From: Ancylomarina subtilis
GTDB taxonomy: Bacteria; Bacteroidota; Bacteroidia; Bacteroidales; Marinifilaceae
Length of the DNA stretch: 64,000 bases
NCBI RefSeq assembly: GCF_004217115.1
Contig: NZ_SHKN01000001.1
Coordinates: 2,545,781 to 2,609,780 of the forward strand
Reading direction: 5' to 3'
Part shown: positions 1 to 64,000 of the stretch, one piece after another
Layout: every line of letters starts with the position of its first letter
Numbering within the stretch: the stretch's first letter is position 1
The notes under the pieces: model-generated
Databases searched by the model: none
What the model saw: the letters and a program-made list of their open reading frames with translations, nothing else
What the model was told of the DNA's origin: nothing
Program-made: the position numbers and the translations under genes

Positions 1-115
1 TCTCAATTTCTAAATAGGATCGATAGAAATGGTAAACTCACAATTTCAAAACCGATCTCAATTTGGTATTACAAGCAAGTCCATTACTTTTGAGGGATTC
101 AAACAATTATATTTT

Positions 116-727
116 ATGCGATTTGTTGGCGTACCACAATTTTTAAAAAGACTTTTCTCCCGTCTCATTTGGGACTACAATACAGGAGAGAAAATTGTTT
201 ACATCACCTTTGATGATGGGCCTATTCCAGAGTCCACACCCTGGACCCTAAAGCTTCTTAGCGATAAGAATGTAAAAGCGACTTTCTTTTGCGTAGGCGA
301 TAATGTGAGAAAATATCCGGAAATTTATCAGCAGATTTTGAAGGAGGGTCATGCCGTTGGTAATCACACCCACAATCACTTAAGAGGTTTTACAAATCAA
401 ACGCAAAGCTATGTCAATAATGTAAGACTGGCGAGTCAATATATCAATTCCGAACTCTTTCGCCCTCCTTATGGCATGATTAAACGCTCCCAAGCCAAAC
501 AACTTTTAAAGAATTATAAAATCGTCATGTGGGATGTTCTGAGTCAGGATTATCGACAAGATATCAGCCCTGAGTCATGCTACAAAGCGGTATTAAAAAA
601 CATCAAGCCTGGTTCCATTATTCTTTTCCACAACCATGTGAAATCTGAGAAAAATATGCGTTATGCCTTGCCTCGCTTGATTGATGAACTAAGAAACAGA
701 GGCTTTGAATTTGGGGTTTGTAAATAA
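116..727 (+). CDS. polysaccharide deacetylase family protein (NodB fold)
   Basis: Carbohydrate esterase 4 / NodB-type deacetylase, a metal-dependent enzyme that removes acetyl groups from N-acetylated sugars, probably in the envelope. Numbered from the upstream ATG at 29, the NodB motifs are TFDDGP (60-65, metal and catalytic Asp62/Asp63), H-x3-H (His113 and His117 in HTHNH) and RPPYG (145-149), followed by the C-terminal LFHNH motif. The frame is open from ATG 29, but family members usually begin a few residues before the FLKRLF-like segment, so ATG 116 (203 aa) is preferred; ATG 29 (232 aa) remains possible. No signal peptide is obvious. A hairpin terminator follows directly. The natural substrate cannot be told from sequence. 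Confidence 0.85.
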   Translation: MRFVGVPQFLKRLFSRLIWDYNTGEKIVYITFDDGPIPESTPWTLKLLSDKNVKATFFCVGDNVRKYPEIYQQILKEGHAVGNHTHNHLRGFTNQTQSYVNNVRLASQYINSELFRPPYGMIKRSQAKQLLKNYKIVMWDVLSQDYRQDISPESCYKAVLKNIKPGSIILFHNHVKSEKNMRYALPRLIDELRNRGFEFGVCK

Positions 728-731
728 AAAA

Positions 732-762
732 AAGAGCAGAACCCAATTAAGATTCTGCTCTT
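732..762. terminator. intrinsic terminator after the deacetylase gene
   Basis: Perfect 10-bp stem, AAGAGCAGAA (732-741) with TTCTGCTCTT (753-762), starting 5 bases after the stop codon. The plus side ends in a T-rich stretch and the minus side in a run of U (A-tract 724-733), so it could work in both directions. Confidence 0.8.
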
Positions 763-784
763 CTTATATTTATCTCAACGAGAT

Positions 785-914
785 CTAATTCTCTGTCGTC
801 TCTCCTCCAAATTCCATCAAGTAAGCTTTGATAGAAGCATCCAAATCGCCATCTAAAACAGCCTGTACATTTGAGGTTTCGTGGCCTGTACGCACATCTT
901 TTAGCTTTTGTAAG
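785..914 (-). pseudogene. displaced 3'-end fragment of prfB (release factor 2)
   Basis: Read on the minus strand, 785-901 encodes 38 residues ([13 protein letters not shown]... to [10 protein letters not shown], then TAG) that match the C terminus of the intact prfB product, which ends [10 protein letters not shown]. Thirty-three of 38 residues are identical and many DNA differences fall at third codon positions, so this tail diverged while it was still part of a working gene. Nucleotide similarity continues to about 914, where a small deletion breaks the frame, and then stops at the palindromic repeats. There is no start codon or upstream domain. It has the same orientation as prfB and lies about 1.06 kb beyond the intact stop codon, with the RayT unit between them. 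Confidence 0.85.
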
Positions 915-916
915 TT

Positions 917-1084
917 TTTATCTGATGATTAAATAGGCGTAAAGAATATTCATCAGATAATTTATCTCAACAGTAAATCAATTTATCTGATGATTTTCAG
1001 GATGTAGACTATTCTTTGGATAAAATTAATGTCTCCCAAAGCTGCAGTTCAGATTTATCTGATTCATGAATGTTCATCAGATAA
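917..1084. repeat. array of TTATCTGATG palindromic repeats left of rayT
   Basis: The unit TTATCTGATG occurs at 918-927 and 983-992 and as its inverse CATCAGATAA at 951-960 and 1075-1084; a shortened TTATCTGA lies at 1055-1062. The units pair as hairpins (918-927 with 951-960; 1055-1062 with 1075-1084). Irregular spacing and inverted orientation fit REP/BIME-like sequences, not CRISPR. The same element recurs to the right of rayT. Confidence 0.75.
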
Positions 1085-1104
1085 TTTACATCGACCGTAA
1101 ACGA

Positions 1105-1171
1105 ATTTATCCGATAAATTTTCATCTTCTAAACGATTTATCGGATAAATAGACTCGGTTAATCCTTCTTA
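1105..1171. repeat. left composite direct repeat (paired hairpins plus prfB-tail sequence)
   Basis: ATTTATCCGATAAAT (1105-1119) and its exact inverse ATTTATCGGATAAAT (1136-1150) form a 15-bp stem with a 16-base loop. TCGGTTAATCCTTCTT follows, which on the minus strand reads as a KKD-stop tail resembling the end of prfB. Confidence 0.75.
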
Positions 1172-1243
1172 ATTTTTCAAATCATAATCTTTTCTTAAGT
1201 CAAGAATTAAACTTATCTTCCTGTTAAACTTAAACATTAAGAT

Positions 1244-1831
1244 ATGGATTTTGAAAGTGGACATATCTATCATATCCTCAACCAAGGAAATAACAGAAGG
1301 AAAATTTTCTTTAAAAGAGATAACTACCTCTATTTTATTAAGAAAATAAGAACACACATTCTCCCATATGCAGATATTATTGCATGGTGTTTAATGCCTA
1401 ACCATTTTCATTTAATGGTGCACGTCAATAACACAGAGATTACTGTTAATCCCAACACTGGAAATGAAAAATTAAGAAGTATCAACAGCTCTATAGCCAT
1501 AATGCTTCATTCATATACAAGAGCTATTAATAAAGTTGAAAATACATCCGGTTCTCTTTTTAGAGCAAGAACAAAAGCTTATTGTTTGGATAAAATTGAA
1601 TCTGCAGATCACGTCTGGTATTCTGATAATGGTATAAGCATGATAAATACAGATCACTCGACAAGATATCATCTGCAAACCTGCTTTAATTATATTCACA
1701 ATAATCCAAGTGCAGCGAAATTGGTAGAGTGTAATACCGATTGGGAGTTTTCTTCTGCAATTGACTATGCCGACAGACGAAATGGTAATCTGGTGAATAA
1801 AGACATTGCTATAAAGCTAGGGCTAATATAA
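1244..1831 (+). CDS. REP-associated tyrosine transposase (RayT, Y1 family)
   Basis: A 195-aa protein of the Y1_Tnp / TnpA-REP group, single-strand DNA transposases of the HUH class. Visible motifs are the metal-binding H-x-H (His54 and His56 in MPNHFHLMVHV) and the catalytic tyrosine Tyr150 in the family signature FNYIHNNP. The C-terminal EFSSAIDY resembles the usual RayT ending. The length is normal and there is no frameshift, so it may be active. It stands alone between palindromic repeats, as RayT genes do, and is transcribed opposite to prfB. The start ATG at 1244 directly precedes the conserved N-terminal HIYHILNQGNNR segment. No accessory or cargo gene is present. Confidence 0.88.
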   Translation: MDFESGHIYHILNQGNNRRKIFFKRDNYLYFIKKIRTHILPYADIIAWCLMPNHFHLMVHVNNTEITVNPNTGNEKLRSINSSIAIMLHSYTRAINKVENTSGSLFRARTKAYCLDKIESADHVWYSDNGISMINTDHSTRYHLQTCFNYIHNNPSAAKLVECNTDWEFSSAIDYADRRNGNLVNKDIAIKLGLI

Positions 1832-1837
1832 TTGAGA

Positions 1838-1883
1838 GTTATCTGATGAATTGTTTTTTAAGTCTATTAATTCATCTGATAAC
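1838..1883. repeat. TTATCTGATG palindrome right of rayT
   Basis: GTTATCTGATGAATT (1838-1852) pairs with AATTCATCTGATAAC (1869-1883) with one mismatch. It begins 7 bases after the rayT stop codon and matches the units at 917-1084. It could also end rayT transcription. Confidence 0.7.
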
Positions 1884-1917
1884 TTTTATTTCTCAATATC
1901 AATATACTCTAATCTAG

Positions 1918-1984
1918 ATTTATCCGATAAATTCTCATATTGTAAAAAATTTATCAGATAAATGAATTCGGTTAATCCTCCTTG
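1918..1984. repeat. right composite direct repeat overlapping the prfB stop
   Basis: ATTTATCCGATAAAT (1918-1932) and ATTTATCAGATAAAT (1949-1963) form an imperfect hairpin, followed by TCGGTTAATCCTCCTT, whose last 13 bases are the final prfB codons. It is the direct repeat of 1105-1171. Confidence 0.75.
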
Positions 1985-3073
1985 TTCTCGCCTCCAAATT
2001 CCATTAAATAGGCTTTAATAAAACCATCCAGATCGCCATCTAATACGGCTTGTACATTTGAGGTTTCGTGACCTGTTCGAACATCTTTCACCATTTTGTA
2101 AGGCTGCATCACATAGGAACGGATTTGAGATCCCCACTCTATTTTTTTCTTAGTGCCTTCAATCTTATCTAGCTCTTCCTGACGCTTACGCAATTCCAGC
2201 TCGTAAAGCTGCGATTTAAGCAAGCGTAAAGCGTTCTCACGGTTACCAAGTTGCGAACGGGTTTCGGTGTTCTCTATGATGATGCCAGTGGGTGCATGCC
2301 GCAAGCGAACGCCCGTCTCCACCTTATTCACATTCTGACCTCCTGCTCCCCCCGATCGGAATGTATCCCAGGTGATATCAGCAGGGTTGATTTGAATATC
2401 AATCGTATCATCAATAGCGGGATAAACATAGACCGAAGCAAAGGTTGTCATTCGCTTATTGGCCGCATTAAAGGGCGATAAACGCACCAAACGATGCACG
2501 CCTGTCTCCGATTTTAAGAATCCGTATGCAAAATCACCTTCAAATTCGAGAGTTGCTGATTTAATTCCAGCCTCATCGCCTTCCTGATATTCCAATTGTC
2601 GAACCTTGTAACCATTAGCTTCACCATAGCGCAAGTACATGCGATAAAGCATGCCTGCCCAATCTAAACTCTCGGTTCCTCCAGCCCCGGAATTGATCTT
2701 TAGGATGGCTCCCATCTGATCTTCTTCCTTGCGAAGCATATTCTTCAACTCCAACTCTTCGAGCAATTTCTTTGTTAAAGCATATTGCGCATCAACTTCT
2801 TCCGGAGAGGCTTCCCCCTCTTTTGCAAATTCGTAAAGCACCTGTAAATCATCTTCTGAAGCTTTCACCTCATCATAGGATTCAACCCAGGATTTCAAAC
2901 TTCTAACCTTCTTCATTTGCACCTCAGCCTCCTTAGGATTGTCCCAAAAACCGGGTGCCTGTGTGCGCAAGTCTTCTTCTTGTATCTGGATTAATTTGGC
3001 ATCAATGTCAAAGATACCTCCTCAGCGCTATCGTGCGCTCCGCTAAATCTTTTAGCTGGTCATTTGTTATCAT
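1972..3073 (-). CDS. prfB: peptide chain release factor 2 with programmed +1 frameshift
   Basis: RF2 recognises UAA and UGA stop codons and releases the finished peptide on the ribosome. The full 366-aa protein comes from two frames: 21 codons from ATG 3073 to an in-frame TGA at 3010-3008, then a +1 shift into the frame that ends at 1972. Family motifs are the SPF tripeptide (in [11 protein letters not shown]), which reads the stop codon, and GGQ (in [12 protein letters not shown]), the hydrolysis motif. The length matches the family. A conventional search would report only the part from TTG 2970. The C-terminal tail abuts RayT repeats, and a diverged copy of it lies at 785-914, so the present tail may have been exchanged. 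An exact TAACTTTG promoter box lies at 3107-3100. Confidence 0.95.
3007..3022 (-). promoter_or_regulatory. RF2 programmed +1 frameshift site
   Basis: On the minus strand AGGAGG (3022-3017) is followed by TAT, CTT, TGA and C. This is the classic RF2 autoregulation site: an internal Shine-Dalgarno sequence a few bases before a slippery CTT and a poor TGA-C stop. When RF2 is scarce, the ribosome slips +1 and makes full-length RF2 (established mechanism). Confidence 0.95.
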
Positions 3074-3099
3074 ATGTATGTGATTTTATAATCGAGAAT

Positions 3100-3107
3100 C
3101 AAAGTTA
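3100..3107 (-). promoter_or_regulatory. prfB promoter -7 box TAACTTTG
   Basis: Exact match to the Bacteroidota -7 consensus TAnnTTTG, giving a predicted leader of about 22 bases before ATG 3073. No clear -33 element was identified. Confidence 0.55.
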
Positions 3108-3199
3108 ACAAAATTCATTTGTTATACCCCACAAGACGCGATTCATCCTCACTCTTTAAAAGTGAAGCGATGCAAAATTTAATCTTAAGAACTATGATT

Positions 3200-3442
3200 T
3201 TAAGGTACTGGATCGTGCCCGTGTCCGCCCCAGGGATTACAGGACAAAATGCGTTTTATAGCCAGGTAGCTCCCCTTAAATGGGCCGTGAGCCTTTAGGG
3301 CTTGAATAGCGTATGTAGAACAAGTCGGTGTGTATCGGCATGCCGAAGGAGTCATGGGGGAAATAAACATCTGATAAAACCTAATCGGCAGTATCATGAC
3401 GAAAAGTATCGCCTTCTTCAATTTGCTTAACAAACTTGTCAT
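3200..3442 (-). CDS. yidD: membrane protein insertion efficiency factor YidD
   Basis: An 80-aa YidD protein with an N-terminal hydrophobic/amphipathic segment (about 9-30) and the family core [18 protein letters not shown] (three Cys), then [12 protein letters not shown]. YidD associates with the inner membrane and helps YidC-dependent insertion. The gene overlaps the 3' end of rnpA by 62 bases, the common rnpA-yidD coupling, and is probably co-translated with it. The length is normal. Confidence 0.93.
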
Positions 3443-3827
3443 ATTCAGGTCCTATACGCCGAAGAGCTTTTACGAGTTTCGTATCCATCTCGGCTGATTT
3501 CAGAATTGTTTTAGGCAAATATACAATCATAAACGATATTTGTGCCTCTCTGTCATTCAAATCCTTATAAAGCAGGTGTTTATTCAAACGGTAAATTTCA
3601 CGAATTCTTCGTTTCAATAAATTACGTTTAACCGCCTGCTTAAAACTCCTTTTAGTGACTGTAATAGCAACCTGAGCTGGAAAGTCAACATCAAGTGGTG
3701 TACTTTTCCACACGATACGGAAAGGATAACACGTAAAGCCTCTGCCTTCAGCAAACAAGCTCGAAATGCGCTTTTTGTGACAAAGGCGTTCCTCTTTTGT
3801 AAAACGATAGCGTACAGAATCGGTCAT
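3381..3827 (-). CDS. rnpA: ribonuclease P protein component
   Basis: The protein subunit of RNase P, which helps the catalytic RNA bind pre-tRNA and remove the 5' leader. The 148-aa product carries the RNR signature [22 protein letters not shown] and the N-terminal F-x-K-x-R-type start of the family. It is somewhat longer than the usual 110-130 aa; the extra C-terminal residues lie in the overlap with yidD. rpmH, often upstream in other phyla, is not here; hemD is upstream instead, separated by a terminator. Confidence 0.93.
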
Positions 3828-3901
3828 GTATAATGGATAAAAGGAGCTTGAAGCTTAAATTTACTAAAAAAGTATCTATATCAGAAAGATGCCTTGGGGA
3901 T

Positions 3902-3929
3902 AATAAAAAAGGGGAAAGCAACTTTCCCC
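3902..3929 (-). terminator. intrinsic terminator downstream of hemD
   Basis: GGGGAAAG (3911-3918) pairs with CTTTCCCC (3922-3929). On the minus strand the stem is followed by a U-rich run (A-tract 3902-3910). It lies about 50 bases after the hemD stop codon and separates hemD from rnpA. Confidence 0.8.
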
Positions 3930-3979
3930 AATTCAGTTTGAAGAGATCTTCTACAATAGAAAAATCATCTTTCAATATT

Positions 3980-4738
3980 TTATTTGTCCTTGTTCTCTTT
4001 GTTGTATGCCTTAATAAATTGATCCAAAGCCATGGTCATTGATGGTGCCTGTGGCATTGGAGCTTGAATATCAAGACGAAGGTTTGCGTCTTTTACAGCT
4101 TTTGATGTTGCTGGACCAAAGGCTGCTATTACTGTCCCATTCTGTTCAAAATCAGGGAAGTTTTGTAATAGAGATTTAATTCCAGATGGGCTATAAAAAG
4201 CAAGAATATCGTAATTTACATCAGCCAAATCTGACAAATCACTACTGACTGTCTTATAAAGAATAGCTTTGGTGTATTTTATCTTATTTTTATTCAATAA
4301 AGCTGGAATAGATTGCTTATGAATATCTGAAAGAGGCAATAAGAATTTTTCTTTTTTGTGCTTTACGATTGTGTCAATCAGATCTTCAAAAACTCTTACT
4401 CCAAAGAAAATTTTTCTTTTACGATACACGATATATTTCTGAAGATAAAAAGCCGTTGATTCCGAAATACAGAAATATTTCATATCATCTGGAATCGTAA
4501 CGCGCATTTCTTCAGCAATTCTAAAGAAATGATCAATCGCCGTTCTACTAGTAAAAATTACCGCAGTATGGTCTAGAATATTGATTCTCTCTTGTCTGAA
4601 TTCTTTGGCACTTATACCTTCAACTTGAATGAAAGGGCGAAAATCAATTTTTAAGTTGTACTTTTCTGCCAGATCGAAATAAGGCGATTTTTCCGTTTGG
4701 GGCTTCGGTTGCGAAACTAATATTGTTTTGATTTTCAA
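3980..4738 (-). CDS. hemD: uroporphyrinogen-III synthase
   Basis: A 252-aa protein of the HemD family, which closes and inverts ring D of hydroxymethylbilane in haem and corrinoid synthesis. The sequence has the two-lobe HemD pattern: an N-terminal ILVSQPKPQ segment, TAVIFTSRTAIDHFF (about 58-72), and in the second half ILAFYSPSGIKSLLQNFP and GTVIAAFGPATSKAVKDA, the typical conserved block. HemD proteins are poorly conserved; this identification rests on the T-S-R and FGPAT-type motifs and on length. It sits 44 bases downstream of the DUF4271 gene and is probably co-transcribed with it, a linkage known in Bacteroidota. Confidence 0.87.
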   Translation of the reverse strand: MKIKTILVSQPKPQTEKSPYFDLAEKYNLKIDFRPFIQVEGISAKEFRQERINILDHTAVIFTSRTAIDHFFRIAEEMRVTIPDDMKYFCISESTAFYLQKYIVYRKRKIFFGVRVFEDLIDTIVKHKKEKFLLPLSDIHKQSIPALLNKNKIKYTKAILYKTVSSDLSDLADVNYDILAFYSPSGIKSLLQNFPDFEQNGTVIAAFGPATSKAVKDANLRLDIQAPMPQAPSMTMALDQFIKAYNKENKDK

Positions 4739-4782
4739 GGCTATAATCTTTAATTAAAACATTATTTTCCACTCTTAGATTA

Positions 4783-5742
4783 CTATCCTACTAATAATTT
4801 GTAAATCATTAGCAAAGGGAGTATTTCCAGAGCGCAAAGATACAAAATCATATAAAATATAGAAACATGTTTACGCAATAATATTTTTAAGCCCCTTGCA
4901 ATTCTTAATATAAAGAAGAAGAAAACCATGAAAAGACCTATGTTTACGAGCCATTCCATCGCTTGAGGCCGCACAAAAGGCAGTGCAATAATCACCGGAA
5001 AGAGGAATAATCCAAGGTTCTTATTGTATAAAAACACCGTAAATAGGTATTCTTTACACTCATTTTTCCCCTTAAACACATAACCTAAACTCCTTATTAC
5101 AATACTTTTCCCAACATATAAAAGAAGAATAGCAAGAAAAATTAAAGCGAATTCTTTAAACCCATTATCCAAACCCGAACTTAGGGAAACGTAGTTGAGA
5201 ATGTTGACAGCAAACAATGAAATATTAACAACAAATAAAAGGTTAACGATCATTGACCCCTTCACCATATTGATATTCTTTTCCAGAAAAAGATTATTCG
5301 CTGTGTGGGAGTTAAAAATAGATTCAACAAGTTTCGACAAATATTTCCCAAACAAAAATTTAGCTGAAGCGAGTAAAAACAAAGAAAACAGAATAATCCC
5401 TACGAGCCAGTCATTTCCAAATCCAATATTCTGAAAGCGTGCAATTTCCTTACCCCCATACTTAGGCGCATGCTGAATAAATGCCTGCCTTGTACTATCA
5501 GCAAGAGCTAGAGAGTCCTTCACTAACAAACTTGAATCGTTTATAATTGAATCCGACTCATACAAAGCCGATTCTGCTGATAAGGAATCTTTAAGCATCA
5601 AGGTCCCTTGAGCCAGAGTATCACTATTGACAGATTTCTTTTGCGAGTTCCCAACCGTTGCAGTTGTATCAACACGTTCAGCATGTTTTTGAATAAAATC
5701 AGGGGAACAATTGGTCTTCATAGTTAATAAAAAATCTTTCAA
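4783..5742 (-). CDS. DUF4271 domain membrane protein
   Basis: A 319-aa integral membrane protein. The first 110 residues are polar and Ser/Asp-rich and probably not membrane-embedded; about six hydrophobic segments follow, near 112-131, 164-184, 198-217, 243-258, 264-284 and 294-317. The pattern and the position beside hemD fit the Bacteroidota DUF4271 family, whose function is unknown. The start at 5742 would give a leader of about 8 bases from the promoter box at 5762-5755; ATG 5721 (residue 8) is a reasonable alternative. Confidence 0.75.
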   Translation of the reverse strand: MKDFLLTMKTNCSPDFIQKHAERVDTTATVGNSQKKSVNSDTLAQGTLMLKDSLSAESALYESDSIINDSSLLVKDSLALADSTRQAFIQHAPKYGGKEIARFQNIGFGNDWLVGIILFSLFLLASAKFLFGKYLSKLVESIFNSHTANNLFLEKNINMVKGSMIVNLLFVVNISLFAVNILNYVSLSSGLDNGFKEFALIFLAILLLYVGKSIVIRSLGYVFKGKNECKEYLFTVFLYNKNLGLFLFPVIIALPFVRPQAMEWLVNIGLFMVFFFFILRIARGLKILLRKHVSIFYMILYLCALEILPLLMIYKLLVG

Positions 5743-5754
5743 AATTTGTTTTCA

Positions 5755-5762
5755 CAAATATA
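5755..5762 (-). promoter_or_regulatory. DUF4271/hemD promoter -7 box TATATTTG
   Basis: Exact TAnnTTTG match directly upstream of the DUF4271 start. It would drive a DUF4271-hemD transcript that ends at the terminator at 3902-3929. Confidence 0.5.
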
Positions 5763-5929
5763 CGGGAATAAAAGAAATCTAAACTGGGAAATAACCCTTG
5801 AAATAACATTTCTTTGCTCAGTGCCCTATACATATTAAAAACACAACGAAACATCAGGTGAATGGATTAGCAAATCCTAATAAAATAAAAAGCATTTGGG
5901 TCCACCGATGCTCAAAATCCCTAACAATT

Positions 5930-6781
5930 TTAAAACAAGCTTTTCAGTTTGAAACTTTCTTTGGGTTTAATACCTCGGGCTGTTTTCTCCAATGAACAGC
6001 ATTCGTTCTGAATATCGTGCTGAAAAAAGAGCGTGTAATTTTTCTCTACGGCTTCCTTCAAAAAGTCTTCTTTTTCCTTAAGAACAACAGTCGGAAAGAG
6101 ATCGTAAGCTGCTATCCATTTCAAATTCACATTAGCCAAAGTCGGAATAAAGTCCGCAGTAAAAGCAATGGTTTTATCTGTATCATGAACAAGAACTGCC
6201 ATCAAACCCTTTGTATGTCCATTAAACTGTCTAACTTCCACATTAGGAAAAAGTTCTCCATCCTTCTCAACCAGATTTAACTTACCCGCTTCGAATATTG
6301 GCATCATGTTTTCAGGGAAATAACTGTCACCTTCGCGAACATTAGGGTTTAGGTAATTCTCCCACTGTGCTTTGCTCACCCAATGTGTCGCATTCGGAAA
6401 TACCAACTCCAATTCTTTTGTTCCCGCCTTATAACGAGTCGCACCACCACAATGATCAAAATGAAGATGTGTAAAAATCACATCTGTAATATCCTCAAAG
6501 TCACAACCCAATTTACTAAGTGACGATTGAAGCGTATCGTCTCCCCAAAGGTGATAATGGCTGGTGTAAGAGTCAGCCTGCTTGTCGCCTGTTCCATTAT
6601 CAATTAAGATGCGGCGATCACCATCAACAATAAGCATACTTCTCAGGGCGCAATCACAAAGATTATTTTCATCAGCAGGATATTTTTTATTCCACATGAA
6701 CTTAGGAACAACACCAAACATTGCACCACCATCGCATTTAAAATTCCCGGTTTCTATTGAATAGATTTGCATTTTCTTCAT
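5930..6781 (-). CDS. MBL-fold (metallo-beta-lactamase superfamily) hydrolase
   Basis: A 283-aa cytoplasmic hydrolase with all metal ligands of the fold: HLHFDH (105-110), His189 (in FNGHTKG), Asp210 (in AFTADFIP) and His255 (in FFQHD). The N-terminal DNGTGDK precedes the first ligand motif, as in lactonase and glyoxalase-like members. The superfamily is too broad to assign a substrate; lactone or thioester hydrolysis is only a possibility. ATG at residue 4 could be the true start. It is an isolated gene with no clear operon partner. Confidence 0.85.
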   Translation of the reverse strand: MKKMQIYSIETGNFKCDGGAMFGVVPKFMWNKKYPADENNLCDCALRSMLIVDGDRRILIDNGTGDKQADSYTSHYHLWGDDTLQSSLSKLGCDFEDITDVIFTHLHFDHCGGATRYKAGTKELELVFPNATHWVSKAQWENYLNPNVREGDSYFPENMMPIFEAGKLNLVEKDGELFPNVEVRQFNGHTKGLMAVLVHDTDKTIAFTADFIPTLANVNLKWIAAYDLFPTVVLKEKEDFLKEAVEKNYTLFFQHDIQNECCSLEKTARGIKPKESFKLKSLF

Positions 6782-7104
6782 TATTTTTTTTCGAATTGCA
6801 GAAGCAAATAATACTAAAACAAGCCGCTTGATAAATCAACATTAAACGATTAATGCTTAAAGTAAGAAAGAAAAAATAATACTGCCAATCACAGAGGATT
6901 TGATTATATTTAACTTTCATTTGTTTTCAGTCAGTATTACTTCATAAAACCAATAAAATCCATTCAAAACAAAGGTTTTAATTTAAAGTAACAGATAAGA
7001 CAGATCTTATTAACAACCTGAAAAAAAACACAAAACACATTTAAATACAATTCGTTCAAAATTTTTGATTGATGCCACCATTAATCAAGCTAAAAATATT
7101 ATCA
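6782..7104. other. intergenic stretch between divergent genes, no gene seen
   Basis: 323 AT-rich bases between the divergently transcribed MBL hydrolase and the Mur ligase. It should hold both promoters, but no exact TAnnTTTG box was found for either gene. A near match on the minus strand (CAAATAATA, about 6805) has the spacing off by one. Confidence 0.5.
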
Positions 7105-8469
7105 ATGCGAGTACATTTTATTGCCATTGGCGGAGCTGCTATGCACAATCTGGCGCTTGCCCTACACAAAAAAGGATTTAAGGTTTCAGGATCAGATGAT
7201 GAAATATTTGACCCTTCGAAAAGTCGATTGGAAAAATACGGTTTGCTCCCTGAAGAATGGGGCTGGTTTCCAAACAAAATTACATCAGATATTGACGCCA
7301 TCATTTTAGGCATGCATGCCAGAATTGATAACCCCGAACTACTAAAAGCAAAAGAACTGGGGCTAAAAATCTACTCATACCCGGAATACATCTACGAACA
7401 AACCAAGGACAAAACCCGCGTTGTGATTGGCGGATCACATGGCAAAACGACCACCACATCGATGATTATGCATGTTTTAAAGTGCAATCAGATCGACTTT
7501 GATTATATGGTTGGAGCGCAAATAGAAGGCTTTGACACCATGGTAAAACTCAGTGAAGATGCAAAGATCGCTGTTTTCGAAGGAGACGAATACCTCGCCT
7601 CGCCTATCGATCCTCGTCCGAAATTCCATCTCTATCACCCGCATATTGCTCTGTTGACTGGTATTGCATGGGATCATATCAATGTCTTTCCTACCTTCGA
7701 AAACTACTTAAGTCAATTCGAGACCTTCATCAACTTTATTAAACCTGGTGGTAGCCTCATCTATTTTGAAAACGATCAGCATATTGCTAAGATGGTTCAA
7801 AAGAAAAGAGATGACATCTCATACAGACCTTACAAGTCGCACCCCCACAAAGTGGATAATGGCATCAGTTCATTAATTACAAAAAATGGCGAGTTTGAAT
7901 TATCAATCTTTGGCGAACACAATCTCCAAAACCTACAAGGGGCCTACCTAATCTGCAAGGAATTAGGTCTAAGTGACGAGCAATTTTATTCCTCGATAAA
8001 AAGTTTTGGAGGAGCAGCCAAACGTTTACAAAAATTAGCCCAAAACAAACAGACCATCGTTTATCAGGATTTTGCCCACTCGCCTTCTAAACTTGAAGCC
8101 ACGACCCAAGCTGTGAAAAATCAGTTTCCTGACAGAAAGCTTATTGCCTGTATGGAACTTCACACATTCAGTAGTTTGAAAGAAGAGTTTCTGCCTGAAT
8201 ACAATGGCAGCATGTCATTTGCAGATGTTGCCATGGTATATTTCAACCCCAAAACAGTTGAACACAAAAAATTGACACCCATCACCATTCAACAGGTTCA
8301 AGAAGCATTTGGCGGCGATAACTTGAAAGTTTATACGGACTCTCAAGTTTTATTAACAGATTTAATGCAATTAAACTTCGAAAAAACGAATCTCCTTCTA
8401 ATGAGCTCTGGCAACTTTTCCGGTTTAAACCTAAAAGAAGTCGCTGATAAAATTATCATGAAGGCATAA
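7105..8469 (+). CDS. mpl: Mur ligase family protein, probably UDP-MurNAc:murein-peptide ligase (Mpl-like)
   Basis: A 454-aa ATP-dependent ligase of the MurC/Mpl group. It has the N-terminal nucleotide-binding start MRVHFIAIGG, the P-loop GGSHGKTTTT (109-118), the EGDEYL motif that binds metal and phosphate, and the GIAWDHINVF segment before the C-terminal ligase domain. In Mpl, the recycled tripeptide L-Ala-D-Glu-meso-DAP is joined to UDP-MurNAc. The sequence looks closer to Mpl than to a second MurC, but I cannot exclude a MurC paralogue. The frame is open from 7069, but the family begins at MRVHF, so ATG 7105 is chosen. A terminator follows. Confidence 0.77.
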   Translation: MRVHFIAIGGAAMHNLALALHKKGFKVSGSDDEIFDPSKSRLEKYGLLPEEWGWFPNKITSDIDAIILGMHARIDNPELLKAKELGLKIYSYPEYIYEQTKDKTRVVIGGSHGKTTTTSMIMHVLKCNQIDFDYMVGAQIEGFDTMVKLSEDAKIAVFEGDEYLASPIDPRPKFHLYHPHIALLTGIAWDHINVFPTFENYLSQFETFINFIKPGGSLIYFENDQHIAKMVQKKRDDISYRPYKSHPHKVDNGISSLITKNGEFELSIFGEHNLQNLQGAYLICKELGLSDEQFYSSIKSFGGAAKRLQKLAQNKQTIVYQDFAHSPSKLEATTQAVKNQFPDRKLIACMELHTFSSLKEEFLPEYNGSMSFADVAMVYFNPKTVEHKKLTPITIQQVQEAFGGDNLKVYTDSQVLLTDLMQLNFEKTNLLLMSSGNFSGLNLKEVADKIIMKA

Positions 8470-8499
8470 ACGACTCAGTCTTGATACGAATAATAGTGG

Positions 8500-8530
8500 G
8501 AGGTGCTAAAAACGGCACCTCTTATTTTTA
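8500..8530 (+). terminator. intrinsic terminator after the Mur ligase gene
   Basis: GAGGTGC (8500-8506) pairs with GCACCTC (8515-8521) and is followed by TTATTTTTA. Confidence 0.8.
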
Positions 8531-8764
8531 TCCTGCTTTTATGATTGATCTAAATTCTTCAAACATTGATGGTCCTACCACAAACAAAGGTCTTCTTACT
8601 TAATCTCTAAAAGTATTCCAACATCTCTTATGTCAGAATTAAGTACAACTGATAGTGATAACAGCACTCTGTACTCAATTTATAAAAAATCAAAAAGGAC
8701 GCTAAATACCAGACTGTTAGAAAAAACAGTTAAAAAACATAGAGAATATTTCTCTAGATATACT

Positions 8765-8772
8765 TACATTTG
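8765..8772 (+). promoter_or_regulatory. upp promoter -7 box TACATTTG
   Basis: Exact TAnnTTTG match 28 bases before ATG 8801. It lies inside the open frame that extends upstream of upp, so it supports 8801, rather than 8630, as the start. Confidence 0.6.
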
Positions 8773-8800
8773 CGCTCAGCTAATTTTTAAATACGACATC

Positions 8801-9451
8801 ATGGTGCATACTATTGGGGACAACAATTCCCTTTTCAACCAATTTATAGCTGAAATTCGCGACGTAAATGTTCAAAACGATCCTTTACGATTCAGAAGAA
8901 ACCTAGAAAGAGTAGGTGAAATCTTTGCTTATGAAATCAGCAAAACTTTTAATTACTCTGAAAAAGACGTTCAAACGCCACTTGGAACTGCAAAAATGAA
9001 TCTTCCTGAAGATGAAGTTGTGGTTGCTTCTATCCTTAGAGCGGGTTTACCATTACACAATGGCCTGTTAAACTACTTTGATCGTTCAGAAAATGCTTTC
9101 ATTTCAGCTTACCGTAAGTATAACGAAAAGGGTGAATTCGAGATTAAGTTCGAGTACATTTCATCTCCTTCTATCGATGGGAAAGTTGTTATTTTAGCTG
9201 ATCCTATGCTTGCTACTGGTTCATCAATGGAATTAGCTTACAAAGCTTTATTCACCAAAGGAACACCTAAGCATGTACACATTGTATCCGTTATTGCAAG
9301 TGCTGAAGGAGTTGAATTTGTGAAAGAAAAACTTGCCGGAGAGAATATTACACTTTGGATGGGAGCTATCGATCCAGAATTGAACTCAAAATCGTACATT
9401 GTTCCAGGTTGTGGTGATGCCGGCGATTTAGCTTTTGGTGCAAAACTATAA
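8801..9451 (+). CDS. upp: uracil phosphoribosyltransferase
   Basis: Converts uracil and PRPP to UMP in pyrimidine salvage. The 216-aa product from ATG 8801 has the PRPP-binding loop VVILADPMLATGSSMELA and the uracil-binding C-terminal GCGDAGDLAFG, both hallmarks of UPRT. ATG 8630 would add 57 residues with no family counterpart; an exact promoter box within that extension makes 8801 the better start. The gene is monocistronic, with its own promoter and a strong terminator. Confidence 0.93.
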   Translation: MVHTIGDNNSLFNQFIAEIRDVNVQNDPLRFRRNLERVGEIFAYEISKTFNYSEKDVQTPLGTAKMNLPEDEVVVASILRAGLPLHNGLLNYFDRSENAFISAYRKYNEKGEFEIKFEYISSPSIDGKVVILADPMLATGSSMELAYKALFTKGTPKHVHIVSVIASAEGVEFVKEKLAGENITLWMGAIDPELNSKSYIVPGCGDAGDLAFGAKL

Positions 9452-9472
9452 GAAAAATCATTTATCAGATAT

Positions 9473-9507
9473 AAAAAAAGACCTGCAAATTGCAGGTCTT
9501 TTTTTAT
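9473..9507. terminator. bidirectional terminator between upp and ctp
   Basis: GACCTGCAA (9480-9488) pairs with TTGCAGGTC (9490-9498), flanked by A7 on the left and T8 on the right. It can stop upp (plus) and ctp (minus). Confidence 0.9.
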
Positions 9508-9530
9508 ATCTCAACACAAGCTCTTCAAGC

Positions 9531-11189
9531 CTATTTTTTTAATATCTCTTTATATTTCTGATGATCCTTGAGCGTATTCATTGCTTCTTTTAAAACCTTA
9601 TCATCACGAAGTGCATACAAGATTCCTCCGGTTTGATATTGGTATCGCTTCACAATTTCATGTGCCAGGAGAGTCTTAATCTCTTTTTCAAACATATTCA
9701 AGTCGCGATCAAGATTTGGAGTCAATTTCGCCGTTATATGGTCAAACTCTTCCTCTGCTATCTTAAAATATTTTTCCTCTTTTGCGGCCTTTTTAAGTGC
9801 TTCTAAAATTTCTGTACTTTCTGATTCATATTCAAATTTTTCCGCTTTCAAAAACTGCTTAAAATCTTCATAATCTTCATCTGAAATCTCAAAAGAAGTC
9901 GCATCTGCAATCTCAGAATGCTTATTGGCATAAAGTGTTGCGTAATCGAAGATCTTGAACTTGCGAATTAAACCAACCGACAAGCTGCTATACAGATCAA
10001 GATCAACTTTCACATCTGGCAGAATACCCCCTCCGTCACGAACAATACGTCCATTTTTGGTTTTAAACTCGCTAATAAGCGTATCAGGTACTTTCCCTAC
10101 ACTCCCATCTTTATTTCGATGGGTATAATCCAATGCTTGAATACATCTTCCACTTGGAATATAATACTTTGCTGTTGTAACCTTCAACTTTGAGTTATAG
10201 CTTAAATTACGAGTTGTCTGTACAAGCCCTTTCCCAAAGGTGCGTTGCCCAACAATCACACCTCTGTCTAAATCCTGAATAGCCCCTGAAACAATTTCAG
10301 ATGCCGAAGCCGACCCTCTACTAACAAGAACAGCGATTGGAATATCAGTATCCATAGGAACTTTCTCTGCTTTATAGTCTTTATCCCACTGGCTGACTTT
10401 TCCTTTTGTACTGACAATACTTTCACCCTTGGCAACAAAAAGATTAACAATATCAACTGCTTGATCCAATAAGCCCCCTGGGTTACCTCTCAAGTCAAGA
10501 ATAATTGATTTTGCGTGCTGCTCCTCTAATTCACGTAAAGCATTTCTAACTTCACCGGCCGCCTTATTGGTGAACTGATTCAAATTGATATAACCAATTG
10601 AATCCTCCAGCATCCCATGATAAGGAACCGATTTTAATTGAATTTCAGCTCGAACAACCTCTTTTTCAATCAACTTATCCACACCCGGACGACGAATCTT
10701 AATGGTAAGTGGCATGTTAGCCTGACCTTTCAGAAGATTGCTAACATCAGCTGTTTCCTTTTTATCGATTTTAATCCCATTAATCTCAACAAATATATCA
10801 CCCGCCTTTAGGCCTGCTTTATCTGCGGGAAGATCCTTATATGGTTCAGCAACAATAATATCATCCCCATGCTTACTGATTAATGATCCAATTCCAGCAT
10901 ACTCGCCCGTTGTCATCAACTTAAAATCTTCCATTTCAGACTCCGGAATATAGGTTGTATACGGATCAAGAGATGCAAGCATAGCATCCATACTTTTTTT
11001 AATCAGATCACCAGCATCAATCTCATCAACATAAAACATATTTAGCTCTCTAAAAAGAGTATGATAAATGTTTAGATTCTTACTGATTTCGAAATTCTTT
11101 TCGTCCCTGTTGAATCCATAAAAAGCCCCACTACAAAAGAGTATGGCAGCCAACATTATCAGGATTCCTTTCTTCTTAAATACCTTCAT
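9531..11189 (-). CDS. S41 family C-terminal processing peptidase
   Basis: A 552-aa envelope serine protease of the Ctp/Prc family that trims C termini of exported proteins. It has an N-terminal hydrophobic signal or anchor (8-25), a PDZ domain (about 90-170, with GIGSLISKHGDDIIV and AGLKAGD), then the S41 core with LDLRGNPGGLLDQAV (231-245), the catalytic serine motif GSASASEIVSGA (292-303) and the catalytic lysine Lys320 in TFGKGLVQ. A helical C-terminal extension (about 420-552) is typical of Bacteroidota members. An exact promoter box lies at 11322-11315. Natural substrates are unknown. Confidence 0.9.
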   Translation of the reverse strand: MKVFKKKGILIMLAAILFCSGAFYGFNRDEKNFEISKNLNIYHTLFRELNMFYVDEIDAGDLIKKSMDAMLASLDPYTTYIPESEMEDFKLMTTGEYAGIGSLISKHGDDIIVAEPYKDLPADKAGLKAGDIFVEINGIKIDKKETADVSNLLKGQANMPLTIKIRRPGVDKLIEKEVVRAEIQLKSVPYHGMLEDSIGYINLNQFTNKAAGEVRNALRELEEQHAKSIILDLRGNPGGLLDQAVDIVNLFVAKGESIVSTKGKVSQWDKDYKAEKVPMDTDIPIAVLVSRGSASASEIVSGAIQDLDRGVIVGQRTFGKGLVQTTRNLSYNSKLKVTTAKYYIPSGRCIQALDYTHRNKDGSVGKVPDTLISEFKTKNGRIVRDGGGILPDVKVDLDLYSSLSVGLIRKFKIFDYATLYANKHSEIADATSFEISDEDYEDFKQFLKAEKFEYESESTEILEALKKAAKEEKYFKIAEEEFDHITAKLTPNLDRDLNMFEKEIKTLLAHEIVKRYQYQTGGILYALRDDKVLKEAMNTLKDHQKYKEILKK

Positions 11190-11314
11190 ATTTCGAGATT
11201 TGAATTTGTAGATTTCTATAAGTGAATTCAGATGTTTAAATAGCAGGTGCCAAGAACAATTTTACAAAATATTCACCAAACATCTAATTCCACAGCTTCT
11301 GAGCAGCTGTAAGT

Positions 11315-11322
11315 CAAAGATA
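11315..11322 (-). promoter_or_regulatory. ctp promoter -7 box TATCTTTG
   Basis: Exact TAnnTTTG match on the minus strand, about 120 bases upstream of the ctp start codon. Confidence 0.4.
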
Positions 11323-11628
11323 GAAAATATGATTAAAGCTTGGGGTTTTTATTAACATTTATTAATGATGCTGATAATGATACTAAAGTTAAAGGGAAAT
11401 TTTCGCTACCATCCTACTAAACAAAAACTTAGCTCCCTTATCATGTGAAAGTTAATTTTCATCAAACAAATGAATAAATAATCTTTCAACATTCAATTTC
11501 AAATAAATACCCGAAAGTCTTATACTTAAAGGGCTCAGGTAGAAACGCCCATCACAAACAAGCCCTAAACACCCAATTCTCAGACAATTATATTTTGAAA
11601 ACTCAAATATATTGCCTAACTTTTTTCT

Positions 11629-11739
11629 AGAATTGGATCATTATCTAATTCTTTGGGTTAGTATTTATTAACTCCTTACTTGTTCGGAAGTTAATAACGG
11701 TTAGTGGTTACAAAGCGATGAAGTTTCTTCATCGCTTTG
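11629..11739 (+). ncRNA. candidate structured RNA or lpxK leader (three stem-loops)
   Basis: Three stem-loops in 111 bases: AGAATTGGAT/ATCTAATTCT (11629-11638 with 11643-11652, one G-T pair); TTATTAACT/AGTTAATAA (11665-11673 with 11689-11697); and a perfect 13-bp stem CAAAGCGATGAAG/CTTCATCGCTTTG (11711-11723 with 11727-11739). The heptamer GGTTAGT occurs around 11656 and again near 11699. The last stem lacks a U-tract, so it is not a simple terminator. It matches no RNA family I recognise. It could be a small RNA or the 5' leader of lpxK, 76 bases downstream. Strand is assumed from lpxK. Confidence 0.3.
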
Positions 11740-11815
11740 GTACTTTATAACAGTCTGCAATATTTTTCACTAGAAATAACTAATTTTAGGGCAAATTAAT
11801 TCTGATAATTAATCT

Positions 11816-12904
11816 ATGCACAGCCTTCTTTCTTATCTCAAATATTTCCTTTTCCCCTTTAGTCTCATTTATGCAGTCATCCTTTCGGTTCGAAATTTAA
11901 TGTTTGATTGCGGCTATTTAAAATCTAAATCATTCGATTTGCCAATTATTTCTGTTGGGAATATTTCTGTTGGAGGTACGGGTAAAACACCACACACTGA
12001 ATACCTCATCAAACTTTTGCAAGACAAATACCGCTTGGCCAGTTTAAGTCGAGGTTATAAACGTCAATCGAAAGGTTTTGTATTAGCAGATCAAAACTCG
12101 AATTCACACGATTTGGGTGATGAGCCGATGCAAATGAATCGAAAGTTTCCAAAACTGAATGTTGCTGTTGATGCCGATAGAGTTAATGGGGTTAAAGAAC
12201 TCCTCTCTGCTAAAAGAAATCTAAAATTGGATTGCATTCTCCTTGATGATGCCTACCAACACAGGTATATTAAACCCGGCTTATCTATTCTACTGATCGA
12301 TTACAATCGCCCCATTACAACTGATTTTGTAATGCCCATGGGACGCCTTAGGGAAAGATCAGCCGGAAAGAAAAGGGCAGATATTATCATTGTAAGTAAG
12401 TGTCCGGCTAATTTAAGCCAGTCTGAAGCCGAAAAATTGAAAAAAGAAATCAGACCTCTTCCACATCAAAAGTTGTACTTTACCTGTCTGGATTATGCTC
12501 CCATAGAGTCTGTATTTAATGCCGATACTGAAACCCAAAGCTTAAGTGATTCGAAAAAAGAATCATTGGGCATTGTTCTGGTTACAGGGATTGCAAATCC
12601 TTCTCCTCTGAGAAAGTATTTGAAGCATTTTTGTTCTGAATTCGATGAAATTCAATTTCCGGATCATTACACATTTAAAGACAAAGATCTTGATCAGATC
12701 GAGAACACATTCAATCAGCTTAAAGCAAAAAATAAAATCATTATCACCACAGAAAAAGACGCTGTTCGCTTTCTGGATATGTCGATAAAATCAAATGTTC
12801 TCAAAGAAAACATGGCTTATATTCCTCTGCAAATCAAATTCCTGAATCAGACAAACACCATTTTTGACCAACAAATCACGGAATTTGTAGAGAGTTACAA
12901 TTAA
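11816..12904 (+). CDS. lpxK: tetraacyldisaccharide 4'-kinase
   Basis: LpxK phosphorylates the 4' position of the lipid A disaccharide at the inner face of the inner membrane. The 362-aa protein has an N-terminal hydrophobic segment (about 6-26), the P-loop SVGGTGKTP (51-59), the LSRGYKRQSKGF segment, LLDDAYQH (a conserved acidic motif) and the C-terminal TTEKDAVRF, all typical of the family. The start codon precedes the membrane segment. It appears to be transcribed alone; no exact promoter box was found, and three stem-loops precede it. Confidence 0.93.
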   Translation: MHSLLSYLKYFLFPFSLIYAVILSVRNLMFDCGYLKSKSFDLPIISVGNISVGGTGKTPHTEYLIKLLQDKYRLASLSRGYKRQSKGFVLADQNSNSHDLGDEPMQMNRKFPKLNVAVDADRVNGVKELLSAKRNLKLDCILLDDAYQHRYIKPGLSILLIDYNRPITTDFVMPMGRLRERSAGKKRADIIIVSKCPANLSQSEAEKLKKEIRPLPHQKLYFTCLDYAPIESVFNADTETQSLSDSKKESLGIVLVTGIANPSPLRKYLKHFCSEFDEIQFPDHYTFKDKDLDQIENTFNQLKAKNKIIITTEKDAVRFLDMSIKSNVLKENMAYIPLQIKFLNQTNTIFDQQITEFVESYN

Positions 12905-12998
12905 AAGCTGATTTTAATAAAGGCTCATTGGAAAAGGAAGCTTATCTAAAATAACAGCCCTCTGGCTTTGAAATATTTAATAAATCAAAACTCTTTCT

Positions 12999-13006
12999 TA
13001 GCTTTG
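12999..13006 (+). promoter_or_regulatory. dapD promoter -7 box TAGCTTTG
   Basis: Exact TAnnTTTG match 108 bases upstream of the dapD start codon. The predicted leader of about 100 bases contains the dyad at 13049-13070. Confidence 0.5.
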
Positions 13007-13048
13007 TCGAAATTAATCAAAATTTAGACAAGCTTCTTGAACTATAGC

Positions 13049-13070
13049 GTAATACAAAACCAAGTATTAC
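13049..13070. repeat. inverted repeat in the dapD leader
   Basis: GTAATAC (13049-13055) and GTATTAC (13064-13070) flank an 8-base spacer just downstream of the predicted transcription start. It may be an operator or a small RNA hairpin; no regulator is known. Confidence 0.35.
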
Positions 13071-13114
13071 ACTGGTGAATCATCATCGAGTTGAAGGACT
13101 AAAAACAAGTAAAC

Positions 13115-13933
13115 ATGTACGAAAATTTAAAGCAAAGCATCGAAGCTGCCTGGGAAGACAGAAGTCTTTTGAAGACCCCTGAAGTTCAGGAAAATATTAA
13201 CACCATTATTGAATTGCTTGACAAAGGCACATTACGAACAGCCGAGCCTGTTGAAAATGGTTGGCAAGTGAACGAATGGGTTAAAAAAGCTGTCATCCTG
13301 TATTTTCCAATTCGCAAAATGGAAACCATTGAAGTAGGCCCTTTCGAATTCCACGATAAAATGGCTCTTAAAACCAATTATGCAGAGCTGGGTGTACGTG
13401 TTGTTCCTCACGCTGTATCACGTTACGGTGCATTCCTAGCCCGCGATGTGGTTATGATGCCTTCGTATGTGAATATTGGTGCTTACGTTGATGAAGGGAC
13501 CATGGTTGACACCTGGGCAACAGTTGGTTCATGCGCACAAATTGGCAAACATGTACACTTGAGTGGTGGCGTGGGCATTGGTGGTGTTTTAGAGCCAATT
13601 CAAGCTGCACCAGTGATTATCGAAGATAACTGTTTCATTGGATCACGCTGCATTGTGGTTGAAGGCGTACATCTTGAAAAAGAAGTGGTTCTGGGAGCAA
13701 ATGTTGTTCTTACAAAATCGACTAAAATTATTGATGTAACCGGTGAAGAACCCGTAGAGTATGATGGTTTTGTACCAGCTCGTTCAGTTGTGATTCCAGG
13801 TACCAGAACCAAGAAGTTCCCTGCCGGCGAATATCAGGTTCCTTGTGCCCTTATCATCGGAAAACGAAAAGCTTCAACCGATCTTAAAACATCATTGAAC
13901 GACGCTCTGCGTGAGTACGATGTTGCCGTATAA
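13115..13933 (+). CDS. dapD: 2,3,4,5-tetrahydropyridine-2,6-dicarboxylate N-succinyltransferase
   Basis: DapD uses succinyl-CoA in the lysine/diaminopimelate pathway and so supplies meso-DAP to peptidoglycan. The 272-aa protein has a helical N-terminal domain (to about 100) and a left-handed beta-helix of hexapeptide repeats (about 105-200, including MMPSYVNIGAYVDEGTMVDTW and GSCAQIGKHVHLSGGVGIGG), followed by the family C terminus. Length and motifs are normal. The threonylcarbamoyl synthase gene follows after 18 bases and is probably co-transcribed. Confidence 0.95.
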   Translation: MYENLKQSIEAAWEDRSLLKTPEVQENINTIIELLDKGTLRTAEPVENGWQVNEWVKKAVILYFPIRKMETIEVGPFEFHDKMALKTNYAELGVRVVPHAVSRYGAFLARDVVMMPSYVNIGAYVDEGTMVDTWATVGSCAQIGKHVHLSGGVGIGGVLEPIQAAPVIIEDNCFIGSRCIVVEGVHLEKEVVLGANVVLTKSTKIIDVTGEEPVEYDGFVPARSVVIPGTRTKKFPAGEYQVPCALIIGKRKASTDLKTSLNDALREYDVAV

Positions 13934-13951
13934 TTATTATCTGATAGAAAG

Positions 13952-14515
13952 ATGCATAACGATATAAAACAAGCTTTAGAGGTCCTTAAAAAAGGAGGCG
14001 TAATTCTTTACCCAACCGATACGATTTGGGGTATTGGCTGCGATGCAACCAATGTGGAAGCTGTAAAAAGGGTGTACCAAATAAAGCAACGCGAGGATTC
14101 AAAGTCGATGTTGGTTCTAATGGAAAACCCAAACCGCATAAGCTCCTATGTTGATGAAGTTCCGGAGATTGCTTTGGATTTAATTGAAGTTGCAGAAAAG
14201 CCAACTACAATTATCTATTCAGGTGCCAAAAACCTTGCTAAAAATCTAATAAACTCAGATGGAAGTATTGGTATTCGAATTACTGAAGAAGCCTTTACGC
14301 AGCAGTTGATCCAACGCTTTCGCAAGCCAATTGTATCTACTTCGGCAAATATTAGCGGTGAGAAACCTGCACAAAATTTCACCGAAATCAATCAGGATAT
14401 TATCGACGCGGTTGATTATGTGGTTGAATACCGTCAGAATGAAATGACAAAAGCTCAGGCATCAAGTATTATCAAAATTGGAGCCGATTGGGGGATTCAG
14501 ATCATACGGGAATAA
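13952..14515 (+). CDS. L-threonylcarbamoyladenylate synthase (Sua5/YciO/YrdC family)
   Basis: Makes threonylcarbamoyl-AMP from threonine, bicarbonate and ATP, the first step of t6A37 tRNA modification. The 187-aa protein is the single-domain YrdC type. It shows LYPTDTIWGIGCDA, the KQR (KxR) motif at about 47-49 and STSANISG in the nucleotide pocket. It lacks the C-terminal Sua5 domain, as in TsaC/YrdC-type enzymes. It follows dapD by 18 bases and is followed by a strong terminator. Confidence 0.88.
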   Translation: MHNDIKQALEVLKKGGVILYPTDTIWGIGCDATNVEAVKRVYQIKQREDSKSMLVLMENPNRISSYVDEVPEIALDLIEVAEKPTTIIYSGAKNLAKNLINSDGSIGIRITEEAFTQQLIQRFRKPIVSTSANISGEKPAQNFTEINQDIIDAVDYVVEYRQNEMTKAQASSIIKIGADWGIQIIRE

Positions 14516-14540
14516 GGCATGCCCGAAAAATAAAAAAAAC

Positions 14541-14576
14541 AACAAGCCCTTAACTTTCAAAAGTTAAGGGCTTGTT
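14541..14576. terminator. bidirectional terminator between the dapD operon and the lipid kinase gene
   Basis: A very long perfect stem: AACAAGCCCTTAACTTT (14541-14557) with its inverse at 14560-14576. An A-tract to the left (14532-14539) gives a U-run on the minus strand. Confidence 0.85.
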
Positions 14577-14601
14577 ACTTGATGTAAATATCAAACTTAA
14601 A

Positions 14602-15474
14602 TCAATTCATTTTAACGACTTTAATTCTGCGTTTTAAAAGAGAAACATTCAAATCTTGAGTCATTGCCATAGGTTCTCCATCAAGGTGATAGGTTTTTGA
14701 ATTCGACTGGATATTCAGTTCACTCGCTCTTAAATAGGTCATATATTTTGAATTCTTAAGCTTACCTGTAAACATCTTGTAAACCAAAATTGGAGATAAA
14801 ATCAATGGGTATTTCTTCATCAGCACCACCTCTAACAAACCATCGTCGTATTTTGCCTCGGGTGCAATAATGGCATTATTCCCAAACTGCCTTGTATTAG
14901 CCAAATAGATTCCCCAAAAATTTCCAGTAAGCTTAACCTGCCCTAAAGAAAGTTCAACGGCAATCGGCTTATAAGAAAAAAGGCCTTTTAAAGTACAGTA
15001 GATATATTTCTTAAGCCCACGAAACTTACTCCCATCAAAGAGGGACGCGACATGACTATCGAAACCCAAGCCGGCCACATTTATAGAATAATCATTATTG
15101 ATCTTTGCAATATCAACCTCACGAATTTCCCCTTTTAGCATATTGCCAATAAGCTGTTCAACATTGTTTGTAAAACCCAGTTCTCTGGCAAATCCATTCC
15201 CCGATCCGTTAGGCAAAACAGCTAAAACGAGCTCATCATTGGCGACCAGATGTTTTAGAGTACAATTCACGCTACCATCTCCACCACAAATGACAACAAT
15301 CTTATAATTCTTTATCTTATCGATAAAAAGATCATGAAACTCCTGAAGACTTTGGGTTAAAACATAATCGATATCATGCCCACTATTTTTTATTTGCCTG
15401 ATAATACTATCTGGCTTCTGCTTTCCAGAATTTGGGTTGATAACAAAAAGGATATCACGAGCTTCGATTTGCAT
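14602..15474 (-). CDS. diacylglycerol/lipid kinase family protein
   Basis: A 290-aa ATP-dependent lipid kinase of the DagK/YegS/LCB5 superfamily. Visible motifs are NPNSGK (13-18), the nucleotide-binding GGDGS (64-68), PNGSGNGFARELG (88-100) and a C-terminal LDGEPM segment. These soluble, membrane-associated enzymes phosphorylate diacylglycerol, sphingoid bases or related lipids; the substrate here cannot be told from sequence. Start at ATG 15474, directly before the conserved beta strand. Its operon position is unclear: the next minus gene ends 181 bases upstream. Confidence 0.87.
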   Translation of the reverse strand: MQIEARDILFVINPNSGKQKPDSIIRQIKNSGHDIDYVLTQSLQEFHDLFIDKIKNYKIVVICGGDGSVNCTLKHLVANDELVLAVLPNGSGNGFARELGFTNNVEQLIGNMLKGEIREVDIAKINNDYSINVAGLGFDSHVASLFDGSKFRGLKKYIYCTLKGLFSYKPIAVELSLGQVKLTGNFWGIYLANTRQFGNNAIIAPEAKYDDGLLEVVLMKKYPLILSPILVYKMFTGKLKNSKYMTYLRASELNIQSNSKTYHLDGEPMAMTQDLNVSLLKRRIKVVKMN

Positions 15475-15655
15475 GGAACTGTTTTTAATTCAAAATATTG
15501 GGACTCAAACCCTCCTTGACATAGACAGAAGGGGCTTGTCTATTGACAATCAAGGCCAAAAATAAAAGATTTTTCAATTAAGTCAAGCTCAATTGGCTAA
15601 TAAGAAATTTTAAACGGAAAATGAGATGCTTCTGCAGATTGGGATCGTAACGTAC

Positions 15656-16378
15656 CTAATTTTTAACACGTACTTCTTTTTGCCCCACATAAATATTGTG
15701 ATCAGAAGTTCTATACTTTGCAACAACATTCACAAGGGTATCAAGAACTTGCCCCTTATTAAAAAGGAAATCAATTCGACCAGATCCTTTTTCAGCAGAT
15801 ATGACTTTTGCTCTGACAGGAATGTATTTATTCTCAACCAAACGCGTGATGTAAAACTCCACATTCTTTGAATAATTATTCAGAAACATTTTCAACGTGA
15901 CTCTATCGGACCGAACAAACTGTTGCGATTCTATTGATGGGAAGACTTTTCGTAAACTTCCATTACGTTTGTATTCTTTTAGTCCAATTCCTGGCTCCCC
16001 CCTTTTATAAGGCGTTTCAGCCCAAAGTCTCCCATTGGAATAAAACTTCTTTTGTATGCCGTCTTTTTTATCATTCACATAAGGAGTTAGGGAATAAACC
16101 TGTCCATTCTTATGATATTTTTTGGCCATTCCGTTCAACTCATCTCCTACATATATGACCTCATCACTCAGTTCTCCAGTATCATAATAAACACGGGCAA
16201 CACCTTCTCTTATCCCATTTTTGTAAAAGGTCTCAGATTTTAACTTATCCCCATTATATCTTTTTACCCAACCTTCCAATACTTCGCCATCCTCATTTTT
16301 GATGACCGTTTCTTGTGCGTTCTTAGACTGGCAAGCAAATAACAGGAATATTGAGAGAATATAGAGTAACTGTTTCAT
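15656..16378 (-). CDS. MORN/YwqK-repeat lipoprotein
   Basis: A 240-aa predicted lipoprotein: signal peptide 1-15 and lipobox LFAC with the acylated Cys16. Residues about 35-150 are four or five tandem copies of an approximately 23-residue repeat of the form 'x-Y-x-N-G-x-x-x-x-E-x-x-Y-x-x-G' (MORN-like, as in the YwqK family). A different C-terminal region (about 155-240) is predicted beta-rich. Databases often call such proteins YwqK antitoxins, but no toxin gene is adjacent, so that label has no support here. The actual role is unknown. Confidence 0.75.
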   Translation of the reverse strand: MKQLLYILSIFLLFACQSKNAQETVIKNEDGEVLEGWVKRYNGDKLKSETFYKNGIREGVARVYYDTGELSDEVIYVGDELNGMAKKYHKNGQVYSLTPYVNDKKDGIQKKFYSNGRLWAETPYKRGEPGIGLKEYKRNGSLRKVFPSIESQQFVRSDRVTLKMFLNNYSKNVEFYITRLVENKYIPVRAKVISAEKGSGRIDFLFNKGQVLDTLVNVVAKYRTSDHNIYVGQKEVRVKN

Positions 16379-16499
16379 TATTATAAATTCGGTTATTTCA
16401 TAAAAATAAATAAAGCTAGTGAATAATAAAATTTAGGGATCGAATAATAGATTATCAATAAAGGATATAAGCATCAGAACTACAGCTTGAAACTTAACC

Positions 16500-17420
16500 T
16501 CACCCCATCCGTTTCCGCTTTATCAGATAAGCTTGTAAGACGTCTTTAAAGGGTTTATGGATATCAGCCTCAACAAAATCGATAGCAAATTGACTACACA
16601 GCAGTTTCATTTCATCGTAAAAAGCGGCTTGCTTTTGAATAAAAGCATCACGAACCTCTGATGGATTCAATTTTAAGCTCTCCCCAGTTTCCATATCAAT
16701 AAACCTGGATGGACGATTGGCATATTTAAAGTCATTTTCCAAGTCATGATCCGTTACAGCAAACAAAACCACTTCATGCTTATTGTAACGCAAATGCTGA
16801 AGAGCTTCCAGTATTTCCTGAGGACTATCATCCCCCATCAAATCGGAAAAAATAACGATTAAAGAACGCTTATGAATGGCCTCAGCTAAGTGGTGAATAT
16901 TTTCAGAAAACTTCGTATTTCGGTTTAAACCAATCTCTTCCTTATTATAAATCTTTAACAGCTCAGCATAAAGTCGCTGCGCGTGTGCAACAGATAGTTT
17001 TGCTGGGGTTAGCAATTCAATCTCATCTGAGAAAGTAGCCAGGCCTACAGCATCGCGTTGGTTCCGTAAAAGATGGATCAAAGCCGCAGAACAAAGCACC
17101 GAAAAGGCCATTTTAGAGACTTTCTTGTCCTGATAAGGGAAAAGCATAGATGATGAGGTATCAATCACTAAATGCGCTCTAAGGTTGGTCTCCTCTTCGA
17201 ATTGTTTCACAAAAAGTTTATCACTTCGTGCATAAAGTTTCCAATCGACATGTTTCGTGGATTCGCCCTTATTATACTGGCGATGCTCAGCAAACTCAAC
17301 CGAAAAACCATGATAAGGACTTCGATGCAAGCCTAGAAGAAAACCTTCAACAATTTGTCTGGCCATTAGCTCCAAATTGTCAAATGCTTCAAATTCTATT
17401 AAATCAGATAATTGCTTCAT
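16500..17420 (-). CDS. DUF58 domain protein (VWA-like)
   Basis: A 306-aa DUF58 protein. It has the family signature RQYNKGESTKHVDWKLYARSDKLFVKQF (about 47-74), followed by a von Willebrand A-like fold whose metal-site motif is DTSSS (about 88-92). DUF58 proteins usually work with MoxR-type AAA ATPases in envelope or stress systems. No moxR gene or BatA-E-like genes are adjacent here (the neighbours are trxA and a YwqK lipoprotein), so the usual cluster is split or lies elsewhere. Ends in RKRMG, normal for the family. Confidence 0.87.
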   Translation of the reverse strand: MKQLSDLIEFEAFDNLELMARQIVEGFLLGLHRSPYHGFSVEFAEHRQYNKGESTKHVDWKLYARSDKLFVKQFEEETNLRAHLVIDTSSSMLFPYQDKKVSKMAFSVLCSAALIHLLRNQRDAVGLATFSDEIELLTPAKLSVAHAQRLYAELLKIYNKEEIGLNRNTKFSENIHHLAEAIHKRSLIVIFSDLMGDDSPQEILEALQHLRYNKHEVVLFAVTDHDLENDFKYANRPSRFIDMETGESLKLNPSEVRDAFIQKQAAFYDEMKLLCSQFAIDFVEADIHKPFKDVLQAYLIKRKRMG

Positions 17421-17485
17421 GATTGTACTTGCCTAATTGTGATAAACTCAACAAATCCTTTTCAGATTAATCATTCAAATTTGAC

Positions 17486-17518
17486 AAAAAAAAGGCATAG
17501 AAAAGAATTCTATGCCTT
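17486..17518 (-). terminator. intrinsic terminator downstream of trxA
   Basis: AAGGCATAGAA (17492-17502) pairs with TTCTATGCCTT (17508-17518). The A8 tract at the left gives a U-run on the minus strand. Confidence 0.85.
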
Positions 17519-17546
17519 AAATATGATTGCAATGTTTTACTATCGA

Positions 17547-17864
17547 TTAAAGTAAAGCATTCATTTTTTCAGCTATTGCTGTTTTTGGTACAGCACCCAC
17601 TTGCTTGTCAACAACCTCACCATTCTTTAAGAAAATAATGGTAGGAATGTTACGAATACCAAACTTAGCAGCAGTTGCAGGACATGAGTCAACATCAACT
17701 TTAGTTACTACAAATTTGCCATCGTAATCTTGAGCTAATTCATCAACAATAGGTCCAACCATTCTACATGGTCCACACCATTCAGCCCAAAAGTCAACCA
17801 ATACAGGCTTATCAGATTTTAAAACAATCTCTTCGAAATTAGTATCATCTACTTTAATAGTCAT
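17547..17864 (-). CDS. trxA: thioredoxin
   Basis: A 105-aa cytoplasmic thioredoxin with the active-site WAEWCGPCRM motif, the NIPTI cis-proline region and the usual length. The open frame reaches 17903, but the 13 extra residues do not fit the family, and ATG 17864 begins the conserved MTIKVDDTNFEE start. It lies between dnaE (upstream, 95 bases away) and a terminator, and could be read together with dnaE or from its own promoter. Confidence 0.93.
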   Translation of the reverse strand: MTIKVDDTNFEEIVLKSDKPVLVDFWAEWCGPCRMVGPIVDELAQDYDGKFVVTKVDVDSCPATAAKFGIRNIPTIIFLKNGEVVDKQVGAVPKTAIAEKMNALL

Positions 17865-17959
17865 GGTTTTTTTTATTTTTTGGTTTATATCCGCTAGATA
17901 CATCCTATTGAAAGTCTCATATCTAGCTATCTAAAAATGTTAATTTTTAAAGACGCAAT

Positions 17960-20900
17960 TTAGTTAATTTTGAAATCAATTTCAGAATTATTTTTAAAAT
18001 ATTCTATCAAATCAGAAGAAAGTTTCACTTTACAAGTGCGTGAAAACATTTTTAATTTCATCTTTCCCTCATCAACAATTACAAAATCAACAATCAAATT
18101 TCCTTTATTATCTTCGTGAGTCAAGCAATTCTCCATCTCGTTTACAATTTCCTGAGTCAGACTCATCACCGGAATTGTCAGAGTAATTCGTTTCACTCTT
18201 TGTTCTAAAACGTCAGATAGCAAGCCAATCGACTTGATTTTATATTCTAACTCAGTGGAATCCTTAGGCCAGGTTCGTTGCTGAACACGTCCGTTTATGA
18301 AAACCGAAAGTCCCTCAACAAAATAGTTGTTGAATTCCACAAAATCCTTCCCAAAGAAAGGCAACTCGTAGGAATCCGTAAAATCTTCGATATTAACGAT
18401 AGCAAACGGGTTACCGGTACGTGTAATACCTCGTCGAATTGCCGTAACCATCCCCGCAATACTGATATCCTTATCTTTAAACTGAAACATATCTGTCGAA
18501 AGCTCAGCTAATGAAGCATTACAAAAAGAATCAATCTCCAAACGATAATCGTCAAGGGGATGAGCTGAAAGGTAAATCCCAATCAAAGCCTTCTCCTTAT
18601 TCAATCGCTCAAGTTTATTCCACTCACCCGAACTCGGCACTTTAGGTGGTGTAACCACATAGTCCTCAACTCCTCCAAAGAGGGTTTGTTGAGCCATGGC
18701 CTTTTCAGACTGCAATTTATTTCCATATTTGGATAAAAGCTCAATAAAAGGCGTATCGAACTCATCGCATGCAAAATACTGGCTGCGATTCAATTCAAAA
18801 CTGTCAAAACCTCCGGACATAGCCAGATTCTCAAGTGTTCGTTTGTTGACAGTTCTTAAATTGACACGTTCAACAAAATCGAATATATCCTTAAATTCAC
18901 CATTTTCTCGTTCTCTGATGATATCCTCAACAGCAGCCTCTCCAACACCTTTAACCGCTGCCATTCCAAAACGAACAGCACCCTCCTTATTCACTGTAAA
19001 ACGGAGATATGATTCATTCACATCAGGTCCTAAAACGGGCAAACGCATGCGCTTACACTCATCCATAAAGATGGTTACCTTTTCGATATCAGACAGGTTA
19101 CGACTTAGCACTGCTGCCATAAATTCAGCTGGATAATGTGCTTTCAGATAACCTGTTTGATAGGCAATATAAGCGTAACAAACCGAGTGCGATTTATTAA
19201 AAGCATATTGAGCAAAAGCTTCCCAGTCGGCCCAAATTTTGTCGATCAAATCTTCGGGTTTCTCAATTTTACGCGTCACCTCTTTGTCATCGCCTCTGGC
19301 TGTGAATTTGAAGGTTTTACCTTTTCCTTTCACCTCCTTCTCAAAACCTTCGATAAACTGATCATTTGCCAAACAACCTTCGATAAACTTCTCTTTCAGC
19401 TTATCCATCTCGGCAATTTTTTTCTTACCCATTGCCTTACGCAATGAATCTGACATACCTCGTGTAAATCCACCTAAAGCTCTCGACTGGAGCATCACCT
19501 GCTCCTGATAAACCGTAATACCATAGGTATCCTTCAGGTATTTTTCCATCATAGGATGATCGTATATAATCTCCTCAGTACCGTGCTTACGATTCACAAA
19601 GTTAGGAATGTATTGCATCGGTCCCGGACGGTAAAGCGCATTCATGGCCACAAGGTCCTCAAAACGGTTGGGTTTAAGTGCCTTCAAGTGTTTCTTCATC
19701 CCGGGTGACTCAAACTGGAAAATACCCGTTGTTTCACCATGTGAGAAAAGTTCAAATGTTTTCTCATCCTTAATCGGAATGCTATCAATATCGATATCAA
19801 TTCCCTTAGACAGCTTAACATTGGCCAGCGTATCCTTAATAATGGATAGGGTTTTCAGTCCCAAAAAGTCCATCTTTAGCATGCCAACATCTTCTACAAA
19901 ACGTCCATCGTACTGTGTTACTAACAGGTTAACACCTTTTACCTGCATAATAGGAATATGCTCAGTCAGAGCATCACGGCCAATGAGAATACCACAGGCG
20001 TGCACTCCGGTCTGACGAACCGATCCTTCCAAATTTTCAGCAAACCCCAGAGTTTGAGAGACCAATTGATCATCAGATGTTCTCTCCCTTTCCAGCTCCG
20101 GTTCTTCCTTAAAGGCTTTAGCCAAACTAACTTTAGGCCCATCAGGGACTAATTTAGCCAAACGATTTGCCTCTGATAAAGGGAGTTTCAGAACACGCGC
20201 CACATCCTTAATGGATGATTTGGCCGCCATGGTTCCAAAGGTTACAATATGTGACACCTTTTCGTGTCCATATTTTTCAGTCACCCAATCCAAAACCTGC
20301 TGACGACCATCGTCATCAAAGTCGATATCGACATCGGGCATGGAAATACGATCCGGATTCAGGAAACGCTCGAACAGCAAATCGTATTTAATTGGGTCTA
20401 TATTGGTAATTTTAATGCAATAGGCTACAGCCGATCCCGCCGCAGAACCACGACCTGGCCCCACAATAACGCCCATGTCACGGGCAGCTTTAATAAAGTC
20501 CCAGGTAATCAGGAAGTAACCTGGAAATCCCATCTTCTTGATGGTCTCAAGCTCAAAATCCAAACGCTCAACAATCTCTTTAGGCAGATCTTCTCCCCAA
20601 CGCTCGTGAGCACCCTCATAGGCTAAATGACGTAAGAAACTATCGGCATTCTCAAAGCCTTCCGGAATAGGAAAATCGGGCATCAATGGCGGAACATTTA
20701 ACTCATAGTTCTCCACCTTATCAGCTATTTCCTGCGTATTGGTAATCGCTTCAGGAACATCCGCAAAAAGCTCACACATCTCGGCTGTGGTCTTCAAAAA
20801 TTCCTGTTTGGTATATCGCATTCGAGTGGGATCATCCAAATCCTTACCTGTATTCAAACAAATCAGAAGATCATGTGCATCCGCATCTTCTTCATTTAAA

Positions 20901-21553
20901 AAATGAGAATCATTGGTCGCAATTACCTTAACATCATGCTTTTTCGAAAGCTCTAATATCTTCTTATTACATAGCTCCTGATTATCGTATATATCGGCAT
21001 TCTTTACGGGGTCATCCGTCTTGTGACGCATGATTTCCAAATAATAATCTTCCCCAAACAAATTCTTATACCAGGTAATGGTCTCATCCAACTCAGCCCA
21101 TCGCTCATTCATAATATGCTGAGGGACTTCTCCTCCTAAACAAGCTGTTGAAATGATAAGGCCTTCATGATGTTTTTCCAAAAGCTCTCTATCGATACGA
21201 GGTTTGTAATAGAATCCATCCACATATCCCAATGAAGCCAATCGCATCAGATTGTGATAGCCTTCCTTGTTCTTAGCCAAAATTATTAAATGATAACCTG
21301 ATCGATCTTGCCTTTCACTCTTATCGAAACGCGAACGACGCGCCACATAAGCTTCAATGCCCAAAATGGGTTTAATTCCACTAGACGTTGCTGCTGCATG
21401 AAATTCCTTAATTCCAAACATGTTGCCATGATCAGTCAGGGCAACAGCAGGCATGCCATCTTCCTTAACCTTGTCGATCATGCGTTTGATTTTTGACGCA
21501 CCATCGAGAATGGAATATTGTGAGTGAACGTGTAAGTGTGTGAATTTGGTCAT
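17960..21553 (-). CDS. dnaE: DNA polymerase III subunit alpha
   Basis: The replicative polymerase catalytic subunit, 1197 aa (slightly longer than the E. coli enzyme). Order of domains: PHP (1-280; HLHVHSQYS at 6-14 and ALTDHGNMFG), polymerase core with the catalytic motif MPDVDIDFDDDGR (two aspartates, aligned with the E. coli PDFDVDF motif) and MDFLGLKTLSII, then fingers and beta-binding regions, and an OB fold near the C terminus (from about 995). Many PHP metal ligands look intact, so this domain may keep metal-dependent exonuclease activity; that is inference. An exact promoter box lies at 21650-21643. Confidence 0.96.
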   Translation of the reverse strand: MTKFTHLHVHSQYSILDGASKIKRMIDKVKEDGMPAVALTDHGNMFGIKEFHAAATSSGIKPILGIEAYVARRSRFDKSERQDRSGYHLIILAKNKEGYHNLMRLASLGYVDGFYYKPRIDRELLEKHHEGLIISTACLGGEVPQHIMNERWAELDETITWYKNLFGEDYYLEIMRHKTDDPVKNADIYDNQELCNKKILELSKKHDVKVIATNDSHFLNEEDADAHDLLICLNTGKDLDDPTRMRYTKQEFLKTTAEMCELFADVPEAITNTQEIADKVENYELNVPPLMPDFPIPEGFENADSFLRHLAYEGAHERWGEDLPKEIVERLDFELETIKKMGFPGYFLITWDFIKAARDMGVIVGPGRGSAAGSAVAYCIKITNIDPIKYDLLFERFLNPDRISMPDVDIDFDDDGRQQVLDWVTEKYGHEKVSHIVTFGTMAAKSSIKDVARVLKLPLSEANRLAKLVPDGPKVSLAKAFKEEPELERERTSDDQLVSQTLGFAENLEGSVRQTGVHACGILIGRDALTEHIPIMQVKGVNLLVTQYDGRFVEDVGMLKMDFLGLKTLSIIKDTLANVKLSKGIDIDIDSIPIKDEKTFELFSHGETTGIFQFESPGMKKHLKALKPNRFEDLVAMNALYRPGPMQYIPNFVNRKHGTEEIIYDHPMMEKYLKDTYGITVYQEQVMLQSRALGGFTRGMSDSLRKAMGKKKIAEMDKLKEKFIEGCLANDQFIEGFEKEVKGKGKTFKFTARGDDKEVTRKIEKPEDLIDKIWADWEAFAQYAFNKSHSVCYAYIAYQTGYLKAHYPAEFMAAVLSRNLSDIEKVTIFMDECKRMRLPVLGPDVNESYLRFTVNKEGAVRFGMAAVKGVGEAAVEDIIRERENGEFKDIFDFVERVNLRTVNKRTLENLAMSGGFDSFELNRSQYFACDEFDTPFIELLSKYGNKLQSEKAMAQQTLFGGVEDYVVTPPKVPSSGEWNKLERLNKEKALIGIYLSAHPLDDYRLEIDSFCNASLAELSTDMFQFKDKDISIAGMVTAIRRGITRTGNPFAIVNIEDFTDSYELPFFGKDFVEFNNYFVEGLSVFINGRVQQRTWPKDSTELEYKIKSIGLLSDVLEQRVKRITLTIPVMSLTQEIVNEMENCLTHEDNKGNLIVDFVIVDEGKMKLKMFSRTCKVKLSSDLIEYFKNNSEIDFKIN

Positions 21554-21642
21554 CGATTCGGTTTAATAAAATTTCGGTTCCCATCTGAATCTGTAGATAT
21601 TCAAAACATTAGAAATATCATCTTTTCAAAATGGCCTTCCGA

Positions 21643-21650
21643 CAAATTTA
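21643..21650 (-). promoter_or_regulatory. dnaE promoter -7 box TAAATTTG
   Basis: Exact TAnnTTTG match on the minus strand, about 85-90 bases upstream of the dnaE start codon. Confidence 0.45.
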
Positions 21651-21710
21651 AGCTTTTCTACGGTTTTATTCCTGTGAAATCAATCGAAAAAATCAATCTC
21701 TTGATAGGTT

Positions 21711-23900
21711 CTACTTTAAAGAAACTTCAACTCGAAAATTAGGAGATTTCAATTGCTCCGGCATGTTTCGTAAATCGGCAGTTTTCACCTTGAATGACTC
21801 AAGATCAAGATTCAGGCTATCCTGCATATAGACCTGTAAAACAGTATTCCTTTTTTGCAGTAGATCTGAGAAGGATTGATTCAACTGTTCCTCGCCCACA
21901 AACTTGATACAGATGGCTGATAAACTAGCTCCTTCTTCCAGACTTGTATTGCTTTTCAGGTAAGCCAGAAAGTCCAAATTAGCCATAGCCCAGACTTTTA
22001 GCTGATCATCTGAAACAATCGGATAAGCCATCCCATTTGTATTGCAATAGGTTGTAACAGCACTTTTAATCGCAAGCAATTCCTTTTCTTGCTGAAGACT
22101 GGTTTGTTGAATGAATGAGAAACTCAATTCCTTTTTCTTAGATAATATGGTCGCAATCTTAGTCAGATTCTTCTTCTGAACCGCATCTAAACTATCCTGT
22201 AGAAAATGGAACGGAATCGTTTTGATACTCTCGGGATCTCCACCTGCCAAATTACCCAGGATATTGAAAGGCTGACTGGCTGTTTTAATCAGAAAATTCA
22301 TCAAGGTTTTCCAAATGATCTTTCCGATTCTGAAATCAGGATCCGATGGATTGCCCGATACCGGCAGATCAAAATCAATCAAATCATCTTTATCTTTCAA
22401 GAGATAAAGTCCCAAACGAACAGGAGCTTTTATGGTGTTTTTATCCTTTGTTTTCTCACCAAAATCCAATTCCGAAATGCGAATATTATTCTCATTTTTA
22501 AGCTGGGTACTCGTCATTTCGATGCGGGTTTTATAATTAAACTCCCCTTGTGTGATGGGACGAGCAATATAGAACTCGGTGTAAGGCGAAAAGCTCATCA
22601 TTTCAAGATTCTCCACATGACTTTTAAAAGACACTGCCTTTAAATCTTTCAAACTAAAAGTGCCTTCTCCGGCTGATCTTCCAGATCCTTGTAACTTCAT
22701 TTCATATTTTAAAGGGATGGCATCTACCTGTTCTGAGAGTTGTCCCATGGCAATATTAATGTCTGTCAGATCGTATACAAAATCACGATTCAAGGTGTTA
22801 TCTGTAAAACTCAACAGTCCATTACTCACCGAAATACTATCGACTTGATAAAATAAGTTTGTTGTTGTATCCGACTGAACTTGTATGGTATCCGTCGCCA
22901 AAGAGTCGACTTGCATCATAGGACTTAAAAACCTTTCAAAATTGCTCGACTCCTTATCCAAACTGGCATAAATCTCAGGAGAATCAACATGAACCATCCC
23001 AATCTCGAAATGGGAAGTTCCCAGATTTAACGAATCCAAAGCAACATCAATACTTTTAGCTGCGAATAGCTTTTGCTCATTCCCGTCTTTCATATCGAGA
23101 CGATCAAGATTCACCTGTCCCGACACAATTAAATCTGTCGGTTTATCCAAACTTCCCTTAAGTTTAATGCTCGTATTTAGCTGCCCAGAAACAGACGAAA
23201 CATTAATAAAATCGGTCAAATAAGCCTTAATCGGTTCCAGATCGATGGCCTGCATAAACAGATCAATGGCATAGGCATTTTTAGTATGATCCACATCGGC
23301 ATTCACGCGAACCTTACCCTGATTTCCCATGGCAAACTCCACCCCCATCTCCGACTTTTCATTGTTCCATGCGATCAATGGGAGTTCCAAATCCATCTGT
23401 TTAAATTCGATGGTATTCTTCTTCAAAACATCGGTATACTTAAACGATCCATTCTTAAAATGAATGTTCTCTATGGCAAACTTTAAATTCTTTTTTTCAC
23501 CTGGCTCTTCAACCACTGAATCTTGCTTAGGTATCATGCTATCGAAATTGAAACCCAAACTATCCTGAATCACCGAAACGTCCAATCCATCGAGATAAAT
23601 CTTCGAAAACGCATATTCCCCACTAAGCAAATGCCAGGGCGAAAAGTTGACATGCAACTCATCAAAAGCCACAAAGCTGTTCATTTTATCCGCTTCGTAA
23701 AGTTTGAATCCTTTTATTCCCAAGGCTACTTGCGCATAATTAAAATGCAATTCTTCAATGGTAAGTTTACGCCCTACTAACTTTTCTGAATTTTTCACCA
23801 CCCAATATTTTACGAATGAAGAAAGAAAAAAGAAGAGTATAAAAAGGAACGCACAAATTGCAAGAAGAATCTTTCTGCCCTTGGATAATTGAAATTTCAT
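21711..23900 (-). CDS. AsmA/DUF748-like envelope protein
   Basis: A 729-aa protein with one N-terminal membrane anchor (about 10-31) and a long beta-rich periplasmic part. Repeated short strands, a central FSPYTEFYIARPITQGEFNYKTRIEM segment and DLPVSGNPSDPDFRIGKIIWKTLMNFLIKTASQPFNILGNLAGGD near 500-545 are characteristic of the DUF748 / AsmA-like group, thought to move or bridge lipids across the periplasm. A smaller C-terminal region (about 560-729) with hydrophilic helices follows. It is single-copy here, and the function is inferred from family only. A promoter box lies at 24003-23996. Confidence 0.77.
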   Translation of the reverse strand: MKFQLSKGRKILLAICAFLFILFFFLSSFVKYWVVKNSEKLVGRKLTIEELHFNYAQVALGIKGFKLYEADKMNSFVAFDELHVNFSPWHLLSGEYAFSKIYLDGLDVSVIQDSLGFNFDSMIPKQDSVVEEPGEKKNLKFAIENIHFKNGSFKYTDVLKKNTIEFKQMDLELPLIAWNNEKSEMGVEFAMGNQGKVRVNADVDHTKNAYAIDLFMQAIDLEPIKAYLTDFINVSSVSGQLNTSIKLKGSLDKPTDLIVSGQVNLDRLDMKDGNEQKLFAAKSIDVALDSLNLGTSHFEIGMVHVDSPEIYASLDKESSNFERFLSPMMQVDSLATDTIQVQSDTTTNLFYQVDSISVSNGLLSFTDNTLNRDFVYDLTDINIAMGQLSEQVDAIPLKYEMKLQGSGRSAGEGTFSLKDLKAVSFKSHVENLEMMSFSPYTEFYIARPITQGEFNYKTRIEMTSTQLKNENNIRISELDFGEKTKDKNTIKAPVRLGLYLLKDKDDLIDFDLPVSGNPSDPDFRIGKIIWKTLMNFLIKTASQPFNILGNLAGGDPESIKTIPFHFLQDSLDAVQKKNLTKIATILSKKKELSFSFIQQTSLQQEKELLAIKSAVTTYCNTNGMAYPIVSDDQLKVWAMANLDFLAYLKSNTSLEEGASLSAICIKFVGEEQLNQSFSDLLQKRNTVLQVYMQDSLNLDLESFKVKTADLRNMPEQLKSPNFRVEVSLK

Positions 23901-24235
23901 AATTTAGAATTGGAATCGAATTAAATAAAGAATACTCTATATGACTGAATTAAACCTATTCTGAATAGGCTGAAGCTAGTCAATAGATTTAAGTACAAAA
24001 TTAAGTTTTTATTTACTTCTTTCTGCGGGTTTTTGATTGAAAAAACTGATCCGGTCATAGACAGTTGTCTTCATTAATTGCCATTGTAGGCGGGTTTATG
24101 GAAGAGAGCCTTATTTCAAATAAAAAAAGCTTTATTAAGATCAATAAAACACTCCGTAATCAATACATAATAAAATTATTTACATAACTTCGCAGTTAAA
24201 TATTTTCATTATAGACTTTAATACTCATATACGCC
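23901..24235. other. intergenic stretch between divergent genes
   Basis: 335 AT-rich bases with the DUF748-gene promoter box at 23996-24003. Upstream of the plus gene, TAACTTCG at about 24185 is a one-mismatch -7 box. I see no gene or RNA in it. Confidence 0.5.
23996..24003 (-). promoter_or_regulatory. DUF748-gene promoter -7 box TAATTTTG
   Basis: Exact TAnnTTTG match on the minus strand, about 95 bases before the start codon. Confidence 0.4.
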
Positions 24236-24655
24236 ATGAACAATCTTTTTAAAATTTCATTGTTTATTCTTCTCCTCACTCTTGTAGCCAATAAAGGTTT
24301 TTCACAAACCAGTCTTGCCTACTACAACTCTTCAGATTCGAAAATTGGGCTAGCTCATAATTTCACCCCAAAACTATGGGGCGAAGCCAGGCTTTCTCTT
24401 ACTTTTAAAGATCTCAATACCGAATTCGTTTTATGCTATGATGCACTTAAACTGAAGGATTACAACTTCTATTTAGGCCTGGGAGCTCAAATTAGAGATG
24501 AAAGTGGTCTTGTTATTCCCATTGGCGTTCAAGTAGCTCCATTTGAAAAATTCAAGAACCTTTCGCTTCAGGTGGAATTACTGCCCATATTCACCGATTA
24601 TGACACTATGCTGCAAAGTTCAATCGGTGTCCGTTACACATTTGGAAAGAAATAG
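24236..24655 (+). CDS. small predicted outer-membrane beta-barrel protein
   Basis: A 139-aa protein with a Sec signal peptide (1-24, cleaved after GFSQ). The remainder is alternating short hydrophobic strands with aromatic girdles (KLWGEARLSLTF, NFYLGLGAQI, LSLQVELLPIF) and ends in SSIGVRYTFGKK, the usual last strand of a small barrel. I do not recognise a specific family. It has its own terminator. Confidence 0.6.
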   Translation: MNNLFKISLFILLLTLVANKGFSQTSLAYYNSSDSKIGLAHNFTPKLWGEARLSLTFKDLNTEFVLCYDALKLKDYNFYLGLGAQIRDESGLVIPIGVQVAPFEKFKNLSLQVELLPIFTDYDTMLQSSIGVRYTFGKK

Positions 24656-24680
24656 AGATTTGGTAAATAGATAATGTATA

Positions 24681-24707
24681 AACGGGCTCGTAAGGGTTCG
24701 TTTTTTT
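24681..24707 (+). terminator. intrinsic terminator after the small barrel gene
   Basis: AACGGGCTC (24681-24689) pairs with GGGTTCGTT (24694-24702) using three G-T pairs, and runs into T7 (24701-24707). Confidence 0.75.
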
Positions 24708-24815
24708 ATACAACCCCAAACATTTTTATGTATCTTATTTTAAATACATAACATAAACTATTTATTGATAAAATAGTTATATTAGCGAATCATTTAACCC
24801 TACACAATAAAAAAT

Positions 24816-25595
24816 ATGAAACGAATTTTAATCATCACACTTCTACTTTTTTCAAGCACAATCATCTTTTCACAAGAAAAACTTACAAATCAATCTATCA
24901 TTGAATTTATAGAGTTAGGATTTGGCAGCGATGTCATTAAATCCAAAATTAATTCATCCCCTGTTAAGTTTAATACCTGTATAGAACAGCTTAAAGTACT
25001 CAAGAGTAAAGGAGTCTCATCTGACATCTTAGCGTTAATGATTGAAAAATCCAAAGTGGTTGTCGAAACTGGACTTTTTTTCAACGATAACGATAATCTT
25101 AAAAAAATTGAACCATCAGTCTTTTCAGGAACCAAAACTAGCGCTCTTGCTGCTGGATTGACATACGGAATTGCCTCAGCAAAAGTTAAGTCTTATATAC
25201 ATAACGCACATTCTTCAAATAAATTAAATTCTAAAGATCAAAGTTTTATTTTTCAGTTTGATCTACAAAACAAACAGAACCTAGGAAGTGGTAACTGGTG
25301 GTTTAAAACTGCATCATCACCAAATGAATTTGTTCTTACAAGTTTAAAACAAAAAACGAGAAAAAATCAACGAGAATTAATCACTGGCAAAGTCTCTGGT
25401 ATAACAGCTTCAACACAAATGGGTATTGATACTAAGAATACAATCCCTTTTACAATAGAAGATTTAGGTGATGGCAAATACAAAGTCAAACCAGAACAAA
25501 ACTTACAACCTGGTGAATATTGTTTTTTTTACCAAGGAACTATACCTGTTGGAGGGTTTAATAACCAATCTATATTTGACTTTTCAATCCAATAA
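24816..25595 (+). CDS. secreted protein of unknown function
   Basis: A 259-aa protein with a signal peptide (1-19, IIFSQ). Residues about 24-70 (SIIEFIELGFGSDVIKSKIN ... KSKGVSSDILALMIEK) match a short helical motif common in Bacteroidota secreted proteins, in which an xxG-(F/L)-(S/G)xxVI repeat is followed by a LKxxGVSxxIL repeat. The rest is beta-rich with an Ala/Gly-rich hydrophobic patch (about 107-125). The function is unknown. It ends just before a bidirectional terminator. Confidence 0.6.
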   Translation: MKRILIITLLLFSSTIIFSQEKLTNQSIIEFIELGFGSDVIKSKINSSPVKFNTCIEQLKVLKSKGVSSDILALMIEKSKVVVETGLFFNDNDNLKKIEPSVFSGTKTSALAAGLTYGIASAKVKSYIHNAHSSNKLNSKDQSFIFQFDLQNKQNLGSGNWWFKTASSPNEFVLTSLKQKTRKNQRELITGKVSGITASTQMGIDTKNTIPFTIEDLGDGKYKVKPEQNLQPGEYCFFYQGTIPVGGFNNQSIFDFSIQ

Positions 25596-25624
25596 TCCCA
25601 ATAAAGAATACAATAAAGTTTAAA

Positions 25625-25654
25625 AAGCCGCCAGAATTGATATTCTGACGGCTT
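25625..25654. terminator. bidirectional terminator
   Basis: AAGCCG-CAGAAT (25625-25637, one bulge position) pairs with ATTCTG-CGGCTT (25642-25654); A-rich left and T-rich right flanks. It serves the convergent secreted-protein gene and the exonuclease gene. Confidence 0.8.
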
Positions 25655-25678
25655 CTATATTTTATTGGAATCCAATAC

Positions 25679-26443
25679 TTAATCGACCATTTCCACTACT
25701 ATAGGGCAATGATCCGAATGCACCACATCAGCCAAAATTGAAGCGCCTTTTAGCTTCTCTCGCAAGCTTTCGCTCACCATATGATAATCGATGCGCCAAC
25801 CCAGGTTTTTGCCACGAGAACCGGCTCTGTAGCTCCACCACGAATACTTTTCAGCAGACTGATCGAAAACTCTAAAGCTATCGATAAAACCTGAGGCAAT
25901 AAACTCAGAAACCCACTCGCGCTCTTCGGGAAGGAAACCGGAAACACCTTTCTTCTTCTCAGGTTTGTTGATATCAATAGGCTTGTGACAAATATTGTAA
26001 TCTCCTGCAATAATCAGATTAGGAATCTCCTTTTTCAATTCCTGAATATAGCCATGAAAATAGTTTAGCCAATTCATCTTGTAGTCCTGACGAACAGTTC
26101 CTGTCGTTCCCGACGGATGGTAAGTCGACATCACTGAAAAACCATCAAAATCGGCACGAATGGCACGTCCTTCCACATCAAATTCAGGATTATCAACACC
26201 AATATAAATCTTATTCGGTTTGATTTTAGTCAGAATCCCAACTCCTGAGTAGCCCTTTTTAACAGCCGAATGCCAGTAGCAATGATAGCCCAATTCTTCA
26301 AATAGGTGGGATTCGATTTGCTCAGGTTGCGCTTTTGTTTCCTGAATGCATAAAATATCTGGGTTCTCAGCTTTCAACCAGCCTACCAAATCTTTACTAA
26401 GTGCGGCACGTATGCCATTTAAGTTATAGGATATAATCTTCAT
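25679..26443 (-). CDS. exodeoxyribonuclease III (AP endonuclease family)
   Basis: A 254-aa Mg-dependent AP endonuclease / 3' exonuclease of the Xth/ExoA group, used in base excision repair. Motifs: KIISYNLNGIRAAL (start), ILCIQETK with the metal Glu, AGDYNICHKPIDI (GDxN), WRIDYHMVSE and the terminal SDHCPIVVE with catalytic Asp-His. The frame is open to 26476, but ATG 26443 begins at the conserved MKIISYN start. It is convergent with the upstream secreted-protein gene, and divergent from the methyltransferase gene. Confidence 0.93.
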   Translation of the reverse strand: MKIISYNLNGIRAALSKDLVGWLKAENPDILCIQETKAQPEQIESHLFEELGYHCYWHSAVKKGYSGVGILTKIKPNKIYIGVDNPEFDVEGRAIRADFDGFSVMSTYHPSGTTGTVRQDYKMNWLNYFHGYIQELKKEIPNLIIAGDYNICHKPIDINKPEKKKGVSGFLPEEREWVSEFIASGFIDSFRVFDQSAEKYSWWSYRAGSRGKNLGWRIDYHMVSESLREKLKGASILADVVHSDHCPIVVEMVD

Positions 26444-26580
26444 AATCGGATGATAATTTAAACTATTAAAGCCCATTTTTGAGCCTCAACTTGAATTTAC
26501 AAAAGCTAAAAGTAAGAAAAATAGATCGAGATCGAAATACAGATAGATTCAATATCGGCAATCTTTACTTTCTTTGTCGT

Positions 26581-27372
26581 ATGAAGTCAAATCAATACCA
26601 AATGATCCTTGGTGCCATTGAAAAAATGGACATCTCCCAAGTTGATATCACAAGAAAACAGACCTCAGCATACGACGAATTTCATGTGCGAGGAAGAGCT
26701 GTTAGTGAAGAACTCTTCTCACAAATTGAGCTAGACTGTAATTCCCAAGTTCTTGATTTAGGTTGTGGTTTGGGCGGAACCTGTCGCATGCTTGCTGAGA
26801 AATTTGGCTGTCAGGTGAGTGGTATTGATTATTCAGATCAACATATCGAAACGGCTAAATCTCTATCAAAACTTGTTAATCTTGACGATAAAACCGAGTT
26901 TATTCAAGGCGATGCCACTCAACTTCCCTACCCTGCTGATCATTTTGATTTGATTATCACACAACATGTACAAATGTGCATAACCGATAAAGAAAAACTC
27001 TATTCCGAAGCCAAACGGGTATTAAAAAAAGGAGGTCGTTTTATCTATTACGATGTGCTTAAGAAAAACGAGGGCACACTCATATTTCCCCTCCCTTGGG
27101 TGGATGATGAAGTTTTCAGTTTCCTGATCTCGTCTGAGGAATTGGAAAACAAACGTTGTTCACTTGACTTCAAAAAAATCGACTCAGAAGACCAAAGTCA
27201 AAAAGGCTTGGATTTCCTCAGTTCTTTCATTGCAAAAGCGAATGACAAACCAGCCATACTCACTGGTCAAAAAATACTAATGGGCGACAATGCTCTGGAG
27301 AAAATCACAAATCTTTATCAAGCATTGAAAGATGAGACTGTTAGTCTGGAAAGTGGGGTTTGGATAAAATGA
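26581..27372 (+). CDS. SAM-dependent class I methyltransferase
   Basis: A 263-aa methyltransferase with SAM-binding motif I VLDLGCGLGGTC (57-68) and the usual motifs that follow (GIDYSDQHIETAK, FIQGDATQLPYPADHFDLI, LKKGGRFIYYD). It belongs to the methyltransferase-11 / UbiE-like group; overall architecture is like phosphoethanolamine or sarcosine-type small-molecule methyltransferases, so the target is uncertain. The open frame starts at 26479, but residues before ATG 26581 lack family similarity. Confidence 0.75.
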   Translation: MKSNQYQMILGAIEKMDISQVDITRKQTSAYDEFHVRGRAVSEELFSQIELDCNSQVLDLGCGLGGTCRMLAEKFGCQVSGIDYSDQHIETAKSLSKLVNLDDKTEFIQGDATQLPYPADHFDLIITQHVQMCITDKEKLYSEAKRVLKKGGRFIYYDVLKKNEGTLIFPLPWVDDEVFSFLISSEELENKRCSLDFKKIDSEDQSQKGLDFLSSFIAKANDKPAILTGQKILMGDNALEKITNLYQALKDETVSLESGVWIK

Positions 27373-27445
27373 TGTGATGATATGTTAGTTTGAAAATATG
27401 CTAATTATTAAAATCTTCGGGTATTTCTTAGGTCTTTTTGACTTT

Positions 27446-27484
27446 AAATAAAAAATGGTGCCTGCATCGAGCAAACACCACTTT
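27446..27484 (-). terminator. probable terminator downstream of polA
   Basis: TGGTG (27456-27460) pairs with CACCA (27476-27480), extended by three A-T pairs across one mismatch (27452-27454 with 27482-27484). The A-rich left flank gives U on the minus strand. The stem is weak. Confidence 0.45.
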
Positions 27485-27506
27485 ATATTTTCTTTATTTA
27501 ATTCGA

Positions 27507-30302
27507 TCAGTGAGCTTCAAGCCAGTTATCACCCACTCCCATTTCTACTGTCAATGGAACGCTTATTTTCACAGCATTCTCCATCTCTTCGCGAAGAATA
27601 CGTTTCATCTGATCAAGTTCGGACTTTAAACAATCGAAGTTCAATTCATCATGTACCTGAATCAGCATCTTAGATTGCATGCCTTCGGCTTTCATTCGCT
27701 TACTGACCCCAATCATAGCCAACTTGATGACATCCGCTGCAGAACCCTGTACCGGCGCATTAATGGCATTTCGCTCAGCAATAGATTTCATCATTCCATT
27801 GCTTGAATTAATATCTTTTAGATAACGACGGCGCCCTTTAATCGTAACCACATATTCATTCTCGCGCGCATCATGAATTGCTTTATCCATAAAGGCTTTA
27901 ACACCGGGGTAGGATTCAAAATAGCCATCGATCAAAGCTTTACCTTCCTTACGGGAAATTTTCAGATTCTCAGCTAGACCGAAAGCAGAAATACCGTAAA
28001 TAATCCCAAAATTTGCTGACTTAGCATGCGAACGCATATCGCTGGTCACCTCCTCCATTGGGACTTTGTATATTTTAGCTGCAGTTGCCTGATGGAAATC
28101 TTCAGCCAAATTAAAGGCATCAATCATCGCCTGATCCTGGCTCATATGGGCCATCAAACGCAATTCAACCTGAGAGTAGTCTGCTGATAGAAAAACATGA
28201 TTCTCATCAGAAGGAATAAAGGCTTTACGCACATATCTCCCTTGTGGTGTCCGAATCGGGATATTCTGTATGTTTGGATTGGTAGAACTCAAACGACCTG
28301 TAGCTGCTTCGGCCTGATTAAATGAGGTATGAATTCGACCGGATTTTTTATTGATATAAGTTGGCAAAGCTTCTACATAAGTAGAAATTAACTTTTTCAA
28401 ACCACGAAAAGTAAGAATCTTCTCGATAATAGGATGCTTGTCCTTCAATTTACTCAACACTTGTTCTGAAGTAGAATATTGCCCCGACTTGGTTTTCTTA
28501 GCCTTAGGATCAAGAGCCATATGCTCAAACAAAACCTCTCCCAGTTGTTTGGGCGATGCCACATTAAATTCCTGACCAGCCATTTCGATAATCTCCTTCT
28601 CTATACCTTCTACTTCGGTATTCAATTCTAATGCGTAAGACTTAAGCATTGGCACATCAATCTTCACACCCGTGAATTCCATCTCAGCCAATACTAAGAC
28701 CAATGGCATCTCCATATTGTAGAATAGATCCAACAGATTGTTATCGGTCAATTCATTCTCCAGAGCTTCGACCAATTCTAAATTCACCAAAGTCTCTTCA
28801 CAATATTTATCATGCTTGATAGGTTCGGGCTCCAACATCAAACTCAACTGCGCCTTCTTTTTCTTCTCTGGCTTTTCTTCCTCCATTATTTTGTAATGGA
28901 TACTCGCCTTGGCAATTGTTTCCAAATCATGTTTCAATTCGGGTTGAATCAAATAATGAGCAATCATGGTATCGAAAATGGGCCCCTTCAATTCAACCCC
29001 ACACCAACGCAATGCCAAAATATCACGTTTAATATCATGAGCTATTTTCAAGATCTTGTCATCTTCAAAAATAAATCGGAATTCCTGAGCCACTTTTTTT
29101 GCTTCGGATGGATTTTGAGGAAAAGGAACGAAAAATGAACGATTATTTTTGAAAGCAAAAGCCAAACCTACAATTTCTGACTGATTGGGATCCGAATCAC
29201 TCAAAATTGTTCTAAATGAAAAAGATTTTTGAACACATAAATCGGCTCTTAAATCAGCTCTAACTGCCGCATTATCAAGCACAAAAAATTGCGAACCCAG
29301 GTCTTTAAGCTCTCTGAGAATAACATTTTTTTCTTCTATCTGACTCTTACCCACAGATTTGGCACTGTCAGAAGTCCCCTTATCGGTAATATCTATTGAT
29401 TTAGCATTTACATTAGACAAAACCTTTTCTCTTAAACTGAAGAACTCCAAATCAAGAAAAACACGTCCCAAGGTGTCTTCATCAATATCTATCAATTTAA
29501 ATTTATCTTCAACATAGTCTATGGGAGCATCCAAAGCAATTTTTGCTAGTTCTCTCGAAAAACGAACCTGCTCTTCAGAATTTACAATATTTTCCTTTTG
29601 CTTGCCTTTTAACTTATCGGTGTTTTCGTAAATCCCATCTATCGATTTATATGCAGCCAAAAGTTTCTGAGCCGTTTTGGGTCCAATCCCAGGACAGCCC
29701 GGAATATTATCCGCAGAGTCACCCATCAATCCCAAATAATCGATAATCTGTTCAGGGCTTTCAAGCCCGAAATTGTTTAAGATCTCAGGAATCCCCAACA
29801 CCTCCGTTTCATTTCCAGATCGGCCGGGTTTATACATGTAGATGTTTTCACTCACCAATTGGGCATAATCCTTATCAGGCGTCATCATATAAACCGTGAA
29901 ACCTTTCTTCTCAGCTTTCTTAGCTAGAGTTCCAATGACATCATCCGCCTCATAACCTTCAACCTCAATTTCGGGAATATTAAAGCCTTTAATAATTCGC
30001 TTAATATATGGAATCGAATTTCTTAAATCGTCAGGCATAGGCGGTCTGTGAGCCTTATATTCCTTAAACATTTCGTGACGAAAGGTTTTACCCGGAGGAT
30101 CGAAAACAACCGCAATATGAGATGGTTTTTCTTTTTCAAGTACATTCAGAAGCGTATTGGTAAATCCCAACATGGCTGAAGAATTAATACCTGTGGAGGT
30201 GTATCTTGGGTTCTTGATAAAAGCGTAATACGATCGGTAGATCAAAGCAAAAGCATCAAGTAAAAAGAGCTTCTTGTAAGGGTTACTATCTAATGAATAC
30301 AT
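27507..30302 (-). CDS. polA: DNA polymerase I (proofreading motifs degenerate)
   Basis: A 931-aa family A polymerase for Okazaki-fragment processing and repair. Domains in order: 5' nuclease (1-300, with DAFALIYRSYYAF, GYEADDVIG at 116-124 and GDSADNIPG at 194-202), 3'-5' exonuclease fold (about 335-520) and polymerase (about 525-931, with motif A DYSQVELRL at 708-716, motif B KSANFGIIYG at 761-770, motif C QVHDE at 882-886). In the exonuclease domain the expected Exo I motif DTETT is replaced by RTILSDS (364-370), and the Exo III aspartate (Y-x3-D) is Thr504 (YCEET). Only the Exo II-like AHDIKRD (421-427) persists. So polymerase and 5' nuclease look intact but proofreading looks lost. A promoter box lies at 30351-30344. 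Confidence 0.95.
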   Translation of the reverse strand: MYSLDSNPYKKLFLLDAFALIYRSYYAFIKNPRYTSTGINSSAMLGFTNTLLNVLEKEKPSHIAVVFDPPGKTFRHEMFKEYKAHRPPMPDDLRNSIPYIKRIIKGFNIPEIEVEGYEADDVIGTLAKKAEKKGFTVYMMTPDKDYAQLVSENIYMYKPGRSGNETEVLGIPEILNNFGLESPEQIIDYLGLMGDSADNIPGCPGIGPKTAQKLLAAYKSIDGIYENTDKLKGKQKENIVNSEEQVRFSRELAKIALDAPIDYVEDKFKLIDIDEDTLGRVFLDLEFFSLREKVLSNVNAKSIDITDKGTSDSAKSVGKSQIEEKNVILRELKDLGSQFFVLDNAAVRADLRADLCVQKSFSFRTILSDSDPNQSEIVGLAFAFKNNRSFFVPFPQNPSEAKKVAQEFRFIFEDDKILKIAHDIKRDILALRWCGVELKGPIFDTMIAHYLIQPELKHDLETIAKASIHYKIMEEEKPEKKKKAQLSLMLEPEPIKHDKYCEETLVNLELVEALENELTDNNLLDLFYNMEMPLVLVLAEMEFTGVKIDVPMLKSYALELNTEVEGIEKEIIEMAGQEFNVASPKQLGEVLFEHMALDPKAKKTKSGQYSTSEQVLSKLKDKHPIIEKILTFRGLKKLISTYVEALPTYINKKSGRIHTSFNQAEAATGRLSSTNPNIQNIPIRTPQGRYVRKAFIPSDENHVFLSADYSQVELRLMAHMSQDQAMIDAFNLAEDFHQATAAKIYKVPMEEVTSDMRSHAKSANFGIIYGISAFGLAENLKISRKEGKALIDGYFESYPGVKAFMDKAIHDARENEYVVTIKGRRRYLKDINSSNGMMKSIAERNAINAPVQGSAADVIKLAMIGVSKRMKAEGMQSKMLIQVHDELNFDCLKSELDQMKRILREEMENAVKISVPLTVEMGVGDNWLEAH

Positions 30303-30343
30303 ATATTCGAAGTGTGTTAATGACTCGTTTCAATTATTACGAA

Positions 30344-30351
30344 CAAAAGTA
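30344..30351 (-). promoter_or_regulatory. polA promoter -7 box TACTTTTG
   Basis: Exact TAnnTTTG match, with a predicted leader of about 37 bases to the polA start codon. Confidence 0.5.
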
Positions 30352-30388
30352 AGAGAAATATTTTGAGGCTTTCTTTTGCAATCAATTA

Positions 30389-30964
30389 TTATTGGCTGTC
30401 ACCCAACCAATCCTCAATTTCCTTTAAAATGAGATCCTGATTCAAATTTTGCCTGTAAAATTGGCTTGCAAAAAGAACCAATTTCCTGGAACATGATAAT
30501 TCGAGATCGGCCGCACAAAAATTACCAAAGCGGAAAGCATCGAGAGACAAAGCATCCTTTAAAACTTTTAATAAAAGAATAGCTTCTTCCCTTTTGTCAA
30601 TTTGATATTTTCCCAAATGATTCTCAAGCTCATCACGACTTATCGTTTGGCACTGCATCAAAAAACGACAGCGTTCATTATTAAAACGAGTTTTCCCTAA
30701 AAAATTGCGTTCTCTTAATTTTTGATACGATTTAAATCCATAATGTGCATCCATCTGGTTCCCTTCTCTTCCAATATCAATAAAAAGAGCAACGAATTTT
30801 AAGACTTGTCGATTTTCTAAACCAAGCCCTTCAAAATCACAAATTTTATCAACCAACTTAAAAACCCGATAGGCATGCTCAATCCCATAGGGGCCAATTG
30901 AAAAAATTGCCATTAAAGAATTCACGGGCTTTATCTGATCGAAATTGAACGAACCTGAAATCAT
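30389..30964 (-). CDS. HD-superfamily-like protein with altered metal motif
   Basis: A 191-aa helical protein whose pattern follows small HD phosphohydrolases: GIEHAYRVFKLVDKI (His30), VALFIDIGREG (where HD enzymes have FHDIGR), AHYGFKSY (His74) and a late aspartate (Asp137 or Asp142). The central His of the HD dyad is Ile62 here, next to Asp63. This could mean loss of catalysis or a relic binding role. No nearby partner suggests a function. It lies upstream of polA on the same strand and has no signal peptide. Confidence 0.55.
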   Translation of the reverse strand: MISGSFNFDQIKPVNSLMAIFSIGPYGIEHAYRVFKLVDKICDFEGLGLENRQVLKFVALFIDIGREGNQMDAHYGFKSYQKLRERNFLGKTRFNNERCRFLMQCQTISRDELENHLGKYQIDKREEAILLLKVLKDALSLDAFRFGNFCAADLELSCSRKLVLFASQFYRQNLNQDLILKEIEDWLGDSQ

Positions 30965-30995
30965 CCTGATCTGTTTTTATTAAAACTATGGGTAC

Positions 30996-31022
30996 AAAAA
31001 AGTCCGGAACAAAACCGGACTT
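30996..31022 (-). terminator. intrinsic terminator downstream of queD
   Basis: AAGTCCGG (31000-31007) pairs with CCGGACTT (31015-31022); the left A-tract (30996-31001) gives U on the minus strand. It ends the arsR-queD unit. Confidence 0.8.
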
Positions 31023-31045
31023 GAATTTATATATTTTATTTCGAA

Positions 31046-31492
31046 TTAGTTATCCTCAGCAAACCATTCAGCAAAAGAAGTGGCTGTCTCATGAAGTTTA
31101 AGGGAATGCAATTTTACCTCTTCAGGTAAACGTTTGATGATTCTTTCTGCAAAATCAGCAATCATATTCTCGCAAGTTGGCTGATAGTCGAAAACAAAAA
31201 AGCGTTCAAACATCTGAGGAATATTCAATTGTTCGAGCATTGGTGTTCTGTCACTCAAAACAACTGCATGATCCAGTTTATCAACAATCTCCTGGTTCAC
31301 GATTCTTTTTAAATCCCCAAAATCCATCACCATTCCCAATTTCGGATTACTTTCATCGGTAATGGGTTCACCAATAACAGTGACATAAAGAATATAGGAG
31401 TGCCCATGAATATTCTTACACAAGCCATCGTAATTCCAAAGGGCATGTGCCATTTCAAAACGAAACTCTTTGGTCAATCGTACTTTTGCCAT
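31046..31492 (-). CDS. queD: 6-carboxytetrahydropterin synthase (QueD/PTPS family)
   Basis: A 148-aa zinc enzyme that turns dihydroneopterin triphosphate into 6-carboxytetrahydropterin in queuosine/7-deazaguanine synthesis. The zinc His ligands are visible as His16 (FEMAHAL), His29 and His31 (IHGHSY), and the catalytic Cys25 (LCKNIHGH). C-terminal LHETATSFAEW is also conserved. No other queuosine gene (queC, queE, queF) is in the window. It lies 36 bases downstream of an ArsR-type regulator and shares a terminator with it. Confidence 0.9.
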   Translation of the reverse strand: MAKVRLTKEFRFEMAHALWNYDGLCKNIHGHSYILYVTVIGEPITDESNPKLGMVMDFGDLKRIVNQEIVDKLDHAVVLSDRTPMLEQLNIPQMFERFFVFDYQPTCENMIADFAERIIKRLPEEVKLHSLKLHETATSFAEWFAEDN

Positions 31493-31528
31493 CGATACTA
31501 TACTTTCAAATTAGAGAAAAAAGCGTGT

Positions 31529-31828
31529 TTATCCCATTGTGCATTTGCTCACACAATCAACAATATTACTCAAACTACAATGTTTTAAAAAATAATATGT
31601 GTTTTTACCTTCGCGTTTCGATTGCAAAACACCCTTGTCTTTTAAAATGCCCAAATGGTGCGAAGTTGTTGATTGTTCGATGTTCAACAATTCATGTATT
31701 TCAGTAACTGTCAACTTTTTACCATCATCAAGATAACCCAAAATTGCAATACGCATTGGATGCGCAATTGCTTTTAGCATATTGGCTGCTTGTTCTAATT
31801 TCTCAGGTTCTAATTCGTTAATTTTCAT
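31529..31828 (-). CDS. ArsR/SmtB-family transcriptional regulator
   Basis: A 99-aa winged-helix repressor: dimerising N-terminal helix, HTH and recognition helix (about 40-65, with SHHLGILKDKGVLQSKREGKNTYYFL). There is no alpha3 ELCVCDL As/Cd motif. Cys84, Cys92 and Cys96 (HCSL...DCVSKC) could form a C-terminal metal or redox site. It heads a two-gene unit with queD. A promoter box directly upstream overlaps an inverted repeat, the classic ArsR self-regulation layout. Confidence 0.85.
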   Translation of the reverse strand: MKINELEPEKLEQAANMLKAIAHPMRIAILGYLDDGKKLTVTEIHELLNIEQSTTSHHLGILKDKGVLQSKREGKNTYYFLKHCSLSNIVDCVSKCTMG

Positions 31829-31861
31829 ACACTATACTTAAACTCGTATTTATTAATTATG

Positions 31862-31879
31862 CAAATATATAAATATATT
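31862..31879 (-). promoter_or_regulatory. arsR promoter box overlapping a candidate ArsR operator
   Basis: The exact -7 box TATATTTG (minus, 31869-31862) overlaps the inverted repeat AATATAT-AA-ATATATT (31864-31879). ArsR repressors bind short AT-rich dyads at their own promoter, so this is a good operator candidate. It lies about 34 bases upstream of the arsR start. Confidence 0.45.
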
Positions 31880-31935
31880 CTATTAAGAAAGAAAACTCTC
31901 ATATCGAAATAGTTAAATTTGTTAATTTGATCCTA

Positions 31936-31971
31936 ATTTATGGGTATTCTGAATAGAATATACCCATAAAT
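31936..31971. repeat. strong hairpin in the arsR-polyprenyl synthase intergenic region
   Basis: ATTTATGGGTA (31936-31946) pairs with TACCCATAAAT (31961-31971); TTCT and AGAA extend the stem inside (31947-31950 with 31955-31958) after a 2-base bulge. No convergent genes need a terminator here. Possibly a regulatory dyad. A G5C5 palindrome lies at 32034-32043. Confidence 0.5.
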
Positions 31972-32121
31972 ATGCTGAAGAATATCTTTTACACCATCCT
32001 GTTCTATCCTTATCAAAATTCAAAAGTGTGCCAGGGGGCCCCCACTTAAACTGAAGGCTTGATAAAGACCATAGGGTCTTAAAATTTATATTTTTTTTGG
32101 CTGTTGATAGCTCGAAATTTT

Positions 32122-32129
32122 TACCTTTG
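32122..32129 (+). promoter_or_regulatory. polyprenyl synthase promoter -7 box TACCTTTG
   Basis: Exact TAnnTTTG match ending only 6 bases before ATG 32136, with a TTTG about 22 bases upstream (32096-32099). The predicted transcript would have almost no leader. Confidence 0.5.
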
Positions 32130-32135
32130 GTTTCT

Positions 32136-33119
32136 ATGACAAAAGCTTCAACTTTAAAAACCATAAAGGCTCCAATTGAAAAAGAGTTAAAAGAGTTTGA
32201 TCCCTATTTTCGCGATGCCATGCGGACTAAAGTTCGCTTGCTAGATGTTATTAACCGATATATTATCAAGCGCAAAGGGAAAGAAATACGCCCCATATTA
32301 GTCTTTTTAACAGCTAAACTTTGTGGCGAAATCAATCCATCGACCTATACGGCTGCAACCCTTACTCAACTTTTACACACTGCAACCCTGGTTCACGATG
32401 ATGTGGTTGATGAAGCATACGAAAGACGTGGATTCTTTTCAATCAATGCCCTTTGGAAATCAAAAGTTGCCGTTTTAGTTGGCGACTTCCTTCTTTCCAA
32501 AGGTTTATTAATTGCTTTGGATAATGATGAATTCAAGCAATTGAAAGTTGTTTCTGAATCTGTAAAAGAAATGAGTGAAGGGGAACTCTTACAGATTGAA
32601 AAATCAAAAAAACTAGATATAACAGAAGAAGTCTATTTTGATATCATTTATAAAAAAACAGCCAGCTTAATTGCAGCTTGTACCCAACTGGGAGCCCTTT
32701 CAGTAAACGCTGATGCCGAAACTCAGGAAAAAATGAAACAATTCGGGGCTTACCTGGGAATTGCTTTTCAAATTAAAGACGATTTGTTTGACTACGACAA
32801 ACAAGCTGCCATAGGAAAACCAACAGGCAACGATATCAAGGAAAAGAAACTAACACTCCCCCTTATTTCGGTTTTAAGAAATTGCACTCCCAAAGAAAAA
32901 AGATGGGCGCTTAGAAGCCTGAGAAAGCATAATAAAAACAAAGACAAAGTTCAGGAACTAATTGCTTTTGTGAAAGAAAAAGGCGGCATTGAATACACCC
33001 GGGATAAAATGTTTGAATACAAAACAAAGGCGGAAGCTATTTTGACGACATTTCCTGATTCAGAAATCAAAAATGCCATGTTAGCACTTGTTCATTATAC
33101 AATTGATAGGGAAAAATAA
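32136..33119 (+). CDS. long-chain polyprenyl diphosphate synthase
   Basis: A 327-aa trans-isoprenyl diphosphate synthase. The two Asp-rich motifs are LVHDDVVDE (first DDxxD, 88-92) and QIKDDLFDYD (215-219). The residue five before the first motif is a small Ala (Ala83), which in this family goes with longer products; the enzyme is therefore more likely a heptaprenyl/octaprenyl synthase for menaquinone than an FPP synthase (inference). The frame is open back to TTG 32097, but ATG 32136 begins at the conserved start. Confidence 0.87.
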   Translation: MTKASTLKTIKAPIEKELKEFDPYFRDAMRTKVRLLDVINRYIIKRKGKEIRPILVFLTAKLCGEINPSTYTAATLTQLLHTATLVHDDVVDEAYERRGFFSINALWKSKVAVLVGDFLLSKGLLIALDNDEFKQLKVVSESVKEMSEGELLQIEKSKKLDITEEVYFDIIYKKTASLIAACTQLGALSVNADAETQEKMKQFGAYLGIAFQIKDDLFDYDKQAAIGKPTGNDIKEKKLTLPLISVLRNCTPKEKRWALRSLRKHNKNKDKVQELIAFVKEKGGIEYTRDKMFEYKTKAEAILTTFPDSEIKNAMLALVHYTIDREK

Positions 33120-33156
33120 AATCCATACTTAGGTGTATGGACAAGCTTAATTTGAG

Positions 33157-35031
33157 TTAATAACTAAATTCACTCTTATTTTTAGGGATCATAAATGAGA
33201 AGCAACTGCCCTCTCCATTTTCACTTTCAACCCAGATGTCACCATTATTACAATCAATAAATTCTTTGCACAGAATCAGTCCAAGCCCCGTTCCGGTTTC
33301 CATGGCTGTCCCTTTACTTGAATATTGATTATCCAAATCAAATAGTTTGGTCTGGTTTTCCTGACTGATCCCTTTTCCGTCATCCTTGATAGAAAGACCA
33401 TAATACTTTTCCCCTTCAAGAAGGTTAATTTCAATATTCCCATCCATATATGTGAATTTAACCGCATTAGCCAGTAGATTTCGGATAATGGTGTCAACCA
33501 TATATTTATCTGCGAAAACAGTTTTATTGTTCTCAGAGGTGAAATGGATATTAATCTGTTTTTTATGAATATTGGCTTGTAGTAAATTAATATTGGATTC
33601 CACGAGTTCGATCAAATCAAACTCTTCCGGCTCGCATTTGATATTCCCTCTTTGTGAGCGTGACCAATCTAATAAGTTCTCAAGTAAATCATATCCCTGG
33701 CAGGCCGAAGCATGAATAATTTCAGCGAATTCGGCTATTTCTTCTTTAGTAAGATCATCGTTCAGCTGCAACGCTTCAGAAAGTGCTCTTAACGATCCAA
33801 ATGGATTTTTTAGGTCGTGAGCTATAATCGAAAAGAATTTATCCTTGGTTTTCAATGCCTCTTCCAAAGCCTTTTCGCTCTGCTTCCGTTTGGTAACATC
33901 TCGTGCCACTGCCAAGAGGTAAGGAATCTCATCCTCTTCATTAAATTCCGGGATTAGTTGCCATTCAAAAGAGATTTCACGCCCTTTAACCTCAATTGAA
34001 AAATCAATTATATCAGCTATCCCCGATTCAAAAACCTTTTCAATCTCTTCTTCCCAGAACTGACATAGATCATCAGGAAACTCCATCTCATAATGAGTTC
34101 TGCCAATAAAATCTTCAGGAGGAATTCCCAGTACAGGTAGTGAAGCTGAATTTACAAAAACATGACGGTGTTCCCGATCAAATCTCATTACAAGATCGGT
34201 GGCATTTTCAACCAAAGTTCGAAACCGAATTTCACTTTCATGCAATTCCTTTTCGGTCTCTTTTCTTTCCTGAATATTTCTAAAACTGGTGAAATAAACC
34301 GTTTTATCATGATATTTTATTGGACACAAACTGCTCTCAACTGGAATAAGTCCTCCGGATTTCGTGATTAAATCTGTCTCAAAAATCGCCCCTTTTGTTT
34401 TCTGGACTTGACTCACTCTCTCTTCGAAAGTAAGGGAGTTGGACGGATCATCAATATCGAAAACAGTCAGTTGGGAAAATTCTTCTTTGCTGTAGCCCAA
34501 CATCTCATTCAGCTTATCTGTAAATTTCAAAACACGTCCTTTACAATCCAGAATTAACAAAGCATCACCTGTTGATTCAAACAACTGCTGGAAAAATAAG
34601 TCTGTTTCAACCAAGTATGGCGCATTCGGTTCGCTACACTCCACTGAAGCGATGATATGCTTTTTACATTTTCGCTGATTATCAGGCAACTGAGATTGCA
34701 AGGAGTACCACGCCAGCTTACTGGTGCGCTTCTTTAAAATTGTACAACCCTCACAAGGTTCGTTCGAGTTACAAAAAACAGAATAACATTTCTGTCCGGA
34801 CAATCTATCTTCTTTTCTCTTTCTGAAACTATTTGATTTCTCATCAAATGACAGAAGGTTAAAATTCTGATCAATAACACCAATGCCATCAACTAATTTT
34901 TGATCTTCATTCAAGATACTTTTACAAGGCGATTCCGATTCAACTAGACTCAACTGTTGCTTCAATTCAAGAATCTCTTTCTCGAGCTCCCGAATTTTTT
35001 CATCCTTATACAAATCAGTTTTTAATTCCAT
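33157..35031 (-). CDS. orphan PAS-sensor histidine kinase
   Basis: A 624-aa soluble kinase. N-terminal coiled coil (1-35); a Cys-rich sensor segment (Cys82, Cys87, Cys93, Cys96 in CYSVFCNSNEPCEGC); PAS domains at about 145-255 and 262-383; HisKA dimerisation with phospho-His405 (FSIIAHDLKNPFGSLR); and an HATPase domain with the N box (518-522), DDGKGIS (550-556) and TGLGL (581-585). No transmembrane segment is predicted. No response regulator gene is adjacent, so its partner is elsewhere. The Cys4 cluster looks like a metal or Fe-S/haem-associated sensor, but this is inference. Confidence 0.9.
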   Translation of the reverse strand: MELKTDLYKDEKIRELEKEILELKQQLSLVESESPCKSILNEDQKLVDGIGVIDQNFNLLSFDEKSNSFRKRKEDRLSGQKCYSVFCNSNEPCEGCTILKKRTSKLAWYSLQSQLPDNQRKCKKHIIASVECSEPNAPYLVETDLFFQQLFESTGDALLILDCKGRVLKFTDKLNEMLGYSKEEFSQLTVFDIDDPSNSLTFEERVSQVQKTKGAIFETDLITKSGGLIPVESSLCPIKYHDKTVYFTSFRNIQERKETEKELHESEIRFRTLVENATDLVMRFDREHRHVFVNSASLPVLGIPPEDFIGRTHYEMEFPDDLCQFWEEEIEKVFESGIADIIDFSIEVKGREISFEWQLIPEFNEEDEIPYLLAVARDVTKRKQSEKALEEALKTKDKFFSIIAHDLKNPFGSLRALSEALQLNDDLTKEEIAEFAEIIHASACQGYDLLENLLDWSRSQRGNIKCEPEEFDLIELVESNINLLQANIHKKQINIHFTSENNKTVFADKYMVDTIIRNLLANAVKFTYMDGNIEINLLEGEKYYGLSIKDDGKGISQENQTKLFDLDNQYSSKGTAMETGTGLGLILCKEFIDCNNGDIWVESENGEGSCFSFMIPKNKSEFSY

Positions 35032-35335
35032 TGTTTAGAGAATTTGTCTTAATACCTTTAATCAGATCTTAATCAACGCTTCTTTCTCCCTACTTTAAAT
35101 AAGTATATCAATCATGAACTGCTGGAATAACGCCCCTTTTGAATCTTGTTATTTTACCATAAATGATCGAAAATAGTCGATAAACTAACATATTTCAATG
35201 CCAAACAGATAGTTAATCCAAAAATGAAATTACATAATAATTTTTAATAAACAAGTTAAAATTTTGAATAAGTAATTTTTAGGCAAAAAAAAACCGGAAC
35301 ATGTCCGGTTTTTTAATATTGTATTAGAATCTGAT
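35032..35335. other. gene-free stretch between the kinase and deoC, terminator only
   Basis: 304 AT-rich bases. The only feature I can support is the deoC terminator at 35292-35310. Confidence 0.5.
35292..35310 (-). terminator. intrinsic terminator downstream of deoC
   Basis: AACCGGA (35292-35298) pairs with TCCGGTT (35304-35310), flanked by A and T runs on both sides. Confidence 0.85.
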
Positions 35336-36235
35336 CTAGAAATACTTAATCTCTTTTTCTTCGCCAGTTTCCAATTTATGAATCTCTGTAAGTAGGTTAT
35401 TTGCCAGACTTGAAGCTCCAATTCTAGACCATTTATTATTTAACCATTCCTCACCCAAGTTGTTTTTTGAAATTGAATAAAATTCAATAGCATCCTTCGC
35501 AGTCGAAATGCCTCCGGCTGGTTTAAAACCAACCATTCTACCTGTTTTTTCGTAATACTCTGTAATCGCTTGAGTCATGACGTACGCTGCTTCAAGAGTC
35601 GCATTCACAGGTACCTTACCCGTTGATGTTTTAATAAAATCAGCACCAGCTTCCATTGCAATAATCGATGCAGTACGGATGTTCTCTGCAGTCTTCAGTT
35701 CTCCTGTTTCAAGAATAACCTTCAAGTGGGCATCACCACATGCTTCTTTCTGAATCACAATTTCATTAAACACGGTTTGATAGTGTCCTTCAAGGAAAGC
35801 TCCTATCGATATCACAATATCAATATCATTAGCTCCTTTTTCAACAGCCATTTTGCATTCTAATGCCTTAACTTCAACATATGATTGAGAAGATGGGAAA
35901 ACACCTGCCACAGAAGCTATTCTAACGCCCTCAGCTTTTAAGTTTTCATTCAATGTAGGTACCTGGTATGGATATACACAAATAGCAGCCACATTTGGCA
36001 TGTCAAAATCGTTCTGGAAGTTATTTACATTGTCAGCAAAACTTTTAGCCTTTGCGTGCGTGTCTGTAGAGTTCAGAGTCGTTAAATCAATAAAAGAAAA
36101 ATTCTTTTTAAGATTCTCAATTGTGTATAAAGCTTCGAAATCTTTATCCAAAATTGATTTGACATTTGCCTTTACTTCTGCATCGCTAATCTTAAGATCG
36201 TATGATTTTAAGATTTCTAAAATGTCTCTCTCCAT
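35336..36235 (-). CDS. deoC: deoxyribose-phosphate aldolase
   Basis: Cleaves 2-deoxyribose-5-phosphate to acetaldehyde and glyceraldehyde-3-phosphate in nucleoside catabolism. The 299-aa class I aldolase has the Schiff-base lysine motif DFIKTSTGK, the second lysine motif MVGFKPAGGI and NDIDIVISIGAFLEG. It is longer than the E. coli enzyme, but long DeoC forms are common in Bacteroidota. It is monocistronic with its own terminator; a promoter box lies about 100 bases upstream. Confidence 0.93.
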   Translation of the reverse strand: MERDILEILKSYDLKISDAEVKANVKSILDKDFEALYTIENLKKNFSFIDLTTLNSTDTHAKAKSFADNVNNFQNDFDMPNVAAICVYPYQVPTLNENLKAEGVRIASVAGVFPSSQSYVEVKALECKMAVEKGANDIDIVISIGAFLEGHYQTVFNEIVIQKEACGDAHLKVILETGELKTAENIRTASIIAMEAGADFIKTSTGKVPVNATLEAAYVMTQAITEYYEKTGRMVGFKPAGGISTAKDAIEFYSISKNNLGEEWLNNKWSRIGASSLANNLLTEIHKLETGEEKEIKYF

Positions 36236-36334
36236 AATGTAAGTAAATAATTAATAACCAGTTGCGAATCTTTATCCGCTGATTTTTCCATCAATATCCT
36301 TTCCTTAGAGGGTCAGAATATTGTCTTAAGAGCA

Positions 36335-36342
36335 CAAAAATA
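36335..36342 (-). promoter_or_regulatory. deoC promoter -7 box TATTTTTG
   Basis: Exact TAnnTTTG match about 100 bases upstream of the deoC start codon. Confidence 0.35.
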
Positions 36343-36410
36343 GGATAATTTTAGTTCATCCCCTATTTCTATAACATTAATTTATTTACCCTTAGCGATG
36401 GATTTAAATG

Positions 36411-36746
36411 CTACCGGAGTTTCTTATTATCCAAGTGTCGATTCTTATCCCGTGATGTTTTCTTTTCGATGTTCTTTTTGAAGGCTTCAGTCAGATCCAC
36501 ACCTGTTTGGTTGGCTAAACAGATCAGCACCCAAAGCACATCAGCCATTTCGTCACCCAAATCTTTGTCTGAATCGCTGGCTTTAAAGGACTGATCGCCA
36601 TATTTTCTGGAGATCAAACGGGCTACTTCCCCAACCTCTTCAGTCAGAATAGCCATATTGGTCAACTCGCTGAAATAACGTACACCATATTCTTTAATCC
36701 AGGCATCGACCTGCTCTTGTGCTTCCTTAATACTGATTTCGTTCAT
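36411..36746 (-). CDS. MazG-like nucleoside triphosphate pyrophosphohydrolase
   Basis: A 111-aa single-domain all-alpha NTP pyrophosphohydrolase. The metal motif is EEVGEVARLI (the E-x2-E at about 36-39), then a later DEMADVLW (E-x2-D). These housecleaning enzymes remove aberrant or excess NTPs. It lies 72 bases downstream of dtd and is probably in one transcript with it. No toxin or defence gene is adjacent. Confidence 0.85.
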   Translation of the reverse strand: MNEISIKEAQEQVDAWIKEYGVRYFSELTNMAILTEEVGEVARLISRKYGDQSFKASDSDKDLGDEMADVLWVLICLANQTGVDLTEAFKKNIEKKTSRDKNRHLDNKKLR

Positions 36747-36818
36747 GAGTTATGAGTTTATTGGTACAACGTATGGAAACATCAGGCATTTCACCGCATC
36801 CCCCAATCATCGTATCAA

Positions 36819-37271
36819 CTATTCTTTATTCTTAGTATCAATCGTAATAGTCACAGGCCCGTCATTAACCAAAGCAACCTGCATTTCAGCACCAAACTGT
36901 CCCCTTTGTGGTTGCTTTCCACTCTCCTTTTCCAAAGCCAATAAAAATGACTCATAAAGTGGAATTGAAAGATCTGGTTTGGCCGCGTTAATATAAGATG
37001 GACGATTACCCTTTTTTGTTCGGGCATGCAAAGTAAACTGACTTATAGCCAGAATTTCACCACCTACTTCCATTAGTGATTTATTCATCACACCCTCTTC
37101 ATCATCAAATATTCTTAGGTTACAAATCTTCTTACAAAGCCAATCAATATCCTCTTGTCCGTCGCCATTTTCAATCCCTACTAAAATCATGAGTCCCTTT
37201 CCAATTTCTCCGATAACTTGATTTTCGACTTCTACTGAAGCCTGGCTCACTCTTTGAATGACTACACGCAT
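36819..37271 (-). CDS. dtd: D-aminoacyl-tRNA deacylase
   Basis: Removes D-amino acids (and glycine mischarged on tRNA-Ala) from tRNA. The 150-aa protein has both Dtd signatures, LAISQFTLHA and the C-terminal NDGPVTITID (gly-cis-Pro motif). It starts at the conserved MRVVIQRVSQASV. The promoter box at 37307-37300 would serve dtd and the downstream MazG-like gene. Confidence 0.93.
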   Translation of the reverse strand: MRVVIQRVSQASVEVENQVIGEIGKGLMILVGIENGDGQEDIDWLCKKICNLRIFDDEEGVMNKSLMEVGGEILAISQFTLHARTKKGNRPSYINAAKPDLSIPLYESFLLALEKESGKQPQRGQFGAEMQVALVNDGPVTITIDTKNKE

Positions 37272-37299
37272 TTTCTTCTGTTTTTTAAATTCTAATTAA

Positions 37300-37307
37300 C
37301 AAAGTTA
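37300..37307 (-). promoter_or_regulatory. dtd promoter -7 box TAACTTTG
   Basis: Exact TAnnTTTG match, identical to the prfB box, giving a leader of about 24 bases. Confidence 0.5.
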
Positions 37308-37455
37308 AATCTTTGTTCCTGCATCCCATCATCCCAAGTCAAAAAACACTATTAAAATTGAATCTAAATAATAAATCTCGAATTTATTCAGCATATTTGC
37401 ATAAAATGCTTAATTATTAAGCCTAAATCAAAGATTCCGAAATTATAAATTATCC

Positions 37456-38439
37456 ATGTTCTATTATATCAGCAAAAGCAATCAAGCCGCATTTAATCAG
37501 GCAACAGAAGAATACTTCCTGAAGAATTTCGATGAAAATTTTTATATGCTCTATAGAAATAAAGCAGCCATCGTTATTGGGAAACATCAGAATGCTCTGG
37601 CTGAAATTAATCTGAATAAATGCGAAGAACAGGGTGTTGAAATTGTACGCCGCCTATCCGGTGGCGGGACTGTTTTTCATGACGAAGGAAACTTAAACTA
37701 TTGTTTTATCAGCAAGGGAGAAAAAGGTGAGTTGATCAATTTCAGAAAATACTCACAACCTGTAATCAATGTTCTCCAGAATTTAGGGGTAGATGCCAAA
37801 TTTGAAGGCAAAAGTGACTTGACCATTGCGGGTATGAAATTTTCGGGGAATGCATCCCATATCTACCGAAACAAAGTCATGCAGCACGGCACCATGCTTT
37901 TTTCAAGCGATTTGAGCCGTTTAAACAGCCTTTTAAAGGTTAACCCACTCAAGTTTCGTGACAGAGGTGTCCGGTCTATTAGAAGCCGGGTAACCAATAT
38001 CAGCGATCACCTCTCCGCTCCATTGAGTATAGATGAACTTCAAAACAAAATTGTGGGTCACGTTCAAAACCAATTCCCGGGAATTAAAGCCTACGAATTA
38101 ACAAGCTCAGATTATGAGGCGATCCAAAAGTTGATGGAAGAAAAATACCTGAAATGGGAATGGAACTTTGGTTATTCCCCGAAATACAAGTTCGAAAAAC
38201 TCATTAGTTTCGACAATGGAAATATCTTAGAAATAGAGCTCGACATCGAAAAGGGACGAATTGCAAAAGCTGAAATTTTAGGTAATTGCGTTAAAAAAGA
38301 AAAAATTACCGAACTCGAAAACAAACTCATTAACATCCCCCATCACAAAGAAAGTTTGATGCAGGTGTTAAGCCATTTGAATATGAAAGATTACTTCAAT
38401 CAGTTGAAAACAGAAGAATTGATACGAGCCATCTTTTAA
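37456..38439 (+). CDS. lplA: lipoate-protein ligase
   Basis: Attaches free lipoate to E2 and H-protein domains via lipoyl-AMP. The 327-aa protein shows the binding loop RRLSGGGTVFHDEGNLNY and the catalytic-lysine region GMKFSGNASHIYRNKVMQHGTML, followed by the C-terminal accessory domain. A one-mismatch promoter box (CATATTTG, about 37392) lies 57 bases upstream. It is convergent with uvrC. Confidence 0.9.
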   Translation: MFYYISKSNQAAFNQATEEYFLKNFDENFYMLYRNKAAIVIGKHQNALAEINLNKCEEQGVEIVRRLSGGGTVFHDEGNLNYCFISKGEKGELINFRKYSQPVINVLQNLGVDAKFEGKSDLTIAGMKFSGNASHIYRNKVMQHGTMLFSSDLSRLNSLLKVNPLKFRDRGVRSIRSRVTNISDHLSAPLSIDELQNKIVGHVQNQFPGIKAYELTSSDYEAIQKLMEEKYLKWEWNFGYSPKYKFEKLISFDNGNILEIELDIEKGRIAKAEILGNCVKKEKITELENKLINIPHHKESLMQVLSHLNMKDYFNQLKTEELIRAIF

Positions 38440-38490
38440 AAAAGGAAACTCCTCTGTAAAAAATTAAACAAACGCTATAAATTAAGACCT

Positions 38491-40293
38491 CTAATTGAAA
38501 TGATTCCAGAGTTTTAAAGCCTTTGACTTACCCACACATTTCTCAAGATCTTCCAAATTGGTATTTTTTATATTTTCTACCGATTTAAAGGTCGAAATCA
38601 GACTCTGTTTGGTCTTGGGTCCAATTCCAGAGACCTCGTCCAGTTCTGAAGTAATAAAGGCTTTCGACCTTTTTTGTCTGTGAAAGGTGATCGCAAATCG
38701 GTGTGATTCATTTCTCAAATGCTGCACTACTTTTAAACTTTCCGAATTCTTGTCCAGATATAAGGGATAAGGATCGCCTGGGAAAAAGATTTCTTCCAAA
38801 CGTTTTGCAATACCTACAACTGCAATCTTCCCCCTTAAATTAAGCTTCTCCAAAGAATTTAAAGCAGCTCCCAATTGCCCTTTCCCGCCATCAATCACTA
38901 TCAACTGAGGCAAGGACTTCTCCTCCTCCAACAAACGTTTATATCGCCTATAAATGATCTCTTCCATCGAGGCAAAATCGTTGGCTCCAACTACTGTTTT
39001 GATATTAAAATGGCGATAATCTTTTTTATAAGGTTTGGCATTACGAAACACCACGCAGGAAGCAACAGGATGTGTCCCCTGAATATTCGAATTGTCAAAG
39101 CACTCGATATGAACTGGCAATTCTTTAAGACGGAAATCTTTTTTCATCCCCTCCACTATTCGATCTGAATGCTTCTTGGGTTGTCTCTTTTCAAGCTGTT
39201 TCAATTTTTCCTGACGGAAGTACTTCACATTACGCAATGATAAATCCAAAAGCTTCTTCTTATCTCCTCTTTGAGGAACCGTAAACCCCACATTATGCAT
39301 TGAAAGATCTAAAGGGAAAGGCACAATAATTTCTTTAGCTGTACTGAAAATCTTTTGACGAATTTCAATAATCCCCATCACCAAAAGCTCTTCCTCACTC
39401 TCATTCAGTTTTTTCTTAATCTCTATAGTGTGAGCCTGAATAATTGCTCCATTCACAAGCTTTAAAAAATTAACGTAGGCCGTTTCTTCATCAGCCAAAA
39501 TAGAATACACATCAATATTATCAATGGTAGGACTTACGATCGTTGATTTGCTCCTATATCTCTCAAGAAGATCTAACTTTTCCTTAATTAAATGAGCGTC
39601 CTCATATTTATAATCGAGAGCCAGAGCCTGCATTTTTTCCTGAAGAAAATCTGTTACATTTTTAATATTCCCCTTAAGAATATGTCGTATTTCAGCTATA
39701 GTCTGGCGGTACTCTTCAAATGACTCTTTGCCAACACAGGGCCCCTTGCAATTCCCTATATGATATTCCAAACACACCTTAAACTTTCCCTGAGAAATAC
39801 TCGCCTCGTCTAGTTTAAGATTACAAGTTCTCAGCTTATACAAGGAACGAATTAAATCCATAAGTGTTCTCACCATACGCACACTGGTATAAGGTCCAAA
39901 ATATTCAGATCCGTCTTTCACCAATTGTCGGGTAATAAAAACTCGTGGATAAGTCTCCTTTTTTATACAAATCCAGGGGTAAGACTTGTCATCTTTCAAA
40001 AGGATATTGTAGCGAGGCTGATGCTTTTTAATCAAATTATTTTCGAGCAGCAGGGCATCCTCCTCCGTTTCTACAACAAGGTGTTTGATATCGGCAATCT
40101 TTTTCACCATCACATTCGTTTTGGCAATATCATGCACCTTATTGAAATAGGAGGCAACACGCCTTTTCAAACGCTTGGCCTTTCCAACGTAAATGATCTT
40201 TTCATGTTCATCAAAAAACTGATAAACTCCAGGCTCCTCTGGCAAGGCCGCAACAAGCTCTTTTAAACGTATAATGTGTTTATTTTTTATCAC
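38491..40293 (-). CDS. uvrC: excinuclease ABC subunit C
   Basis: The nuclease subunit of nucleotide-excision repair; it makes both incisions around a lesion. The 600-aa protein has an N-terminal GIY-YIG nuclease (EEPGVYQFFDE and IIYVGKAKRLKRRV), a UVR helical segment (about 205-240), the RNase H-like C-terminal nuclease (ECFDNSNIQGTHPVAS, VIDGGKGQL) and tandem helix-hairpin-helix motifs (DEVSGIGPKTKQSLI). All domains are present and the length is normal. Confidence 0.94.
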   Translation of the reverse strand: MIKNKHIIRLKELVAALPEEPGVYQFFDEHEKIIYVGKAKRLKRRVASYFNKVHDIAKTNVMVKKIADIKHLVVETEEDALLLENNLIKKHQPRYNILLKDDKSYPWICIKKETYPRVFITRQLVKDGSEYFGPYTSVRMVRTLMDLIRSLYKLRTCNLKLDEASISQGKFKVCLEYHIGNCKGPCVGKESFEEYRQTIAEIRHILKGNIKNVTDFLQEKMQALALDYKYEDAHLIKEKLDLLERYRSKSTIVSPTIDNIDVYSILADEETAYVNFLKLVNGAIIQAHTIEIKKKLNESEEELLVMGIIEIRQKIFSTAKEIIVPFPLDLSMHNVGFTVPQRGDKKKLLDLSLRNVKYFRQEKLKQLEKRQPKKHSDRIVEGMKKDFRLKELPVHIECFDNSNIQGTHPVASCVVFRNAKPYKKDYRHFNIKTVVGANDFASMEEIIYRRYKRLLEEEKSLPQLIVIDGGKGQLGAALNSLEKLNLRGKIAVVGIAKRLEEIFFPGDPYPLYLDKNSESLKVVQHLRNESHRFAITFHRQKRSKAFITSELDEVSGIGPKTKQSLISTFKSVENIKNTNLEDLEKCVGKSKALKLWNHFN

Positions 40294-40335
40294 AGATAAT
40301 AAATTCTAATGGATCGGAAAGCAATATAAACAAGA

Positions 40336-41985
40336 CTATTCACAATACAAATCAATCAATTTAAATTGCTCAACATCGAAAAGCCCTTTATCTGAAAGTT
40401 TCAATTTAGGTATAACCAGTAAAGACATAAAAGCCAGTGTCATAAATGGAGAATGAAAAGAACTTCCAAAACTGAGGGCAAAATCGGATAATTCTTTATA
40501 ATCTAACAATAAATCCTCACCTCTTTTGTTAGACATCAGCCCTGCCACGTCAAGCTTTACCATTTTGAATTCATCTTGCGCATGGGCTACCATCCCACCC
40601 TTTATGGCAATAAGAGTATTTAAGGCATTCAACAAATCAACATCATTAGTTCCTACAGCGATAATATTATGACTGTCATGAGCGATACTTCCTGATATCG
40701 CGCCCTTTTTAAAGCCAAACCCCTTAGCAAAACCAACAACCGGCTTATCGTTATTATAACGACTCATCACAACCATTTTCAACACATCTTGTCCTGTATC
40801 TGAAACAAACTTGTCATCTTCAATTTTAGGCCGTGCGCTTGTCCAACCCGTTAATAAATCACCATCACTAACTGTCATCACATGCACATCACAATCCTTA
40901 GCGTCAACCTGAAGATCCTTAAGCTCTATTTCCTTTCGGTAAAAATTATTCAGGAGAATCTCATTATGACTATCAAAGGACACCTCTCCGTCTTTATAAA
41001 TGCATTCACCTTTCATATAAGACGATTTCACATTAAACGACTCTAAATCGTCAACAATTATAAAATCTGCAGAGTCTCTCACTTGAAGTAATCCTAAATC
41101 AAGACCATAATGTTTGATGGCATTATAAGATCCAGCTCGCAACAAATTCATAATATCACACCCCTTCTCTAGCCCTTTGCGAATAAGATGATCAATATGC
41201 CCACGTTCAAATAAATCATCGGGATGTGTATCATCCGTACACAACATGACGCGATCAGAATGTGTTTCGATCAGAGAATACAATGCATCAAAATCTTTAG
41301 CTGCACTCCCCTCTCTAATCTGTATCATCATCCCCAAATGTATCTTATTAAGTGCTTCCTCCAAAGTCGAACATTCATGATCCGCAGAAATACCTGCCGC
41401 AACATACTTTCTCAACCCTTCACCATTTACACCAGGAGCATGTCCATCAATTTTCTTGCCTAATCGCTTCGTTGCTACGATCTTTTTCATGATATCCAAA
41501 TCACCTCGAATAACTCCGGGATAATCCATAACTTCAGCCAAACAAACAACCTCTTCACGTTTCAGTAAACTCTCAACCTTATTCGGCCCCAATCTAAACC
41601 CGGATGTTTCAAAAGGAGTCGCAGGCACACAAGATGGCACCCCGAAACGAATTTCAAGCGGCGTCTTACGTGCATCATTAATCATGAAGTCTATTCCTAT
41701 TTCTCCCAACACATTTGCAATTTCATGAGGATCGGTCACAATACCCAGGGTGCCTTTCCTAACAACCAAATCTGCAAAACGACTTGGAATCAAAAGTGAA
41801 CTCTCTATGTGTACATGTGAGTCAACCAAGCCTGGTAGAATATAACAATCGGGTGCAGACTCGACTTCCCTGATCGATATAATCTTCCCGTCTTTAATCT
41901 CAATCTCGCCCTTATATATTCTTTTTGCAACTACATCAACTATGTTTCCGGCAATAGTAAAATTAGACTTATCCATATCATTCAA
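40336..41985 (-). CDS. ade: adenine deaminase
   Basis: Deaminates adenine to hypoxanthine in purine salvage. The 549-aa amidohydrolase-type protein has the metal motif GLVDSHVHIESS, VTDPHEIANVLG, ADHECST and LCTDDTHPDDL in the family order, with the C-terminal GSIAHDSHNIIAVG segment typical of Ade. Start ATG 41985; a second ATG (residue 4) is possible. It lies upstream of uvrC on the same strand, 42 bases away, so the two may be co-transcribed. Confidence 0.94.
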   Translation of the reverse strand: MNDMDKSNFTIAGNIVDVVAKRIYKGEIEIKDGKIISIREVESAPDCYILPGLVDSHVHIESSLLIPSRFADLVVRKGTLGIVTDPHEIANVLGEIGIDFMINDARKTPLEIRFGVPSCVPATPFETSGFRLGPNKVESLLKREEVVCLAEVMDYPGVIRGDLDIMKKIVATKRLGKKIDGHAPGVNGEGLRKYVAAGISADHECSTLEEALNKIHLGMMIQIREGSAAKDFDALYSLIETHSDRVMLCTDDTHPDDLFERGHIDHLIRKGLEKGCDIMNLLRAGSYNAIKHYGLDLGLLQVRDSADFIIVDDLESFNVKSSYMKGECIYKDGEVSFDSHNEILLNNFYRKEIELKDLQVDAKDCDVHVMTVSDGDLLTGWTSARPKIEDDKFVSDTGQDVLKMVVMSRYNNDKPVVGFAKGFGFKKGAISGSIAHDSHNIIAVGTNDVDLLNALNTLIAIKGGMVAHAQDEFKMVKLDVAGLMSNKRGEDLLLDYKELSDFALSFGSSFHSPFMTLAFMSLLVIPKLKLSDKGLFDVEQFKLIDLYCE

Positions 41986-42078
41986 TTTTCAAATTATAAT
42001 ACAAGATACTAAGTATCCAGATAAAAGGAATTGCGATTAAAATAATCATGACGTTTTTTTCTCAAAACCCATCATGCC

Positions 42079-42131
42079 AAGAGCTCGAAAACACCCATCT
42101 CACAATCAAGACAAGGCGTTTTCGAGCTCTT
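42079..42131. repeat. 14-bp inverted repeat downstream of mnmG
   Basis: AAGAGCTCGAAAAC (42079-42092) pairs exactly with GTTTTCGAGCTCTT (42118-42131), extended inside by two G-C pairs after one mismatch. On the minus strand it lies about 45 bases beyond the mnmG stop codon, like a terminator, but no U-tract follows. Confidence 0.6.
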
Positions 42132-42161
42132 TAAAGGGCGTTTTTCAGACAAAACACCTAG

Positions 42162-42177
42162 CGTTCCACGTGGAACA
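42162..42177. promoter_or_regulatory. parS centromere-like site (ParB binding site)
   Basis: The core GTTCCACGTGGAAC (42163-42176) is a perfect 14-bp palindrome identical to the known Pseudomonas-type parS core; the minus strand reads TGTTCCACGTGGAACG. It ends one base before the mnmG stop codon. ParB spreading from such sites organises the origin region of chromosomes (established knowledge). Confidence 0.85.
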
Positions 42178-44055
42178 TTAACGTCCCATAAGGACTAAAA
42201 GCACGTTTATATCACTTGGCGAAACACCAGGAATACGCGAAGCCTGTCCTATTGTTTCAGGTCTTATCTTATCTAATTTCTGACGTGCCTCGGTTGATAA
42301 AGACTGTAGGGTCGTGTAATCAAAACGATCAGTAATGACAATTCTCTCAAGTCGAGTCAGCTTATCCGCAATTAATTTTTCTCGCTCGATATAACCCGAA
42401 TACTTTATTAAGACTTCAGCGGCTTCAACAATCTCATCTCTCCTATTGGGAATAGAATCGACAATCTCTTTTAGAGGAAGAATTGTGTCCATCAAATCAG
42501 AAATATGAACCTGAGGTCGCAAAATAACATCATAAAGTTTTACCCCTTGCTTAAGAGGACTGGTTCCTAAATCTTCTAAAACAGCATTAATATATTTAGG
42601 TTTCACACCAAATTCTTTACAGAAATCAATGAGTTTATTTCGATATTCAATTTTCTGATTCAGCAAATCCATTCGCTCCTGCCCAGCTAAACCTAACTCA
42701 AAGGCACGAGGTGTTAGTCGCATATCGGCATCATCTTGTCTCAAAAGAATTCGATATTCTGCACGAGAAGTAAACATACGGTAGGGCTCATCGACGCCTT
42801 TAGTAACCAAATCATCGATTAAAACACCAATATAAGCTTCATCACGTTTCAGAGTAAAAGGCTCTCTTCCCTGAACTTTCAGACTCGCATTTATTCCCGC
42901 AAGTATACCCTGAGCTCCTGCTTCCTCATATCCTGTTGTTCCATTAATTTGACCAGCAAAATAAAGATTCTCGACCAGCTTTGTTTCCAAAGTATGATGC
43001 AATTGCGTCGGAGCGAAATAATCATACTCAATAGCATAACCAGGGCGATACATTTTCACATTCTCTAATCCTGGCACTTTCTTTAAACCATTCAATTGGA
43101 TATCCCAAGCTAAACTTGATGAGAAACCATTGATATAATATTCATGTGTTGTTTCCCCTTCTGGTTCCAAAAACAAAAGATGTTCATTCTTCTCTGCAAA
43201 AGTCGTTAACTTCGATTCGATACTTGGACAGTAACGCGGTCCTGTACTTTGAATGGTTCCATCGTACATCGGCGATTCCTCAAAACCAAGTTCCAGTTCG
43301 GAATGCACCTCGGGATTGGTATAAGTAATGAAACAGGGGCGCTGAATCAACTCCTTATCCACATGATTATTCAGGTACGAGAACTGATGGAAATCTTCCT
43401 CCCCATCCTGTCGCTTCATTACCGAAAAATCAATGCTTCGTCCATCAAGACGAGCAGGAGTTCCAGTCTTCATACGACCAACTTCAAACCCTACAGATTT
43501 TAATTGTTCACTTATGCCGAGTGATGCGGGTTCAGAAGAACGGCCTCCCATCTCTTGTTTTTTGCCAACGTGCATCAACCCATTCAGGAAGGTTCCATTG
43601 GTTAAAACAACTGTTTTCGATTTAATATCGATCCCAAGTTTGGTTTTTACCCCAACCACTTTATCCTTTTCGAAAATAAGTCCCATTACGGCATCCTGCC
43701 ACATATCCAGATTATCAGTATTCTCAACAACCCTTCTCCATTCTGCAGAAAAAACCATTCGGTCACATTGTGCTCGAGGACTCCACATTGCAGGTCCTTT
43801 CGAGCGATTCAGCATTCTAAATTGAATGGATGATCTATCGGTCACAATACCGGTATACCCTCCCAATGCATCAATCTCTCTTACAATTTGTCCTTTCGCT
43901 ATCCCACCAACAGCCGGATTACACGACATTTGTGCAATCTTGTTCATATCCATGGTGATCAAAAGCACCGAGGATCCTAAATTGGCTGCTGCCGTTGCGG
44001 CCTCACATCCTGCATGTCCAGCACCAACTACTATTACATCATATTCCGCTAACAT
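42178..44055 (-). CDS. mnmG: tRNA uridine-5-carboxymethylaminomethyl modification enzyme MnmG
   Basis: The FAD-binding partner of MnmE in wobble-uridine modification of tRNA. The 625-aa protein has the Rossmann start [18 protein letters not shown], the [19 protein letters not shown] segment, [14 protein letters not shown], and the C-terminal [15 protein letters not shown] region. Length and motifs are normal. In many bacteria mnmG is near the replication origin; here its stop codon abuts a parS site. It begins 126 bases after the ybeY stop, so it may belong to the same long transcript. Confidence 0.95.
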
Positions 44056-44181
44056 ATACGCTTTCAGTATTTTACACCAACACTTCTCATCAAAATGTCA
44101 GGTAATATATTAGATATCAACCCTTTAAAATCACTCTAAAAAGCTAATAATCAATTTTTTAATTGAAAAAATTTCACAAAT

Positions 44182-44607
44182 TTAATGAATCTTGGAAAGT
44201 AAAGCTAATGATTCATCCTCCTTTTGGGTCATTATTTCCTGATCCTCATCACATTTATCGTCAATCCCAAGCAAGTGAAGGACACCATGTACAATCACCC
44301 GATGTAGTTCCTCAAAGAAATCCACCTGGTACTCTTGCGCATTATCACGCACAGTATCTACAGAAATAAATAAATCCCCTGATATCATATCCGCAACGGT
44401 GTAATCAAAAGTGATAATATCAGTAAAGTAATCGTGATTTAAATGCTCACGATTCATCTCCAACAAATAATTATCCGAGCAGAAATAATAATTAATCTCC
44501 CCTATTTCACATTCAAAACTCTCCACAACCTGAGAGATCCAAGAACTGACTCTTTCCTGATTGATTTCAGGCATTTCAGTTTCACACGTATTGTAACTTA
44601 TCTGCAT
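44182..44607 (-). CDS. ybeY: rRNA maturation RNase YbeY
   Basis: A 141-aa zinc endoribonuclease for 16S rRNA maturation and ribosome quality control. The metal motif is HGVLHLLGIDD, with two His ligands; the usual third His position is Asp, a substitution that I recall as common in Bacteroidota. The N-terminal DIITFDY segment is conserved. It starts 3 bases after the stop of the RsbW-like gene, so translational coupling is likely. Confidence 0.9.
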   Translation of the reverse strand: MQISYNTCETEMPEINQERVSSWISQVVESFECEIGEINYYFCSDNYLLEMNREHLNHDYFTDIITFDYTVADMISGDLFISVDTVRDNAQEYQVDFFEELHRVIVHGVLHLLGIDDKCDEDQEIMTQKEDESLALLSKIH

Positions 44608-44610
44608 TTC

Positions 44611-45015
44611 TTATAGATTGAAAACCATTTTAACATGTCGGCCCTCAGCACTATAGTGGACTGAATCGGCCAAATGATTCATCAAAAATACGCCTCTTCC
44701 GTGAGTTTTCTCAATATTTTCGGGAAGAGTTGGGTCCGGAACGCATAAAAAATCAAATCCATCACCTTCATCCTTGATAACACAGGAGATACAGCGCTTA
44801 CTCACCTGAAAATGAATTGTAACATTTTTCTTGTGATCGAGCTTATTGCCATGGAGAATAGCATTATTTACAGCTTCCAAAACGGCCAAACTAATTTTCT
44901 CGGAAGCCTCAGGGCTAATTTGATAATGTGAAGACAGGTTACTAATGAGGTTCTCGACACGTTTTAAGTAATGCATTCGAGAAGGAACTCTTAATAAGTT
45001 ATCTGCTTTTGCCAT
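44611..45015 (-). CDS. RsbW-like anti-sigma/HATPase protein
   Basis: A 134-aa GHKL ATPase of the serine-protein-kinase RsbW type: N box EAVNNAILHGN, DEGDGFDFL and GRGVFLMNHLADS. In Gram-positive bacteria such proteins bind sigma factors and phosphorylate STAS antagonists. No STAS partner, sigma factor or PP2C gene lies in the window. It overlaps the end of the DUF4175 gene by 17 bases and abuts ybeY. Confidence 0.85.
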   Translation of the reverse strand: MAKADNLLRVPSRMHYLKRVENLISNLSSHYQISPEASEKISLAVLEAVNNAILHGNKLDHKKNVTIHFQVSKRCISCVIKDEGDGFDFLCVPDPTLPENIEKTHGRGVFLMNHLADSVHYSAEGRHVKMVFNL

Positions 45016-48000
45016 CGTTCAATCGAATAAGATAATCCAAATAAATTTTATTGTAGTAGTCTATGAGTTTCACATTCGAATCATTAAACAAATCATCGAA
45101 GTCGGTATCTGTTTTCTTATACTCAAATATAGCTTTTGGGTTACTCAATTTATAATCTTTGCCCGATTTACTTTCCCTTTTCTTATCAAAATCCTTCTCA
45201 CGTGTGGCGTTTTCAGCCTCCAACAATCGAGTCATAATCTGATTCTGACGAATAATAGTCTGTCGGTTAATCGAAAAATTAGAGATTTCGCGTTCCGTTT
45301 GCTCCATCATCTTCATCACCTCTCTCAATATTTTTTCAGTCTGCTCACCATATCCGCCATTCTGAATCATCTCATTCATCTTCCGCCTGAACATCTCTTG
45401 CTCTTGCAGGTATTTACCTAATTTTTCACTCTTATGTCCGCCTTTACCTTCACCATCTTTCATGCCTTGAATCATTTGCTCAAGCATCTTTTTCAAAGAC
45501 TCTTGCTGCGACTTCATTCCCGAAAAAGAGGGCTGGTTCCCTTTTTTATCCCCCATCTGACTCCCTGGCATACCGTTAGCCATTTGCTCCATGAGTTGTT
45601 TCAGTGCTTCTGATAAAAAGACGGCCAACTCATTAATCTCGGTCATCGATTTTTGCTGTGTCACTTGAGCTTGATAGACTCTATGAGCGTTCAACTCGTC
45701 TAAACTCTGCCTTAAAAAATCCTCCAATTCGAAAATTCTATTCCCTATCAGAGCAGCAACCTGAGGTGTACGGCTCGATAAAGACAATAAAGAATCCTGT
45801 AACAATTGATATTCTTCAGCCAAAACCCCTTGCCTGTCGATAATATTGACATATAATGGATTAAGGTAATTGATTTTTCTCAAATCTAAAATAAGCTTTT
45901 CTTGTTGAAAAGAAAAATCAATGAGATTGTACAGCAATTTACTCAACAGATCGGTATCAATACTCATTTGCATCGACATACTTCCGGCCATAGCCGAGCC
46001 AAGTTTCTGAGCCAAATCAGATTGTTGACGGGAACTTTTCTGCATGCTCTTTCCAGCCTTACCCATTTTATTTTCGCGCAACTGATCGAGGCTTTCCTGC
46101 ATGCTCTTCATGATCTCATTTTTCTCATTCTGAAAATCGCCGAGCTGATAAGGTTTTGCAATGTTTGAATTCTTCTTCAACAATTCATCCAAATCTTTTT
46201 CAATTCGCTCCCACTGCATTTGTGCACTCACTTGTTTTCGAATGGTAGACTCCTGATCTTTTCGCTTAGCTTGAGAAAGTGTTTTTTGTTCCTCCGCCAA
46301 TTTTTCAATTCGTGAAGAAAGTTGTTTCACCCCCAACTCAATTTCGTAACGCTCCAACAACTGAAGGTTACGATCGAGTTGCTTCTGAAAATCCGACATA
46401 GACATTTTCAATTGATTTCCCAATTTATTAATCTTGTCTCTATCCAACTCTTCAGACAATTTATTGAACTCATCAAAAAGTTTTTTCAACTCATCGTCCA
46501 TAATTTTCTCCATCAAATGCTCAATCTTCTTTTGCTTGTCAAGAAGTATGGAATCCTGCAATCCAGCCGCCTTCATAAGCTGATTTTTACGGGCATTATC
46601 CTTCTTAATTTCTTTTAAGAGATTCTCAAGCTGCTTTTTTCGGGCATCAATCTCATTAAACACTTGATTTTGTTGCCATTGATCACTTGAATTGTCCAAT
46701 AAACTTTTCTGTAATTTATGAACATCCTGTTGAATTTCACGAGAGATTTCCCGAGTCTGATCAATTTTACGACTTAAGCTATCTTGTATAATAGAATTCA
46801 GTTCAAAAACCTGTTCGGCACTTGGTAAGTAAAATTTTAAAAAATCTGATTTCGTAGATTTAAATTTATTGATCGCATCATTGTCAAAAACTTCAAAATA
46901 ATATTGCACTTGACTTCCCTGAGGTAAATTCGCCGATGAAAAATCGAAAGCAAAATAAAATTCCTGACGCGTTCTGTTTTTCTGAATTGGAACGGGCAAA
47001 AATTTAGCGACATCCCCTTCCGGTTTATATACAAATCGTAATTTACTAAAACCGTAGTCATCCTTAATAATACCTTTAAAATAATAGACCGAAGCAGATA
47101 CCGTATCGGTTTGTATACTTACACCTATAGATGGAAATTGGTCGGGTATAGCATCCAGTTGATAACGGGTGTATATCGATTGGCTATAATCAGAATTTGC
47201 AAGACTAATTGAATAAGTGTCTGATTCAAAAAATTGATCGGCGAACGTCAACTTCGAATTGGGTACAAATACAAGAGTGTCTTTTTTCGCAAAACTTAGT
47301 CCGATACTATCCGCATTACAAGCCTCTATAAGCCAACTTAATTTTGAACCGACAGGAAAGCTTACATCCCCTATTTGTTTCTCTGTACGGGCAGGTAAAT
47401 TCGTATAGGATGGTGGCTGAATACTGATCTCCAACTGATCCAGTACCGGTTTCGATTTAACTCGCAATTGATAGGTTGAAGATTTAATTTGCCCCGATTG
47501 TAATGTGAAAAAAAGCTCAGAATTGATATTTCGAAACTCATAAGTAAAAATCCCTGCGCCGTCAGAAAGCATTAAATACTTTTGTCCCCCATAAATCAAC
47601 TCGACTGACTCCGGAATGTATTTGCCATCCGTATGAAGGCTTAAGATATAATCTGCACCTTTTTCAGCAATCAATTCAGAATCGATAACAAACTCAAAAT
47701 CTGCTGGTGCCTTATAATCCTTCCGAAAATGTATGAGGCGCTGATTGCTACTGGGATAAAAATCAGGATAAGCAAAATATATAAGAAGACACAAAAGAAT
47801 AACACTCAAAAGATATTTGAGATAGATATAGGTGTCTCTAAAAGAAATACTCTCCCTAAAAGATAAGACAGAAAAAGAATCGATACGCTGATTGATACTG
47901 GCAATAAGCAGGGCATTATCCTCAGAATTCGCTAACGAATTTTCACTAAGCTCGTATGTATTTAACAAGCGATCTTCGAGTTCGGGAAAGTGCGAGGAAA

Positions 48001-48292
48001 TCAGAGAAATCGCTTTTCGATATGAAATACGTGAACCTTTATATAACAAGCTCCTTAATGGGAGAACAATAAGTGAAATGAATACAAAAAGCTGTAAAAC
48101 CGATCCAATAAGAACCAGAATCGTCTTCGTACGTGCGGAAAAATATAGGTGATATTCAAAAACGCTTATCCCTAAATAAAGCACAATCAAAAAAAGGATT
48201 GTAATCAGAAAGCCTCTTAAGAGTTGATACTGGTAATACTTCCGGATAAAATTATCCAGTTTCTCAATAAATATCTCTCTGTTGGATTCCAT
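44999..48292 (-). CDS. DUF4175 family coiled-coil membrane protein
   Basis: A 1097-aa protein with N-terminal membrane segments (about 24-72 and 152-172), a beta-rich extracytoplasmic middle (about 180-480) and a very long Gln/Met/Lys-rich coiled-coil part (about 495-1060). This fits the Bacteroidota DUF4175 family, of unknown function, and the layout and gene order are conserved in the phylum. Its 3' end overlaps the RsbW-like gene. An envelope-associated scaffold is plausible, but nothing in the sequence shows catalysis. Confidence 0.78.
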   Translation of the reverse strand: MESNREIFIEKLDNFIRKYYQYQLLRGFLITILFLIVLYLGISVFEYHLYFSARTKTILVLIGSVLQLFVFISLIVLPLRSLLYKGSRISYRKAISLISSHFPELEDRLLNTYELSENSLANSEDNALLIASINQRIDSFSVLSFRESISFRDTYIYLKYLLSVILLCLLIYFAYPDFYPSSNQRLIHFRKDYKAPADFEFVIDSELIAEKGADYILSLHTDGKYIPESVELIYGGQKYLMLSDGAGIFTYEFRNINSELFFTLQSGQIKSSTYQLRVKSKPVLDQLEISIQPPSYTNLPARTEKQIGDVSFPVGSKLSWLIEACNADSIGLSFAKKDTLVFVPNSKLTFADQFFESDTYSISLANSDYSQSIYTRYQLDAIPDQFPSIGVSIQTDTVSASVYYFKGIIKDDYGFSKLRFVYKPEGDVAKFLPVPIQKNRTRQEFYFAFDFSSANLPQGSQVQYYFEVFDNDAINKFKSTKSDFLKFYLPSAEQVFELNSIIQDSLSRKIDQTREISREIQQDVHKLQKSLLDNSSDQWQQNQVFNEIDARKKQLENLLKEIKKDNARKNQLMKAAGLQDSILLDKQKKIEHLMEKIMDDELKKLFDEFNKLSEELDRDKINKLGNQLKMSMSDFQKQLDRNLQLLERYEIELGVKQLSSRIEKLAEEQKTLSQAKRKDQESTIRKQVSAQMQWERIEKDLDELLKKNSNIAKPYQLGDFQNEKNEIMKSMQESLDQLRENKMGKAGKSMQKSSRQQSDLAQKLGSAMAGSMSMQMSIDTDLLSKLLYNLIDFSFQQEKLILDLRKINYLNPLYVNIIDRQGVLAEEYQLLQDSLLSLSSRTPQVAALIGNRIFELEDFLRQSLDELNAHRVYQAQVTQQKSMTEINELAVFLSEALKQLMEQMANGMPGSQMGDKKGNQPSFSGMKSQQESLKKMLEQMIQGMKDGEGKGGHKSEKLGKYLQEQEMFRRKMNEMIQNGGYGEQTEKILREVMKMMEQTEREISNFSINRQTIIRQNQIMTRLLEAENATREKDFDKKRESKSGKDYKLSNPKAIFEYKKTDTDFDDLFNDSNVKLIDYYNKIYLDYLIRLNDGKSR

Positions 48293-48325
48293 TCACAAGA
48301 ATTATAGATAAATTGATTGAAACGA

Positions 48326-49543
48326 CTACTGTTTTAATAACCAAAGAGAAGGGTTCAGTTTGGTTGTCTCCTTCCACATTTGGAATTTAAGTATGGTTTG
48401 ATTTTCTTTCTCGTCGGTATAAACCACCCCAATCTTCTCCTTAGCCGAAACCAAATCACCTTTTTTAACCGTAACTTTTGCAAGATTGGAATAAACAGTC
48501 ATATATGCACCATGCTTTATAATAACAACCATATTTAAACCCGGCATAGATAAAATATGAGTAACCTCACCTTTAAAAATTGAACGGCAAACAGATTGAG
48601 GTTTAGTCGTGATATCAATACCATCATTGTTTACCCTCACGTGTTTTAATACCGGGTGAGCATGTTGACCAAACTTCTGAGATATAAAGCCCGTAGGTGT
48701 CGGCCATGGGAATTTACCCTTATTTTGACCAAAAGTCTCGCCAAGCACTTTCTCTTCAGGCGTCAGACCATATGCGCCACTAACATTCTTTTTCTTTCTA
48801 GCCAAACGTGCTTGTTCTGCAATAATTTTGCGAATCTTTTTCTCAAGTTTTTGGTCATTACGACGCTGAGTCGCTAAATTCTGACGAAGTGTTTTTTCCT
48901 TCTTTTTTAATTGCGCAAGTACACCTGATTGCTGATTCTTTTGAGAAGACAATTCAGCTGATGCCTTTGTATTTAAAGCCAGTAAAACTTGTTTCTCTTT
49001 TTTGGCAAGCTTTAAACCATCCAGCTTTAAATCAAGATCAACTTTTGTTTCCACCAATTCTTCTCCCCGCTTGCGGGTAAATTCAGAAAATTGTTGCAAA
49101 TACTTGTATCTCTTATAGGCCTGATTAAAATCTTTAGAAGCAAATAGAAACATGAGTTTGTCACGAGAATTCTTTTGACGATGTGCATACACAATCAATT
49201 TTTCGTACTGTTTCTGAAGCTGCTTGTATTTTTGCTCTAGTCGTGAGATTTCCTTTTTAGTTTTCCCAATCTTAGAGTCTGTATAATCCAATTCTTTTTG
49301 GATATTACGAATCATATTCTCCTGAAGTTTTATCTTTCTATTGAGAACAGATAAGAGCCCCAGGCTGGCTTTTTGTTTCTTTTGAGTCTTTTGGAGTAGT
49401 TTCTGAGTGTAAGCAATATCCTTTGCATTTTGCTCCTTTTGCCTCTTTAGTTTAGATATATCTTGTGCATTTACCGAACAATTCAGCAGTAAAAAAATAA
49501 GACTGAGAAATAGAAATAACTTCTGACTTTTAAGAAATCCCAT
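48326..49543 (-). CDS. EnvC-like murein hydrolase activator (degenerate LytM domain)
   Basis: A 405-aa exported protein: signal peptide (1-26, ending SVNAQ), long coiled coil (about 28-250) and a C-terminal LytM/peptidase M23-fold domain (about 285-405). The zinc ligands of active M23 enzymes look altered: NNDGIDI has no H in the usual H-x3-D, and LKFQMWK replaces the H-x-H end. EnvC proteins are exactly such inactive LytM factors that turn on cell-wall amidases during division. It sits in the conserved envelope block. Confidence 0.87.
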   Translation of the reverse strand: MGFLKSQKLFLFLSLIFLLLNCSVNAQDISKLKRQKEQNAKDIAYTQKLLQKTQKKQKASLGLLSVLNRKIKLQENMIRNIQKELDYTDSKIGKTKKEISRLEQKYKQLQKQYEKLIVYAHRQKNSRDKLMFLFASKDFNQAYKRYKYLQQFSEFTRKRGEELVETKVDLDLKLDGLKLAKKEKQVLLALNTKASAELSSQKNQQSGVLAQLKKKEKTLRQNLATQRRNDQKLEKKIRKIIAEQARLARKKKNVSGAYGLTPEEKVLGETFGQNKGKFPWPTPTGFISQKFGQHAHPVLKHVRVNNDGIDITTKPQSVCRSIFKGEVTHILSMPGLNMVVIIKHGAYMTVYSNLAKVTVKKGDLVSAKEKIGVVYTDEKENQTILKFQMWKETTKLNPSLWLLKQ

Positions 49544-49546
49544 AAT

Positions 49547-50419
49547 TTATTGTGGATAGATTCTTTTAAATTTACTAGAAACCTTAAATGGAAACTTAAT
49601 TTCCTGATCCAATACGAGTTTATTATATTTTAATTTACAAGATAAGGATTGTACTGAGTCTTTCACCTTAAAAACCAATTCGCTTGGAAATTTCTGCCCT
49701 TCCAAATTAATAAAGTCCCGATATTTTAAGACCATATCCCTCTCCTCACCAAATAAGCGAACCAAGACATCGGTAATTTTCATCAGTGAAGGATCAATTT
49801 CGAAACGTTGGTAATTGAATTTATAAAGTTTCTCGTATTTATCCTTTCTCAACTTTCGCTCAACCTTAGAAGCCTTATCTGAAATAAAAACATATTTATC
49901 GTCAATTGCTTTCCCTTTAAAGTTGCGAATAAAAGGGCGTTGCTTTTCGTAAAGCTCACGTAACTGAAAAATTGAATTGGTTAAGATACTTTGTAATGTA
50001 TAAAAATCAACATCCATATTGAGTTTCTCCGACAAGAAAAAGAAATCGCTGGCAAGGTATTCCTTTTTCAATCGATCGATGATCTTAACCGAGTCAGGCG
50101 TAATATAAATACGAGCTACCTCAAGGATTCCGGTTGGTGCATTCAACTGCACCATAATAATACTATCGCGTAGAATTTTAATTGATCCCTTTACGTTTTG
50201 TGTTTTTTCGTTTGATTCGTAATGTGCAGAAAAACGTTTAATCCAAAGCGTATTGTATGACAGACTGCTATCCACAATCTGATTGTATAACCTGTTATCA
50301 CTTATCCAATGAGCTCTTTTCCGCCCAAGCTCATAAGTTGACTTACACGAAAATTGCAACAATAGCAGAAGCAAAAAAGTACCACCCAACAGGCAATTTT
50401 TCATTCGAAATATTTTCAT
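49547..50419 (-). CDS. DUF4292 domain lipoprotein
   Basis: A 290-aa predicted outer-membrane lipoprotein, with signal peptide and lipobox QFSC (Cys25), followed by a beta-rich LolA/LolB-like shape (repeated amphipathic strands such as RFSAHYESNEKTQNVKGSIKIL and SIIMVQLNAP). This agrees with the DUF4292 family at the same position in many Bacteroidota. It may handle lipids or lipoproteins; that is inference. It overlaps neither neighbour: 3-base gaps on both sides. Confidence 0.78.
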   Translation of the reverse strand: MKIFRMKNCLLGGTFLLLLLLQFSCKSTYELGRKRAHWISDNRLYNQIVDSSLSYNTLWIKRFSAHYESNEKTQNVKGSIKILRDSIIMVQLNAPTGILEVARIYITPDSVKIIDRLKKEYLASDFFFLSEKLNMDVDFYTLQSILTNSIFQLRELYEKQRPFIRNFKGKAIDDKYVFISDKASKVERKLRKDKYEKLYKFNYQRFEIDPSLMKITDVLVRLFGEERDMVLKYRDFINLEGQKFPSELVFKVKDSVQSLSCKLKYNKLVLDQEIKFPFKVSSKFKRIYPQ

Positions 50420-50422
50420 AAA

Positions 50423-52165
50423 CTATTCAGGAATCACCCCTGTTTTAATCTTTTCTAATAATTGCTTAGAACCTTCACCAAGCTTTTGAGCATTTTCCCA
50501 CTCGGTCATTGCCGCTTTCTTATCTCCCAAACGGTAAAGAATATCGCCATAGTGTTCGACGATAACAGCAGATTCCCGTCCTCCAAACTGAAGGGCTTTT
50601 TCCATGGCGCGTTTCGCATCAGAAAACGAGCCTAGTTTAAATAAGACCCATGCGTGTGTATCAAGATAAGTTGAATTTTCTTTTTCAATCTCAACACATT
50701 TTAAGCTCATCTCCTTAGCTTTTTCCAATCTCTGATCAAGCACAGACAAATAGTAACTGTAGTTGTTTAAAACCACCACGTTATCAGGATCAAAAAGAAG
50801 AACCTCATCGTAGGCTTTGAATGCTTTCTCGGTATGACCAAGTTCGTATTGCGCGTCGCCCAAATAGGTGAGAAATTGAATTCTCATGGGGATATTATCT
50901 CCCACGTAATTAAACCCTGTTGTTAGCGATTTAACAGCCCTTTCATAATCTTTCTTTTGCGCTGCTGCAACCCCGTTAAAAATATACAACATCGGTTGAG
51001 TTGGAAAATACTTAATAGCCTCTTCACTTTCAGTTAGCATGCTGTCAAAATCCAATAACTCATTGTCAATAAACATCAACTCTTCCCAAATGACATAGTT
51101 CGTTTTCTCTTGCGCAAGAACTTTTCTCAGTAGTTTTCGAGCCCCTGCACTATCTTTCTGACGTCGCAAAAAATCGGCATAAAGTGCATTGACATGGATA
51201 TGGTCGGGATGGACTTTTATCAATAAATCCAACAATTCTTTTAGGGTTTCATCGGTGACCTTATTTTCCGGATCTGCCATAATCACACCCATCAGGTATT
51301 GAATCTTCTTATCCGGATCCACCATGTCACTGGCAAAAGCCTTCTTCAAGGCGTTTTGAGCTAAGTCATATTTCTTTTCTTTTCGGTAATACTCAGCCAA
51401 ATAGAAATGAACCAGCCCATTTTCAGGAGCAATCTCTACAATCTTTTTGTACAGATCCAATGCTTTTTCACCATCCCCATCCTGAAGATACATATCGGCA
51501 AGCAAACCGTAATTCTCAACCTTGAAGGGGAATTTTTTTATGAGTTTATTCAACTCTGAATAGGCATTCTTTCTCTTATCTAAACGAAGAAAAAGTGTGT
51601 GTTTGTTTAAGCTAACCTGTTCAGTTATGCCAATCTTCTTTTCAAGCTTTTGGTAGACTTCCAGAGCCTCTTCAAACTTTTCAACCGATGCATACAACTC
51701 GGCCTGTATGTGATAAAAATCATTACGCTTGGGGAACTGATTTGCCAAATTTGCATAAACCTCACAAGCCTGTTCAATCATACCTTTGGACTTATAAATA
51801 CCTGCTAATTGAACCTGATACCACATATTTTGGGGCTGTAAAGCCACCGCTTCACGAGCTAATGCAAGCGCAGAATTAAGATTCTCTTTACCGATGTAAA
51901 TATTAGCCAACTCGTAACGGGCCACCGCACTCGTATTATCAAGCTTAATGCAGGTTACAAACCAGGAAATAGCTTTCTCATACTCACCAAGGACCAAGGC
52001 CTTTTCGCCTTCATGAAATGCAAAATCGAACTCAAGACGTTTCTCTTCGGTCAGTTCAGTCTTTGTCTTTCTTTTATCCTTCCCTTTCTTTTGACCCAAA
52101 GCCACCGAAGAACTTAAAGCAAGTGCTCCGGCAACGATATAAACTATAATTTGTCTTTTCATCAT
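50423..52165 (-). CDS. tetratricopeptide-repeat protein
   Basis: A 580-aa exported protein: signal peptide (about 1-24) and at least 10 TPR units from about 48 to 575, for example SYLAIY-like EKALVLGEYEKAISWFV, ALDLYKKIVEIAPENGLVHFYLAEYY and FKAYDEVLLFDPDNVVVLNNYSYYL. TPR arrays bind protein partners; here the partner is unknown. It heads the block DUF4292-EnvC-DUF4175, and an exact promoter box 23 bases upstream suggests one long transcript. ATG 52165 or the next ATG (52162) could be the start. Confidence 0.85.
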   Translation of the reverse strand: MMKRQIIVYIVAGALALSSSVALGQKKGKDKRKTKTELTEEKRLEFDFAFHEGEKALVLGEYEKAISWFVTCIKLDNTSAVARYELANIYIGKENLNSALALAREAVALQPQNMWYQVQLAGIYKSKGMIEQACEVYANLANQFPKRNDFYHIQAELYASVEKFEEALEVYQKLEKKIGITEQVSLNKHTLFLRLDKRKNAYSELNKLIKKFPFKVENYGLLADMYLQDGDGEKALDLYKKIVEIAPENGLVHFYLAEYYRKEKKYDLAQNALKKAFASDMVDPDKKIQYLMGVIMADPENKVTDETLKELLDLLIKVHPDHIHVNALYADFLRRQKDSAGARKLLRKVLAQEKTNYVIWEELMFIDNELLDFDSMLTESEEAIKYFPTQPMLYIFNGVAAAQKKDYERAVKSLTTGFNYVGDNIPMRIQFLTYLGDAQYELGHTEKAFKAYDEVLLFDPDNVVVLNNYSYYLSVLDQRLEKAKEMSLKCVEIEKENSTYLDTHAWVLFKLGSFSDAKRAMEKALQFGGRESAVIVEHYGDILYRLGDKKAAMTEWENAQKLGEGSKQLLEKIKTGVIPE

Positions 52166-52187
52166 TCTATTTGTATTTCAATCCGAT

Positions 52188-52195
52188 CAAATTTA
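52188..52195 (-). promoter_or_regulatory. promoter -7 box TAAATTTG for the TPR/DUF4292/EnvC block
   Basis: Exact TAnnTTTG match with a predicted leader of about 18 bases before the TPR gene. Confidence 0.5.
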
Positions 52196-52260
52196 CAGAC
52201 ACGAATCGATTCTAAAGCCAGAATCAACTGGCTTCAGAATCTAAACTTTGATCAAATTAA

Positions 52261-53259
52261 TTAGCAATTGGTGTAATCACCAACGCTGTATTCTTTTGCT
52301 TCACCAGTAACTTCAACAAAATTTCCTAACATGGAATTCTTTATATTACCGCCAGCAATTTTGGTATTTGTTTGTACAATCGCATTAGAAACCAATGAGT
52401 TCTCAACGAAAGAATTATCTCCCAATGAAACATGAGGCCCCACAACGGAATTCCTGATCACTACATTTTCTCCAATATAACAAGGTGGAATAATGACTGC
52501 ATTCTCATTAATCAGGTTCTCAGCAACCAATTTATCATCTTTATGATATTCAAGAATACGCTGATTGGTATTTACGGTTGCATCCTTATTACCACAATCC
52601 ATCCACTCAATCACCTGCCCGGGAACAAAGCTCAATCCCTTATTTTTCATGTTTTCAAGAGCATCAGTCAACTGATATTCCCCATTAACCACAACTTTAT
52701 TATCTAAAAGATATTGCAATTCAGACTTAAGGTTCGCACCATCCTTGAAATAGTAAATCCCGATAATAGCCAGATCTGACACAAATTCCTGAGGTTTCTC
52801 AACAAAATCGGTAATCTTGTTGTTTTCATCCATTTTAACCACACCAAAAGCTGATGGATCTTCAACTTTTTGCACCCAAATAACAGAATCGGCCTGATCG
52901 TCTAAAACAAAATCGGCTTTAAATAATGTATCTGCAAAAGCCACAACCACCTTACCATCAAGTGAATTTGCTGCACAGTGAATAGCATGCGCTGTTCCTA
53001 ATGCTTCCCTTTGGTAATAGATACTTGCTTTTGCATTTAAATTGGCTGCAATCCCTTTTAGCTGATTCTCTACTTCAGCACCAAAATCCCCAATAATGTA
53101 AGCGATTTCTTCAATCTCCTCTCCTGAAACCTTGGCTATCTCTTCTAATAAGCGTTGAACAATCGGTTTTCCAGCAATTGGAATTAATGGTTTTGGTACC
53201 GTTAATGTATGTGGGCGCATACGCTTACCCATTCCGGCCATTGGAACAATAATCTTCAT
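52261..53259 (-). CDS. sugar nucleotidyltransferase with C-terminal hexapeptide repeats
   Basis: A 332-aa NDP-sugar pyrophosphorylase-like protein. The nucleotide loop is VPMAGMGKRMRPHTLTVPKPLIPIAGKPI (4-33), then FADTLFK (Mg-binding Asp) and FVEKP. The C-terminal left-handed beta-helix (about 255-325, VIPPCYIGENVVIRNSVVGPHVSLGDNS) is as in glucose-1-phosphate thymidylyl- or N-acetylglucosamine-1-phosphate uridylyltransferases. The sugar cannot be assigned. Conserved position next to dut and a flippase suggests envelope glycan work. Confidence 0.85.
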   Translation of the reverse strand: MKIIVPMAGMGKRMRPHTLTVPKPLIPIAGKPIVQRLLEEIAKVSGEEIEEIAYIIGDFGAEVENQLKGIAANLNAKASIYYQREALGTAHAIHCAANSLDGKVVVAFADTLFKADFVLDDQADSVIWVQKVEDPSAFGVVKMDENNKITDFVEKPQEFVSDLAIIGIYYFKDGANLKSELQYLLDNKVVVNGEYQLTDALENMKNKGLSFVPGQVIEWMDCGNKDATVNTNQRILEYHKDDKLVAENLINENAVIIPPCYIGENVVIRNSVVGPHVSLGDNSFVENSLVSNAIVQTNTKIAGGNIKNSMLGNFVEVTGEAKEYSVGDYTNC

Positions 53260-53341
53260 TTTATTCTTTAGTTTTTTATATTTTTCTCATTCATTGCCCA
53301 CCCCAAACCACACAAAACAAGGGGCGTTTACAAGGCAATCT

Positions 53342-53349
53342 CAAAGTTA
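53342..53349 (-). promoter_or_regulatory. nucleotidyltransferase promoter -7 box TAACTTTG
   Basis: Exact TAnnTTTG match between dut and the nucleotidyltransferase gene, with a leader of about 78 bases. Confidence 0.4.
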
Positions 53350-53402
53350 CTGAATAAGTTTTAGTAAACTCAGTCTTTAATAATTATTAACGCTTAACGA
53401 AT

Positions 53403-53837
53403 TTATTCTTTTCCTGTATGACCGAAACCTCCCGCTGCTCTAACGGTTTCTTCCAGCTCCTCAACAGCTTCCCACTCTACAGTTGCGTGAGCTGCAACAA
53501 TCATCTGACAAATACGATCACCATCGTTAATCTCGACCATAGAATTAGACAGATTAGCTAAAATCACACGAATTTCACCACGATAATCGGCATCAATCGT
53601 ACCAGGAGTATTTAAAACCGTAATCCCTTCCTTCAAAGCCATTCCGCTTCGTGGACGAATCTGCGCTTCATATCCTGCAGGTAATTCAATAAACAAACCC
53701 GTTGGAATTAGAGTTCGCTCAAGTGGCTGAAGCATCACCCTTTCATTAATATTAGCACGCAAGTCCATACCCGCTGATAAGGCTGTGCTATACTTCGGTA
53801 AATCGTGTTTCGATTTATTAATAATCTTAACCTTCAT
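53403..53837 (-). CDS. dut: dUTP diphosphatase (trimeric)
   Basis: Hydrolyses dUTP to dUMP, preventing uracil in DNA and feeding dTMP synthesis. The 144-aa trimeric-type enzyme has the five family motifs: [36 protein letters not shown] and the Gly-rich C-terminal [11 protein letters not shown]. Length is normal. It lies 69 bases downstream of the flippase gene, so the two may be co-transcribed. Confidence 0.95.
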
Positions 53838-53906
53838 TTTTATATTTGTTTCGTTTTTATTCGATTTCTATTCACATATTATCCCCAAAATCAGGAAATT
53901 AATCCA

Positions 53907-55379
53907 CTATCCTTTCTTTCTAAGCAAAGTCCATAATTTTTCCTTCTGGAAAACGACCATTAAAAATAAAATAATTAATGGAGTTTTAACTAACATTTTA
54001 AGCCAATGGTTTTCGAGCTGGATAAAGGTGCTAAAAAAATAAAGCAACATTCCCAGTCCAAAATAAGTCGCAATACGTTTTAAATTATAAGGAATTGGAT
54101 AATAGATCTGTCCCAGAATATAACTTGTAATTGTCATTAAAACGGAGCAGACCAAAATGGCAATGGCTGCACCATAATAGCCCATTGAGGGAACTAAAAT
54201 AATATTCAACATTAATGTAATTGCAGCCCCTCCAAGGGCGATATAAGCCCCCAAACGGGTTTTATCAGTAAGCTTGTACCAAAGCGACAATGAAAAGAAG
54301 ATACCGAGAAATAAATTCGCCAACAGGACTATGGGGACCACATCCAAACCTGCATGAAACTTAGGCCCGATAAGTATCTTCACAATATCCAGATAAAACA
54401 TTACACCTAAGAAAATCAACAAACCGAAAATCATGAAATATTTCAGAATATCTGCATAGAGTTTCTTGCTGCTCTCATCTTTACTCTGCGAAAAAAAGAA
54501 TGGTTCAAAAGCAAAACGAAAAGCTTGTATAAAGAGAGTCATGATAACGGCCAACTTAAAGTTTGCGCCATAAATCCCCGTCTGTGCTAAAGCCTCGCTT
54601 GCATCAGAAATCAACTTAGGCATCAGCATTTTATCCACATTCAAATTAATCTGTGCAGCAATACTAACCACCAAAATAGGAGATGCATATTTGAGTACTT
54701 TACGAAGCAAAGTCATATCGAACTGCCATTTCACCTTAAGTAAATCCGGTAAAAGCAGGATCAGATTAAAAAGACTTGCCACAAACATCGCGATAAAAAT
54801 ATATCCAATCCCAATATCCGGATTCCAAATACGGGTTATACCCCATTCGGGGAACCAAGTATTTAACTTCGGACAAAGCACCAAAAAGAGCAGATTCAAA
54901 CCTAAATTAATCCCAATATTACTCAGCTTAATAAAGGCATATCGCAAGGGTCTGTTCTCTTGACGAAGCTTAGCAAAGGGTAATGAGGTAATGGCATCAA
55001 AAGCTAAAGTAAGTGCCAGCAGAATGATATAGATTGAATGATCACCTACGTTCAAAAACGAAGATATCGGATTTAGAAAAAAGAAAACTCCCAGCAAAAA
55101 TAGGAGACTTGTTGTCGTTACTGACAAGAATGTCGTAGAAAAGACAGTCGACTTACAATCATCATCATTGGCATAACGAAAAAAACCGGTCTCTAATCCA
55201 TAGGTCAAAATAACCAAGGTCATGGCAACATAAGCCATCAGGTTGGTGACTATCCCATATTCAGATTCTACAAATATATTGGTGTAAAGTGGTACCAAAA
55301 GCCAATTTAGCAGTCGTCCGAGAATGGAACTTACACCATAAATGGCTGTTTCGCCAGCCAATTTTTTTAATGGATTCAA
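53907..55379 (-). CDS. oligosaccharide flippase / polysaccharide biosynthesis membrane protein
   Basis: A 490-aa integral membrane protein with about 12-14 transmembrane segments spread over the whole length, beginning with LAGETAIYGVSSILGRLLNWLLVPLYTNIF, the standard start of MATE/Wzx-type flippases. Likely exports a lipid-linked glycan across the inner membrane. Its neighbours (dut, nucleotidyltransferase, TPR block) match the conserved Bacteroidota arrangement. A promoter box lies at 55497-55490. Confidence 0.87.
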   Translation of the reverse strand: MNPLKKLAGETAIYGVSSILGRLLNWLLVPLYTNIFVESEYGIVTNLMAYVAMTLVILTYGLETGFFRYANDDDCKSTVFSTTFLSVTTTSLLFLLGVFFFLNPISSFLNVGDHSIYIILLALTLAFDAITSLPFAKLRQENRPLRYAFIKLSNIGINLGLNLLFLVLCPKLNTWFPEWGITRIWNPDIGIGYIFIAMFVASLFNLILLLPDLLKVKWQFDMTLLRKVLKYASPILVVSIAAQINLNVDKMLMPKLISDASEALAQTGIYGANFKLAVIMTLFIQAFRFAFEPFFFSQSKDESSKKLYADILKYFMIFGLLIFLGVMFYLDIVKILIGPKFHAGLDVVPIVLLANLFLGIFFSLSLWYKLTDKTRLGAYIALGGAAITLMLNIILVPSMGYYGAAIAILVCSVLMTITSYILGQIYYPIPYNLKRIATYFGLGMLLYFFSTFIQLENHWLKMLVKTPLIILFLMVVFQKEKLWTLLRKKG

Positions 55380-55489
55380 AATTTCGTGTGTTGGAGTTAA
55401 AATCTACTTTTAGGATAGCCTTAAATCCTCATCCTGTTCAAAACAAAATACTGTAACAGATTGAGCTTATAGACACCCCCATAAGAAGA

Positions 55490-55497
55490 CAAATATA
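55490..55497 (-). promoter_or_regulatory. flippase promoter -7 box TATATTTG
   Basis: Exact TAnnTTTG match, with a leader of about 106 bases before the flippase start codon. Confidence 0.4.
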
Positions 55498-55589
55498 ACG
55501 AAATTTAGGTTTTAAGCCCTCGGATTTTCCGATTTGGACAAATGAAAGGCTATAACGCTGTTCATGCAGAATGATCTAAACATTTTTAC

Positions 55590-55604
55590 TGATGTGCCAC
55601 ATCA
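55590..55604. repeat. 15-bp dyad TGATGTG-C-CACATCA
   Basis: Perfect 7-bp arms around one central base. It has the size of an operator for a dimeric regulator; none is known. Confidence 0.55.
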
Positions 55605-55652
55605 ATAAACTTGAATTTAGTTTGCCAGAACAATCAAAATGAAAATGGAATT

Positions 55653-55672
55653 ATTGCTCCACGTGGAGCAAT
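55653..55672. repeat. 20-bp perfect palindrome, parS-like variant
   Basis: ATTGCTCCACGTGGAGCAAT is fully self-complementary and shares the CCACGTGG core of the parS site at 42162-42177. It differs symmetrically at one position per arm in the 14-bp core (GCTCC for GTTCC). It may be a weaker ParB site or bind another CACGTG-recognising protein. Confidence 0.5.
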
Positions 55673-55732
55673 TCACAATAAATAACAGATAAGGAGCTCT
55701 TTATTTAAATTGAATACAAATAGAGTCACTAC

Positions 55733-55843
55733 AAACGTTTCCGAGGGCACTCTAAAACGTTTGCACTCATATCTGCCTGAAAATCACTTTCAAAAACCGT
55801 TTTTAATGCTCACCTTTGTGGCGTACGCGTTTAAGGAACGTTT
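55733..55843. repeat. cluster of AACGTTT-like boxes
   Basis: AAACGTTT at 55733-55740 and 55755-55762 (22 bases apart, two helical turns, each followed by a GCACTC-type sequence), then AAACCGTTTT near 55795 and AACGTTT at 55837-55843. These may be protein-binding boxes. Confidence 0.35.
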
Positions 55844-55876
55844 ATGTTAGTGTTTGTTGTTTAAGTATTTTGTGAG

Positions 55877-55905
55877 CATCCCGATTGGTATTCCCAGTCG
55901 GGATG
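55877..55905. terminator. hairpin at the end of the permease gene cluster
   Basis: A 12-bp stem with one wobble pair: CATCCCGATTGG (55877-55888) with CCAGTCGGGATG (55894-55905). It lies 12 bases beyond the permease stop on the minus strand, but the T-rich tract (55906-55917) is on the plus side, so the direction is uncertain. Confidence 0.55.
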
Positions 55906-55917
55906 TTTCATTTTATA

Positions 55918-58317
55918 TTACTCATATCTCAAACTCTCGATAGGATTCTGTTTGGCACTCCTAGTGAAATTTAAAACAGTAACAAGTGCTACAAGCAATA
56001 GAATAATCAAACTACAAATCAAAAATATTCCCCAATGTAGCGGTAACTTATATGCAAAATTCTGCATCCATAAGCCTGCTGAAAACCAAGCTCCCCAAGC
56101 ACCGAGCAATACGGCAGGAACAGCCACAATCTCAATGTCCCACAAGAACACCTTAAGAAGGGTTGAAAACTTGGCTCCATTTATTCTTCGAATTGCCAAC
56201 TCCTTGCGTCTCCTAACCGCCTCATTAGTTGTATACCCGAGTAATCCAATAATCGTAATGAGTAAGATTACAGCACTCCCAGCCATCATCGCATTTCGAA
56301 ATCCACGTTGTTGCTCATAGGCTTTTTCCTGCTCCGTTTCGAGACTCTTGATATTCGCATCTTTATAGGGTAGTGCCTTATTAAAAATCTCTCTTATTTT
56401 ACTCATCATTCCTGCTTGAGTAGTAGGATATGTTTTTACCAAAATATTAAACGAATAGGATGGTCGCTTAATCACTTTTTTTATAAAGTTCGATTCTGAC
56501 CTATAGAAGAATACAGCAGGACGGGTGTCTGGTTCTGCTTTTGACCCTATGGTAAAATCATCGAATATCCCTCTTATATATGTACCTCCATGCTCACTAA
56601 GAACAATATGTTTCCCTAAAAGGCCACCTTTCCATCCGTTATACAATTTAAGCATATCTGCACCCTTCTGACTAATCAGTAGATCACCATCAAGGGTCTT
56701 TTCATTCGTAAAATGATTACCTGTGGTCACAGAAAGACCTAAAATCGATAAATAATTTTCATCTATTGAATAAAAATCTGCCACATTAAATAATTCACTT
56801 TGCTTATCCTGAGATTGAATATTATTCCCTGAGATGCCGTTACATGGCATCATAGTACCAAGCCCCACCATCTCAACTTCAGGCATGGACCTTAAATCAT
56901 GTAATACACTTGCAATTTTGTTACCATTCATACCACTAGTAGATCCATAAAAAACGCCCTCTGAATGGTAGCCATGAGAACTATTTTTCATTTTATCATA
57001 CTGCAAACTAACGATAACCAACATAGATAAAATAAAAGAAGCTCCTACAAATTGAAAGGATAACAAAAACCGTTTCCATTGATTTCTTTTCTGCTGATAA
57101 TGTCTAAAAGCATTCGCAACAGGTATTCGCGAAAAAAAACGGGCTGGTAAATAGCTCATTAGTGCAAGCATAAGTATCAATATTGCAAGTAGAGGCAAAA
57201 TAACATAGGGGTTTAATTCTGAAACCAATTTGTGACCAACTTGATTTTCGGCTGCTGGCTGCAGTACCATAATCATGACAAAAGCTGCGAATAAAGAAAT
57301 AAGAAAAAGAATCACAGATTCAGAAAATATAAGTTGTCGTAAATGACGTGCATGCGCTCCAAAAGTCTTATAAATAGCCGATGATTTGGAGCGTTCAACC
57401 AATACACTTAAAGTCAGCAGAATGTAATTCAACAACGAAACAAGCAAAACAGCAAAAGCAATCGTGCTCAGAATCAAAATCATATCTTTTAAATTCCCAA
57501 TATAAACTTTCTGAATAGGCATGAATGAATATTTCAAAACCAGTCCGCCTTGCTGTTCTTCCAATCTTTCAATGTCCTGATGGACTTCCTGCATTTTTCT
57601 AACCGCAGGAGCAAGAGATTCAGCTTTAACCCCTTTAGCCAATTTCACACAAGCATAATAACAATCATTACCTAACCATTGGTCAGATCCATCCCACCGA
57701 AACTGACCTAAAGAAACCATAGAGATTAAAATATCATACTTATAGTTCGTGTTTTCAGGCAAAGCTTCAAACACACCACCAATTGATAATTTCTTACCTG
57801 GATACTCTTTTAATTCAATCAGCCTACCCACAACATCGCCCCCCATATTTTCAGCTATTTCACTCGAGATCATACAAGTCATAGGAGCTTTAAGAATATC
57901 TGTGGATTCGCCTTTAATCATGGTTCTTGGCAAAACATCAAAAAGATACTCATCAGTAAAGGAGAATTTTGCCCTGTAACTTTTTTTATCATCAGTATAA
58001 AATATTGAGTAATCAATGTCTAATAAACGAGCAGCACCTTCGACGCCAGGCACCTCGGCTTTTAAACCTGGAGCGATTGCTCCACTGACCCGATTATAAC
58101 TTTCCATTGTCTCAGCCGATTTATCCATTTTGAAATTTTCATGAACGACATAAATTCTATCGGAATCAGGATAAAAGCTATCGAAACTGTAATAATAAAA
58201 AACCTCAGATAAAAGCAAAACCCCAAATGCCAAACCAGTTGCTAAAGATATAATACGGGCAGTGCTGTGCTCTCCTTTTCGAAACAAACGACGAAATGCT
58301 ATTTTTATGAAATTCAT
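55918..58317 (-). CDS. FtsX-type ABC transporter permease (first of three)
   Basis: A 799-aa permease of the MacB/FtsX family: N-terminal transmembrane segment (about 22-42), periplasmic MacB-PCD-like region, FtsX domain of about three helices (about 275-405), a second short helix pair near 420-440, another periplasmic segment, and a final FtsX domain (about 675-795). It ends in NPIESLRYE, like its neighbours, but lacks the WRAATRNPVESLRYE version of the next two. Paralogous permeases and an ATPase form one cluster. Such transporters often drive export or lipoprotein/efflux signalling; the substrate is unknown. Confidence 0.87.
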   Translation of the reverse strand: MNFIKIAFRRLFRKGEHSTARIISLATGLAFGVLLLSEVFYYYSFDSFYPDSDRIYVVHENFKMDKSAETMESYNRVSGAIAPGLKAEVPGVEGAARLLDIDYSIFYTDDKKSYRAKFSFTDEYLFDVLPRTMIKGESTDILKAPMTCMISSEIAENMGGDVVGRLIELKEYPGKKLSIGGVFEALPENTNYKYDILISMVSLGQFRWDGSDQWLGNDCYYACVKLAKGVKAESLAPAVRKMQEVHQDIERLEEQQGGLVLKYSFMPIQKVYIGNLKDMILILSTIAFAVLLVSLLNYILLTLSVLVERSKSSAIYKTFGAHARHLRQLIFSESVILFLISLFAAFVMIMVLQPAAENQVGHKLVSELNPYVILPLLAILILMLALMSYLPARFFSRIPVANAFRHYQQKRNQWKRFLLSFQFVGASFILSMLVIVSLQYDKMKNSSHGYHSEGVFYGSTSGMNGNKIASVLHDLRSMPEVEMVGLGTMMPCNGISGNNIQSQDKQSELFNVADFYSIDENYLSILGLSVTTGNHFTNEKTLDGDLLISQKGADMLKLYNGWKGGLLGKHIVLSEHGGTYIRGIFDDFTIGSKAEPDTRPAVFFYRSESNFIKKVIKRPSYSFNILVKTYPTTQAGMMSKIREIFNKALPYKDANIKSLETEQEKAYEQQRGFRNAMMAGSAVILLITIIGLLGYTTNEAVRRRKELAIRRINGAKFSTLLKVFLWDIEIVAVPAVLLGAWGAWFSAGLWMQNFAYKLPLHWGIFLICSLIILLLVALVTVLNFTRSAKQNPIESLRYE

Positions 58318-58364
58318 GAATCTTATTTTTTAATTTTACTCATATTATTCTATATATCAACCTA

Positions 58365-60749
58365 TTACTCATATCTCAAACTCTCCACAGGATTCCTCGT
58401 AGCTGCCCGCCACGATTGAAACGAAACCGTAAACAAAGCAATACCCATCGCTATAAGTCCTGTCAGAACAAATATCCACCAGCTGAGTTCTGTTTTATAA
58501 GCAAAATTTTCGAGCCATTTATTCATTGCATAGTAAGCAATTGGACAGGCAAGCACAAATGCCATGGCAACCCACTTAGCAAAATCTCGATTTAACATTG
58601 CTATAATCTCATGGTTTTTGGCTCCGTTAACTTTTCGAACACCAATTTCTTTGGTTCGTTGTGCGGAGATGAAATAAGAAAGAGCACTAATCCCAATGAT
58701 TCCGATAATAATTCCAAGAATAGAAAAACTCATTAAGATTCGTTTCAGAATACTTTCAGATTTGTATTGTTGAGCAATCTTATCATCCATAAAGAAATAA
58801 TTCATTTTCTGGTTGGGATAATATTTATTCCACACTTCCATAATACAATCCAGTCCTGTTCTGATATTTCCATGAGATATTCTAACATGAGTAAATCTGG
58901 CTCTGCTTCGAGATTCATCTAGGAGGAAAACATAGTCACCAATCTGATCGTGCGCAGAACTGTAATTGAAATCTTCCACAACGCCTATGATATCAACTCG
59001 TCTTTGATCTGCTTCCAAAGGTATTCCTGACCTGTATGAATTCATATTCTCTAAGCTTTTGTGTTTTTCCATCAATCTCTTGTACAAATGATTGTTGATA
59101 ACCATCCCTTGAATAGTATCCGTTGACGTATTAATATAGTTATGAACAAATTGAATATCCATGGTTTTCAGGAAGTCATAATTAGCAAAAGACATTTCAG
59201 CATTTCCTTCAATACCAAATCCATCTAGTGAAAAGGTTTGAGTTGGATGCCCAAAATATTGCATTGTAAAACCAACCGATTCCACCTGAGATTTCTTTCT
59301 TAACTCATTGGCAAACACCTTGGGGTCTTTTGAGAAATCTCTCAGATTCAGAACAACAATATTCTCTTTGGTATAGCCAAGAGGCTTGTCCAATAGAAAT
59401 GATATTTGTTTATTAACCAACATTGTAGAAGATATCAAAACAATGACGATCAGAATCTGAAATATCATTAAGGGTTGCAAAAGGCGTCTGCCTGTGAAAG
59501 GGGTTAAACCTTTGATAATATCGCTTGTGGAATTGTTTTTCAAAATAAAGAAGCGCACAAAAATCAAACTTATACTGCCACTAAAACCAAAAACAAGCAA
59601 AATAGCTAAGTAAATAATGGGTTCATTATAAAAAATATCAAACTGAATATCAAAGAACTGATTAATATAGGGCTTAATCAATTCAATTGAAAGCAAAGAG
59701 AGTAGAATTGATATGGAGCACAGGAGTAACACTTCCAATAAAACCTGGATCATCAAGTGTTTACGGTGAGCACCAACTGATGATTTCATGCCAAATTCTT
59801 TAGATCTTCTAAAGAGGTTTACCGTAACTAAACTGACAAAATTGACCAATGAAACCAGCAAAATGACAAAAGAAATAATCGTGAATAAATTGATATTGAT
59901 CTTAGTGCTGCTCTCTTTTAATTCAAACCTGCAATTTGATCTTAAATGAATATCGGTGAGACTGGCGAGTTTGAATTTGTAATCCTTAGGACCTCGTGTT
60001 TGTCTAAAACTACTTTTATTAAAATGTGTCAGGATTTTATTTGCAATAAAAGATGGCGAAACACCCTTTTTCAATTTCAGATAGTTGTAAACCCACTGAA
60101 TTTTTCTTGTTGATAATGAGGCATAACGTTCTTCAAGAGCCCCCTTTTGAGAAAGAAGTATTTCGCAATTAAAATGAGTTTTAATGGGGGTATTTTTAAT
60201 GATCCCAACAATCTCAAATTTGCCAGGCCCCTCTCTTGATCGCAATTCCTCTGTTTCAATGTATTGCCCAATTGGATTCTCATTTTTAAAATATTTCATC
60301 GCAAATCTTTCAGAGATAAATGCGACATTGGGTTTTATGAGCTCGGATAAGTTTCCAACCAAGCTTTCAATACCAAACATGCTTATAAAATTTGTATCAA
60401 CAGATAAAACATCTTCCTGCGATACCGTTTGGTCATGAATTTTAATGGTTTCAAGCTTTGAATGCGAAAACTGTGTTGCATTCTCAACTTCAGGAAATTG
60501 CATTGCAGCCTCTTTGATAAAGCCTAAACTCCTTGCCCATGGATCATTTATATGAGAAGGGGATGAAATCACCCTGTAGATATTTTGATGATCTATTATA
60601 TGCCTATCGTAGCTTCTTTCATTTTGAACATGAATGAACAAGACAAAAAAGGACGCTATACCAAAGCTAAGTCCCAAAATATTGGTCAGGGAAAAAACGC
60701 GATTCTTAATCAAACGTAGAACTGATAATTTTAGATGATACCAAAGCAT
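58365..60749 (-). CDS. FtsX-type ABC transporter permease (second of three)
   Basis: A 794-aa paralogue with the same layout: N-terminal transmembrane segment (about 18-38), periplasmic region, FtsX helices (about 285-405), second helix set near 420-440 and C-terminal FtsX domain (about 665-790). The last part (ALSYFISAQRTKEIGVRKVNGAKNHEI ... WWIFVLTGLIAMGIALFTVSFQSWRAATRNPVESLRYE) is nearly the same as in the third permease, while the middle differs much more. It follows the third permease by 15 bases and is 47 bases ahead of the first. Confidence 0.88.
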   Translation of the reverse strand: MLWYHLKLSVLRLIKNRVFSLTNILGLSFGIASFFVLFIHVQNERSYDRHIIDHQNIYRVISSPSHINDPWARSLGFIKEAAMQFPEVENATQFSHSKLETIKIHDQTVSQEDVLSVDTNFISMFGIESLVGNLSELIKPNVAFISERFAMKYFKNENPIGQYIETEELRSREGPGKFEIVGIIKNTPIKTHFNCEILLSQKGALEERYASLSTRKIQWVYNYLKLKKGVSPSFIANKILTHFNKSSFRQTRGPKDYKFKLASLTDIHLRSNCRFELKESSTKININLFTIISFVILLVSLVNFVSLVTVNLFRRSKEFGMKSSVGAHRKHLMIQVLLEVLLLCSISILLSLLSIELIKPYINQFFDIQFDIFYNEPIIYLAILLVFGFSGSISLIFVRFFILKNNSTSDIIKGLTPFTGRRLLQPLMIFQILIVIVLISSTMLVNKQISFLLDKPLGYTKENIVVLNLRDFSKDPKVFANELRKKSQVESVGFTMQYFGHPTQTFSLDGFGIEGNAEMSFANYDFLKTMDIQFVHNYINTSTDTIQGMVINNHLYKRLMEKHKSLENMNSYRSGIPLEADQRRVDIIGVVEDFNYSSAHDQIGDYVFLLDESRSRARFTHVRISHGNIRTGLDCIMEVWNKYYPNQKMNYFFMDDKIAQQYKSESILKRILMSFSILGIIIGIIGISALSYFISAQRTKEIGVRKVNGAKNHEIIAMLNRDFAKWVAMAFVLACPIAYYAMNKWLENFAYKTELSWWIFVLTGLIAMGIALFTVSFQSWRAATRNPVESLRYE

Positions 60750-60764
60750 AATGCAGTTTTAGAA

Positions 60765-63083
60765 TTATTCATACCTCAAACTCTCCACAGGATTCCTAGT
60801 AGCTGCTCGCCACGACTGAAACGAAACCGTAAGCATTGCAATGCCCATAGCAATAAGCCCCGCTAAGGCGAATATCCACCAGCTGAGTTCTGTTTTGTAG
60901 GCGAAATTTTGCAACCATTTATTCATAGCATACCATGAAATTGGACAGGCGAGTACGAAAGCAATAATAACCCATAAAGAGAAATCTCGATTTATCAATT
61001 TTAATATCTCTGAAGTTTTTGCACCATTTACTTTACGAATACCAATTTCCTTTTGTTTTTGCTGTACATAGTATAACGACATTGCAAATAATCCCATCAC
61101 AGAAATAATTACGGTAAGTATCGCAAAATACTTTACAATTTTTCCTGTTTTTTCTTCTTTTGCATACCAATCGCGAACCACCTCATCAAAGAAATCGATT
61201 CTTAAAGGTATACCATTAGTAAAATCACTGTGTGCCTTTTTTATTTTTTGAATCGTTTCGTAGTTATTCCCAGATTTCAATTTAATCACATAAGTCCAGG
61301 CATCACGATCTGGTTTAAGAATATGAAAATAGGCTGGTCCTAACTGACTTTTTAAATTTTTGAAATGAAAATCCTTTACGACACCATAAACAGGATATTC
61401 CTTATTATAAAGTTTAAAAGTTGTTGGATTTTCAGGGAGTTCCAATTTCTTTACAGCAGCTTCATTTAACCAGCAGACATCTTGAGAGAAGGCTACCCCT
61501 GTTTTTTTTACAGGTATATTCAATAATTTAAAGAAGTTTGTATCAACAAAGAAATGTTGAAAGCTCAACTCTTTATCCTTATAGGTAAAGCAATTATTGT
61601 TCCCTCCATCAAGAGGAGTTCCACAACTTAAACTAACATCTTCTACGCCAGGTATCTTTTCAAGAATTTCTTCAAGTACCCGCTGTTTTTTATTGGAAAC
61701 CTCATATTCAAAACAAAGCATATTTTCCTGTTCAAAACCAAGTTTATAATTACGAAGGAAATTAGTCTGCTTACTGATAAAAAAAGCACTGGTAATCAGA
61801 ATTATAATAATCAGATACTGAAAACATATCATGATTTTAGAATAGATATTTTTTTCCTTCATCTTAGATTCACCTTTTACAACCTCAATAGGATTGAATT
61901 TGGTAATTTTCAGTGCAGGAATAATTCCAGAAATGATACCAATCAACAGCATGAAAACAAAGGCAAAAAACAGGTTCCTCATTGTGAATTCATCAAGCAA
62001 ATTTATTCTGGTATCCAACAAATAATTAAAAACTGATACCATCTGAAAACTTAAAACCAGAGCAATGATAAGCGAGATGAAACTTAAAAGTATTGACTCA
62101 GATAAACTTTGTAATAACAAACCTGCTTTTTTGGCACCTATCAATTTCTTGACGGCTATTTCTTTATTTCGAAACGAGGATTGTGCTACCGTTAGGTTCA
62201 CATAATTGATAATAGAAAGTACTAAAATCAAGAATACAATACCTGACAAAATTTGAACAAAACGCTTACTCTTATTCTTTGAGTTACTGGAATGGGAAGT
62301 ACTAAAATACGAATCAACAATAGGTTCTAATTCAACAGACTTTGCATATTCTTTCTTAAACATCCAATTAACCTCTTTGAATAGTTTTAATATCTCAGGA
62401 GTTTTCGATTGAAAATTGGTATTGCCTTTAGTTAACACATACAAACCGTATGAATTACTATTATATGAGTCCAAAAAATCACTCATTCCAAAGGCTTTAC
62501 CCAGGCTTGGAAAATTAGCCAGCAAATCAAATTTATTAAAATGAGAATTATCAGGTACATCTTCCATGATACCCGTAATGACAAAATTAATGTCATCATT
62601 AATCGTGAAGGTAAGTCCTAATTCCGGAAGTTTTCCAAACAGTTTGTAAGCAAATGATTTCGTCAGAACAACAGTATTTTCTCTATTCAAAGCCGTTTTC
62701 TTATCTCCTTCAAGCATTTTGTACGTGAAAATGTTGAGAAAGGATGAATCAGCAAACAATATTTGCGACTTCAACTTCTGAGTTTCGGGTGCACAGGCAT
62801 ACATTTCCAAATAACGGGTTCGGGTAAAATTCTCCACCTCTGGAAATTTTTGCATCAGCAAGGGACCCGATGGTGGTGCAAAATCAGATTCATCTCCATG
62901 TGTCAAACGAAAAATTCTTTCCTTATTAACATGAAATTGATCAGCTGAATATTCATTTTTGATGTAAATACTCAATAAAAGAATAAACATTAAGGAAATG
63001 GAGAAACCAAAAATAGTAATGCTGCTATAAAGTTTGTTTCTCAAAAGATGTTGAACAAAAGTTTTCAGGTTTTTATATATCAT
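60765..63083 (-). CDS. FtsX-type ABC transporter permease (third of three)
   Basis: A 772-aa paralogue: N-terminal transmembrane segment (about 18-40), MacB-PCD-like periplasmic part, FtsX helices (about 275-395), helix pair near 415-435 and C-terminal FtsX domain (about 645-770). Its C terminus is nearly identical to that of the second permease. It is the closest of the three to the ATPase gene, with 130 bases between them that contain the relic tail of another permease. Confidence 0.88.
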   Translation of the reverse strand: MIYKNLKTFVQHLLRNKLYSSITIFGFSISLMFILLLSIYIKNEYSADQFHVNKERIFRLTHGDESDFAPPSGPLLMQKFPEVENFTRTRYLEMYACAPETQKLKSQILFADSSFLNIFTYKMLEGDKKTALNRENTVVLTKSFAYKLFGKLPELGLTFTINDDINFVITGIMEDVPDNSHFNKFDLLANFPSLGKAFGMSDFLDSYNSNSYGLYVLTKGNTNFQSKTPEILKLFKEVNWMFKKEYAKSVELEPIVDSYFSTSHSSNSKNKSKRFVQILSGIVFLILVLSIINYVNLTVAQSSFRNKEIAVKKLIGAKKAGLLLQSLSESILLSFISLIIALVLSFQMVSVFNYLLDTRINLLDEFTMRNLFFAFVFMLLIGIISGIIPALKITKFNPIEVVKGESKMKEKNIYSKIMICFQYLIIIILITSAFFISKQTNFLRNYKLGFEQENMLCFEYEVSNKKQRVLEEILEKIPGVEDVSLSCGTPLDGGNNNCFTYKDKELSFQHFFVDTNFFKLLNIPVKKTGVAFSQDVCWLNEAAVKKLELPENPTTFKLYNKEYPVYGVVKDFHFKNLKSQLGPAYFHILKPDRDAWTYVIKLKSGNNYETIQKIKKAHSDFTNGIPLRIDFFDEVVRDWYAKEEKTGKIVKYFAILTVIISVMGLFAMSLYYVQQKQKEIGIRKVNGAKTSEILKLINRDFSLWVIIAFVLACPISWYAMNKWLQNFAYKTELSWWIFALAGLIAMGIAMLTVSFQSWRAATRNPVESLRYE

Positions 63084-63138
63084 GATTTAAACTCTTAGTA
63101 AATGGCTTTTAAAATTCATATTCTACTGATAATATGAG

Positions 63139-63180
63139 CTATTCATATCTCAAACTCTTCACAGGATTCCTCGTTACTAC
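63139..63180 (-). pseudogene. relic 3' end of a fourth FtsX-type permease
   Basis: On the minus strand, 63177-63139 reads V-T-R-N-P-V-K-S-L-R-Y-E-stop, matching the shared C terminus TRNPVESLRYE of the second and third permeases. About 35 of 40 bases agree with the second permease. No upstream coding sequence remains, so this looks like the leftover of a deleted tandem copy. Confidence 0.8.
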
Positions 63181-63213
63181 TCAATAGAACTAAGAAAATT
63201 GATATAAGCGCAC

Positions 63214-63909
63214 TTATAATTGAGAATACTCCTCAACCAAAACCTCTTCGGTGACAACCTTCCCATCAAACAGGTTGATAATTCTATGAGCATATCCCGC
63301 ATCTTTTAAAGAGTGCGTTACCATGATAATGGTTGTGCCTTCACGGTTCAACTCGGTTAATAATTCCATAACTTCCTGACCGTTTTTAGAATCCAAATTA
63401 CCGGTAGGCTCATCTGCCAGAATTAAACCCGGATTGGATACTAATGCACGGGCTATAGCGACACGCTGCTGTTGTCCACCGGATAATTGTTGAGGGTAAT
63501 GCTTAGATCGATGGCTCATATTCATTCTGTCAAGTACCTTGCTTACCATCTCTTTGCGCTTCTTGCTACTAAATCCCTGATAAACCAAAGGCATTTCAAC
63601 ATTTTCGAAAACATTCAGTTCGTCAATCAGATTAAAACTCTGAAATACAAATCCAATATTTCCCTTACGTAAATCGGTTCTCTGACCTTCTTTTAGTCCT
63701 GCAACCTGCTTATCACCAAAAAGATATTGCCCTTCAGATGGATTATCAAGCAAACCTAAAATGTTTAATAATGTTGACTTTCCACAGCCAGAAGGCCCCA
63801 TAATAGCGACAAATTCCCCTCGCTTAATTTTTAAGTTGATATCGTTCAGAGCTAAGGTCTCTATTTCACTTGTTCGAAATACTTTCGTTAATTTTTCAAT
63901 TGTGATCAT
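63214..63909 (-). CDS. ABC transporter ATP-binding protein (MacB/LolD type)
   Basis: A 231-aa ATPase for the adjacent permeases. From ATG 63909: Walker [10 protein letters not shown] (38-46), signature LSGGQQQRV (142-150), Walker [13 protein letters not shown] (162-173), and a switch His in IMVTHS. The frame is open to 63939, but ATG 63909 fits the conserved start [11 protein letters not shown]. It is probably first in the permease transcript. No membrane-fusion (HlyD-like) or outer-membrane partner is in the window; one may lie beyond the right edge. Confidence 0.93.
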
Positions 63910-64000
63910 ATCTTTTAATTTTATTATTTGTTTGTACACTTAATACTTATGAATAAATGGATGTCGAACATCTCTTATAATTTTATTTGAACTCGATTCG

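Follow-up and report, generated by a model that had tools for sequence, protein, structure and literature searches.

How does an essential housekeeping gene come to possess two 3' ends, one in use and one decaying beyond a transposase gene? The question is raised by prfB, the gene for RF2, in Ancylomarina subtilis. We analyzed the locus within a window of 64,000 nt, the whole stretch under study (contig NZ_SHKN01000001.1, positions 2,545,781 to 2,609,780 of the forward strand), and all positions below are those of the window unless another locus is named. The comparison set comprised five genomes of the genus, designated G000 (the window's genome) to G004. A first-pass annotation had proposed that a new tail was joined to prfB and the old one displaced, and had named two possible agents, either a REP-associated tyrosine transposase (RAYT) lying between the two tails or a larger element that has since decayed.

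Gene order at the prfB locus

The prfB gene occupies 1972-3073 on the minus strand, with Pfam PCRF and RF-1 matches on 1972-2970. Its leader region, as read in translation, holds an in-frame TGA at 3008-3010, which we take to be an RF2-type programmed frameshift of the kind known from other RF2 genes. The working stop, at 1972, is followed in order by a REP hairpin, a second hairpin, the RAYT gene on the opposite strand, and further REP hairpins. Beyond the REPs lie a decayed prfB end (914-785 in prfB orientation), the conserved prfB terminator, which adjoins it and consists of a strong hairpin with a T run (725-765, minus strand; DNA fold z -5.5 on 725-784), and a convergent polysaccharide deacetylase-family gene (29-727, plus strand). 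All four congeners likewise have the latter downstream of prfB, at differing distances. No match to window positions 1-3100 was found among plasmid records, and no Rfam family matched positions 1-6000.

The decayed end (785-914, minus strand) was recognized as a direct repeat, by tblastn, and by comparison with the congeners. Positions 786-909 pair with 1973-2096 as an ungapped direct repeat of 124 nt at 82% identity, and in tblastn the tail, stop included, aligns across 40 columns at 85% (E = 2.7e-16); the diverged prfB tail reported earlier on the far side of the RAYT is therefore real. It starts at approximately prfB nt 870 (about codon 290), terminates in TAG, and has lost one base close to its start (CTTACAAAA-G vs CTTACAAAATGG, read by eye against the congeners).

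The RAYT (195 aa; 1244-1831, plus strand, opposite to prfB) features the motifs NHFH and YIHNNP, i.e., the HUH motif and the single catalytic tyrosine (YIH.NP) of the Y1 family, and its core residues are invariant in our alignment A1. Motifs of this form, NH[IFV]H and YIxNNP, are given for RAYT subclass 2.4 in a published table (PMC6006769). The protein scores 22 bits against Pfam Y1_Tnp (E = 2e-4; cut-off 23) and 47.2 bits against NCBIfam NF047646 (E = 2e-12), below a curated cut-off of 80 that is also missed by the RAYT of G003 (44.6) and by a second RAYT of G000 (52.4). The structurally characterized TnpArep (PDB 4er8) matches profile A1 with a whole-sequence E of 0.0011, and no single stretch of it passes. 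The second G000 RAYT, 47% identical to the first, is located at 7581-8204 of locus L041 (G000 C1, about 652600), where several direct repeats of ~150 nt on one side match one on the other side.

REPs, in this case AT-rich REP-like hairpins to which we assign no strand, flank the RAYT on both sides. REP A (1918-1963) is a paired-palindrome hairpin 8 nt past the prfB stop (DNA fold z -3.6 on 1917-1984; repeat D3) and is matched by covariance model R1. An inner hairpin (1833-1890; z -4.9) sits directly behind the RAYT stop, and a similar arrangement is seen in G003. Upstream of the RAYT is the REP B cluster (1062-1170), identified by repeat analysis and a model R1 match, and the outermost hairpin (918-960; z -4.3 on 915-965) has its foot 3 nt from the displaced tail. 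Positions 1105-1170 are 85% identical to 1918-1983. This 66-nt repeat takes in the last prfB codons and the stop (AAGGAGGATTAACCGA vs AAGAAGGATTAACCGA), and the matching flank differs in G003; a REP may have carried a few bases of the prfB end along when it was copied.

The resident prfB end in the congeners

In three of the four congeners (G001, G002, and G004), the prfB end is uninterrupted and carries no insert, and a terminator hairpin of the type AGAGCAGA...TCTGCTTTTTTT follows within about 30 nt of the stop. The hairpin of this type in G000 stands behind the displaced tail and not behind the working tail. Because the conserved terminator follows the displaced tail in G000 and the prfB stop in the three congeners, the displaced tail is, by position, the resident end. 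No RAYT was detected by tblastn in the stretches around the prfB terminator of these three genomes.

The remaining congener, G003, encodes a RAYT that is 87% identical in amino acids to that of G000 and lies, together with REPs, directly behind the prfB stop. Its prfB has a single tail by tblastn, and no terminator of this type was seen there on reading the sequence. In our searches, the next full-length match to the G000 RAYT after the G003 protein is at 59% identity, with short N-terminal fragments reaching 80%, and no donor nearer than 87% RAYT identity was found. Among the 97 RAYT-type loci of the first survey batch (see below), prfB occurs in the available flanks of only the G000 and G003 RAYTs (L037 and L090 are the same contig). 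For this shared position, common descent of the module is a better explanation than two insertions.

Within the genus, the stretch that separates prfB from the deacetylase gene is a variable spot, occupied by different sequence in G001, G002, and G003 and by almost none in G004. Beside the intact prfB-side RAYT of G003 there are also remnants of a second RAYT copy, recovered by tblastn as pieces of 23 and 26 aa (L037, prfB-oriented 3847-3995).

A proposed history of the locus

We propose, as a moderately probable history, that a linear fragment of the order prfB tail-REP-RAYT-REP from a G003-like donor recombined homologously within prfB and was joined illegitimately inside the resident tail. 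The ancestor of G000 would have had the order prfB-terminator-deacetylase, as in present-day G004. Linear DNA of a G003-like relative, comprising the prfB 3' part with its stop followed by REP, RAYT, and REP, would have entered the cell; one donor end would have paired with the resident prfB, with homologous exchange at about codon 281-284, and the other, at the foot of a REP hairpin, would have been attached near codon 290 of the resident gene, where it lacked real homology. As a result, prfB would be intact, ending in ~45 codons of donor origin and followed by the RAYT module, and the old tail and terminator would have moved about 1.1 kb away, the tail decaying in its new place. The foot of the outermost REP hairpin (918-960) is the putative illegitimate junction, and hairpins such as REPs may serve as DNA break points. 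The sequence across it reads REP foot, AAA, and then CTTAC of prfB.

Two such joins, which we regard as the simplest course of events, would amount to homology-facilitated illegitimate recombination. This is a described process (PMC3240628), and a further study proposes it for displaced T6SS effector genes and notes that it has been suggested for Rhs ends, too (PMC5361080). The likeness to the history proposed for our locus is one homologous and one non-homologous join with foreign DNA beside a gene; the G000 case differs in being reconstructed from a single natural locus, with the donor not in hand.

Origin of the working tail and direction of the event

Of 22 windows of 90 nt along prfB, 17 place G000 nearest to G002 (identity to G002 across all windows, 0.87-0.98), three to G001 or G004 (starts 675, 720, and 765), and the last two to G003 (0.91 and 0.94). 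The best breakpoint from G002 to G003, calculated on sites where these two differ, falls at CDS nt 843-852 (permutation p = 0.002, uncorrected). This border, at about 2119-2128, is the left limit of the putatively imported, G003-like working tail (1972-2125, minus strand). Past it, 9 of 12 sites match G003, with site 882 still G002-like, and two control comparisons gave p = 0.85 and p = 0.07 (uncorrected). Because prfB contains other breaks as well, near nt 651 towards G004 (p = 5e-5) and near nt 591 towards G001 (p = 0.03; both uncorrected), mosaicism at the tail is not special.

The synonymous distance (dS) from G000 to G003 is 1.17 for prfB codons 1-280 and 0.59 for the tail, and that to G002 is 0.40 and 1.06, respectively, the tail values resting on 39 codons only. 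None of the 254 overlapping 39-codon windows upstream reaches the tail's shift towards G003. In bootstraps of the 39 tail codons, pS ranges over 0.19-0.67 to G003 and 0.35-0.78 to G002, with the tail nearer G003 in 0.88 of resamples. These measures suggest that the prfB tail shifts in affinity from G002-like to G003-like. The difference is clearer for the RAYT, with pS to G003 of 0.31-0.51 vs 0.51-0.68 for prfB codons 1-280. Its dS to G003 (0.59) is lower than those of prfB, hemD, and the deacetylase gene and about equal to that of rnpA; since rnpA stands at 0.61, the RAYT value alone is no proof of transfer. The first-pass annotation had expected insert-free relatives to retain the displaced type of end and the tail now joined to prfB to be of foreign type. 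The former agrees with the uninterrupted, terminator-bearing ends of three congeners and the latter only modestly with the lean towards G003; in this part, its picture of a new tail joined to prfB and an old one displaced is supported.

The strongest rival to the import of a RAYT module is the mirror event, a failed eviction. The RAYT would be an old resident behind prfB, as in G003, the displaced tail would be foreign, and RAYT-free DNA of the order prfB tail-terminator-deacetylase would have recombined on the deacetylase side and been joined illegitimately at a REP, leaving the RAYT in place. We consider this unlikely, although several features would suit it. The displaced tail is closest to G001, at 104 of 117 nt, and shares 5 sites uniquely with G001, 2 with G004, and 0 with the sister G002, which is not ideal for a tail native to the G002 line. 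The deacetylase gene, too, is not G002-like at its prfB-proximal 3' end (0.77 vs 0.82-0.91 farther out), but extra sequence before this gene in G001 and G002 may explain the deviation. A mirror event would also leave the working tail as G002-like as the rest of prfB, contrary to the dS values above (with their wide error), and the RAYT would not be expected to lie nearer to G003 than prfB, hemD, and the deacetylase gene do, though in this it again resembles rnpA.

The distribution of REPs bears on the same choice, in that REPs of this type were not found elsewhere in G000 and none were found in G001 or G002; had the RAYT been resident for long, this would be surprising. Exact matches to the palindrome ATTTATCNGATAAAT number 4 in G000, every one at the prfB locus, 10 in G003 (4 at prfB and 6 away), none in G001 or G002, and 2 in G004, against 1 there for the backward control pattern. 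Paired-REP covariance model R1, which favors G003 (5 of its 7 source copies) and was applied to 150 candidates per genome, gives three rows in G000, again all at prfB, and 25 in G003, of which 4 are at prfB and 21 elsewhere at 19 places (two are opposite-strand readings). It gives none in G001 or G002 and three weak rows in G004, with scores like those of the weaker G003 rows. A DNA search with 1833-1984 returned five matches at prfB and five elsewhere in G003, and three at the locus in G000. Elsewhere in G000, cognate REPs were thus detected neither by exact pattern nor by model R1, and the DNA search added one weak match, at a place apparently shared with G002. A RAYT with REPs only around it fits a recent arrival, and Nunvar and colleagues have proposed that new REPs form near rayt after horizontal transfer (PMC2817692).

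Is the RAYT the agent?

The import of a RAYT module by recombination would leave the RAYT as passive cargo. As an active agent, it would have formed a single-stranded element with ends in the donor prfB tail and at the REP foot and pasted it at the same prfB position, a history that we regard as very improbable. Equally doubtful is the broader notion that it moved itself and a prfB tail into the same gene of another cell as a homing-like swap without an integrase. The prfB breakpoint (nt 843-852) nearly coincides with the point where the displaced tail starts (about nt 870), which would also suit such an insertion, as would an outer junction at a hairpin foot. IS200/IS605-type elements, however, are bounded by hairpins at both ends; here the outer end has one (z -4.3), and folding of the DNA at the border inside prfB gave none (z 0.5 and 1.4). 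A published assessment, moreover, holds it very unlikely that RAYTs transfer actively (PMC8049555).

A survey of RAYT-type loci for coding sequence repeated on both sides points in the same direction. It covered 126 loci in two batches, 97 (80 plus 17 further loci, some of them distant Y1 relatives) and 29. The first batch contained 71 loci flanked by 1 kb on either side and 25 with less, and L044 was not re-found; both flanks were present for 26 of 29 in the second. Altogether, 97 of the 126 had at least 1 kb on both sides, corresponding to 85 distinct places after merging the same DNA. A duplicated gene end was found at only one of these 85, the prfB locus of G000. The earlier suggestion that a RAYT can capture or swap a gene tail is therefore not supported, and the other 84 places did not supply the further bordered RAYT units that it anticipated.

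Several candidates from the survey were rejected as duplicated ends on inspection. The DNA at L155, L158, L159, L130, L121, L133, L136, L138, L153, and L075 shows mostly multi-copy arrays near the RAYT; L159 has instead a 164-nt inverted repeat, and at L130 the protein match is weak (21-25%) and paralogue-like, the DNA showing no more than short inverted repeats. L181, L191, L197, L201, and L202 contain many-copy repeats. L044 features a 301-nt direct repeat at 97% identity (5031-5331 and 8396-8696; G000 C1, about 1179031 and 1182396), but its two copies are placed between main ORFs, with a distant Y1-type transposase gene of G000 about 30 nt from one of them.

Tandem duplication of the prfB tail within the G000 line, with the RAYT inserted between the copies and one copy decaying, would explain two tails in the same orientation at a short distance. 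The working tail has 5 states among 117 sites that are private to G000, and none of the 5 occurs in the displaced tail, which for that reason is not a recent tandem copy; the two differ as much as tails of different species do. Tandem duplication would also require that a RAYT had inserted independently where G003 has its own. We hold this origin, which the first-pass annotation had named as one case that would overturn its reading, to be highly improbable.

Least probable of all is a decayed integrase element with the prfB 3' end as its attachment site: it would readily produce a restored and a displaced gene end, but the ORF list has nothing longer than 62 aa besides the RAYT between the tails, no integrase-type element was recognized on reading the G003 REP-RAYT array, and prfB ends uninterrupted in three congeners, so the larger lost element suggested previously finds no footing here. 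Ordinary recombination seems to explain the locus better than transposase action.

Relation to known systems

Islands that integrate by an integrase into gene 3' ends leave a restored gene and a displaced old end. The prfB locus of G000 resembles them in both features and differs in having no integrase. In the open-licence literature, we found no paper on prfB as a genomic island attB and none that joins REP-associated tyrosine transposases with illegitimate recombination. Related in form is the C-terminal displacement of Rhs and T6SS effectors, in which a new end is placed on a conserved 5' part and the old part lies downstream (PMC5361080). The G000 locus, in contrast, involves an essential housekeeping gene, an equivalent tail, and RAYT cargo, with no toxin or immunity gene. 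Relative to REPtrons and RAYT-REPIN systems (TnpAREP), the G000 RAYT shares the HUH and tyrosine motifs and REPs on both sides; it differs in that cognate REPs were not found elsewhere in the genome and that the module apparently came with the tail of a neighboring gene.

On one view, RAYTs occur as single copies that pass vertically, and recombination moves them passively at most (PMC8049555); other authors have inferred horizontal transfer from patchy or isolated occurrence (PMC6006769 and PMC3686654). A displaced gene end alone is no evidence of integrase or transposase activity, and the locus described here is explainable by known processes. It likely shows a RAYT module caught on arrival, its footprint left in an essential gene. 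With REPs only at the arrival site, it looks like passive RAYT arrival caught early, and the swapped and displaced tail of prfB would be the footprint that records the mode of RAYT entry.
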